A stretch of 41,610 nucleotides of DNA, from NCBI GenBank assembly GCA_023250205.1, contig JAHFBE010000007.1, positions 1-41,610 of the forward strand, written 5' to 3'. The notes under the pieces are model-generated. The model was not told the DNA's origin. It saw nothing but the letters and a program-made list of their open reading frames with translations, and made no database searches. The position numbers and the translations under genes are program-made. This document shows, one piece after another, positions 1 to 41,610 of this stretch. The stretch's first letter is position 1, and each line of letters starts with the position of its first letter. Source of the DNA: Candidatus Melainabacteria bacterium. Lineage in GTDB: Bacteria; Cyanobacteriota; Vampirovibrionia; 2-02-FULL-35-15.

Positions 1-366
1 ATAACCCTCTTCAAGCTTTTTCACCATAAGCAAAATAGACTCAATAGGATAAGTACCATCTGCATCAGTAATAGCAATTATTTCACCAGTAGCAGCTAAA
101 ATCCCTTTTTTTATAGAAAATCCATATCCTTTGTTATAAGGATTTCTAACTAACTTAATATCTTTCCTATTCTTTAAAATCTCATAAGTACCATCAAATG
201 ATCCATCATCAACAACTACAATTTCGTGTATTGTCTTTCCAAGTAAAAAGTTAATCTCATCTATTGTTTTTTCAATAGCATTTCTTTCATTAAAACAAGG
301 AATTACAAGTGAGATCTTTTCCATATCTTTAGAATTATAAACCGACTTCCCTTTAATTTTGCTCAC
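1..366 (-). CDS. Family 2 glycosyltransferase, DPM1-like (3' end cut by window)
   Basis: This encodes the N-terminal 122 residues of a GT-A glycosyltransferase; the rest lies left of the window. Visible motifs are the opening strand SLVIPCFNE, the nucleotide-binding VVVDDGS, the NKGYG(F)SIKKG helix and the DADGTYP metal-binding (DxD) segment. This order is typical of dolichyl/polyprenyl-phosphate hexose synthases that load a sugar from UDP or GDP onto a lipid carrier at the cytoplasmic membrane. I chose a GTG start at 366 because GGGAG lies about seven bases upstream. An ATG at 324 has no ribosome binding site but would also keep the full domain. The gene is divergent from the glycan operon that starts at 531, which supports a role in the same surface-glycan locus. 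The exact donor and acceptor cannot be told. Confidence 0.85.
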   Translation of the reverse strand, partial: MSKIKGKSVYNSKDMEKISLVIPCFNERNAIEKTIDEINFLLGKTIHEIVVVDDGSFDGTYEILKNRKDIKLVRNPYNKGYGFSIKKGILAATGEIIAITDADGTYPIESILLMVKKLEEGY

Positions 367-530
367 TTATATCTCCCTTGGCAAGCCACGGAGTATTACG
401 CTTCGCTCAAATAACAGAAAATACAAATAGATAAGTGTCATAGGTATTATCAATTACTTAAATAGCTGAAATTAACTGAAAATATTATCAGGGTTAAGTA
501 ATACACAAATGTTAGAATATTCTCATTAAC

Positions 531-1604
531 ATGGGCAATAAACATAAAAAACTAAATGTTGCATTAATTGGACTTGGTTATTGGGGCCCAAAAGTCCTAA
601 ACGCAATAGTTCAAAATCCTTCAATTAATGTCAAGTATCTTTGTGACCTAAAAAAAGAACGAGTTCAAACATATTTAAATATTTACCCAAACATAAAAGA
701 AGCAAAAGACATAGACGAAGCCATTAATGACAAAGAAATAGATGCCATAGTAATAGCAACGCCTACCTCAACACATTATGAGTTAGCAAAGCGCTCGCTT
801 GAAGCAGGGAAACATGTCTTAGTTGAAAAGCCAATAACTGAAAATGCAAAACAAGCCCTTGAGTTATGTCTTCTTGCTGAATCAAAAAAGCTTATATTAA
901 TGGTGGATCATATTTATCTGTTTAATGGTGCCACACTGAAAATTAAAGAACTCATCGATAATGGATCTCTTGGAAATCTTTACTATTTAGATGCTGTAAG
1001 AGTTAATTTAGGACTATTTCAACATGATTCAAATGTAATATGGGATTTGGGTCCACATGATATTTCCATTATAGATTTCCTGGTCGGTCAAATGCCAAAA
1101 TCTGTAATCGCAGTAGGAACAAGTCATGTCCAACCATATAAAAGAACTAAACAATTTGAAGAAATAGCTTATATCACCCTTCTTTATGAAAATAATTTTA
1201 TTGCACACGTTCATTTAAATTGGTTATCTCCAGTAAAAGTAAGAAGGATCCTAATTGGTGGTGATAAGAAAATGGTCGTCTGGAATGATTTATTACCCGA
1301 CGAAAAAATTAAAATCTATGACCATGGTTTAGAAATAGTTGAAGAACAGCAAAAATACGAAGCACTTGTAAATTACAGATTAGGAGATATATTAACCCCA
1401 GCAATTGATAGAGAAGAACCATTAAAAAAATTAGTTTCAAGTTTTATACAATCTGTACAGAGCGGAGAATGTAAAGTTAGTAACGGTTATTCAGGTTACA
1501 GGGTTATAAGCATTATCGAAGCTTGTCAAAGATCCATTGATAATGGCTTTAGAGAGGTAAATTTAGATGAAGTTCAAAAGGATTTTGCACTTATCAATAG
1601 ATGA
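531..1604 (+). CDS. Gfo/Idh/MocA family NAD-dependent sugar oxidoreductase (WbpB/WlbA-like candidate)
   Basis: A 357-residue protein with an N-terminal Rossmann fold (VALIGLGYWGP, residues 10-20), the family EKP motif (Lys100-Pro101) that positions NAD and substrate, and the WDLGPHD segment with His176 typical of the catalytic region. Members oxidise or reduce sugar rings with NAD(P). Because a DegT aminotransferase, a UDP-sugar 6-dehydrogenase and a hexapeptide acetyltransferase are neighbours, a likely job is oxidising C3 of a UDP-GlcNAc-derived uronic acid before transamination, as WbpB/WlbA do. That specificity is inferred from context. It is the first gene of a + strand operon, and its last 38 bases overlap the next gene. 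No clear Shine-Dalgarno site precedes the ATG. Confidence 0.85.
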   Translation: MGNKHKKLNVALIGLGYWGPKVLNAIVQNPSINVKYLCDLKKERVQTYLNIYPNIKEAKDIDEAINDKEIDAIVIATPTSTHYELAKRSLEAGKHVLVEKPITENAKQALELCLLAESKKLILMVDHIYLFNGATLKIKELIDNGSLGNLYYLDAVRVNLGLFQHDSNVIWDLGPHDISIIDFLVGQMPKSVIAVGTSHVQPYKRTKQFEEIAYITLLYENNFIAHVHLNWLSPVKVRRILIGGDKKMVVWNDLLPDEKIKIYDHGLEIVEEQQKYEALVNYRLGDILTPAIDREEPLKKLVSSFIQSVQSGECKVSNGYSGYRVISIIEACQRSIDNGFREVNLDEVQKDFALINR

Positions 1605-3084
1605 TTTAAGATTTGATAGTTTAAGTGCTTCTCCCAATAAATCATATTTAAAAAAGTATTGGCTGGATAAGCTTCCTAGTACCCCGAATATTGATTATTT
1701 TGCAAATAATGGGATTCTATTTTCTAGAAATTATTCAACTGCCCCATTTACCCCACCATCACATGCCAGTATGCTCACTGGCACATATCAAAACAAGCAT
1801 TTTGTAAGGCCTTTTCTCGGGACACAACTATCAGATTCCATAAAAACAATATTTGAACACTTAGAAGAACAAAATTTTCATACAATTAGTGCTATTGATT
1901 TTAAAGATATTTTTGAACTTAACAACTTACTTCGTGGCTCTAAAGAAACAATAATAAAAGATGATGAAAAAGTTGTTAATGCTTTACTTAACAGGAAGAA
2001 TGAAAATGTTTATTTATTCATGCACATTGGTGATGTACATCCTCCTTATGGAGAATCATTTTACCCTCCAAGTAAAGAATATAATGAGAGCTTTTATGAA
2101 GATTATGAACTACTTGCAAAAGAATTAAACATTAACTTTGAGCCATTTAGAGATAGCTCTGGAAAAATCAATAGAGGGAATTTAATTGCTTTAAGTAATC
2201 AAGTCAGAATCTATTGTGAAGAAAACATGCTTTCTGATGTTGTACAGTTTCCCAGATATTTAAATGGAATCAATAAATTTGACAGAGGTAGATTTAAAGA
2301 ATTCATTGACACCTTAAAAACAAACAATCTCCTAGACTCAAGTACCTTATTAATTATTACTTCAGATCACGGGCAAACAATAATTAACTCAGATAAAACC
2401 GCAACTGCAGAGAATAAAAAGAAATTAATGAAATTTGATCATGGTGAAACCGTTATTGAAGAAGTACTAAGAGTCCCTTTGATTTTTTATTCACCTTCAA
2501 TCAAATCTACTAACAATTTGTCAGATACCCTTACAAGCGTTGTAGATATTGTTCCTACTATACTAGATTTTCTTGAAATCCAAAACAACGATCTTGATGG
2601 TACCTCACTTAAACAAATTATTTTAGGTGAAGAAAATGCTATTAGCAAGGAAAAAAGAACAGTATATGCTGAAGCATGGTTTCATGATAGAAAAGAGCTT
2701 AGTACTTATTTGAAAAAAGCTTCAAGCTTGGGTCACATTCCAAACGAACCATACAATACTTTTTTATTCCAACAAACGATAGTAAATAGCGATTATAAGC
2801 TTGTAAGAACAAACCAAACAGAAGACTCCATCGAAGAGAAAGATCAGTTATTTAATATTTCAAATGATCCATATGAATCCTTTAATCTGCTCAAAACATT
2901 AAAGTTACCCAGATATAACTCCTCTTGGGACATAATCGAAGCTATATATAAAGATCTTAAAGATAAATTATCAAAATATAATACTCACTTATCTGAGAAT
3001 AGAGATCCTCACTCTGTTTATAAAACTAAAGAGGAAATACAATTAATCGAAGAGAGATTAGCTGCATTAGGTTATATTGAATAA
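1567..3084 (+). CDS. Sulfatase-like / alkaline-phosphatase-superfamily hydrolase with Thr at the nucleophile position
   Basis: A 505-residue protein of the alkaline phosphatase superfamily. The metal-binding SIDDLR motif (Asp12, Asp13) sits right at the N-terminus, which supports the start despite a 38-base overlap with the previous gene; GAGAGG lies just upstream. The nucleophile loop reads FTPPSHASMLTG, so position 62 is Thr where FGly-type sulfatases have Cys or Ser. Further metal ligands appear as SDHGQ (near residue 267) and FDHGE (near 290). Thr is the nucleophile in LtaS-type phosphoglycerol transferases, so transfer or removal of a phospho group on the glycan is as plausible as sulfate chemistry. 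No membrane segment is obvious, so it looks cytoplasmic. Its C-terminus (IEERLAALGYI) resembles the tail common in bacterial sulfatase-like proteins. Confidence 0.8.
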   Translation: MKFKRILHLSIDDLRFDSLSASPNKSYLKKYWLDKLPSTPNIDYFANNGILFSRNYSTAPFTPPSHASMLTGTYQNKHFVRPFLGTQLSDSIKTIFEHLEEQNFHTISAIDFKDIFELNNLLRGSKETIIKDDEKVVNALLNRKNENVYLFMHIGDVHPPYGESFYPPSKEYNESFYEDYELLAKELNINFEPFRDSSGKINRGNLIALSNQVRIYCEENMLSDVVQFPRYLNGINKFDRGRFKEFIDTLKTNNLLDSSTLLIITSDHGQTIINSDKTATAENKKKLMKFDHGETVIEEVLRVPLIFYSPSIKSTNNLSDTLTSVVDIVPTILDFLEIQNNDLDGTSLKQIILGEENAISKEKRTVYAEAWFHDRKELSTYLKKASSLGHIPNEPYNTFLFQQTIVNSDYKLVRTNQTEDSIEEKDQLFNISNDPYESFNLLKTLKLPRYNSSWDIIEAIYKDLKDKLSKYNTHLSENRDPHSVYKTKEEIQLIEERLAALGYIE

Positions 3085-3097
3085 TTTTTTATACTTT

Positions 3098-4249
3098 ATG
3101 AAAACTGAAACGAAAACAATACCATTCTCAAAACCATATTTCTCACAAGAAGAATTAGATGCACTTAAAGGACCTATTCAATCTGGTTGGGTTACCCAAG
3201 GAATTGAAGTAGAAAAATTTGAAGAAAGCTTATCTAAGCTTTGCGGTGTTAAATATGCAATTAGCGTAAACTCAGGTACTAGTGCTTTACATTTAAGCTT
3301 AATAGCTCACAATATTGGTGAAAATGATGAAGTCATTTGTCCATCATACAGCTTCATAGCAACAGCTAATTCAATTAAACTTGCAGGTGCTACACCAGTT
3401 TTCGTAGATGTAGACATTAATACATCAAATATGACCACGGAATTAGTTGAAAAGCATATAACAAAAAAAACAAAAGCATTAATGCTTGTTCATCAGTTTG
3501 GTTTACCAGTGGATCTGGATGGTTTTAGAGATTTAGCAAATAGACATAAGCTCATCCTTATACAAGATGCAGCTTGTGCAATCGGTTCAACCTATAAAAA
3601 TAAATCTTTGAGTACTTGGGGAGATATTTCCTGTTTAAGTTTTCATCCAAGAAAGATAATTACTACTGGTGAAGGAGGAGCCGTCCTTACTGATAATCTT
3701 GATATTGCAAAAAGAATAAGAGAGCTAAGATCCCATGGTGCTTCTTCATCAAACAAGAACAAAGATAATAAACTTTTTGCTAAACACGATGAGTACTATT
3801 CATATGGCTATAATTACCGATTAAGTGATCTTAATGCCGCTGTAGGAAATGTACAATTAAAAAAATTGGATGAGATTATTTCCAGAAGGATTGAGATTGC
3901 ACTCAGGTATATAGCTAACTTAGCAAAATATAAAAATGAAATTGCGATGCCAACAATACCTAACAATTCCAATCCAAATCATCAAACTTTTCAGATTAGA
4001 ATTTTAGCTGGGAGAGAAAAGAGAGATTCCTTAATTTTAACGTTAGCTGATTCCGGAATATCAACAAGACCTGGAATACCCCCAATTCACAAACAAATAG
4101 CCTATTCTAAACTGCCAGAATATAAAAATATTTCCTTACCAAACACAGAACTCCTATCTGAACAAGGGCTATGTTTACCTGTGTTTCATGATCTAAGCAT
4201 AGACGATCAGAAATATATAATACAAAAATTAATCGAGAATCTAGAATAG
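3098..4249 (+). CDS. DegT/DnrJ/EryC1/StrS family PLP-dependent sugar aminotransferase
   Basis: A 383-residue fold-type I aminotransferase that transfers an amino group, usually from glutamate, to a keto nucleotide sugar. Visible features are SGWVTQG near residue 30, SVNSGTSALH (57-66) for phosphate binding, QDAACAIGS with Asp157 that contacts the PLP ring, and SFHPRKIITTGEGG with the PLP-binding Lys186. I chose the ATG at 3098; an upstream TTG at 3077 would add seven residues and overlap the previous stop. With the nearby Gfo/Idh/MocA oxidoreductase it probably forms a 3-amino sugar as WbpE/WlbC do, but DegT enzymes also make 4-amino sugars and the regiochemistry cannot be read from sequence. 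Confidence 0.9.
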   Translation: MKTETKTIPFSKPYFSQEELDALKGPIQSGWVTQGIEVEKFEESLSKLCGVKYAISVNSGTSALHLSLIAHNIGENDEVICPSYSFIATANSIKLAGATPVFVDVDINTSNMTTELVEKHITKKTKALMLVHQFGLPVDLDGFRDLANRHKLILIQDAACAIGSTYKNKSLSTWGDISCLSFHPRKIITTGEGGAVLTDNLDIAKRIRELRSHGASSSNKNKDNKLFAKHDEYYSYGYNYRLSDLNAAVGNVQLKKLDEIISRRIEIALRYIANLAKYKNEIAMPTIPNNSNPNHQTFQIRILAGREKRDSLILTLADSGISTRPGIPPIHKQIAYSKLPEYKNISLPNTELLSEQGLCLPVFHDLSIDDQKYIIQKLIENLE

Positions 4250-4255
4250 ATCAAA

Positions 4256-5206
4256 ATGAAAATATCAATAATTACACCTGTATACAACGAAGAAGAAAAT
4301 CTAGATGTTTTTTATGAACGGATAAAAGAAACATTTAAAACTCTATCAAAAACTCTAACTCAGCCAATTGAAGAAGAAATTATTTTCATTGATGATGGCA
4401 GTACAGATTTATCATTTCAAAAAATCAAAGGACTAGCAAAAATAGATAAAAATATAAAAGGAATTTCTTTAAGTAAAAATCATGGTAGTCATACTGCTAT
4501 TTCTGCTGGTTTATCAAAAGCTACTGGCGACGCAACAATAATAATTGCTGCAGATCTACAAGATCCTCCAGAACTTATTGTTGAGTTTGTAAAAAAGTGG
4601 AGAGAAGGAGCACAAATAGTTTGGGGGAAAAGAGCTAAATATGAAAAAAGTTTATTAAGAGCCTGCGTCAATAAAATCTTCTACACTCTTGTTAAAAACT
4701 TAGCCATAAAAACTTATCCTTCTACAGGAACAGGATCCTTTTGTTTAATAGATAGAAAAATATATCAAAACTTAAACAGACATTTAGAGCATAATCGAGT
4801 AACATTTGGTTTAATTGCTTATCAAGGTTACAAACAAGATTATGTTGAATATGATCGATTCAAGAGAGAGAGAGGCAGCTCAGGATGGGACATAAGCAAA
4901 CTAATAAAAGCTGGGCTTGATACATTCTTATCTTTCTCATATTTTCCAGTCCGATTTATGAGTATCATAGGAATAATTACTTTTGCTATAAGTACTTTAG
5001 GCATTATATACACCTTGTGGATCTGGTTAGCTGTTGGAGTAAAAGTACCAGGATGGACCACAATAATAATCCTAATGTGCATATTTAATGGTTTGCAGTT
5101 TTTAATGCTTGGCATATTAGGCGAATATCTATGGAGAGTTTCCGATGAAGTAAAATGCCGACCATTATATTTCATCCAGGATGTTACCGAAGAAAACTTA
5201 AATTAA
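4256..5206 (+). CDS. GtrB/ArnC-like family 2 glycosyltransferase with two C-terminal membrane helices
   Basis: A 316-residue polyprenyl-phosphate glycosyltransferase. The N-terminal GT-A domain shows IITPVYNEEENL, IFIDDGSTD, the AADLQDPPE metal-binding segment and WGKR. The stretch ERGSSGWDISKLIKAG followed by FSYFPVRFMS leads into two hydrophobic helices (about residues 235-258 and 266-290). This architecture is typical of GtrB, which loads glucose onto undecaprenyl phosphate, and ArnC, which does so with formamido-arabinose. It acts at the inner face of the cytoplasmic membrane. The gene lies six bases after the aminotransferase and four before the deacetylase-like gene, so it is clearly operonic. 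The sugar donor is unknown; a product of this locus is likely. Confidence 0.9.
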   Translation: MKISIITPVYNEEENLDVFYERIKETFKTLSKTLTQPIEEEIIFIDDGSTDLSFQKIKGLAKIDKNIKGISLSKNHGSHTAISAGLSKATGDATIIIAADLQDPPELIVEFVKKWREGAQIVWGKRAKYEKSLLRACVNKIFYTLVKNLAIKTYPSTGTGSFCLIDRKIYQNLNRHLEHNRVTFGLIAYQGYKQDYVEYDRFKRERGSSGWDISKLIKAGLDTFLSFSYFPVRFMSIIGIITFAISTLGIIYTLWIWLAVGVKVPGWTTIIILMCIFNGLQFLMLGILGEYLWRVSDEVKCRPLYFIQDVTEENLN

Positions 5207-5210
5207 TAAT

Positions 5211-6224
5211 ATGCCTGAGACAAAAATAAAATTATCTAACGAGCAACAAAATTTTATTGACACTGCTATGAAAAGCAATTTTAACAATGTTAAGTTTATT
5301 AAAAACATTAATTATCAAGAGATTGCTCCTCCATTTATTAGGACATATCTACGCAGGTTCTTAGGACTTATTAATTCAACACAAAGAGATTCTATTAATA
5401 ACTTCAATCTAACAAATTCAACAGATGCTAGCCTAGGTAAAAAAGAAAATATTTGGCCAAACAATAAAAAATGTGCCTTTATTTCTACCCATGATATTGA
5501 TACAGCTTTTGGACAAGATTACATAGAGAATTATTTTGAGATTGAAAAAGAATTAAATGTAAGATCAACAAATTTTTGGGTGACTCATTTATACAAATTA
5601 AATCACAACTTCTTAAAACAAGCTTTTAATAATTCTTTTGAAATAGGGCTACATGACTATAATCACGACGGTAAATTGGCTATGTTAAATCAAGAGGAAA
5701 TTAAAAATAGGATTTTTTTGTCTGGGGACTTTATAAAAGAGTATTCAGTAGAAGGTATTAGATCTCCAGGATTTTTAAGATCAATGAATTTTTACACTGT
5801 AATAAAAAAAATCTTTACCTATGATATGAGCATTGTTGACTATAGTTTTTTATTCCCTTACCCTGGAGACGGATGTAGAACATCACTACCTTTGCTTTTT
5901 GACAATTTAATTTTAATTCCATGTTCATTAATAAGGGATGGGGAAGCATTAGCTTTAGGATTAAGTCCAAAAGATATTCTTAATGCTTGGATTACAAAAT
6001 ACAATTGGTTAAAGTCTAAAAACAGTCTAATCGTCTTATTAACACACCCTGACAAAGGATTTTCTGGGAGAAAAGACATATTGAAAATCTATAAAGAATT
6101 CCTGAAGTATGTTACAAATGATTGTGAATGTTGGACTACTAATGGCAAAAAATTAACTGAATATTTGAACCAAAACAAGATAGATTTAATTCAGGCATCG
6201 AATTGTGGAGACACTGTTGAATAA
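5211..6224 (+). CDS. Polysaccharide-deacetylase-like (NodB-fold) protein
   Basis: A 337-residue protein whose central part resembles carbohydrate esterase family 4. STHDID (around residue 95) would supply the catalytic Asp and metal-binding Asp. EIGLHDYNHDG provides paired histidines, although their spacing is not the classical H-x3-H. GIRSPGF matches the R-x-P-x-G/F motif, and LLTHPDKG matches the late L-x-x-x-H motif. Such enzymes remove N- or O-acetyl groups from sugars. No signal peptide is seen, so it would act on a cytoplasmic or lipid-linked intermediate. The first 80 residues match nothing I recognise. It starts four bases after the glycosyltransferase, and its 3' end overlaps the epimerase gene by 20 bases. 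Confidence 0.7.
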   Translation: MPETKIKLSNEQQNFIDTAMKSNFNNVKFIKNINYQEIAPPFIRTYLRRFLGLINSTQRDSINNFNLTNSTDASLGKKENIWPNNKKCAFISTHDIDTAFGQDYIENYFEIEKELNVRSTNFWVTHLYKLNHNFLKQAFNNSFEIGLHDYNHDGKLAMLNQEEIKNRIFLSGDFIKEYSVEGIRSPGFLRSMNFYTVIKKIFTYDMSIVDYSFLFPYPGDGCRTSLPLLFDNLILIPCSLIRDGEALALGLSPKDILNAWITKYNWLKSKNSLIVLLTHPDKGFSGRKDILKIYKEFLKYVTNDCECWTTNGKKLTEYLNQNKIDLIQASNCGDTVE

Positions 6225-7209
6225 AGAGAATAAAATTGAAAATGTTTTTCTAACTGGTGGAGCTGGATTTATTGGTTCTCACCTAACTGAAAAACTTATT
6301 AGTAATAATATTAAAGTCAAAATATTTGATAATTTACATCGTAATTCCATAAAATATACAAATATATTAAACAATCCTTTAGTAACATTTGTCCAAGGAA
6401 ATATATTAGACACAGAGCTTCTTGAAAAAGAAATGCAGGGTTCAGATATGGTTATTCATATGGCTGCAATAGCGGGGGTTAGTAGTTATCATAAGTTTCC
6501 AGCATTAACAATTAAAACTAATTTAATTGGTGTATACAACGTACTTGAATCTATGCTTAAGAATAATATAACAAGAATTATTGATATATCTACAAGTGAA
6601 GTTTTTGGAGTAGAAGCAGAAGATGTAACCGAAGACAGTTATTTTAAGATTGGACCTCCGCAAGATAAAAGATGGAGTTATGCAGGAAGTAAAATTAGTG
6701 GAGAGCAATTAACCTTTAGCTATGCTGAGGAATACAAGTGGGTAGCTACAATAGTAAGACCTTTTAATATATATGGTCCAAGACAAACTGGCGAAGGTGC
6801 AATAAGTAATTTCTGTAAGAATATTTTATCTAATGAACAATTAACAATTGAAAACAATGGATCAGCCATACGAAGCTGGTGTTACATAAATGATTTTATT
6901 GATGCAATAATGTTAATAATTCAACATCCTCATAAAAGCAATGTAGAAGCTTTTAACATTGGTAATCCACAAGCAACAACCTCAAATATTGAACTAGCTA
7001 AACTACTCTTAAAAACAGCTCAAAATGGAAACCCTCTGGATGAAAAAGATAAAATTAGATTTGTACCTATGAAATACACTGAAATCAAAAGCAGATATCC
7101 TAATATTTCCAAAATACAAAAAATGTATAATTGGTCTCCAAAGGTTGGATTAGAAGAAGGAACAAAAAAAACCTTGAAATGGTTTGCTGAAAATAATGAA
7201 AAAAATTAG
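6205..7209 (+). CDS. NAD-dependent epimerase/dehydratase (extended SDR)
   Basis: A 334-residue extended short-chain dehydrogenase. The N-terminal TGGAGFIGSH is the NAD-binding motif. HMAAIAGVSSY and STSEVFG are typical of nucleotide-sugar epimerases and dehydratases, and WSYAGSK contains the catalytic Tyr-x3-Lys pair. VRPFNIYGPRQ and the RSWCYINDF segment complete the family pattern. It probably epimerises or oxidises a UDP/GDP sugar at C4 or a similar position. The GTG at 6205 overlaps the previous gene by 20 bases; a TTG at 6217, preceded by GTGGAG six bases upstream, is an equally good start. The 3' end overlaps the dehydrogenase gene, which suggests translational coupling. Confidence 0.88.
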   Translation: METLLNKENKIENVFLTGGAGFIGSHLTEKLISNNIKVKIFDNLHRNSIKYTNILNNPLVTFVQGNILDTELLEKEMQGSDMVIHMAAIAGVSSYHKFPALTIKTNLIGVYNVLESMLKNNITRIIDISTSEVFGVEAEDVTEDSYFKIGPPQDKRWSYAGSKISGEQLTFSYAEEYKWVATIVRPFNIYGPRQTGEGAISNFCKNILSNEQLTIENNGSAIRSWCYINDFIDAIMLIIQHPHKSNVEAFNIGNPQATTSNIELAKLLLKTAQNGNPLDEKDKIRFVPMKYTEIKSRYPNISKIQKMYNWSPKVGLEEGTKKTLKWFAENNEKN

Positions 7210-8470
7210 TGTTATAGGATTTGGGAAAATTGGACAAGCTGTTGCAGCTAATATACTAACTCACAATATTTCTGTTAATGCCATTGATACAAACATTGAA
7301 CTATCTAAATCATTCAAAACAAATAAATTCATTTCTAACGAACCAGGCATTACAAAAATTCTTCTCAAGAATTTTCACAACAGAAATCTTAAGATTACAA
7401 ATGATTACAGCAGTATTAAAAATAGTCAGGCAGTTATTGTTTGTATACCATTACTAATAACTGAATCAAAGAAAATTATCAAAGAAACATTCTTAGATTG
7501 TTTAAAAGATATTGCTCCTTTTTTATCCAACAAATGTCTGCTTTCAGTTGAAACTACAATACCAGTAGGGTTTTCAAGAAAAACAATTGTTCCTCTATTA
7601 GAAGGACTTGGGAAAAAGCATGGAGTAGATTTTTATTTAACTTATAGTCCAGAAAGAATTAAGAGTGGAACAATGCTTAATCAACTTTTAAAAAATCCTA
7701 AAATAATTGGTGGCATTGACAATAAAGCATTAGAAAAAGGTAAAGAAGTCTATAGTTTATTCTTTAATAATAAACGGCTCCAAGCAGTAAGTTCTATAGA
7801 ATGCGCTGAAATGGTAAAGCTTGCAGGGATGGTATATAGAGACATAAATATTGCAATATCAAATCAATTAGCAGTATTCTCCCAAAAAGCAAACATAGAC
7901 TATACTGAAGTTTTAAAACTAACAAATACTGATGGCGAAGCCTTCCTGTTAAATCCAGGGATTGGTGTTGGTGGACATTGCACCCCTGTATATCCATACT
8001 TCTTAATTGAAAACTTTAACGAAAAAGGATTAGACTTTACCTTAGCAAAAGAGAGTAGAAAGATTAATGACAAAATGGCAGCTTATGCAGTAAAGCTTAT
8101 TGATGAAGATATAGAACAAAAGAAAGCGTTAATATTAGGACTTGGATTCCGCCCAGATGTTAAAGAAGATTCTTTTAGTACCTCTTACATCCTTCACAAA
8201 ACTCTTAAAGAAAAGAATTATAAAGTCTTTTTACATGATCCTCTCTTTTCTAATCACGAAATTAAAGCCAAAAGATTTATTCCAATAAATGATATCTATT
8301 CAGCAAATGCAAAGGTAGTATTTTTAGTAACTAACCACTCAACATATACAAATATAAACTGGAAAAAGCTTAGAAAAAGTGGTTGTGATTGTTTTGTTGA
8401 CGGACGTAATTCATTTGATAAAAAGATTGTAGAGTCAGCAGGAATTAAATATGTTGGGATTGGCAAATAA
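7196..8470 (+). CDS. UDP-glucose/GDP-mannose dehydrogenase family nucleotide-sugar 6-dehydrogenase (WbpA/WecC-like)
   Basis: A 424-residue NAD-dependent enzyme that oxidises the C6 hydroxyl of a nucleotide sugar to a carboxylate in two steps. The Rossmann motif is SVIGFGKIGQAVA (residues 5-17), TYSPERIKSG (149-158) is a family signature, Lys208 in ECAEMVKLAG is the conserved lysine and GVGGHCTPVYP carries the catalytic Cys262. GFRPDVKEDSFST starts the C-terminal UDP-binding domain. Its length and motifs fit the UDP-GlcNAc/ManNAc branch (WbpA, WecC) better than Ugd, a judgement from memory of the families. The ATG at 7196 is preferred; a TTG at 7184 would add four residues. It is the last gene of the + operon and ends eight bases from the convergent acetyltransferase gene. 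Confidence 0.88.
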   Translation: MKKISVIGFGKIGQAVAANILTHNISVNAIDTNIELSKSFKTNKFISNEPGITKILLKNFHNRNLKITNDYSSIKNSQAVIVCIPLLITESKKIIKETFLDCLKDIAPFLSNKCLLSVETTIPVGFSRKTIVPLLEGLGKKHGVDFYLTYSPERIKSGTMLNQLLKNPKIIGGIDNKALEKGKEVYSLFFNNKRLQAVSSIECAEMVKLAGMVYRDINIAISNQLAVFSQKANIDYTEVLKLTNTDGEAFLLNPGIGVGGHCTPVYPYFLIENFNEKGLDFTLAKESRKINDKMAAYAVKLIDEDIEQKKALILGLGFRPDVKEDSFSTSYILHKTLKEKNYKVFLHDPLFSNHEIKAKRFIPINDIYSANAKVVFLVTNHSTYTNINWKKLRKSGCDCFVDGRNSFDKKIVESAGIKYVGIGK

Positions 8471-8478
8471 AACTGTAT

Positions 8479-9060
8479 CTAAATTAATTTAAGTCCCTTA
8501 TTATTTTTCACATAGCGTCTTTTACAACTCACACAGAATAAAGAGTTTGCTTTAGCTTTTAAAAGTTTAGAACATACACAAACATAAGAATGATGTTTTG
8601 CTGGTACACCAGTAACTAAAGTAAAATCCGGAACATCTTTTGTAACTACAGCACCAGCACCAATCATTGAATATTTCCCAATAACTATATCTGATAGTAT
8701 CGTACAGTTAGCTCCAAGACTTGCTCCTTCATTAACAAGGGTTTTACTTAGCTCAAAGTCTGGTTTTATATTTTTTACTCTTGGCTTTAAATCATTTGTA
8801 AAAACAGCATTTGGTCCTACAAAAACATTGTTTTTAATTTCAACTCCATCCCATATTGAAACATTGTTTTTTACAACGACATTATCACCAATTTTTGAAT
8901 TAGCTTCAATAAAACAGCCATTTCCTATATTGCAGTTTTTTCCAATCTTAGCCCCCTTCATAACATGCACATAAGCCCAAATTCGCGTGTTATTACCTAT
9001 TGAATTTGATTCAATTATCGCAGTCTTGTGAGCAAAGTATCTTTTTTTATTTTTTTTCAT
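8479..9060 (-). CDS. Hexapeptide-repeat sugar N-acetyltransferase with C-terminal zinc-ribbon-like tail (WbpD-like)
   Basis: A 193-residue left-handed beta-helix acyltransferase. From residue 8 onward it shows repeated hexapeptides (IGNNTRIWAYVHV, IGKNCNIGNGCFI, IGDNVVVKNNVSI and so on), then GASLGANCTILSD and YSMIGAGAVVTKDVP, which form the acetyl-CoA site in the WbpD/WlbB group. The C-terminal tail has Cys-x-Cys followed by Cys-x-x-Cys (CVCS and CVSC), a feature often seen in UDP-2-acetamido-3-amino glucuronate acetyltransferases. Together with the 6-dehydrogenase, oxidoreductase and aminotransferase it completes a four-enzyme route to a 2,3-diacetamido uronic acid sugar nucleotide. It is convergent to the operon and divergent from the next gene. 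Confidence 0.9.
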   Translation of the reverse strand: MKKNKKRYFAHKTAIIESNSIGNNTRIWAYVHVMKGAKIGKNCNIGNGCFIEANSKIGDNVVVKNNVSIWDGVEIKNNVFVGPNAVFTNDLKPRVKNIKPDFELSKTLVNEGASLGANCTILSDIVIGKYSMIGAGAVVTKDVPDFTLVTGVPAKHHSYVCVCSKLLKAKANSLFCVSCKRRYVKNNKGLKLI

Positions 9061-9084
9061 TCCTTTAACAAGTTAATAATCTAT

Positions 9085-9090
9085 TATAAT
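9085..9090 (+). promoter_or_regulatory. Possible -10 element (TATAAT) close to the start of the GT2 gene
   Basis: A perfect TATAAT lies ten bases before the ATG at 9101 in the 40-base divergent gap. No good -35 is present at the usual spacing. If used, the mRNA leader would be only a few bases long. The placement is suggestive but unproven in such AT-rich sequence. Confidence 0.3.
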
Positions 9091-9100
9091 TGAAATACTT

Positions 9101-10150
9101 ATGATTATTACACCAAGTGCAACTATAGATAAGGACTTTACCATGATTAATACTGGTAAGGCCTTAAACCTGGTCAGCAATTTATCTATTGTAATCCCTT
9201 CATATAATAGCTCCAAAACAATAACAAAACTTATTGAATCAATATCAAATTCAAAAGAAAAACCCTATGAGGTAATTCTTGTAGATGATCATTCCTCTGA
9301 TAATTCAATGAAAACAATCATTGCAAATTATCCTTGGATTAAAGTTATAAAATTAAATAAAAATTCTGGTCCTTCCCGCGCTAGGAATATTGGTTCTGTT
9401 ATTGCAAATAAAGAAATTATCTTTTTCCTTGATTCTGATGTCGTGCTAACACCTAATGCCATAGGAGTTATTGAAGAAAGACACCGAAAAAATCCTGAAA
9501 TCGCTGGATTACAAGGTAGATATCATTGGGAAGCAGCAAATCCAGCCTTATTTCCAAGCTATAAAGCTCTGGTTAACCATTTTTGGTTCTTCAATACAAG
9601 TACAAAGACTGAGGTCAATTTCTTAGTAACCTATGCATGCACAATTAAAAAAAATATTTTGTTTGAAACGGGTGGTTTTAATGAAATGTACAAAGGAGCT
9701 GATGTAGAAGACTATGAGCTTGGTTATAGGATTAGCGAAAAATATATCTTATTGCATGAACCAGAGCTTGAAGTTTACCATCACTTCCCCGGATTTTTAA
9801 AAAATACAAAGAACTATATTGAACGGGGCTCACAATGGTTCACATTGTTCATGAAAAAGAAAAAATTTGATAGCAGCGGTGCTACATCAAAAAGTCAAGC
9901 AATATCAAGGCTATTAGGCGGATTAAGCTTTTTTAGCCTTTTTCTAATAATTATCAACAAAAAGTTGTTTCTATTATCCGCACTGATAACTTTATTATAT
10001 TTTTTAGCAAATATAAGATTTTTCTATTTTTGTCTTCAGAAAAAAGGAGTAAAATATTTCTTTCTAAGTATATTTTTTCATTACATAAGCTCAATAGTTA
10101 TTTGTTTGACAATGCTAGTATCTATTGTGAAATATGTTTTTAAGGTATAA
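9101..10150 (+). CDS. Family 2 glycosyltransferase, rhamnosyltransferase-like, with C-terminal membrane region
   Basis: A 349-residue glycosyltransferase. About 28 leading residues precede the GT-A start SIVIPSYNSSKTI; then VILVDDHSSD, SGPSRARNIG and FFLDSDVVL (DxD metal site) follow. GGFNEMYKGADVEDYELGYR contains the acidic ED pair of the acceptor or catalytic region. After residue 265 the protein is hydrophobic, with about three membrane helices and a basic end, so it is probably anchored in the inner membrane. It starts a + strand pair with the radical SAM gene six bases downstream. Acceptor and donor are unknown. It most likely extends the oligosaccharide built by this locus. Confidence 0.87.
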   Translation: MIITPSATIDKDFTMINTGKALNLVSNLSIVIPSYNSSKTITKLIESISNSKEKPYEVILVDDHSSDNSMKTIIANYPWIKVIKLNKNSGPSRARNIGSVIANKEIIFFLDSDVVLTPNAIGVIEERHRKNPEIAGLQGRYHWEAANPALFPSYKALVNHFWFFNTSTKTEVNFLVTYACTIKKNILFETGGFNEMYKGADVEDYELGYRISEKYILLHEPELEVYHHFPGFLKNTKNYIERGSQWFTLFMKKKKFDSSGATSKSQAISRLLGGLSFFSLFLIIINKKLFLLSALITLLYFLANIRFFYFCLQKKGVKYFFLSIFFHYISSIVICLTMLVSIVKYVFKV

Positions 10151-10155
10151 AACAA

Positions 10156-11268
10156 ATGAGTACACTTACAAAAATTCCAAGATTTGCAACCAAGCTAACA
10201 AATGCTTTGTTAAATCCCTACATGCCGAACTATATCATTTTTTATGTTACTTCCGTATGTAATGCCAGATGTCGCATGTGCTTTTACTGGGAGTCAATCG
10301 AAACACATGATAAGTCAAAAGAATTATCTTTTGAGCAAATAGAAAAGCTTTCTCATAGTTTTAAAAATCTAATTCAGGTTACTTTAACAGGTGGTGAACC
10401 ATTTTTAAGAGACGAATTGCCTGAAATAGTTCGAGCCTACTATAAAAATTCTGGTGCAATGTTTTTTGCAATTCCTACTAATGGTTATTTGCCAGATAGG
10501 CAAATCCCAATGGTTAGACAAATACTTAAAAATGCTCCTAATGCAAGAATAGAAATTGCCCTATCCCTAGATGGGACTGAAGAGATTCATGATTACATTA
10601 GGAAAGTTCCTGGTGGGTACAAAAAACTAAAAGAAACTTATAAAGAACTAAAGAAATTAAAAAAGGAATATTCAAATCTAATAGTTACATCCTGCTCTAC
10701 TCTTTCAATGTTAAACCTGGACAATATGAAGGAAAACATTGATGACTTAATGACTAATTGGGAATTTGATAAATCCACCATCCTATTATGCAGAGGAAAT
10801 CCTAAAGAGCCCTCTGTCAGAGAAGTCTCCATTAATGACTATATTAAAATGACTGAATATATAAAAAGTTTTCCACAAAGAGTAAAACAATATGAATTTT
10901 CTAAGGTCTTTAAAGGTATGAGTAAGACTATGATGAAAACTTTAGCTACAACTGTAAAAGAGGATAAAGAAGTTAATCCTTGTCTTGCAGGGAAAAAGCT
11001 GTTAATTGTTTATCAAAATGGCGATGTATATCCTTGTGAAATTATTGATGTCATTCATCCTGAAGCCATAAAGGGTGGTTTTTTCCTTGGCAATGTAAGA
11101 GATTACGATATGAATATTACAAAACTTTTAAGTAACGATAAAACAAAAGAGGTTCTTGACTTTATAAAAAGAGAAAAATGTCACTGTTCATTTGAATGTG
11201 CATTATTTGCCAGCATGGTTTTTAATCCAAAGACATATCCACAAATAATTAAAGAAAGCTTTGTCTAG
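10156..11268 (+). CDS. Radical SAM protein with SPASM-like C-terminal cluster domain
   Basis: A 370-residue radical S-adenosylmethionine enzyme. CNARCRMCFYW (near residues 36-46) is the CX3CX2C motif for the SAM-bound 4Fe-4S cluster, followed by LTGGEPFLR. ALSLDGTEEIHDYIRK is typical of the SPASM/MoaA-like group. Near the C-terminus, PCLAGK, VYPCEI and CHCSFEC supply cysteines for auxiliary cluster(s). Enzymes of this type modify peptides, alcohols or sugars by radical chemistry. Lying directly behind a glycosyltransferase, it may alter a sugar or lipid carrier in this locus, which is inference. Its stop overlaps the convergent membrane-protein gene by four bases. Confidence 0.88.
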   Translation: MSTLTKIPRFATKLTNALLNPYMPNYIIFYVTSVCNARCRMCFYWESIETHDKSKELSFEQIEKLSHSFKNLIQVTLTGGEPFLRDELPEIVRAYYKNSGAMFFAIPTNGYLPDRQIPMVRQILKNAPNARIEIALSLDGTEEIHDYIRKVPGGYKKLKETYKELKKLKKEYSNLIVTSCSTLSMLNLDNMKENIDDLMTNWEFDKSTILLCRGNPKEPSVREVSINDYIKMTEYIKSFPQRVKQYEFSKVFKGMSKTMMKTLATTVKEDKEVNPCLAGKKLLIVYQNGDVYPCEIIDVIHPEAIKGGFFLGNVRDYDMNITKLLSNDKTKEVLDFIKREKCHCSFECALFASMVFNPKTYPQIIKESFV

Positions 11269-12974
11269 TTTCTTTCAAACACCTGGTAAACATCTTTTTC
11301 CTTTGATTCCAGTTCTATATTAAATTTATCTTTCAAATGATACTTTTCTCTAATAAGATAATTTAGCTCATATAAAAAAGGCATCAATGTTTTTACTTGC
11401 CATTCCTTTAAATGGGAATTTTCAGGAAGTATCAAAATCTTTGGAAGATTGCCATATAGTTGTCTTCTTAAAATTGTTAAACTAACATTACTAAACTTTT
11501 CATAATGCAACCAGTCCGAAGTAATTGCACTGACTGGAGGTCTTTTTGCATAAATGTAAATTGAAGGAGAAAAATATTGATGTCCCTTTGCAAATGCAAA
11601 TATATAAAGAGAATCTTTTTTATCTGGTACATAACTGTTAATTACATCACCTATAGCTAGTGCAGTGCTCCTTTTCATCAGTGTTAGATCATAGGGAATA
11701 ATTGGATCCTGGAAAGATTGTGGCTGCTTAAGGAAATTTGCCATTAGTTTTTCTTTTGTTACTAAAGAATACATTGGAAACACTGTTTGTAATCTGTTAA
11801 AAGCAAATAGAGTTATAAGAAATATAATAGAAAACTTTATTAAATTTTTGTTTACTACCTCTATGTTTCTAAATAGATCTTGCAATCCTAAAGGCGTAAT
11901 TATTGAAATTGAAGGCCAAATTAAAATGTAATAATAAGAACCATAGTCCCCTGTAGCAATAATTGCACAAACATTTCCTATTCCCCATACACTAATGAGT
12001 GGAAAAAATAAATTCAACATCTTATCAGTCTTTTTTATTAGATAATTTCTAATTAGTCCCCAGAAAAAAAGTAAAAATGCAACGAAAAATAAAATAAAAT
12101 TACTTAAAGATGGAACATACCTGTACATAAATCTCTTTATTCTTAATATTAATAGCCAGGGTGATAGAGGCTCTTTGGAATAGTTACCAAACATAAAGTA
12201 ACTTTGCCAGAAAGAAGCAAGCTCTCCATTATAAATAAAAAGGCTAACAACAAAGATCAGCAAACTACAAAATAATCCTATACAAAAAGATAGAATATTA
12301 TGTTTCTGATTATCCAATGATTCTCTTTCAAAAAGAAGAAGATAAATTATCCAGCAAATAATTGCAATTGCTACAATCGCACCACTTGCTTTAAACATAA
12401 TAGACAAGGCAGCTAATAGCCCTGAGCAAAAAGATAAAATTAAACGGTTTTTACCTGCTTGCTTTAACTCAAAAGAAAACAACATACACAAAATTGAATA
12501 TAGTGACAATAAAACACAAAAATATTCAGCCTCTAAAGCAAAAGTAGCCTCAAGCTCTAACTTTGGTCCCCAAAAGCCAATAGGTGTAATTTGAAATAAA
12601 ACCCAAAGACACACTGCAAGTCCACCAAATAAGGAGTTTCGGCTAATCTTTTTTGTTATTAAATAAATAGCTATAGAGATAAGAATTATTATTAATGTAT
12701 GAAATAAATGAACCGCAATAATTGAGTAAGTAGTGAACCCAAAGATTGCTAATACTAAAGAATAAAACGCTATAAACAAAGGTCCTCTTACCGTCAAAAT
12801 ATCTACATATAAATGCTTTCCATTTAATAAATGTTGACCATAAATAAGGTAAAAGCCTTCATTACCATTACTACATAAGACCGAAGTATCTGAAGGTAAT
12901 TTAACCAAAATATAGGTAAACAATGCTCCTATAAAGAACAAAAAACCTAATTTTTCTTTTAAAGATTTATTCAA
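11265..12974 (-). CDS. ArnT/PMT-like integral-membrane glycosyltransferase (GT-C fold)
   Basis: A 569-residue multispanning membrane protein with roughly eleven hydrophobic segments in the first 410 residues and a soluble C-terminal part. After the first helix, SNGNEGFYLIYGQHLLNGKHLYVDI matches the first periplasmic loop of the ArnT/PMT family, where an acidic residue (here Glu of NEG) acts in catalysis; the usual D/E-E pair is reduced to NE. These proteins take a sugar from a polyprenyl-phosphate carrier on the outer face of the inner membrane. The donor could be made by the GtrB-like enzyme of the operon. It overlaps the methyltransferase gene by eight bases, so the two are probably coupled. 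Confidence 0.75.
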   Translation of the reverse strand: MNKSLKEKLGFLFFIGALFTYILVKLPSDTSVLCSNGNEGFYLIYGQHLLNGKHLYVDILTVRGPLFIAFYSLVLAIFGFTTYSIIAVHLFHTLIIILISIAIYLITKKISRNSLFGGLAVCLWVLFQITPIGFWGPKLELEATFALEAEYFCVLLSLYSILCMLFSFELKQAGKNRLILSFCSGLLAALSIMFKASGAIVAIAIICWIIYLLLFERESLDNQKHNILSFCIGLFCSLLIFVVSLFIYNGELASFWQSYFMFGNYSKEPLSPWLLILRIKRFMYRYVPSLSNFILFFVAFLLFFWGLIRNYLIKKTDKMLNLFFPLISVWGIGNVCAIIATGDYGSYYYILIWPSISIITPLGLQDLFRNIEVVNKNLIKFSIIFLITLFAFNRLQTVFPMYSLVTKEKLMANFLKQPQSFQDPIIPYDLTLMKRSTALAIGDVINSYVPDKKDSLYIFAFAKGHQYFSPSIYIYAKRPPVSAITSDWLHYEKFSNVSLTILRRQLYGNLPKILILPENSHLKEWQVKTLMPFLYELNYLIREKYHLKDKFNIELESKEKDVYQVFERN

Positions 12975-13755
12975 AGTTTATTGGTTTCCGGTGTATAGAA
13001 AAGATAGAAAGTCCATATGGATAATTTATTAAATTTGACAATAATACTTCAAAGTACATAATCCCAGTCAGAATATAATTTACTAAAGGGTTTACTTTTC
13101 GCAAGTCTGTTTTAGCCACAAGATTACCTCTGCTTAATATTTTAGAAGTTAACCTAACTAATGCGGCTAGAGGAAAAAGGAGAAAGCTATAAAATGTTAT
13201 TCTACAAATATCAAATCCAGATTTAGTTGAGGACTCTAATAGATCTTTAGTATCATATCTCCTGTAGGATCCGCTCGCTACATCATGATTACTAAATAAA
13301 AATTTATAAGCAGGTAACAAAGAAATAAAATATCCTCCGGGCTTAATAACTCTATAAGCTTCTTTCCAAGCCTTTAAATCACTTTCAGGAATATTGCAAA
13401 AAACCTGAACAGAAATGACAAAGTCAAAGTAGTTGTCCTTATAAGGGAGATTATCTGCCGAACCAATTGTTAAATTTGTTAATCCGCGTTTCTTAGCACA
13501 ATCAATTCCAAGTTCTGATATATCAACTCCATACACATCACCATAATCTTTAAGCAAAAATAAATTTGCACCAGAACCACAACCAATATCAAGTATCTGA
13601 ATTTGACTAGTACTGTTTTTAAAATTTTTTAATAGTCTTTTAAAATTATTTTCAAGGATTGCTCTTATCCCCTTATAAAACCAATGGTTATCTTCAAGCT
13701 TATATCTGTTTAATGTAACTTGGTTAGGATCCACTTTTGATATCACTTGCTGCAT
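12967..13755 (-). CDS. Class I SAM-dependent methyltransferase
   Basis: A 262-residue methyltransferase of the Methyltransf_11 type. ILDIGCGSGANLFLL (about residues 54-68) is motif I, which binds S-adenosylmethionine. YGVDISELGI gives the acidic residue at the end of strand 2, and NLPYKDNYFDFVISVQVFCNI is motif post-II. WKEAYRVIKPGGYFISLLPA is the conserved strand-5 region. The C-terminal third contains hydrophobic stretches that may sit at the membrane. Its position between a nucleotidyltransferase and an ArnT-like protein suggests methylation of a sugar or glycolipid. The substrate cannot be told. Confidence 0.87.
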   Translation of the reverse strand: MQQVISKVDPNQVTLNRYKLEDNHWFYKGIRAILENNFKRLLKNFKNSTSQIQILDIGCGSGANLFLLKDYGDVYGVDISELGIDCAKKRGLTNLTIGSADNLPYKDNYFDFVISVQVFCNIPESDLKAWKEAYRVIKPGGYFISLLPAYKFLFSNHDVASGSYRRYDTKDLLESSTKSGFDICRITFYSFLLFPLAALVRLTSKILSRGNLVAKTDLRKVNPLVNYILTGIMYFEVLLSNLINYPYGLSIFSIHRKPINFE

Positions 13756-13784
13756 ATAGTTTTTCAGTCTAACACAACAAAAAC

Positions 13785-14495
13785 TTACCTTTTAGCTAAA
13801 GCTTTCTCTCTTATATATCTTGAGGATTCATTTACATCTTTTATTGTTTCCATTGATTTCCAATATTCATTTGAAGTATATCCATAAATTAAACCTCTTT
13901 TTACAAATTCTGGAAATGTAATGGTTTCATGGTCACCATTATCAGGGAAGAAATCTTTAACATCATATTCAAAAATATAAATTCCCCCATTGATCCAATA
14001 TGGTAAAGCAGGCTTTTCTTCAAAACTTTCAATCAAACCATTTTTATCAATTTTCACTATGCCATAAGAACTTTTATATGGAAACAAACAAATTGTAGCT
14101 TTGACTTTATCTTCCTTTTCTTTTTCTATATGCTCATTCAATGCTTTATTTAAATCCATTTCAGTATATATATCACCATTTGTTACAACAACTCTTTCAT
14201 TTACTTTAAGTTTATTCCAGGCTTTTTTTATTGCTCCACCACGTCCAAGCTGCTGTTCTTCAATTGAATAGTCAATATCTAAAGAAAATCTTTTCCCATC
14301 TCCAAAATGATCTTGAATTTGATCATGCAAATACCCGCATGCAAATATTACACGTTTTATACCATGTAACTTTAACCACTCAACTTGATATTCAAGAATT
14401 GGCTTTCCTTCAATCCTAACCATTCCTTTAGGACAATTAGTGGTAAGAGAATTCATCCTCTCACCTTTTCCGCCGCATAATATTATTGCTTGCAT
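13785..14495 (-). CDS. Sugar-1-phosphate nucleotidyltransferase (RmlA/HddC-like)
   Basis: A 236-residue enzyme that activates a sugar 1-phosphate with an NTP. The N-terminal AIILCGGKGERMNSLT is the nucleotide-binding signature, followed by PKGMVRIEGKPILEY. VVVTNGDIYTEMDLN carries the metal-binding Asp, and SFEEKPALPYWINGGIYIF matches the sugar-binding EKP...GG segment. Its short length and motif details resemble the D-glycero-D-manno-heptose 1-phosphate guanylyltransferase (HddC) and related mannose-1-phosphate enzymes, but sugar and nucleotide are uncertain. It ends 29 bases before the methyltransferase start and follows the B12 radical SAM gene, all on the minus strand. Confidence 0.85.
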   Translation of the reverse strand: MQAIILCGGKGERMNSLTTNCPKGMVRIEGKPILEYQVEWLKLHGIKRVIFACGYLHDQIQDHFGDGKRFSLDIDYSIEEQQLGRGGAIKKAWNKLKVNERVVVTNGDIYTEMDLNKALNEHIEKEKEDKVKATICLFPYKSSYGIVKIDKNGLIESFEEKPALPYWINGGIYIFEYDVKDFFPDNGDHETITFPEFVKRGLIYGYTSNEYWKSMETIKDVNESSRYIREKALAKR

Positions 14496-14504
14496 AGGAG
14501 AAGC

Positions 14505-15983
14505 CTATACCCCAGTCAAAGCCCTAAAAGCTTTTACATATTTTGTAATATCTTTCATCCGAGTAATTTTCTTTATATTTCTGTAAATCACTTTTGGCTG
14601 TCTATAATACTCATTAAAAGCCTTAGTCAATAAAGCTTGCATTCTTTCTTTTCCAATTTTCGGATTTACATAAACAGGATTAGAATAATCAACTGCACTA
14701 TAATCTTTCCAGCTCATATTTTCTTTTAACCCACCATCTTCTTTAGCCTGAGTTAAAAGATGGGAGCCTGGATATGGAACAGGAAGGAAAAAGAGCGCTG
14801 TTTCTGTAGCCAATTTCTTTGCAAAGTTAATAGTGACTTCCACATCCTCTTCTGTTTCTCCAGGTAATCCAAGAATATAACTTGCCATTACTTGTATGCC
14901 AAGCTTTTGACAATTTCTGATTTCCTGTTCATATTTATTTAAAAGATAAGGTCTGCCATTTGGATCATTTGGGTCTGGTTTAAATGCACTAGAGTAAGAA
15001 GCTTTTTTAATAAGTTCAAGAGATTTTATATTTCCAGATTCAATTCCTATTTGAATCATCCAACAACCAGCTTTTTTTAATTCTGTTAAAAGTTCTATAT
15101 CTAACTGATCAGCTCTTGCATTACAAGCAAATGAAATCTTAAAGTCCTGATTTTGAAGTTCTTTAAGAAATTTCATTATAAAGTCTCTTCTTACAGTGAA
15201 GACACTATCTAAGAAATAAATTCCTTTTGCACCATAATTTTCAACAAGATATCTAATATTTTCTAGTGCTCTTTCAACACTCAGAGATCTTATCTTTCTT
15301 CCTAAAACTGCTCCATGATCACAGTATGTGCATTGGTAAGGACAGCCTCTTTGAAGAAGAATTGGGTAGTTTGGGAGATCAACATACTGTGTAACGTGAG
15401 GAACATACTTGTCCATAGGGACCTTATGATATGCAGGGAAAGGCAGTACATCAAGGTCAGGAATTGGAGTTCGTGGGGTAGTATATTTTACTTTATTTTC
15501 TTCTTTCCCCCAATAAGCCAAACCGTCAACATCATGACAGCTCTTCCCTTCCTGTAAACGGTTTGCTAGATCAACAAATGTTTGTTCCCCTTCTCCAACC
15601 ATTATAAAATCTGCTTCCAAACATTCTTTTACAGTTTGCTCGGGAAGTGCAGTCGGATGAACCCCTCCAAGAACAATTAACGCATCAGGACAAGCTTCTC
15701 TTGCTGCTTTTGCTGAAGCAAAGGCATCCAATGCTGAGTTTGTCATGCAGGTAATCCCAATAAAATCGTATTTATTCTTTAGAAGATGTTCTTTAAGATC
15801 AGAGATTTTATATTTTTCAACTAAACAATCAAGTACTTCACAATGAAATCCTTTTGATTCCATATAACTTGCAATATACATTATTCCAAGAGGCGGCACA
15901 TAACCACTTCCCTTTTTAAATCTTCCCCACATAACTTCATCAGAAATTGGAGGCTGTAAAACTAATGTTTTAATTTCTTTCAT
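14505..15983 (-). CDS. B12-binding-domain radical SAM protein
   Basis: A 492-residue protein with an N-terminal cobalamin-binding Rossmann-like domain (residues 1-150). It has the sequence ALIVLGGVHPTALPEQ and VGEGEQTF typical of the BchE/HpnP-like class, where the DxHxxG cobalamin motif is often absent. The radical SAM motif RGCPYQCTYCDHG (CX3CX2C) follows near residue 215. QIGIESGNIKSLELIKK and SYILGLPGETEEDV are conserved barrel strands. Such enzymes methylate unactivated carbons or cyclise lipids and sugars. At the head of a minus-strand unit with a nucleotidyltransferase, methyltransferase and ArnT-like protein, it may modify a glycan or its lipid. A short inverted repeat lies just upstream of its start. 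Confidence 0.87.
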   Translation of the reverse strand: MKEIKTLVLQPPISDEVMWGRFKKGSGYVPPLGIMYIASYMESKGFHCEVLDCLVEKYKISDLKEHLLKNKYDFIGITCMTNSALDAFASAKAAREACPDALIVLGGVHPTALPEQTVKECLEADFIMVGEGEQTFVDLANRLQEGKSCHDVDGLAYWGKEENKVKYTTPRTPIPDLDVLPFPAYHKVPMDKYVPHVTQYVDLPNYPILLQRGCPYQCTYCDHGAVLGRKIRSLSVERALENIRYLVENYGAKGIYFLDSVFTVRRDFIMKFLKELQNQDFKISFACNARADQLDIELLTELKKAGCWMIQIGIESGNIKSLELIKKASYSSAFKPDPNDPNGRPYLLNKYEQEIRNCQKLGIQVMASYILGLPGETEEDVEVTINFAKKLATETALFFLPVPYPGSHLLTQAKEDGGLKENMSWKDYSAVDYSNPVYVNPKIGKERMQALLTKAFNEYYRQPKVIYRNIKKITRMKDITKYVKAFRALTGV

Positions 15984-16156
15984 TTTATATAGCTTCAGAC
16001 AAGCTGAAGATTCCTTCTTCTAATTATAAAACGTAGTACTTTTTCTCTCCATCTACTTTGATAATTGTACCTCTTTAATACTACATATAACAATATAAAT
16101 TATATTATAAGGGATCTGGCAAAAATTCTAGGATAAGTTTAAGAAGTTCAATAAGC

Positions 16157-16162
16157 TATAAT
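16157..16162 (+). promoter_or_regulatory. Possible -10 element upstream of asnB
   Basis: A perfect TATAAT ends eight bases before the asnB ATG at 16171. AAGG between them could serve as a weak ribosome binding site. No matching -35 is clear. The 187-base divergent gap (15984-16170) otherwise holds a small inverted repeat at 15993-16009 and AT-rich sequence. Confidence 0.3.
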
Positions 16163-16170
16163 CTAAGGCT

Positions 16171-18114
16171 ATGTGCGGCATAACTGGCATCTATAATTAC
16201 ACAACAAATGAGCCTGTACATAGACAGATTTTAGAGAAAGCTGCCTGGGCTATTGCTCATAGAGGTCCTGATGAATTTGGATATCACTTTGATGATAAAA
16301 ATGGCATAGGGATTAGTAGTAGAAGATTAAGTATTATTGACCTTAGCACTGGAAAGCAACCTCTTTTTAATGAAGATAACTCTATTTCACTGGTAGGAAA
16401 TGGCGAAATCTATAATTTCCCAGAACTTTTTGATAAGTTAGCTTCAAAAGGACACAAATTTAAAACAAGATCTGACAACGAAGCAATTATCCATTTGTAC
16501 GAAACCTATGGCACAAAGTGCGTTGAACACTTAAATGGAATGTTTGCATTTGCACTTTGGGATGAGAATAAAAAACTTTTATTTATAGCCAGAGACCGAA
16601 TGGGAGTAAAGCCTTTATATTATGCTCTTCAGAACAATTCAATTTATTTCTGCTCAGAACTAAAAGGCTTACTTGCAATTCCAGAAATAAAAAGAGAGCT
16701 AAATCCAGAAGCATTAAACAAGTATCTTACATTTGAAAACATTCCTTCCCCTCACTGCATAATTAAAAACATCTATAAACTTGAGGCCGGACATTTTTTA
16801 ATTGTTCAAAATGGAAAAATCACAAAAGAGCAGTATTGGGATCTACCTCTTGATCTTCCAAAGTTAAAGATAACCGAAGAAGAAGCTGTTGAAGAATTAG
16901 AAAGATTATTTAGCAATGCCGTTAAAAGGCGTTTAATGAGTGACGTTCCACTGGGAGTATTTCTAAGTGGTGGCATAGATTCAAGTCTTGTTGCAAAATT
17001 TATGGCAGAGCACTCCTCTGAAAAGATCAAAACATTTTCTATCGGTTTTCATGAAAAATCTTTTGATGAATCGAAAATAGCAATGAGATTTGCAAAGGAA
17101 TTAGGAAGTGAACATAATCAGTTTTTATTTGACTCTAAAGAATGTTTAAAGCTAATTCCAAATTTGGCATCACTTGTAGATGAACCCCTGTCTGACGCTT
17201 CTATTCTTCCTACTTACTTTCTCTCTAATTTTGCATCAAAACAATTAAAAGTCTGTCTTGGCGGGGATGGTGGAGATGAGCTTTTTGCAGGATATCAGAT
17301 TTTTCCCGTGCATAAATTAATTGGGCTTTATGATGTCCTGCCAAGAGAAATAAAGAAAATGTTTCTCTCTATGGCAAACAAAATGCCCCCCAGAGAAACA
17401 TATCTGAGCTTTCCCTTTGTACTAAAACAGTTTTTAAGAGGTGCTGGTTTGTCTGCTGAAATAAGAATGTTTGCATGGATGGGAGCTTATTTAGACAAAG
17501 AGAAGAAACTATTATTAAACCCTCAGATTCAATCAAAGATTAAAGAAAATACTTTTGAAGATATCAGAAATCATTTAAACAAGAAATTTATTTCTACTGA
17601 TGAGGATAAAATGCTCTATCTGATTTCAAAGCTATATTTAACCGATGATGTACTAATGAAAGTAGACAGAGCAAGCATGTTCACAAGTCTTGAAGTAAGA
17701 GCTCCATTCCTTGACTATACTATCCAGGATTTTGCCGCACAGCTTCCATATGATTTAAAACTTAGCAGAGTAACTTCGAAATATATTTTAAAGAAAATGG
17801 CTAAGAAACATTTACCATCTTACATTCTAAACAAAAGAAAACAGGGATTTGCAATTCCAGTTACCAAATGGCTAAAGCATGAATTAAAAGACACTCTTTT
17901 GCACTACACAAGCAAGTCTTATATTGAATCTCAGGGATTATTCAATCATTCTTTCATTGAGCAAATTGTTCAGAATCATTTAAATGAAAACTGGGACAAT
18001 AAAAAACTTTTATGGAATCTTCTTGTTTTTCAAATTTGGTATGAGAAATATAAACCAAGCATTGGTTCCTTAGAACAATCTTCTTTTAATAATCTTGCAA
18101 GTGCCAAATTATAG
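16171..18114 (+). CDS. asnB: Glutamine-hydrolysing asparagine synthase family protein (AsnB-like)
   Basis: A 647-residue two-domain amidotransferase. The N-terminal Ntn-type glutaminase begins MCGITGIYNY with the nucleophile Cys2; AHRGPDEFGYH and VGNGEIYN are glutamine-binding segments. The synthetase domain contains the pyrophosphatase loop FLSGGIDSS near residue 268, then LGGDGGDELFAGY and the late VRAPFLDYTIQDF and KQGFAIP motifs. It transfers ammonia from glutamine to an acyl-adenylate. In housekeeping form it makes asparagine. In glycan loci paralogues amidate uronic acids (WbpS-type). Because it closes a cluster that appears to make a diacetamido uronic acid, amidation of that sugar is a real alternative. 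Length and motifs are complete. Confidence 0.9.
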   Translation: MCGITGIYNYTTNEPVHRQILEKAAWAIAHRGPDEFGYHFDDKNGIGISSRRLSIIDLSTGKQPLFNEDNSISLVGNGEIYNFPELFDKLASKGHKFKTRSDNEAIIHLYETYGTKCVEHLNGMFAFALWDENKKLLFIARDRMGVKPLYYALQNNSIYFCSELKGLLAIPEIKRELNPEALNKYLTFENIPSPHCIIKNIYKLEAGHFLIVQNGKITKEQYWDLPLDLPKLKITEEEAVEELERLFSNAVKRRLMSDVPLGVFLSGGIDSSLVAKFMAEHSSEKIKTFSIGFHEKSFDESKIAMRFAKELGSEHNQFLFDSKECLKLIPNLASLVDEPLSDASILPTYFLSNFASKQLKVCLGGDGGDELFAGYQIFPVHKLIGLYDVLPREIKKMFLSMANKMPPRETYLSFPFVLKQFLRGAGLSAEIRMFAWMGAYLDKEKKLLLNPQIQSKIKENTFEDIRNHLNKKFISTDEDKMLYLISKLYLTDDVLMKVDRASMFTSLEVRAPFLDYTIQDFAAQLPYDLKLSRVTSKYILKKMAKKHLPSYILNKRKQGFAIPVTKWLKHELKDTLLHYTSKSYIESQGLFNHSFIEQIVQNHLNENWDNKKLLWNLLVFQIWYEKYKPSIGSLEQSSFNNLASAKL

Positions 18115-18116
18115 AT

Positions 18117-19022
18117 CTAGCGTAAAAGTTGCTCAACTTCAAATCCATAATGATTATCTATAAGAATTGTATGTGCATCTTTTACAATTGCTTTGGCTTC
18201 TTCTGGATTTAAATTAAAATTCGTTTTTATATAATCAGCTGTTTCTTTCGGAAATTCTTTTTCTCCAAGCAACATTTCCATCTTTTCAGACCTTTCATCT
18301 ACGAATATGTTAGATATGATTTTTCTTGCCATATAGACTGTTTTTGCCTGCTCTGTAGAAAGTGCTGAAAGTAAGGATTGTAAATTAATAGCCTCTTTCG
18401 TCAGTAAAGACTTTCCTCCAAGTTCTTTATCTATACTAAAATTCCAAAGAGAACATTTTTCCCTCGGCAATACACTTGACCACGCTGCAAACTTTTCACC
18501 ATTAACATTATGCATTTCCAAGCCTTCCACCAGCTGTTTTTCAGTATTTGCTTCAATAAGCATAATACTTGGCAGTCCATCTATCTTAGATTCATCAACA
18601 AACTGAACATACGTAGGATCCCCAATAACAACACTTCCAGAAGGATCTTTATGTACCAAATAAACATGATCTCCTGCAAGATTCAATTCATTCTCAAGCA
18701 AAGTAAACTTATCAGCAACTCCCTTATCCTCCAACAATTTTCTAGAGACTATGCTGCATCCCTGAATCTGAGGCATTGGGGAATACGCTAAAACATTGTT
18801 CTTATTAATTGTCGGACTCTGACCACCAATCTTCTGTAACAAAGCTGCTGGCAAATGTGGAAGAACTAATTTTCTTAGCTCTAACAATTCTATAGGTTCG
18901 GTATCAATAATATGAGAATTGGTTGGACTTGAGGACGTAAGTCTAATAACTTCAAGGTTTGCCTGTCCAACACTACCCTGTGCAGAACTAACTGCTCCTA
19001 CTTGTGAAATTTTTGGATCCAT
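18117..19022 (-). CDS. Unknown protein with possible Cys-His-Asp (transglutaminase/papain-like) triad
   Basis: I do not recognise this protein. It has no signal peptide or membrane helix. The ATG at 19022 gives 301 residues; a TTG at 19070 would give 317. Counting from the longer form, IQGCSIVSRKLL (Cys105) is followed by GDHVYLV (His135) and VIGDPTYVQF (Asp151). The order and spacing Cys ... H-V ... D-P-T-Y/W resemble the transglutaminase-like fold, but the similarity is short and the assignment is speculative. The C-terminal half is mainly helical, with LNPEEAKAIV near the end. It is convergent with asnB, separated by two bases, and lies downstream of the LptD-like gene on the same strand. 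Confidence 0.7.
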   Translation of the reverse strand: MDPKISQVGAVSSAQGSVGQANLEVIRLTSSSPTNSHIIDTEPIELLELRKLVLPHLPAALLQKIGGQSPTINKNNVLAYSPMPQIQGCSIVSRKLLEDKGVADKFTLLENELNLAGDHVYLVHKDPSGSVVIGDPTYVQFVDESKIDGLPSIMLIEANTEKQLVEGLEMHNVNGEKFAAWSSVLPREKCSLWNFSIDKELGGKSLLTKEAINLQSLLSALSTEQAKTVYMARKIISNIFVDERSEKMEMLLGEKEFPKETADYIKTNFNLNPEEAKAIVKDAHTILIDNHYGFEVEQLLR

Positions 19023-19106
19023 AAAAGGCTTCTTACTTAAATTAATACTCGGAGAAAAACTTAAAATCAAGACCCTTAACCAATTCTTAGTTTAAATTTT
19101 TTTAAT

Positions 19107-20912
19107 TTAAATCCCACCACTCTTATTTTGAGAGTTTAAAATAACAAATTTTTCAAAATCTACAGGTTGACCAAATAAAAAATTCAAACCGAACTGAGTT
19201 TGTTGCCTGAGAGCATCCCAATTAACAAGCATTTTAAAATCTTTAGGTCCAATTTTCGCTCTAACCTGCCTATCTACAAGCTCATCGGCTTTTATATTAT
19301 AAGTTCCATATCCACCAAGAGTAACCCATTCAGAAAGCTTTATATCTCCATCAAGAGAAACACTTTGTTTACCCTGAATATATTGATCATAAAACAAGGG
19401 TGATTGTCCTTTTACAAAGCCCTGATCATATCCAAGCCCAAAAGACACCGGTCCAAATTTATTATCCAATAATGGTCCACCTGTGAAGACTCCCTGTAAA
19501 TCACCTGTAGAGTATGCTCTAAAAGCATCTCTTGTTCTAAACCTTAGGGATGTATTATACTTTTCTGTCCCCAACTTAAATACTGGCTTACTAACAATAT
19601 TAATCTGCTCTTCAACCTTAAACGCATTATTTTTAAAATCCTTTGGATCTCCTGCCTCTTTTAAATAATCTTTATATCGGTTAGGAAGAATACTTTGATC
19701 ACTTTTAATCCATGATGTTGATGATCTAAGATTCACACCATTTGCAGTAAACTTCTTTAAGAAAGAATTATTCCAGACTCTTCTATCTACAATCCCTACA
19801 TTTATTTCAGCAAGCGTCCTTCCTAAAAAACCTTCTTCAAGGTAATAGTTGTATGCAGAGCGAAATTCAGTATGCTTACTAAACAATTCTTGCCTAAACA
19901 CACCAACAAAACGATCTTTTAAAGAACCATATGAAGCTTGAAAGTTAGTAGTTGGACCATAAAAACCAACCATACCACCTAAACCATAAGATGAACCAAC
20001 TTGAGCAAATGGAGATAAAGAAAGTATATGATAATCAGTCAAATTAAAATTAAATGCTGGTCCAAGAGCAAATCCACCTAACGCTCCAAGCGTCCCAATT
20101 GTAGGAGCAATAAGAGGCGCAGTCATAACATCTGGATCTGAATTTGCTGTAGTTGTAACCTTAGGTGCTGCAGGTAATGAAAAATTTTTAAAGTGAACTC
20201 TAGTCCCATATAAAGTAAGATTGTTATAAGCTTTATTCTTATCGTAAATTATCTTTTCAGCAGTTACTCTATATTTAAGTTGATTAGAGACATCATTCCA
20301 TGAGGGTTTTTTCCTGAGCTGTCTTGCAGCCTGTCCGCTATAAAATGTTCTTGGTCTATTTCTTCCAGTGCCAAAACCTTGTGCCATACGTACGGGCTGA
20401 TCAAGCTTTAATCTTCCATGCTCATACTCAATTTGATTATCAGGCAAGCTACTTACATTTCTTGCTTTAATTATTGCCCCTTGTAAAGCAGTCTGTGGAT
20501 TTGTTAAAAGATATTTATTTGAGGTAACATCAAATTTAAAGGCTTCCCCCGTAGTAACTATTTTATCCCTGGTAATCTTTACATTTCCCTTAGCTTCTAC
20601 ATGTTGATCACTACCATAATAAATAATTTCATCTGCTTCCAGCGTTGCATTTTGATCAACAATATGTGCAACAGACATCCCTGAAGTTATATAAATATTT
20701 GCATCATGGTCATATTCAACACTATCTCCTTCAAGTTCTAAATAAACAGCCTTAGCCTTCAATGTGGGATCTGTTAACTCTGAACCAGAAATAATTGTTT
20801 GTTCACTTTTCTTTTTATGTTTATGAAAAGGGCTCTTTACAATACTTGCATTAGCCTGCAGTACAAAACAAAAGCCAAATAAAATAAGTAAAATAAAACA
20901 ATATTTCTTCAT
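19107..20912 (-). CDS. LptD/OstA-like outer-membrane protein
   Basis: A 601-residue exported protein. The ATG at 20912 starts a clear signal peptide (MKKYCFILLILFGFCFVLQANA); a TTG at 20927 would only add five residues in front. Residues about 50-175 carry the OstA/LptA-type beta-jellyroll pattern: VYLELEGDSVEYD, ATLEADEIIYYGSDQHVEAKG and TTGEAFKFDVTSNKYL. The remainder is rich in alternating aromatic strands ending near VDFEKFVILN and looks like an outer-membrane beta-barrel. LptD inserts lipopolysaccharide into the outer leaflet. This protein is shorter than proteobacterial LptD (about 780 residues) and resembles cyanobacterial-style OstA proteins. It supports a diderm cell envelope. It is divergent from recF. 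Confidence 0.75.
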   Translation of the reverse strand: MKKYCFILLILFGFCFVLQANASIVKSPFHKHKKKSEQTIISGSELTDPTLKAKAVYLELEGDSVEYDHDANIYITSGMSVAHIVDQNATLEADEIIYYGSDQHVEAKGNVKITRDKIVTTGEAFKFDVTSNKYLLTNPQTALQGAIIKARNVSSLPDNQIEYEHGRLKLDQPVRMAQGFGTGRNRPRTFYSGQAARQLRKKPSWNDVSNQLKYRVTAEKIIYDKNKAYNNLTLYGTRVHFKNFSLPAAPKVTTTANSDPDVMTAPLIAPTIGTLGALGGFALGPAFNFNLTDYHILSLSPFAQVGSSYGLGGMVGFYGPTTNFQASYGSLKDRFVGVFRQELFSKHTEFRSAYNYYLEEGFLGRTLAEINVGIVDRRVWNNSFLKKFTANGVNLRSSTSWIKSDQSILPNRYKDYLKEAGDPKDFKNNAFKVEEQINIVSKPVFKLGTEKYNTSLRFRTRDAFRAYSTGDLQGVFTGGPLLDNKFGPVSFGLGYDQGFVKGQSPLFYDQYIQGKQSVSLDGDIKLSEWVTLGGYGTYNIKADELVDRQVRAKIGPKDFKMLVNWDALRQQTQFGLNFLFGQPVDFEKFVILNSQNKSGGI

Positions 20913-21030
20913 AAAATCTATTACCAATTATATATTGTCAGACATTAAGAAGTTGAAATAACGCAAGACGTCATTTGAGGGCTAAAGATAGCTCAAGTTA
21001 GCACTAAACGCTATACGCTAATATACTCAT

Positions 21031-22257
21031 GTGTTTCTCAAAAAGTTAAAACTAGTTAACTATAGAAATTATTTGGATTTTGAAGGTAAATTTGACCATC
21101 TTAAAACTATTATTATTGGCCAAAATGCTCAAGGAAAAACAAATATCTTAGAAGCTATAAACATTCTTGCCACTGCTCACTCTAACAGGGCAGAACGAGA
21201 TAATGATCTGGTTTACTGGAACAAAGAGCATGCCTTAATCTTTGCAACAGTTCAAACTCAAAACTCAAATCTTGAAATTGCTCTTCAAATAAATACAACC
21301 GGTAGAAGAAAACTAAAAATTAATGATGTTCCAAAAAAAGCTCCACAAGCTGATCTTCTCGGAAATTTTTTTGCAGTAATGTTTTCCTGCGAAGACATGT
21401 ACTTAATAAAAGGTTCTCCTTCAATCAGAAGGAATTGGATTGATTCTGTATTATTCCAACTCGATTCCAAATATCATAGGTTAACTCAAGACTATCAGAA
21501 ATCAACAACACAAAAAAACTCTCTTCTAAAACAATCTTTTGAATCAGGACTGTCAAGAAAAGCTCTTAAAGAACAAGTTGAAATTTGGAATAATCAAATC
21601 ATCAATTCTGGCAGTGAGATTCTTGCAACAAGACTAAAATTTCTAGAAGATATTCGTCCGATTACAAGAGATTTTCAAAAGAACATATCAAAGCAAAACG
21701 AAAATCTGGATTTGATCTATAAGTCTACTGTTCAACTACCTGATTGTGTCATTGCGAGGAGCTTTAGCGACGAAGCAATCTCACAAAAACAATATCGGTC
21801 AAATGAGATTGCTTCACCTTCGGTTCGCAATGACAAAGAAACATTAAAATCAAGATTTAAGAAAGCTCTAGATGAATCATTTGAGGCAGAACTGGCAAGA
21901 GGACAATCACTAATTGGTCCACATAGAGACGATTTACTTTTTCTTATTAATGACAAAGAGGCAAAATCATTTGCCAGCCAAGGACAACAAAGATCAATAG
22001 TTCTTGCTTTAAAACTTGCCGAATTAAAAATTATCGAAAAAAGAAGAGGGGAAATTCCTGTTTTATTATTAGATGATGTATTTGCTGAGCTTGATGAGAG
22101 CAGGCAGGATTTTTTATTACATAATTTACCAAAAGATATACAAACCTTTCTAACTACAACCCATTTGAGTGGTATTCAAAAAGAATTTTTAAGAGGAGCA
22201 CAAATCCTGGAAATAAGAAATGGACAGCTTGTTGAAAGTGCAGAATGTGGTGTATAA
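21031..22257 (+). CDS. recF: RecF, DNA replication/repair ATPase, carrying a palindromic-repeat insertion
   Basis: A 408-residue SMC-like ATPase that helps load RecA at single-strand gaps through RecFOR. GQNAQGKT (residues 30-37) is the Walker A motif, GPHRDDL (about 296-302) and SQGQQRS (317-322) are RecF signatures and VLLLDDVFAELD (344-355) is Walker B. The start is GTG at 21031. Residues 240-268 (VIARSFSDEAIS to RND) are encoded exactly by an 87-base palindromic repeat also found between genes in this window. Removing them leaves 379 residues, close to the family norm of about 360-380, so the insertion lengthens the protein without breaking the frame. It is followed by the DUF721 gene and gyrB. 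Confidence 0.95.
   Translation: MFLKKLKLVNYRNYLDFEGKFDHLKTIIIGQNAQGKTNILEAINILATAHSNRAERDNDLVYWNKEHALIFATVQTQNSNLEIALQINTTGRRKLKINDVPKKAPQADLLGNFFAVMFSCEDMYLIKGSPSIRRNWIDSVLFQLDSKYHRLTQDYQKSTTQKNSLLKQSFESGLSRKALKEQVEIWNNQIINSGSEILATRLKFLEDIRPITRDFQKNISKQNENLDLIYKSTVQLPDCVIARSFSDEAISQKQYRSNEIASPSVRNDKETLKSRFKKALDESFEAELARGQSLIGPHRDDLLFLINDKEAKSFASQGQQRSIVLALKLAELKIIEKRRGEIPVLLLDDVFAELDESRQDFLLHNLPKDIQTFLTTTHLSGIQKEFLRGAQILEIRNGQLVESAECGV
21748..21834. repeat. GTCATTGCGAG-family palindromic repeat inside recF
   Basis: An 87-base element (29 codons) with outer arms GTCATTGCGA / TCGCAATGAC-type and inner arms GAAGCAATCTCA (21772-21783) / TGAGATTGCTTC (21804-21815). The same arms occur in the intergenic copies at 34399-34527 and 40264-40356. 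It is in frame with recF, and its first base is the first base of codon 240. Confidence 0.9.
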
Positions 22258-22287
22258 CTTGGGATCAAATAAACTCTAAATAAAGGC

Positions 22288-22617
22288 ATGGCAGAATTAA
22301 GCAGAAAAACAAGAAAAGGGGACCTCACAAAAATTGGAGAAGTAATTTCTGTTGTAAAAGAACGTCTTGGGCTTGAAAAGAATTTAAAAATTACTGCACT
22401 AAAAGAACTCTGGGCTTTAGTTACAAGTTTTGAAGTGGCAAAATACAGTCAACCAGCTTACTTTGACAATGAAGGTAATCTTGTTATATCTGTAAAAAGT
22501 GGAGCATTAGCAACTGAATTATCTATGCAAAAAATAAACATTTTAAGTCGGTTAAAAGAAGCAACAAAAAATACAGATATTACTTTTAAAGATATAAGAT
22601 TTATGAATAAAGCTTAG
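22288..22617 (+). CDS. DUF721 / DciA-like protein
   Basis: A 109-residue protein matching the DUF721 family. The core ELWALVTSFEVAKYSQPAY, then NEGNLVISVKSGALATELSMQK and ILSRLKEA, follows the family pattern of a helix, a Pro-containing strand, a 'L-x-V-x-V-x-S/A-x-x-W/A-x-x-E-L' strand-helix and a final I-x-F-x-D-I-R-F strand. DciA proteins recruit or load the replicative helicase DnaB in bacteria that lack DnaC/DnaI. Location between recF and gyrB is the usual setting for this family. AAAGG lies just in front of the ATG. Confidence 0.85.
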   Translation: MAELSRKTRKGDLTKIGEVISVVKERLGLEKNLKITALKELWALVTSFEVAKYSQPAYFDNEGNLVISVKSGALATELSMQKINILSRLKEATKNTDITFKDIRFMNKA

Positions 22618-22684
22618 ATACACCATATATACTAGTTTTTATTAGTAGTATTCCATTGGTATCAATGCTAAAATAAAAGCTTAA

Positions 22685-24715
<2,031 letters not shown>

Positions 24716-24718
24716 CCA

Positions 24719-24751
24719 AGCTCAGACTTTCTGAAAACGAAAGTCTGAGCT
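24719..24751 (+). terminator. Hairpin after gyrB, probable terminator
   Basis: A perfect 13-base stem (AGCTCAGACTTTC / GAAAGTCTGAGCT) with a seven-base loop begins three bases after the gyrB stop. There is no U-tract on either side, so it may end transcription inefficiently or protect the 3' end of the mRNA. Confidence 0.6.
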
Positions 24752-24772
24752 GTAAGTTAAGAAATCTAATAA

Positions 24773-24801
24773 TTGAATTATAGTTTTTTATAAGGTATAA
24801 T
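24773..24801 (+). promoter_or_regulatory. Sigma-70-type promoter
   Basis: TTGAAT (24773-24778) and TATAAT (24796-24801) are separated by 17 bases, the best promoter match seen in the window. Transcription would begin near 24808, about 24 bases before the ATG at 24832. It lies just beyond the gyrB hairpin, so the following genes probably start a new unit. Confidence 0.6.
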
Positions 24802-24831
24802 TTTTGTAAGTATTAAATACAAACTGCCCCC

Positions 24832-25539
24832 ATGCTTAAAGTAAGGCTAGAACCAGATTCGTTAGCTAAGCTACAACAACTCCAACTTTACAAGAAAAAG
24901 CTTGATTTTGTGGAAAGAGAGAAGCTTATTGACATTGCTATTAATAATAGACCTATTGAAGAAAATATAAATGAAAGAATCTCTGCATTATATGTACTCA
25001 GGGACATATTAGAAAAAACCCCGAATAACTCCCCCCATAAATCACTTACAAATATTGAGGTTCAAAAGCTTTACCATCTTATAATAGATGAAAAAGAATT
25101 TCCTATTATAATTTATCCTGAAGAATTTACTGTTGAACAAATTACCCATGAAAAAAACCATGAAGACAAAGAATATAAATTAAAGATTATTAAAGATATT
25201 GAACAAAATGATGCTCTACTCAGAGCTGAAGCTACTCTATTAATCGTAGATTTTGGACAAAATACTCAGAAATACAAACAATTACAACCTAGACTTACTA
25301 CTGCTATAACAGCTATCCTAGGAAACATGGTTGGTGAACCACATCACTTGTTCGTAAAAGAGGTTGAAAAAAGCGACAAACAAATAGAAGCAGTTCCTTC
25401 AGGGTATTTTAAGGGATTTGTAGAAGCACTTTATTTTATAGATAAAAAAGCCGCTGAACACTTTATGAAAATCTTTAACATAACTACAAATGACTTCAGC
25501 TTACAGAGGAAAGAAAAAATAAAGAGCCTTAGCTACTAG
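24832..25539 (+). CDS. Unknown soluble protein
   Basis: I do not recognise this 235-residue protein. It begins MLKVRLEPDSLAKLQQ and is rich in Lys, Glu and Leu, with predicted helices throughout. It has no signal peptide, membrane segment or cysteine motif. A stretch rich in acidic and His residues (THEKNHEDKEY) lies near residue 107. It stands between gyrB and prs, behind a good promoter, and ends 98 bases before prs, so it could be co-transcribed with prs. Coding potential is supported by length, promoter and start position. Confidence 0.7.
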   Translation: MLKVRLEPDSLAKLQQLQLYKKKLDFVEREKLIDIAINNRPIEENINERISALYVLRDILEKTPNNSPHKSLTNIEVQKLYHLIIDEKEFPIIIYPEEFTVEQITHEKNHEDKEYKLKIIKDIEQNDALLRAEATLLIVDFGQNTQKYKQLQPRLTTAITAILGNMVGEPHHLFVKEVEKSDKQIEAVPSGYFKGFVEALYFIDKKAAEHFMKIFNITTNDFSLQRKEKIKSLSY

Positions 25540-25593
25540 TATTTATCCCGAAATAAGCATATTTACTTGTAATTTTTTTATAAATTTAGGAGA

Positions 25594-25644
25594 ATGAAAC
25601 ATTATCCTAAGAAATTTTTTATAAGAAAGGTATATAAATGGTAG
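25594..25644 (+). CDS. Possible 16-codon leader ORF overlapping the prs start
   Basis: ATG at 25594 follows AGGAG and opens a 16-codon frame (MKHYPKKFFIRKVYKW) that stops five bases inside prs (TAG 25642-25644). The ATG-TAG overlap would allow translational coupling. AGGAG is only one base from the ATG, closer than ideal, so the ORF may be chance. Confidence 0.2.
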   Translation: MKHYPKKFFIRKVYKW

Positions 25645-26642
25645 AAACTTTAATAAGAACAGAGGTAAATGAAAATCCTTTATTAACTCAGATGAATGGA
25701 AAAAGACCAGTAAAAATATTTTCAGGCCGTGCAAACATACCCCTTGCAAAAGAGATTTGCGACTATTTAAATCTACCATTAGGGAAAATCAATATAAATC
25801 CTTTCTCAGATGGTGAGCTATATGTTCAGGTTCAGGAAAGTGTAAGAGGCTGTGATGTCTTTTTAATCCAGCCAACCTGTCCTCCTGTAAATGAAAACAT
25901 AATGGAACTTCTAATTGTTCTTGATGCTTTAAAAAGAGCAAGTGCTGAAAAAATCACTCTTGTAATCCCCTACTATGGCTACGGAAGGCAAGACAGAAAA
26001 GCTGCTGGACGTGAACCTATTACAGCAAAGCTAGTTGCTGATTTGCTTTCTCATTCTGGGACTACAAGGATTCTTGCACTTGATCTACACGCCACTCAAA
26101 TTATGGGATTCTTTGATGTTCTTGTTGATCACTTATTTGCTACTCCAGTCCTTGTAAAACATATAGAGTCACTTAATTTAAAAGATATAGTGATAGTAAG
26201 CCCGGACGTTGGCGGTGTTACAAGAGCACGTGCATTTGCAAAAAAACTACAAGCTCCTATTGCTATCCTTGATAAAAGAAGACCTGTAGATAAGCACAAT
26301 ACCGTAGAGGTAATAAATATCATCGGTGAAATTAAAGGTAAAACTTGTATTTTAGTTGATGACATGATTGATACTGCTGGAACTATTACTCAAGGAGCAG
26401 AACTTCTTTCAAGAGAAGGTGCAAAAGAAGTCCTGGCATGCTCTACCCATGCGGTTTTGTCTGGTCCTGCTAAAGAAAGAATAGATAAGTCCCCTATCAG
26501 TAGATTAATAGTTACAAATTCTATTCCACTTCCTGCAGAAAGAGCACCAAAGAAATTAAACACTTTAAGTGTCGCCCCATTATTAGCAGAAGCTATTAAG
26601 AGAATTCATCTTGATGATTCTGTAAGTGAAATGTTTGAATAA
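25638..26642 (+). CDS. prs: Ribose-phosphate pyrophosphokinase (PRPP synthetase)
   Basis: A 334-residue enzyme that makes phosphoribosyl pyrophosphate from ribose 5-phosphate and ATP for nucleotide, histidine and tryptophan synthesis. KIFSGRANIPLAKEIC, the SDGELYVQVQESVRG segment (ribose/ATP region), VIPYYGYGRQDRK (catalytic flexible loop with RQDRK) and DLHATQIMGFFD are all present. The PRPP-binding loop is CILVDDMIDTAGTI. Length is slightly above the usual 310-320 because of about 20 extra residues at the N-terminus. AGAAAGG precedes the ATG at 25638. A short leader ORF may overlap the start. Confidence 0.95.
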   Translation: MVETLIRTEVNENPLLTQMNGKRPVKIFSGRANIPLAKEICDYLNLPLGKININPFSDGELYVQVQESVRGCDVFLIQPTCPPVNENIMELLIVLDALKRASAEKITLVIPYYGYGRQDRKAAGREPITAKLVADLLSHSGTTRILALDLHATQIMGFFDVLVDHLFATPVLVKHIESLNLKDIVIVSPDVGGVTRARAFAKKLQAPIAILDKRRPVDKHNTVEVINIIGEIKGKTCILVDDMIDTAGTITQGAELLSREGAKEVLACSTHAVLSGPAKERIDKSPISRLIVTNSIPLPAERAPKKLNTLSVAPLLAEAIKRIHLDDSVSEMFE

Positions 26643-26652
26643 TCTGTTTAAA

Positions 26653-27477
26653 ATGGAAGCAAAATACAAAATTATTTTCTTCACTATATTAGTTTTCCTT
26701 TCAATTTCAAATATGGGAACCTATATAAAAAAAGAAATTGATTCTGGTAAAGAAGATGAAAATGAAGAACAAAGCAGACCTACAGAAGTAAGAAAATATA
26801 CTATTGAAAATAATCAGGGAATAATAATTCCTGACCAACAACAAAGTCTAAGAGAAACCCAACTTCTGAGAGAAGAAATCTCTGGTTTAAAGAAGGAATT
26901 ACAGGAACAAAAAGAATTAATAAAAACACAAAGCGATACAACTTCCCTACTTCGCATTGAACTTCAAACTGGTCAAAGAGATATACTGTCTGATTTAAGA
27001 GATGCAAATATGCTCCTCCAAGAGTTTTCAAGTTTTACAATGACATTTATAAATCTCCAGAAACAATACAAAGATGCATTTATATATGGGAAAGATGGGA
27101 AATTATTTGCTTACATTGATTTTCCCGAATTAAAGATTTATGAATACTCTACTGGTAATTTACTTGGATGGATTAATTCAGAGAAAAATGAGGTGGTCAG
27201 AAACTATGACAACTCAATTATTGCAACAGTTGAAAATGATTTTTTAATTGACAGTACTGGTTCACCAATAGCCTCAATAGAAAGATCTGAGACTCAAAGA
27301 TGGGAAAGAGAAAAACTTTTTAGTATGACCCAAAAAACGCCTATATCCCATTTTTTTACAGCTGCTTCAGATCCTCAGCAATTTATCCAACCCAGATATC
27401 GAACCAGCGATTGGTCTACACAAAAGCTAGAAGACATATTATTCTTTTCAGAAAAGAATATACAGAAGTTAAAGTAA
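26653..27477 (+). CDS. Membrane-anchored coiled-coil protein with 4-fold beta-flower-like repeats
   Basis: A 274-residue protein beginning ten bases after prs. The ATG at 26653 is preferred over a GTG at 26626 that overlaps prs. Residues 5-22 (KIIFFTILVFLSISN) form a single hydrophobic anchor or uncleaved signal. Residues about 65-130 are a coiled coil (LLREEISGLKKELQEQKELI). Residues 144-210 contain four short repeats of the form Y/D-x-x-G-x-h-h-A/G-x-I (YGKDGKLFAYI, YEYSTGNLLGWI, RNYDNSIIATV, IDSTGSPIASI). This resembles the Pfam '4-fold beta flower' domain by pattern, an assignment from memory. The C-terminus is polar. Probably an envelope protein facing the periplasm; function unknown. 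Confidence 0.65.
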   Translation: MEAKYKIIFFTILVFLSISNMGTYIKKEIDSGKEDENEEQSRPTEVRKYTIENNQGIIIPDQQQSLRETQLLREEISGLKKELQEQKELIKTQSDTTSLLRIELQTGQRDILSDLRDANMLLQEFSSFTMTFINLQKQYKDAFIYGKDGKLFAYIDFPELKIYEYSTGNLLGWINSEKNEVVRNYDNSIIATVENDFLIDSTGSPIASIERSETQRWEREKLFSMTQKTPISHFFTAASDPQQFIQPRYRTSDWSTQKLEDILFFSEKNIQKLK

Positions 27478-27569
27478 ATACAATCAAGAGTATAAGACAT
27501 TACATATTTTAATTTCTATATTGTAAGATAAACAAGTTATTCTATTTATATTTTTAAACCTCTTATTTT

Positions 27570-28892
27570 ATGTTACTTATTTCAGCAATATTTAGTCCAG
27601 CTATAAGCAGAAAACCTACATGGGAACTGGCTCGTGGATATGCAGGAATTATTGATTCTAGGGAATCAACCTATAGAACCTTTCTTGATTTATCCGGATA
27701 TTGCCTCCCTATGACACTTTCAGCCGCAACTAGAAATGTTTGGAATTTCCTTGAAACTGGATTTGAAACATTCTATGATGCAGTTTGTGTTTTCAGCGCT
27801 CCATACCTTACAAAAATTAATGGTTATATCTGCAGCAAATTTATTTTGGGTAAAAATGAACAAAATGATTATTTAAATTATTTAAACTTTCAATTACCTG
27901 AACTTGAAGATAAAGAAGCCTTTGAAAAAGGAAGAAGCAGAATCCTAAATGAAGAAGTTAATGACAGAAAAAGAATCGGTGAACTATACAAAAACTTAAA
28001 TAATGAAGATAAGGCGCAAAAGTACTTTAAACAATCAGAGGAAATAAAAGAATTTGCAACTTCTCTTAAATACTCAGATCAAACAAGAGAAAAAATATAT
28101 GGATTAAAAAGGGCTGTTATAGTTAGTGAAAGTTTTGTAGAAGGAACATTTTTTGCTGCAGAAGGTATACTAACCAGATTATTCAGAAAACATATTTTAC
28201 GACAGGATCAATTTACTGGGACCTTGGGTTACTCAAATGATACCAGCGGAAATTTCAATGATGAAGGATTTTCTCTATTTCAAAAATTAGGCATAGGGTT
28301 TTCATTCATAATAGCTCCTCTATTAAATATAGTTTTATTTGCACAAACAAAAGATGTCTCTAAGGTGAAAAATAATGAATCTCTTAAAGACATAAACAAC
28401 CATTTAGATATGACTCATGGTGTATTCCCAAAACTAGGGCTATTATTTACTTACTTAATGGCCCCATTCTTATCTGGGAAATTTTTTACTGCACAAGATA
28501 AATACGAACTTTTTGAAACATTCTTTAAGCAATGCCTGTTAATACCATCCTGGTGGTTTGGGCATAGAGCAACAAATGGGATGCTTGCAATATCTGCGGA
28601 TAAAGAACTTGAAAAAGAGTTTGGAAAGAAAGGGATTCTTGTTGATGAAAGTATTTATGAAAAGCCTGAGAATGACAATTTATGGCAAAAAGTGAAAAGA
28701 GCCTGTCCTGAACCTACTAGAATTCAACATGTGATTGACAAAACAGAACAAAATGACAAATTTAAAGAAAAAGCAATAGAGCTTCATGCAAAAACACTAT
28801 ACAAGGGTTTTGCTTTACATTCTTTTCTAATATGGGTATTGATGATGGGTGGAAATTGGGTAACAAAAAAATGGGTTTTAAGTGAAAAGTAA
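27570..28892 (+). CDS. Unknown membrane-associated protein
   Basis: I do not recognise this 440-residue protein. Several hydrophobic stretches occur (near residues 240-258, 287-305 and the C-terminal LHSFLIWVLMMGGNWV at about 412-427), so it is probably membrane-associated. A middle part rich in Lys and Glu (DRKRIGELYKNLNNEDKAQKY, about 130-150) looks like a helical hairpin similar to a TPR unit. The segment KLGIGFSFIIAPLLNIVLFAQ recurs in weaker form as KLGLLFTYLMAPFLSG about 50 residues later, which suggests an internal duplication. It follows the coiled-coil gene by 92 bases and precedes tRNA-Val. Confidence 0.7.
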   Translation: MLLISAIFSPAISRKPTWELARGYAGIIDSRESTYRTFLDLSGYCLPMTLSAATRNVWNFLETGFETFYDAVCVFSAPYLTKINGYICSKFILGKNEQNDYLNYLNFQLPELEDKEAFEKGRSRILNEEVNDRKRIGELYKNLNNEDKAQKYFKQSEEIKEFATSLKYSDQTREKIYGLKRAVIVSESFVEGTFFAAEGILTRLFRKHILRQDQFTGTLGYSNDTSGNFNDEGFSLFQKLGIGFSFIIAPLLNIVLFAQTKDVSKVKNNESLKDINNHLDMTHGVFPKLGLLFTYLMAPFLSGKFFTAQDKYELFETFFKQCLLIPSWWFGHRATNGMLAISADKELEKEFGKKGILVDESIYEKPENDNLWQKVKRACPEPTRIQHVIDKTEQNDKFKEKAIELHAKTLYKGFALHSFLIWVLMMGGNWVTKKWVLSEK

Positions 28893-28906
28893 ATTAAATT
28901 TTAAGT

Positions 28907-28912
28907 TATAAT
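28907..28912 (+). promoter_or_regulatory. -10 element upstream of tRNA-Val
   Basis: A perfect TATAAT lies 15 bases before the first base of the mature tRNA. A GTGAAA 18 bases further upstream could act as a weak -35. Placement right before a stable RNA gene makes it believable. Confidence 0.45.
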
Positions 28913-28926
28913 AAATAAGAATCTTT

Positions 28927-28998
28927 GGGCAGTTGGCTCAGTGGTAGAGCACCTCGTTTACACCGAGGGGGTCGGGGGTTCGAATCCCTCACTGCCCA
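28927..28998 (+). tRNA. tRNA-Val (anticodon TAC)
   Basis: A 72-base cloverleaf. The acceptor arms are GGGCAGT and ACTGCCC, the D stem is GCTC/GAGC, the anticodon stem CCTCG/CGAGG encloses loop TTTACAC with anticodon TAC, and the T arm contains GGTTCGAATCC. The discriminator is A and CCA is not encoded. It reads GTA and probably other GTN codons. No second tRNA follows. Confidence 0.95.
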
Positions 28999-29176
28999 AG
29001 TTCCATTTTCAAAGCTTATCTCAAATAAATATTTAATAATCACAGTTCAAATCCCGCTTTATCTCTGAGGTTAACCATTTTATAAAACCAGTACAAATTT
29101 ATTTTACGATATAATAAACCTAAATATCAGAGTAGTAGAATTCCTACTCTTTGTATTCAGTGAGGTAAGTTAGTAA

Positions 29177-29452
29177 GTGAGTTTGCTATTTGAATGGGAC
29201 AGGACAAAAGCTGGTGCAAACCTAAGAAAGCATAGGGTATCTTTCGAAGAAGCCTCTTCAGTATTTGGAGATCCAATGGCAACTACAATTGAAGACCCAC
29301 AAATAAGGTCAGCTGAATATAGATTTGTAACTATGGGACAATCAGTGTTAGGACAACTTCTTATTGTGGTACATACAGAGAGAAATGATAAAATAAGAAT
29401 CATAAGTGCTAGAAAAGCTACAAGAGCAGAACGAAATCAATATGAAGAATAA
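29177..29452 (+). CDS. brnT: BrnT-family (DUF497) toxin
   Basis: A 91-residue protein of the RelE-like BrnT family, an mRNA interferase of type II toxin-antitoxin systems. The start LLFEWDRTKAGANLRKHRVSFEEA, then VFGDPMA, and the C-terminal IRIISARKATRAERNQYEE match the family from end to end. The start codon is GTG at 29177, placed at the position expected for the family. Its last 11 bases overlap the following antitoxin gene. In the usual order, toxin precedes antitoxin, as seen here. The toxin appears intact. Confidence 0.92.
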   Translation: MSLLFEWDRTKAGANLRKHRVSFEEASSVFGDPMATTIEDPQIRSAEYRFVTMGQSVLGQLLIVVHTERNDKIRIISARKATRAERNQYEE

Positions 29453-29660
29453 GAACAAAAATAAAGACATGCTCCCTGAGTACAATTTTTCTAATGGAGT
29501 ACGAGGTAAGTATGCAAAACGATATGCTAAGGGAGCAAATATTGTAGTTCTTTCACCTGATGTTTCTGCAGTATTTAAAGATTCGATTTCTGTTAATGAA
29601 GCTTTGCGATCTTTGATGAAGGTTGCCTCCGCTGTTCATAAAACTCGCCGTACAGCTTAG
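29442..29660 (+). CDS. Antitoxin partner of BrnT, non-BrnA 'VRGKYAKRY' type
   Basis: A 72-residue protein from the ATG at 29442, inside the toxin's last codons; an upstream GTG at 29406 is unlikely because it lies deep in the toxin. The lysine-rich start is followed by LPEYNFSNGVRGKYAKRY, NIVVLSPDVSAVFKDS and VNEALRSLM. This is the pattern of a widespread small protein of cyanobacteria and other phyla that is found beside BrnT-, PIN- and RelE-type toxins; it lacks the ribbon-helix-helix BrnA sequence. It probably neutralises the toxin and represses the operon. That function is inferred from position. Confidence 0.8.
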   Translation: MKNKNKNKDMLPEYNFSNGVRGKYAKRYAKGANIVVLSPDVSAVFKDSISVNEALRSLMKVASAVHKTRRTA

Positions 29661-29868
29661 ATTATTAGTTCAGCAAATCAGCAGCCAGCTCCGGAATATA
29701 AATATGACCTGTATATTTAAGAATTTAGTTCTCACTTTGCACACTACGTCCCAATTCTTCTAGAAAGCTATCAGACAAGCTGAAGTTTTCATCTACAAAT
29801 TATTTTCTAGGGATTTCATTGCTGGCAAAGCCAGACAAATACTACATTCACAAGTAAAAAACTCTCTT

Positions 29869-30141
29869 CTATCTAACTCTTATCTTAGATTCAAATTGCT
29901 TTCCTAGGTCAGCAACAAGGTCAGTGGCATGTTGTTCAATTTCATTTTGCATAGAACGAGTTCTTACCAATCCTTCTGCAACTACTTTACCTTCTTCATT
30001 TAGAGAAAAGGCTATTCTTTGTCCTCTACTGGAAGCAAATCTTTCCAATTGAACTAATGTAGAGCTGGTTGAATCAGATTCAAAAACCCGTTGTGGATAT
30101 TTAGCTGATGAATTTCTAACTAAAGCTATTAAACTATTCAT
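29869..30141 (-). CDS. Unknown small protein
   Basis: I do not recognise this 90-residue protein. It starts MNSLIALVRNSSAKYPQRV, contains VQLERFASSRGQRIAFSLNE and ends in charged residues. It has no signal peptide or cysteine. It is the second of two small minus-strand genes, 32 bases after the first, so the two are probably co-transcribed. The 208 bases between it and the antitoxin hold no gene I can support. Confidence 0.5.
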   Translation of the reverse strand: MNSLIALVRNSSAKYPQRVFESDSTSSTLVQLERFASSRGQRIAFSLNEEGKVVAEGLVRTRSMQNEIEQHATDLVADLGKQFESKIRVR

Positions 30142-30173
30142 AAAACTCCTTAAATTATTTTTTCAAACTGTTT

Positions 30174-30494
30174 CTAAGCAGCTTCAGTTTCTAATAAAAT
30201 TTCAGGTCCATCTTCACGAACAAAATCCAATTCTTGCCTAGCAACAAAGGTATTTTTTGAAGGATCAACAACATTTATACGGTTAATGCCCACAGATAAT
30301 CCATTAGCTCGTAAAGTCTCTTGAGCTAAAGATTTCACATAAAATGATGGAGATATTCCTTCTAAATCAAATCCTCCATTATCACCCTTAGAAACTGTAA
30401 GTTCACGTAGTCTATTATGCGTTCCTGCATTTACCAGCTTAGTTACTAATTGAATGTCCATTGAATTTATTAAACCTCTTAAAAATTGCCTCAT
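30174..30494 (-). CDS. Unknown small protein
   Basis: I do not recognise this 106-residue protein. It begins MRQFLRGLINSMDIQLVTKL and contains GDNGGFDLEGISPSFYVKSL and VGINRINVVDPSKNTFVARQ, a mixed alpha/beta composition with no membrane helix. It heads a two-gene minus-strand unit with the small gene at 29869-30141. The upstream gap carries a repeat hairpin and a terminator that belong to the next gene on this strand. Confidence 0.5.
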   Translation of the reverse strand: MRQFLRGLINSMDIQLVTKLVNAGTHNRLRELTVSKGDNGGFDLEGISPSFYVKSLAQETLRANGLSVGINRINVVDPSKNTFVARQELDFVREDGPEILLETEAA

Positions 30495-30560
30495 TGCAAG
30501 CTCTTTAAATATAAAAGGTTAAAAGCATAATTTAAGTTTTTTTTATAAAATTTTAATCTT

Positions 30561-30599
30561 TTATTGTGAGGAAGCCCAGAGGGCTGACAATGACAATAA
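30561..30599. repeat. Short palindromic element, degenerate GTCATTG family member
   Basis: Outer arms TTATTGT / ACAATAA and inner arms AGCCC / GGGCT with a three-base loop. On the minus strand it contains GTCATTG and CTTCCTCAC, similar in flavour to the larger palindromic repeats of this window but with different inner arms. It sits directly beyond a terminator. Confidence 0.55.
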
Positions 30600-30629
30600 A
30601 AAAGCACAGAGCATAAACCCTGTGCTTTT
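30594..30629 (-). terminator. Rho-independent terminator of the MscS-like gene
   Basis: On the minus strand, AAAAGCACAG, a ten-base loop and CTGTGCTTTT form a perfect ten-base stem followed by a run of six Ts in total. It starts about 22 bases after the stop of the gene at 30652-31338. Confidence 0.85.
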
Positions 30630-30651
30630 GAAATACGGTATTCTGTACTAT

Positions 30652-31338
30652 TTATCGACGTTTGCGGTTTTGAAAATCATCATAGATTTTCTTTACTATA
30701 TCTCCTGCAACATCTCTTCCACCAAGTCCAAATGCCAGAACACCTGTTGCAACAATACCTGTGAACAGTATTTCAACAAGCGGTCTTGAAATTTGAAGCT
30801 GGCTTAATGCAGCTAAAATTGCAAATGTAAAAATTGCAAATCGTGCAATGCCCGATAAATAACCCATCTCATCTTTAAATGAAGTGGTAATCAAATTAGC
30901 AACAAACGTTGCCAGCAATGATGCAACAAGAAGAATAACAACTGCTACAAATACATTTGGCAGATAAAGAAGAGCTTCATTAAAGAAGTCTGTTATCTGA
31001 GGCATATTTGCTACATCTGCTGCTGCTATAAAAACAATAATTAAAACAAACCATTTTACAAGCTCACCAAATAGTCTGGAGGTATTTATTTTTATACCAA
31101 GATTTTCCGATACTGGATAAAGAACAGTCTTTTCTAAAGCACTGTCAATTTTTAATTTTTTAACTCCAGCACCAATAATCCCACCAAGCAACATTGCAAT
31201 TATTGAACCAATAACCAAAATCAATATTGCACCAATAATATTTGGCAGTATGGATGATATCCTCTCCAAAAGTGTCGTCAAAGCAGATTGCAAAGCAGAC
31301 GTCCAGTCAAGTATCATGTGTTTTGTTCCTTCCATCAT
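30652..31338 (-). CDS. Short MscS/CmpX-like membrane protein (TM-helix repeats only)
   Basis: A 228-residue membrane protein with about five helices. LPNIIGAILILVIGSIIAMLLGGII and LPNVFVAVVILLVASLLATFVANLI are two copies of the mechanosensitive-channel TM-helix repeat (Pfam MS_channel_1st_1 type). VLAFGLGGRDVAGDIVKK near the end matches the pore-helix/linker motif of MscS. The large cytoplasmic beta and cage domains of MscS are missing, as in CmpX-like proteins. It probably forms or regulates a stress-sensing membrane complex. Two adjacent ATGs are possible; one 21 bases downstream (MILDW) has GGAAGGA in front. A good terminator follows. Confidence 0.8.
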   Translation of the reverse strand: MMEGTKHMILDWTSALQSALTTLLERISSILPNIIGAILILVIGSIIAMLLGGIIGAGVKKLKIDSALEKTVLYPVSENLGIKINTSRLFGELVKWFVLIIVFIAAADVANMPQITDFFNEALLYLPNVFVAVVILLVASLLATFVANLITTSFKDEMGYLSGIARFAIFTFAILAALSQLQISRPLVEILFTGIVATGVLAFGLGGRDVAGDIVKKIYDDFQNRKRR

Positions 31339-31499
31339 AAATTTTCATCTCCCCTGGTATGTAGTAGAAGATTCAAGATATTACTTGTTCCTAAACCATG
31401 AAAAAGAGTAATTAAAGCAATGAAAAATAGCAAAATCCTTAGGCAAAAGATGAATCAAAAAGAATTATCTGAAATAGGAATTAGACTCTCTAACAACTT

Positions 31500-31554
31500 G
31501 TGAATAATTGATATTTTGAATGTCATTCCTGTAAATGACATTTGAATTATTCAC
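31500..31554. repeat. Nested palindrome beyond the low-complexity protein operon
   Basis: Outer arms GTGAATAATT / AATTATTCAC and inner arms AATGTCATT / AATGACATT around CCTGTA. It lies 13 bases after the stop of the gene at 31567 (minus strand) and could be its terminator, but no U-tract follows. It could also be another repeat element. Confidence 0.6.
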
Positions 31555-31566
31555 ATCTCGTTCTAG

Positions 31567-32658
31567 TTAACGATCCGTAATCGTAAAACTTGGTCCATTT
31601 CTACCATCAGCATCTAACAAAATAACTGGAGCATTCCTCTGTGGTCTATCTCCATCATGAGGTCTGCGATTTGTATAATTTATAGTTCCATTTTGATTAA
31701 TCCTAACCATCCCTAATTGCAAACCGCCTGGTGGAATTGCTACTGTTCTTACTTCTCCTGTGTCACTGTCAGTATATCTAACCTGTGCAAACATATCACC
31801 AGCTCGAACTCCCGGTAACGTAACAGTGCGTCCCGTATCTCCATGATCACTACTCGTATAGGTAATTGGATGGTTTCCATATGTAGAACCCACTGCTTCC
31901 GGCCCCCAGTGATGCCATCTACCACCACTCTGACCAGCTAATGCATTTGCGTAATAAATTTGTCTAATAAGCCTAACTCCCGACTCATGGCTTCCTACAT
32001 GCCCTTCTCTATTTCCACTAAATGTAATTCCACCATCCATTCTTTCTTCATACTCACCATTAAATCCTTGACGATTGTAAACTTTTCTTCCATCATCCAA
32101 TGTGCGAATAGCTCTTCCTCGCTCCCAGCGTCCAGTTTCCGGATTAACACTTCCTAAATCTAGTTCCTGAACTCCTTGAGAAAGCATCTGTTGTCTTAAC
32201 TCAGGATTTCCAGCATTTCCAAAATTTGCAGGTCGAGCATATTGTGGTCTATCTGCATATGCTATTAATCTCTGAAATGTAATAGCTCCATTATTAGCAA
32301 CATACATTGGTGGAATATATCTTCTAACAGTTCTTCCATCTGGAGTTACCATGGTCTCACTACTAGTTCCACCATTATGGTAAAAACCATTTGGACCAGC
32401 ATTAAACATACGACCCGGTAAATTAGCAAATAAAGGATGACCAAAAGTTACACCAGTCTGAGCCCTGAGAGCATTAAAAATAGGACCTGCAGCTAGTGGG
32501 GCTAAGCCCGGTCTTATAAGATTTTGAAGCATCCAGTCTCTTGTTTGATAAACCTGTGGACTTATATTTACCCTTGCACCATCAAACCCCTGACCCCAAT
32601 AAGTAATCCTGTTTGATAAAGGATTTGGATTACTTCTTAATGGGTCAATTGGTGGCAT
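31567..32658 (-). CDS. Unknown Gly/Asn/Arg-rich protein sharing a module with its neighbour
   Basis: I do not recognise this 363-residue protein. It begins MPPIDPLRSNPNPL, is rich in Gly, Asn, Arg and Tyr, has no signal peptide and no clear membrane helix. Residues 306-328 (VAIPPGGLQLGMVRINQNG) resemble residues 449-469 of the upstream neighbour (TIPSAGLRVGNIFILPNG). A shorter copy, YIPPMYVANNGAITF, is at 114-128. Residues 245-275 are rich in His, Gly and Trp. It begins three bases after the 506-residue gene; GGGGAGC overlapping that gene's stop serves as the ribosome binding site, so the two are translationally coupled and probably work together. A surface or structural role is a guess. Confidence 0.65.
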   Translation of the reverse strand: MPPIDPLRSNPNPLSNRITYWGQGFDGARVNISPQVYQTRDWMLQNLIRPGLAPLAAGPIFNALRAQTGVTFGHPLFANLPGRMFNAGPNGFYHNGGTSSETMVTPDGRTVRRYIPPMYVANNGAITFQRLIAYADRPQYARPANFGNAGNPELRQQMLSQGVQELDLGSVNPETGRWERGRAIRTLDDGRKVYNRQGFNGEYEERMDGGITFSGNREGHVGSHESGVRLIRQIYYANALAGQSGGRWHHWGPEAVGSTYGNHPITYTSSDHGDTGRTVTLPGVRAGDMFAQVRYTDSDTGEVRTVAIPPGGLQLGMVRINQNGTINYTNRRPHDGDRPQRNAPVILLDADGRNGPSFTITDR

Positions 32659-32661
32659 TGA

Positions 32662-34182
32662 TTAGCTCCCCATATTTAGATCAGCAACTGGATTATCACC
32701 TCTCATTAAAGCAATGCTTGTAGTACCTGCTGGCAAAGTAACACCACTCGCTTGCTCCGTTGTGGTAGCTGCTCTCACCGTACCATTAGGTAAAATAAAA
32801 ATATTACCTACTCTTAATCCAGCAGATGGAATAGTATGTGTTGTAGCACTACTACCAGTACCTACTCTAATACTCGTTACACCTCCACGAGGAGTAAAGA
32901 TACCACCACCACTAGTTGACAAACTAACAGGAGTAGCTCCTAGACTGGTTGGGAGCCTCAACTGTAGTGAAGCAGCTGGATTAGTATATGCAGCATATGG
33001 ATTATAAGCGTATGGATTTGAAGTATATGGATTAGTATAAGGATTAGTATAACCATAAGGATTATTTGGATCAAAACTCGCATATGGATTATAACCTGAA
33101 GTTCCATGAGCTCCTGAAGTTCCATGAGCTCCCGAAGCTCCATGAGTCCCCGGTGCTCCAACACCAGCAGTAAGAGGATCGCCTCCTTCTCTACCTGGCT
33201 GTGCTCCAAAATCAAATACAGCTCCTGCTGTTGGTTCGGTAAAGTTAGTTTGAACCCGGCCATTCTGACCTACAGTTACAACCATATTTCCATGTCCGGG
33301 TATTGCACTTTGATCAACATAAAGTACACTACCAGGTGGGCGGTTACTAGCACGAGCTACCCGATTCCACAAACCCTCATTAAGTCCTTGAAGACAAGTT
33401 CTGAGTTGTTCACTTCCCTCGCCTTGAAATCTGGATCGACATAATGCCATACTTGTCTGTTGGGCTATAAGCTGAGGAGGAAAACTAGTATCTTGTTCAA
33501 CACTTCTCATAAATAGCTCATTAAATTGCGTATTAAATGCAGTCTCATCAAAACCTGTGCCTTGCTGCTCCATGGCTTGTCTTCTAGCTTCAGCATGCAT
33601 TGCAATAAATTCCTGAGTAGAAGTAAACTTTATTCCTGGACCGTCATTGTTCCATGCACCATAAAACATTTGCCTTGCATTTGCCTGCCAACCTGTAAGT
33701 CCTTGTAGCCTGGCTGGTGGAATAGCATTCCCTGCTGTACGTAGTCGCCCTGCTAATTGAAGTCTATCTGCTACTCCAATCCTGGCATTTAAATTATCTC
33801 GATACCAGTTAACCTGACCCATAATATTAGGATCTGATCTAAGTGGATTATTAGGTTCCATTTGAGTAGAAAGAGTTCTAAAAAACCGTGCTTGATTTGT
33901 AGGATTAGGAATTAACTGATTAATGTTTAATATAATCTGTCTTTGTGCTTCAAGAAGTTGCTCTCTGCTAGGAGCATCTGCAGGAATTGTTCCAGCAACT
34001 ATTGCAGCTAAATTATCAACCTCTGCATTAGTATCAACAGCATTATTGCCATCACCAGCAGCACCTACAAATGCATCTCGAACAGCTTCTTGAATTCTAG
34101 CAGCACCTCCACCAGCTCTAAATGCAGTTCCTAGTCGATTTAATATAGTTACTTGTTGTGGTGTTATTGCAGCTACTGGCAT
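32662..34182 (-). CDS. Unknown protein with collagen-like and NPY-repeat segments
   Basis: A 506-residue protein I do not recognise as a whole. Residues 1-280 look helical, with many Gln, Ala and Arg. Residues 342-363 form about seven Gly-X-Y triplets (GAPGTHGASGAHGTSG...), a collagen-like stretch encoded by an 18-base tandem repeat. Residues 364-402 repeat Asn-Pro-Tyr six or seven times (NPYGYTNPYTNPYTSNPY). The C-terminal part (436-500) contains HTIPSAGLRVGNIFILPNGTV, a module shared with the next gene; IPGHGNMVVTVGQNGRV at 294-310 is a weaker copy. No signal peptide is seen. Composition resembles extracellular matrix or appendage proteins, but the export route is not evident. Confidence 0.65.
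   Translation of the reverse strand: MPVAAITPQQVTILNRLGTAFRAGGGAARIQEAVRDAFVGAAGDGNNAVDTNAEVDNLAAIVAGTIPADAPSREQLLEAQRQIILNINQLIPNPTNQARFFRTLSTQMEPNNPLRSDPNIMGQVNWYRDNLNARIGVADRLQLAGRLRTAGNAIPPARLQGLTGWQANARQMFYGAWNNDGPGIKFTSTQEFIAMHAEARRQAMEQQGTGFDETAFNTQFNELFMRSVEQDTSFPPQLIAQQTSMALCRSRFQGEGSEQLRTCLQGLNEGLWNRVARASNRPPGSVLYVDQSAIPGHGNMVVTVGQNGRVQTNFTEPTAGAVFDFGAQPGREGGDPLTAGVGAPGTHGASGAHGTSGAHGTSGYNPYASFDPNNPYGYTNPYTNPYTSNPYAYNPYAAYTNPAASLQLRLPTSLGATPVSLSTSGGGIFTPRGGVTSIRVGTGSSATTHTIPSAGLRVGNIFILPNGTVRAATTTEQASGVTLPAGTTSIALMRGDNPVADLNMGS
33095..33166 (-). repeat. 18-base tandem repeat encoding the collagen-like Gly-X-Y stretch
   Basis: Four units of 18 bases, the first two identical (33095-33112 and 33113-33130), the third with few changes and the fourth diverged. 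Each unit encodes two Gly-X-Y triplets on the minus strand. Slippage here would change the triplet number without shifting the frame. Confidence 0.85.
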
Positions 34183-34347
34183 AGTTATATAAATTTGATC
34201 TTAAATATTTGAATCAAATCCCCCTTATACTAATCCCCTTCTAAAAATAGATTTCTTATATCTCTCTACCCTCTTGAAATCGGCATATCAACAGTAACTT
34301 GAACTATATCAATCATCTGGAGTAGCTTAGAAAGGGATATCTCTAGC

Positions 34348-34373
34348 CAAATAATCTAAGCTTAGATTATTTG
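34348..34373. repeat. Perfect 26-base palindrome
   Basis: CAAATAATCTAAG followed immediately by its reverse complement. There is no loop, which fits a dimeric protein operator better than an RNA hairpin. It lies about 165 bases upstream of the 32662-34182 gene. Confidence 0.8.
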
Positions 34374-34398
34374 TTCTAAATTTTTTGTAACTATTCAC

Positions 34399-34527
34399 GT
34401 CATTGCGAGGAAGGACAAAGTCCTGACGAAGCAATCTCACACTAAGATACCGCTCGCAAGGTTCCCTCATAAACAGTATTGGAAAATGAGATTGCCGCGT
34501 CGACACTTCGTGTCTCCTCGCAATGAC
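34399..34527. repeat. GTCATTGCGAG-family palindromic repeat (intergenic)
   Basis: A 129-base element bounded by GTCATTGCGAGG and CCTCGCAATGAC. It contains AAGGAC-AAA-GTCCT, GACGAAGCAATCTCA, a variable centre, then TGAGATTGC and GACACTTCGTGTC. These pieces correspond to the recF copy at 21748-21834 and the copy at 40264-40356. The centre is longer here. Confidence 0.9.
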
Positions 34528-34580
34528 ATTATGAGATAGTAATTTAAAGAACCTGAATAGTTACAATTTTTTTAACTCTA

Positions 34581-35072
34581 TTACACCCCTGCGACTAATG
34601 GATTATTCATCCCAGGATTATTCCTACCAGCATTCATCATCAAAGGATTCATATTCAATCCTGGTATTAATGCCGGATCTACCATCTGCCTATTAAACTG
34701 TGGCATATAACATCCTTGAAATGCATGAGGATTAAAGAATGGTGGTGGAGTAGCATGCTGCATCTGTGGCGGAAATAAATATGCTAATTCTTGTTGTTCC
34801 TGAATCCCTCTTAATGCTTCCTGTGCTCGTGGATTTAAATGTGAAAAATCCAGCGGACCTCTTGACCACATGGGATGATTTGCTCCCGGGAAAAGTATAG
34901 TTTGGTTCCCAGTCGGCATTCTTGTTGATCCCCTTAGTGGATCCGCAGCTACAAACTGATCTGAAGCCAGTCTTCCTAAAGCTGCTTGTTGTCGTAACGC
35001 AGCTCTTCCTTGTCCTATTCTAAAAGCAGCAATATCTGCAGGTCCTATTGGCATTACATCAAGTATCATCAT
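34581..35072 (-). CDS. Unknown Pro/Asn/Met-rich protein
   Basis: I do not recognise this 163-residue protein. Residues 1-55 are helical with many Ala, Arg and Gln and contain AADPLRGSTRMPTGN, and the C-terminal 60 residues are rich in Pro, Phe, Asn and Met (PGLNMNPLMMNAGRNNPGMNNP). There is no signal peptide. An ATG at 35054 would start the protein at MPIGPADI, which matches the MP- start of the proteins at 32662-34182, 31567-32658 and 41214 onward. 'DPLR' or 'NPLRS' occurs in this protein and both downstream genes, which suggests a related set. Confidence 0.55.
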   Translation of the reverse strand: MMILDVMPIGPADIAAFRIGQGRAALRQQAALGRLASDQFVAADPLRGSTRMPTGNQTILFPGANHPMWSRGPLDFSHLNPRAQEALRGIQEQQELAYLFPPQMQHATPPPFFNPHAFQGCYMPQFNRQMVDPALIPGLNMNPLMMNAGRNNPGMNNPLVAGV

Positions 35073-35196
35073 AAGAATAAATTGATTATTTAATAATCAA
35101 ATCCCTCTGTCGTAGGTTAAACCACTATAGTAATCGGACAGTTAAAACAATTCTATAATCCAGTTCAAAATCTAATCTAAGTTAAGGAGCTATTAA

Positions 35197-35604
35197 TTAA
35201 AACCATGATTCTTTTATATATTCCATTATTTCCTTAAAATCATTAATATTGTTTGGCTTTCTTATAAAGTAATCCGCTCCATACTGATAAGAATCTTCCA
35301 TATCCGAAGATGAATCTGAGCTTGTGAAAACAATTATAGGAGTTGATTTTATGAATGTACTTGATTTTATTCTTTTTAAAACCTCTATTCCGGTAATCTT
35401 TGGAAGGTTTATATCAAGCAAAATTAAATCTGGCAAGTTTTCCCTCCCTGATTTGTTTAAAAAACTTATAGCTTCTTCTCCATTATTTACAACACATATA
35501 TCACTTTGTATATTTGCTTTTTTTATAGCAAGTTTAGTAAGAAAAATGTCATCAGAATTATCATCTATCAGCAAGATATTATTTTTTTTATCCTCAGCAA
35601 GCAT
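35197..35604 (-). CDS. Single-domain response regulator (Rcp1-like)
   Basis: A 135-residue stand-alone receiver domain. LLIDDNSDD (residues 11-19) gives the acidic metal-binding residues, LILLDINLPKITG contains the phosphoacceptor Asp64, VFTSSD supplies the conserved Thr/Ser and YFIRKP the conserved Lys. There is no output domain. The extended N- and C-terminal features (DDIFLTKLAIKK, long acidic pocket) fit the Rcp1 class that works with phytochrome-type kinases. It is cotranscribed with the kinase gene upstream, with a two-base gap. AAGGAG at the end of the kinase gene is its ribosome binding site. Confidence 0.92.
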   Translation of the reverse strand: MLAEDKKNNILLIDDNSDDIFLTKLAIKKANIQSDICVVNNGEEAISFLNKSGRENLPDLILLDINLPKITGIEVLKRIKSSTFIKSTPIIVFTSSDSSSDMEDSYQYGADYFIRKPNNINDFKEIMEYIKESWF

Positions 35605-35606
35605 GT

Positions 35607-36953
35607 TTATAGTTCTCCTTTTAATAAAGTAAAGAAGAACTTGCTTCCCTTCTGAGGCTCTGATTCAAGCCTTATTTCACAATTATATTTTTCAAGAATT
35701 TTTTTCACTATTGCTAATCCAGCGCCACTTCCTTCATATTCCTCATGAGTATGCAATCTTTGAAAAAGACCAAATATTTTTTCATGATATTCCTCACTAA
35801 TTCCAATTCCATTATCTTCAACACAAAGGCAAATTGTATCCACAGGATCACATACATCCCCCACAAGACTAATCTGAATTATGGGTTTTTCAGATTTATT
35901 AAATTTAATTCCATTTGAAATCAGATTCTTGAAAACAGATTTTATTTTCTCTTTGCTACCAGTTACAAGAGGTAGTTTTTCAGGAGCAATTATTTCTGCT
36001 CCTTTTTTTTGAATCATTGCAGTAAGCTCAAATTTAATCTCCATCAGTATAATATTTAAATCCACCATTTCATATTCTTTATTTTTCGAATCTCTCGTTG
36101 CTCTTGCAAGATTCGTTAAATCTTCTATAAGAGTTCTCATTCTCTGAGTAGCACTTACTATCCTAGAAAGACAATCATTTTGTTTTTGATTTAAATCAGA
36201 GGAACCAACATCATCCTGAATTACACTTACAAAACTTTCAATTGTTCTTAACGGCTCTCTCAAATCGTGAGATGCAATATAAACAAAAGAATCAAGCTCC
36301 TGGTTTACCTGCCTCAACACCTGATTTGCCTGAGCTAGCTCTTTCTCAGATTTTTTTGTAGCTTCTAGAAGATAATTTTTTTCTATTGTATTAGTAATTA
36401 TATGTGCAGTAGTTCTCATAAATGAAAGCTCTTCATCATCAAACGTATGATGACTTAAATAATATTTTGTAATCGTACCAACTGCCCTATCATTGATTAC
36501 TATAGGAACAGCTGCAACTGAAACTACTTTATTTGGCTTTATAATATCCATGAAATATTTTGAAAAGCTCATTTTCATATGATCCATATCTCGAACAATG
36601 ACTATTTGCTTTTTTAGCATTGCACGGATTGAAGGCCAGTTTTCATGAACTCCTCGAGAATATAAATTTAGAATTTTCTTTTTATTTCTGGTCTCCATAT
36701 ATTCTTCAGGTAAACCATAAACAGCTTCTACATTTAATTGATTATCAGGATCCTTCAATAAAAACACTAAGCCATAATCAGCATCAGTTAACTCACAAAA
36801 AGGCTGAAGCACTTTATGAGCAGCAAGAGTCAAATCAGAAGTAAAAAGAGTTGAACATGCATTAGAAATTTCTTCAATAGCTTTTAACCTTTTAAGTGTT
36901 TTCTCAATATTAGTATGTGTCTTATTATTTATTTCTTCCGTTACTGTAAACAT
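35607..36953 (-). CDS. GAF-domain sensor histidine kinase (phytochrome-class transmitter)
   Basis: A 448-residue soluble kinase. Residues about 25-190 form a GAF domain (DADYGLVFLLKD, VVSVAAVPIVINDRAVGTI) without the Cys used by phytochromes for bilin attachment, so it senses something else or binds a cofactor differently. A short coiled coil leads to the H-box FVYIASHDLREPL with phosphoacceptor His229. The ATPase domain has the N-box NLISNGIKFNKS, G1 VEDNGIGIS and G2 GSGAGLAIVKKIL. No membrane helix is seen. It should phosphorylate the response regulator encoded two bases downstream. The H-box and following helix are of the type found in cyanobacterial phytochromes. Confidence 0.92.
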   Translation of the reverse strand: MFTVTEEINNKTHTNIEKTLKRLKAIEEISNACSTLFTSDLTLAAHKVLQPFCELTDADYGLVFLLKDPDNQLNVEAVYGLPEEYMETRNKKKILNLYSRGVHENWPSIRAMLKKQIVIVRDMDHMKMSFSKYFMDIIKPNKVVSVAAVPIVINDRAVGTITKYYLSHHTFDDEELSFMRTTAHIITNTIEKNYLLEATKKSEKELAQANQVLRQVNQELDSFVYIASHDLREPLRTIESFVSVIQDDVGSSDLNQKQNDCLSRIVSATQRMRTLIEDLTNLARATRDSKNKEYEMVDLNIILMEIKFELTAMIQKKGAEIIAPEKLPLVTGSKEKIKSVFKNLISNGIKFNKSEKPIIQISLVGDVCDPVDTICLCVEDNGIGISEEYHEKIFGLFQRLHTHEEYEGSGAGLAIVKKILEKYNCEIRLESEPQKGSKFFFTLLKGEL

Positions 36954-37157
36954 CTTTTTTTCCCTTCCTTATATATCTAACAGTTTAGAGAACTACAAAT
37001 CAACTTTCACTTAAGCTGGTAATTAATTTCATACAAATAGAAATTGTTCTAATTACAATAAGCATAAAATGTTTTTCCATTAACTGGGTTAACCTGATTT
37101 AATCGATTTACAGTAAAAGTATTGGGAGCTTATGAAGCTTATTACAATTTTCTGCAT

Positions 37158-37186
37158 AAGTGCAAAACAAGTTTGCACTTTTTTTG
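37158..37186 (+). terminator. Rho-independent terminator in the intergenic gap
   Basis: AAGTGCAAA, loop ACAAG and TTTGCACTT form a perfect nine-base stem followed by a run of Ts. No + strand gene lies upstream of it within 18 kb of same-strand order except far away, so it may end a small RNA or a leader transcript that starts within the gap. Confidence 0.7.
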
Positions 37187-37290
37187 CTAGATCAAATAAT
37201 TAAGCTTTTTGATCTAATACTTTTCCTGGTTGCTTATAGTTCTTAGAAATTTTATACTCAAAGTACAGTACACAATTTAGCAATCGGTTT

Positions 37291-37367
37291 CTGAGATTAT
37301 GTTGAATTCACCTCAACCAATATTCTCAGGAACTAAAAAAGGCCTAAAAAGAAACTCTAGGCCTTTT
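37291..37367 (+). promoter_or_regulatory. Candidate structured 5' leader of the hybrid kinase gene
   Basis: CTGAGA/TCTCAG (37291-37296 with 37324-37329) encloses GTTGA/TCAAC (37301-37305 with 37312-37317 region). Eight bases later AAAAGGCCTA/TAGGCCTTTT (37337-37346 with 37358-37367) forms a second stem that ends a few bases before AGGGG at 37371-37375. The layout resembles a sensor stem plus an expression stem, but it matches no riboswitch class I know. Confidence 0.4.
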
Positions 37368-37381
37368 AAAAGGGGTGAAAT

Positions 37382-38575
37382 ATGAATAATACAACCATCC
37401 TCAAATCTAAAAAGAAAAAAATAAAGTTGCTTATTGTAGATGATAATAACAACAACAGAGCAGCAATAAATTATTGGCTTGAAGAAGAGAACTATGAAAC
37501 TCTTCATGCAACCAACGGTATAAGTGCTTTAAAAATTTGTGAAACATTTCTTCCGGATATTATTTTGCTTGATTATAATTTGCCAGATTTGGATGGGATA
37601 GAGGTTTGTCAAAAAATCAGAAGCAATAAAGCTCTTCCTTTTATACCAATTATTATGATGAGTTCTTATGCCCCTGAAGCAAATATCATTGCTTTAGAAC
37701 AGGGAGCAGATGATTTTATAGTTATGCCTGTTCAGGCTACAGAATTAAAATCAAGAATCAAAGCTACTCTCAGATTAAAAGAGGCTATCTATGAGTCTCT
37801 GGAATTAAGCAAAGAAAACAAAAAGCTTCAGGAAATCGACAAGATAAAATCAAATTTTATATCAAAAGTTTCACATGAACTAAAAACTCCACTTCATTCA
37901 ATTCTTGGATATGCGGATATTCTTCTTGGCGGGTTACAAGGAGATTTAAATTATCCTCAGAAATTAATGACAAAACAAATTCAAGATGCAGGAGAACAAC
38001 TATTAACCCTGATTAACCAATTACTGGATTTCGATAACATAGAGAAAAAAGGAAATGATCCACAATGCGAAATCCTAGATGTAGAAGGAATTTTTAACTA
38101 TCTATCCCAGGTCACCAGTCCAGTTGCAATGAAGAAAAAAATTAATTTAACTTTTGTTGCAGAAGATAAAAATATACAATTCGAATCAGATAAAACCATG
38201 GTCAACAAAATATTGCTTAATATAATCTCTAATTCAATAAAGTTTTCAAATGAAAACACTAAAGTTTTAATTTCTGCCAAGGATCACCAAGGGTTAGTTG
38301 TTGAGTTTAAAATACAAGATGAAGGCATTGGTATTGAAAAAACTAATATTGCATATATATTTGACAGATTCTGGCAAGCAGATGATTCTATAACCAGGGC
38401 TCACGGAGGGCTTGGAATAGGACTTGCTCTTGCAAAAAAACTAATTACAATTCTTGGTGGACAAATCTTTGTTGAGAGTAAACCAAATAAAGGATCTACT
38501 TTCAGGGTCCTTTTTCCAAAAGAGTCTAAAAATTCTACCCAAATTTCTACCCTGTCACTGGAAAACGTTGTTTGA
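37382..38575 (+). CDS. Receiver-histidine kinase hybrid protein with a degenerate receiver
   Basis: A 397-residue soluble protein. Residues 13-130 are a receiver domain: LLIVDDNNNN and LLDYNLPDLDG with phosphoacceptor Asp64 are present, but the conserved Lys is replaced by Met in DDFIVMPVQATEL. A short coiled coil leads to the H-box FISKVSHELKTPLHS with His165. The ATPase domain shows NIISNSIKFSNE, DEGIGIEK and GGLGIGLALAKKLI. The receiver probably controls the attached kinase. It is divergent from the GAF kinase operon and preceded by a structured leader; AAGGGG seven bases before the ATG is a good ribosome binding site. No output domain is encoded here. Confidence 0.92.
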   Translation: MNNTTILKSKKKKIKLLIVDDNNNNRAAINYWLEEENYETLHATNGISALKICETFLPDIILLDYNLPDLDGIEVCQKIRSNKALPFIPIIMMSSYAPEANIIALEQGADDFIVMPVQATELKSRIKATLRLKEAIYESLELSKENKKLQEIDKIKSNFISKVSHELKTPLHSILGYADILLGGLQGDLNYPQKLMTKQIQDAGEQLLTLINQLLDFDNIEKKGNDPQCEILDVEGIFNYLSQVTSPVAMKKKINLTFVAEDKNIQFESDKTMVNKILLNIISNSIKFSNENTKVLISAKDHQGLVVEFKIQDEGIGIEKTNIAYIFDRFWQADDSITRAHGGLGIGLALAKKLITILGGQIFVESKPNKGSTFRVLFPKESKNSTQISTLSLENVV

Positions 38576-38589
38576 TTTTGAACATCATG

Positions 38590-38826
38590 TCATTTTCTCA
38601 TTACATTCCAGTCAATTGGAATGTAATTTCTTTTAGTACATTGTGGACAAACATAGACAGGATCATTTTGACCTATAATTAATGGTCTTACAAAAACATT
38701 TTTACAGCTACCACAAATCACAGAAATATCCTTTTTAGATACAAACTCAAATTGATATGGCAATATAGCATTTCTTCTTTTTGCTATTTCTCCCCACTTC
38801 TTTATATCTTCTTCCGTTGGCTGCAT
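38590..38826 (-). CDS. Small zinc-ribbon protein of unknown function
   Basis: A 78-residue protein with ICGSCKN and VCPQCTKR, giving two Cys-x-x-Cys knuckles about 23 residues apart, a probable zinc ribbon. The N-terminal half (EEDIKKWGEIAKRRN) is helical. Such small proteins may bind nucleic acid or another protein; nothing more specific can be said. It is convergent with the hybrid kinase gene (14 bases apart) and divergent from the pmbA-like gene (41 bases apart). Confidence 0.75.
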   Translation of the reverse strand: MQPTEEDIKKWGEIAKRRNAILPYQFEFVSKKDISVICGSCKNVFVRPLIIGQNDPVYVCPQCTKRNYIPIDWNVMRK

Positions 38827-38847
38827 AAATATATTCTATAATAAGAT

Positions 38848-38858
38848 GTCATTGCGAG
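38848..38858. repeat. Half-copy (outer arm only) of the GTCATTGCGAG repeat
   Basis: GTCATTGCGAG occurs alone, nine bases before the ATG of the pmbA-like gene, in the position of its ribosome binding site. No matching right arm follows. It may be the remnant of a repeat or a chance match of 11 bases. Confidence 0.5.
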
Positions 38859-38867
38859 CCGAATAAA

Positions 38868-40151
38868 ATGAACTTAAAAGAACTTCAAAAAAAGTACAAT
38901 CTCTCTGATTTAGAATTATTCAGCCAGGATACCGCTACACATAAGATTTCATTCTCTGCAAATAAGATAAAACAAGCAGAATCTACATATACATCCGGCA
39001 ATTCAATCAGATTGATAAAAGATAAGAAAATAGGATTTTCTGCAAATTTTGGAAACTTTGATCTAGACACCATTGTTAGTCGAGCTGTTCAGGCATCAGT
39101 ATTTTCTCCGACAACAAGCATTGAATTTCCAGGTAAACTACAAAAACTTGAAGATATACAAAGTAATAATAATGACTCATTGTCTACTTTTGCAGAGAAT
39201 GGAAAAGAAATTATTGAAGAGATTTTATGCCAAGCTCCAAATGTACTTGCAGACATTACCTTTGAAACAAATCATATAAATGAAAAAATTGAAAACACAA
39301 AAGATTTAATTTATTCAAACTCAAAAAAAATATACTCATTTTCAATCAATATCAAAGAGACTTTAGAGAATGATTTCTTTGATATTTTTACTGCTGTTGT
39401 AGACGATAAACTTCCTAACTGGGCTACTGTTTCAAATGAACTTGTTAATTTCTACAAGCTATCTAAAAAAAGTGCAAAGATTAAAAACGGCTCATTCCCA
39501 ATAATATTTACAAGCAAAGCAGCAAAAGAATTATTAGACATCGTAGAGCTTGCACTAAACGGTAAACAAGTAGTTCAAGAATCGTCTCCCTGGCATAACT
39601 TACTTGGAAAGCAAGTGTTGAGTAAGTTACTTACTATAAAACAAGATCCATCTTATGGTTACTTAGCAAGAGCAGTAGATGATGAAGGCTGCATAATAAA
39701 GCCTTTAACATTAATAAATAATGGAGTACTTGAGAATTTTTACTTTGATTTAGTAACTGCCAGTAGGGATCGGTCTCGACCGATCCCTACTGGGAATGGT
39801 TTTAAACCTTCTCTAACTTCCCAGCCAGAACCTGCCTTATTAAATATGATTACTTCAATTGGTTCTCGTTCATTAAATCAAATAATAAAAGATATTAATT
39901 ATGGTTTATTAATTGATCAGACAATGGGCGGACTAACTACAAATATTTCAGGTGATATGTCTGTAAACGTCGATATTGGATTTTTAATTGAAAAAGGCAG
40001 AATTGTAGGAAGAGTGAAAGATACAATGGTTACCGGAAATATTTATACTGCCTTAAGCAACATTCTTGAACTATCAAATGATTTAAAACAACAATGGTCC
40101 CATATTTATAACCCTGATATGTTAATTGATGGACTTACTATTACTTCATAG
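38868..40151 (+). CDS. PmbA/TldE-like protein (TldD/PmbA metallopeptidase family)
   Basis: A 427-residue protein of the TldD/PmbA family. WHNLLGKQVLSKLLTI, YLARAVDDEGCI, LINNGVLENFYFDL and GLLIDQTMGG with ISGDMSVNVDIGFLIEKGRI and VTGNIYTALSNI match the conserved C-terminal half. The HExxxH zinc motif of TldD is absent, which makes it the PmbA/TldE type; in E. coli the heterodimer with TldD degrades unfolded peptides and processes microcins. No tldD partner is in view. Residues 298-309 (ASRDRSRPIPTG) are encoded by a 32-base palindrome where the family usually has an 'ARK-like' segment before S-T-G-N. The start is ATG at 38868. Confidence 0.88.
   Translation: MNLKELQKKYNLSDLELFSQDTATHKISFSANKIKQAESTYTSGNSIRLIKDKKIGFSANFGNFDLDTIVSRAVQASVFSPTTSIEFPGKLQKLEDIQSNNNDSLSTFAENGKEIIEEILCQAPNVLADITFETNHINEKIENTKDLIYSNSKKIYSFSINIKETLENDFFDIFTAVVDDKLPNWATVSNELVNFYKLSKKSAKIKNGSFPIIFTSKAAKELLDIVELALNGKQVVQESSPWHNLLGKQVLSKLLTIKQDPSYGYLARAVDDEGCIIKPLTLINNGVLENFYFDLVTASRDRSRPIPTGNGFKPSLTSQPEPALLNMITSIGSRSLNQIIKDINYGLLIDQTMGGLTTNISGDMSVNVDIGFLIEKGRIVGRVKDTMVTGNIYTALSNILELSNDLKQQWSHIYNPDMLIDGLTITS
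39761..39792. repeat. Perfect 14-base-arm palindrome inside the pmbA-like gene
   Basis: CAGTAGGGATCGGT, loop CTCG and ACCGATCCCTACTG. It is a GC-rich hairpin in an AT-rich gene and unlike the GTCATTGCGAG family. The reading frame continues through it. Confidence 0.92.
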
Positions 40152-40263
40152 TGGCATTATTTTTATCTTTCAAATTGTAAACTCATAATATCATTCCCTA
40201 ACTTGACCAACATAGCTGTCAGTATAAGGACATAAAAAATAGCCTAAAAAACTTTGCTGATAT

Positions 40264-40356
40264 GTCATTGCGAGGAAGGACGAAGTCCTGACGAAGCAAT
40301 CTCAAGAACGTTAGGAGATTGCCACGTCGGCTCTTTTAGAGCCTCCTCGCAATGAC
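40264..40356. repeat. GTCATTGCGAG-family palindromic repeat (intergenic)
   Basis: A 93-base element bounded by GTCATTGCGAGGA and TCCTCGCAATGAC-type arms. It contains AGGACGAAGTCCT, GACGAAGCAATCTC, then GAGATTGCCACGTCG and a GGCTCTTTTAGAGCC hairpin. It lies between the convergent pmbA-like and HD-domain genes, in the place where a bidirectional terminator would be expected. Confidence 0.9.
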
Positions 40357-40367
40357 GTAAATAGTTA

Positions 40368-40985
40368 TTATTTCTTTAATCTAATCTTCTCAATCAACCA
40401 GTTTCTTGCTTGAATAGTAAAAGGATGTATAACTTTTTCCTTTTCTATTACCTCTTTTAATTTAACATCAATTGCATGCAAAACAGCTTCTTCAAGCCCA
40501 AATTTTTTAAATGTCTTTCTCACCGGTTCAGCAAATCTTGACTCTCTGCCTGGTTCTGTAGAATCAGCCAAATACAAAAGCATTACAAGTTTACTCATTT
40601 TCGGCTCAGCCAAAGTATGACAACGAATACCACCCAATACATCCGGATCTTTTATTCCAAATTTTTCCTTTGCTATTACTGCTCCAACTCTTGCGTGTAA
40701 AACATGAGGATTTATAAAATCAACTTCATCCATTTTTATTCTCTTTGTTTTTGCAAATCGTAGAAGCTGATTATTAGTCATTTCCTTTGCACAGTCATGA
40801 AGCCATGCTGAAAGCTCTGCCTTAGATGGATCTAATTTCAGTTTTTTTGCATATTTCTTAGCAACCTTTGCAACTCTTGAAATATGGTTAAAACGTTTTT
40901 GAGTAACATTGTTTTTAAGCCAAAAAATAATCTTTGGTTTTAGTTGATCAAGTTGTTTTTTAGATTTTTGATTATTAGTATTCAA
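40368..40985 (-). CDS. yqeK: HD-domain hydrolase, YqeK-like (Ap4A hydrolase family)
   Basis: A 205-residue HD-domain protein. RFNHISRVAKVAKKYA gives the first His, WLHDCAKEM the HD pair, NPHVLHARVGA two further His residues, and IRCHTL with YLADSTEPGR the last metal ligands; the E-P-G-R segment is a YqeK signature. YqeK hydrolyses diadenosine tetraphosphate symmetrically. In many bacteria it is next to nadD and rsfS, which are not seen here. The start is TTG at 40985, supported by AAGGA eight bases upstream; no suitable ATG exists near the N-terminus. About 20 extra basic residues precede the domain. Confidence 0.85.
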   Translation of the reverse strand: MNTNNQKSKKQLDQLKPKIIFWLKNNVTQKRFNHISRVAKVAKKYAKKLKLDPSKAELSAWLHDCAKEMTNNQLLRFAKTKRIKMDEVDFINPHVLHARVGAVIAKEKFGIKDPDVLGGIRCHTLAEPKMSKLVMLLYLADSTEPGRESRFAEPVRKTFKKFGLEEAVLHAIDVKLKEVIEKEKVIHPFTIQARNWLIEKIRLKK

Positions 40986-41213
40986 AATTTCAATCCTTAA
41001 TAGGGTTATTCTATAAGGAATTTATTTTTTATTGCTGTTTTGTAAAAATATATTCTAAAAAGTCTTGCAGAATCTAACTTTCTGCCTTTTAGAGTTTAAA
41101 GCACTTACATTAAGTAAATTTTATGAAAAACTTTTTTTTGTTAACTCTCTGATAATTCCAAAGTGTTATTTTTTATCAGTTCTGAGGTTATTAATAAAAA
41201 GGGGGGATTATTT

Positions 41214-41610
41214 ATGCCAGGAATACCAGGATCAGGAATGCCAGGAATCGGCTCTTTCTTATCAGGAGGAAATAGCTTTCCTCAGCTAACACAGTTACTA
41301 AGTTTATATAATCAAAACACGACTAGAGATCAAAGACAACAAATCATTACTTCTCTACAAAGAATACAAACTGCTTCTACTACTGCAGGACAAACATTCA
41401 ACAGTCCAAGTGTACAACAACAAATCCAAAGTCTGGTTAGCCTTACTGGGGGAATCAATCCACAGCTTGGAACTTCTACACAACAATTTTTTAACCACCT
41501 CGGGAATAATCAACAACTTATCGGGCAAGGATTAAATGGACTAATTGCGGGTTTACAAGCAAATGAAGTTGCAAACAGTGCAAGAAACTTGATAGGAGAC
41601 CTCTTTGGCA
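41214..41610 (+). CDS. Start of a Gln/Asn/Gly-rich protein (cut by window end)
   Basis: An open frame of 132 codons runs off the right edge. The ATG at 41214 follows a GGGGGG ribosome binding site seven bases away. It begins MPGIPGSGMPGIGSFLSGG, then LTQLLSLYNQNTTRDQRQQI and QQQIQSLVSLTGGINPQL, with many Gln, Asn, Ser and Thr. There is no signal peptide and I do not recognise a family. The MP- start and unusual composition recall the set at 31567-35072. The upstream 228 bases (40986-41213) hold no other gene. Confidence 0.65.
   Translation, partial: MPGIPGSGMPGIGSFLSGGNSFPQLTQLLSLYNQNTTRDQRQQIITSLQRIQTASTTAGQTFNSPSVQQQIQSLVSLTGGINPQLGTSTQQFFNHLGNNQQLIGQGLNGLIAGLQANEVANSARNLIGDLFG

Follow-up and report, generated by a model that had tools for sequence, protein, structure and literature searches.

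A dispersed palindromic element in frame within recF of a Melainabacteria genome, and other repeats at the protein loops that it occupies

Palindromic repeats that reside in frame within protein-coding genes are represented by the elements of Rickettsia, the RPEs (PMC10969869; PMC3733652); nearly half of the 44 R. conorii RPE copies first reported sit in ORFs (PMC10969869). In PMC3733652, intragenic REPs are described from several species, many of them in repair genes, and in recB a similar position is taken by one REP in X. campestris and by a different one in X. oryzae. The CGTC- and GTAG-tagged intragenic REPs of that study (Di Nocera et al. 2013) are short palindromic units forming inverted pairs and lying in coding regions, including those of ligase, recBCD and uvr; a CGTC unit has a CGTC/TGTC/CCTC tag, a stem of 8-9 bp starting with AT, a loop of 4-5 nt and a CCA-like tail. 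REPINs and MITEs mobilised by RAYT are inverted pairs of REP-like units with high copy number and an extragenic bias. In the mitochondria of Nematomorpha, inverted repeats lie within translated genes (PMC6649704). With the tagged REPs the element described here has in common inverted pairs of short palindromic units within coding regions, a ligase gene included; with the RAYT-mobilised repeats, the inverted pairing, the high copy number and the extragenic bias; and with the Nematomorpha palindromes, inverted repeats inside protein-coding genes.

The sequence studied (the window) is a stretch of 41,610 nt from a Candidatus Melainabacteria draft genome (assembly GCA_023250205.1, contig JAHFBE010000007.1). 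On its plus strand the recF ORF (21031..22257; GTG start, 408 aa) stays open through an 87-nt palindromic element (21748..21834, plus strand), which is in frame, starts at the first base of codon 240, occupies codons 240-268 and encodes VIARSFSDEAISQKQYRSNEIASPSVRND. The outer arms, GTCATTGCGAG (21748..21758) and TTCGCAATGAC (21824..21834, with one mismatch against the complement of the left outer arm), enclose the inner arms GAAGCAATCTCA (21772..21783) and TGAGATTGCTTC (21804..21815), all given on the plus strand. The first-pass annotation of this DNA had described an element of 87 bases with outer and inner arms, making exactly 29 codons from codon 240 and adding 29 residues to RecF; the sequence reads exactly so, and without the insert RecF would have 379 aa. 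Identification of the host is supported by Pfam (SMC_N/AAA), by phmmer matches to the RecF structures 5z67 and 2o5v, and by Foldseek, whose top matches are RecF structures.

The element is beyond what chance would produce: its folding energy is -33 kcal/mol, compared with -16.2 for shuffled sequences (z -5.8), arm matches in the window number 7 against 0.22 expected, and the genome contains the arm GTCATTGCGAG 289 times as an exact copy but its reversed control not once. Two extragenic copies of the same family, at 34399..34527 (129 nt, z -8.0) and 40264..40356 (93 nt, z -9.5), agree with the earlier statement that the element occurs in non-coding gaps as well; both have a cloverleaf-like fold made of a closing stem, two small hairpins and a long central stem. 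A single arm (38848..38858, plus strand) lies directly upstream of an ORF starting at 38868. This ORF (38868-40151), PmbA/TldD-like as judged by reading its sequence, contains the second coding palindrome of the window, which is of a different family: a 34-nt near-perfect GTAG...CTAC palindrome (39760-39793) with a 16-bp stem and a 2-nt centre, in frame and encoding ASRDRSRPIPT.

The genome to which the window belongs (G000) is a Melainabacteria-type draft MAG of 2.08 Mb in 83 contigs, 86.5% complete, and the comparison genomes are likewise all drafts or MAGs; the nearest named relative found was Candidatus Melainabacteria RIFCSPHIGHO2_02_FULL_34_12. Stretches around nearly all copies were taken, with 279 of the 289 exact arms inside them, and yielded 136 paired elements of 74-149 nt. 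With these numbers and with fold z values from -5.8 to -9.5 the element behaves as a dispersed palindrome. Some 18% of these paired elements (about two dozen) are intragenic, the extragenic position being clearly favoured. The arm was present in 10 of 10 relatives of the same family (9 to 122 copies) and was patchy elsewhere in the class. Searched against plasmids, the element matched in three places only, over short parts of its length and including Halomonas and Methylocystis, and a second copy had no match; element strings sought in the literature matched unrelated primers only. We consider it highly probable that the recF segment is a copy of a REP/MITE-like palindromic element that is dispersed and has expanded in this family of Melainabacteria, and that it is kept in frame in a tolerant loop.

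No transposase was found adjacent to the element, and the mobility that we propose is therefore read from copy number and from presence and absence among genomes. RAYT as a mobiliser is not supported: in contrast to RAYT-mobilised REPINs, these genomes yielded no RAYT gene with the repeat on its flanks, G000 being incomplete. Matches to Y1_Tnp were few, mostly weak and without a flanking repeat (one weak match in G000, with no arm nearby; eight in relatives, with an arm near just one). As expected of the CGTC REPs of PMC3733652, the outer ends of the element read (N)GTC followed by AT; a stem of 8-9 bp with a loop of 4-5 nt is not clearly recognisable in half an element. The cyanobacteria of that study had GTAG, not CGTC, repeats. 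Nematomorpha differ in that both arms of their palindromes encode conserved residues (PMC6649704), while the element here is extra, variable sequence.

For the intragenic copies we used a cut-off of at least 80 open codons on each side in one frame. Such flanks were found for 20 of the 136 paired elements, and all 20 are open and in frame; this was the outcome of the genome-wide arm search that the first-pass annotation had proposed. Extragenic copies read in random strand and phase are open in 23%, so that the chance of 20 out of 20 being open is ~1.6e-13, before a length in multiples of three is required. Phase 0 is open in 32% of extragenic copies, and the frames of the element are thus partly open by nature; selection for frame is strong, yet it is one factor among others. 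These counts bear on the possibility that the segment is never translated, the ribosome skipping it (as with the byp elements of Magnusiomyces mitochondria) or a small intron- or intein-like process removing it. The strong structure of the element would suit such a reading, and bypassing of intragenic palindromic elements has been reported from the mitochondria of Magnusiomyces capitatus (cited in PMC6649704). A segment that is skipped or spliced out, however, can contain stops and can be of any length, whereas all 20 long-flanked copies are open and in frame; decayed copies in relatives are also in frame, and an Rfam search returned tRNA only, with no intron family at the recF site. We therefore hold skipping or removal to be very improbable, and the pattern of frames argues for translation of the insert.

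There are no convincingly broken genes among the hosts of the element. Two candidates for gene-breaking copies, C48:22920-23010 and C67:11533-11626, were rejected, as their flanks belong to different genes, identified from sequence as lpxD|wecB and murE|aroE, respectively. At both of these boundaries the upstream frame ends within the element, and the murE|aroE arrangement is found in G001 too (L322).

Hosts in G000 were identified by Pfam or by sequence; Pfam supports the hosts, with several domains split at the insert, while Pfam returned nothing for two proteins, one on contig C19 and one on C56. Long-flanked copies lie in the genes for RecF, NAD-dependent DNA ligase (LigA), valyl-tRNA synthetase (ValRS), MetH, UbiD, a chorismate-binding enzyme (PabB/TrpE), MurT, MtnA, HemC, a class II aldolase, a SpoU methylase, a PrmC-like methyltransferase, a cytochrome, an SNase and large PKD-type proteins. 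Shorter flanks were observed in CCA nucleotidyltransferase, riboflavin synthase (RibE), NadD and, at another position, PrmC. MtnA is present twice in the assembly, as L023 (contig C7, 1152-2390, plus strand) and L170 (contig C70, 901-2103, minus strand); each gene carries two elements, whose positions agree between the two proteins and whose sequences differ. C70, a 6-kb contig, may come from a related strain. Partial replication with sampled copies gave paired elements spanned by long open frames in G042 (3), G001 (1) and G047 (3), the only broken candidate being, again, the murE|aroE boundary. As read from the flanking sequence, candidates for the spanned genes are PheT and an ABC exporter in G042 and RecJ in G001; the spanned ORFs of G047, some of them with no Pfam match, are less convincing.

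Comparison of relatives revealed sites without the element as well as sites with decayed copies. An alignment of RecF, as the first-pass annotation had advised, has a gap at residues 240-268 in G002, G004, G005, G007, G009 and G010, where the element is missing. RecF of G002 (77-79% identical) is 29 residues shorter there and keeps GCAATGAC at the site, possibly a footprint of the element, while G001, of the same genus, has a degenerate in-frame copy of ~48 nt. For ValRS, G000 and G002 have the insert, and the site is empty in G001, G003, G005 and G009. In LigA the insertion is common to several genera, being filled in G000, G001 and G003, reduced to a 30-nt remnant in G009 and absent from G002 and G005. 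The UbiD insert is filled in G000 and G001, and G001 retains in-frame remnants in MurT (36 nt) and in the class II aldolase (short). Empty sites were seen for RecF, ValRS, LigA, RibE and TrmL; net insertion and arm-to-arm length differed only slightly (116 to 117 in ValRS, 87 to 93 in LigA, 110 to 123 in TrmL), and no target-site duplication could be defined, the sites being too diverged. Inserts of different length at a single site all keep the frame, a pattern difficult to account for if the segment were not translated.

The same comparison decides on an artefact of assembly or binning, in which a repeat was wrongly joined into recF. Repeats often fall at contig ends in this draft, as several copies do; still, the frame is intact on either side of the recF insert, and an artefact is excluded, save for a vanishingly small chance, because independent assemblies share the insertion sites (RecF in G001, LigA in G001 and G003, ValRS in G002, UbiD in G001).

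The annotation had also placed the insertion in a surface loop. An AF2 model of RecF, the sole host modelled, built on a four-sequence alignment (mean pLDDT 80.4, pTM 0.82), has 236-266 as its only segment with pLDDT <50, between a strand (228-232) and a helix (269-282). The phmmer alignment to 5z67 breaks at the insert, between query residues 234 and 268, where the template has six residues; the loop is about 6 residues long in RecF structures that have been solved. For RecF, low pLDDT together with the short template loop supports the surface-loop placement, and the model predicts a disordered loop between strand and helix.

The protein positions of the element are, in relatives, often the site of repeats of another kind, namely perfect palindromes of 28-30 nt, an ATTCCC...GGGAAT repeat and 7-8-nt tandem repeats. 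RecF has a 30-nt perfect palindrome, TGAAGATGAACATAATTATGTTCATCTTCA, in G003 and GGGCAGGTCATGACCTGCCC in G008. GTAG...CTAC palindromes of 28-33 nt were found in HemC (G001), the CCA enzyme (G009) and PrmC (G005 and G009), the ATTCCC...GGGAAT repeat at the second PrmC site in G005, and tandem repeats of 7-8 nt in HemC (G005 and G009), UbiD (G005), MurT (G002), TrmL (G009) and the aldolase (G002). The sites (5.6 kb in all) contained 12 inverted repeats with a stem of at least 8, compared with 39 in the 86 kb examined elsewhere in the same genes (P 4e-5), and for tandem repeats the counts were 6 against 4 (P 9e-6), for sites selected as filled in G000, with 8 codons added on each side of the interval and with counts within one site not fully independent. 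The plain reading of these sequences is that the sites of the element are indel-tolerant loops and that repeats are what is locally available for insertion. More tentatively, and with somewhat less than even confidence, we suggest a standing process in the lineage, in which a defined set of permissive loops of essential enzymes is repeatedly filled, emptied and refilled by several unrelated repeat families, so that insertion and decay of repeats would be the main source of change in the length and sequence of the loops. Palindromes of 28 nt, GTAG(N20)CTAC, are also in frame in several genes of G005 and G009 (L212, L211, L223, L197, L244), and in ValRS and the CCA enzyme of relatives this family is seen at additional positions.

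Could the insert have been co-opted, e.g. to change what RecF does or how DNA is repaired, a role that Di Nocera et al. proposed speculatively where REPs lie in repair genes? The hosts do include genes of repair and replication (RecF and LigA, with RecJ in G001 by sequence reading), REPs are found elsewhere in ligase and recBCD/uvr genes (PMC3733652), and the insertion in LigA extends over several genera. Most hosts are otherwise employed, however (ValRS, HemC, RibE, MtnA, UbiD, NadD, PrmC); length and sequence of the insert vary among relatives, unrelated repeats occupy the same sites, the UbiD inserts of G000 and G001 differ mostly at amino-acid-changing sites, and the RecF insert is predicted to be disordered. 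Co-option thus appears very unlikely, and the inserts are probably neutral.

Under the explanation that we prefer, a dispersed element retained in frame, two inverted units would close a cruciform or cloverleaf of about 75-150 nt, and copies would land genome-wide. Intragenic copies would survive only as whole codons, without a stop, in an insertion-tolerant protein loop. The recF copy would be translated as a disordered loop of 29 residues, its flanking strand and helix preceding the GPHRDD signature. With no required sequence, the insert would decay and lose whole codons as it shrinks, and its place may be taken by other repeats.

The comparison with Rickettsia made in the first-pass annotation is apt as to mechanism, the likeness being one of mode of action. 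Like the Rickettsia elements (RPE-1, RPE-4, RPE-6 and others; Ogata, Claverie), the one studied here is palindromic, dispersed, both inter- and intragenic, and in frame in unrelated conserved proteins; it is stop-free in conserved genes, has empty sites and, for RecF only, falls in a surface loop. It differs in its host, which belongs to the Melainabacteria and not to the Alphaproteobacteria, and in that the same loops of relatives are occupied by other palindromes and by tandem repeats. We found no earlier report of such repeats in Melainabacteria; the phenomenon is a known one in a new lineage, with unusually clear re-use of loops.

Rickettsia, with its small genomes, is the best-known setting for palindromes inserted in frame. 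The present case extends this to a sister lineage of the cyanobacteria, where the hosts include core enzymes, among them NAD-dependent ligase, valyl-tRNA synthetase and porphobilinogen deaminase. The inserts mark loops that tolerate 28-41 added residues, a property useful to protein engineering, and they should be masked in gene prediction and phylogenetics of these MAGs. Among the relatives, sites that are empty, filled, decayed or refilled make up natural series, in which the passage from selfish DNA to protein sequence can be traced step by step.
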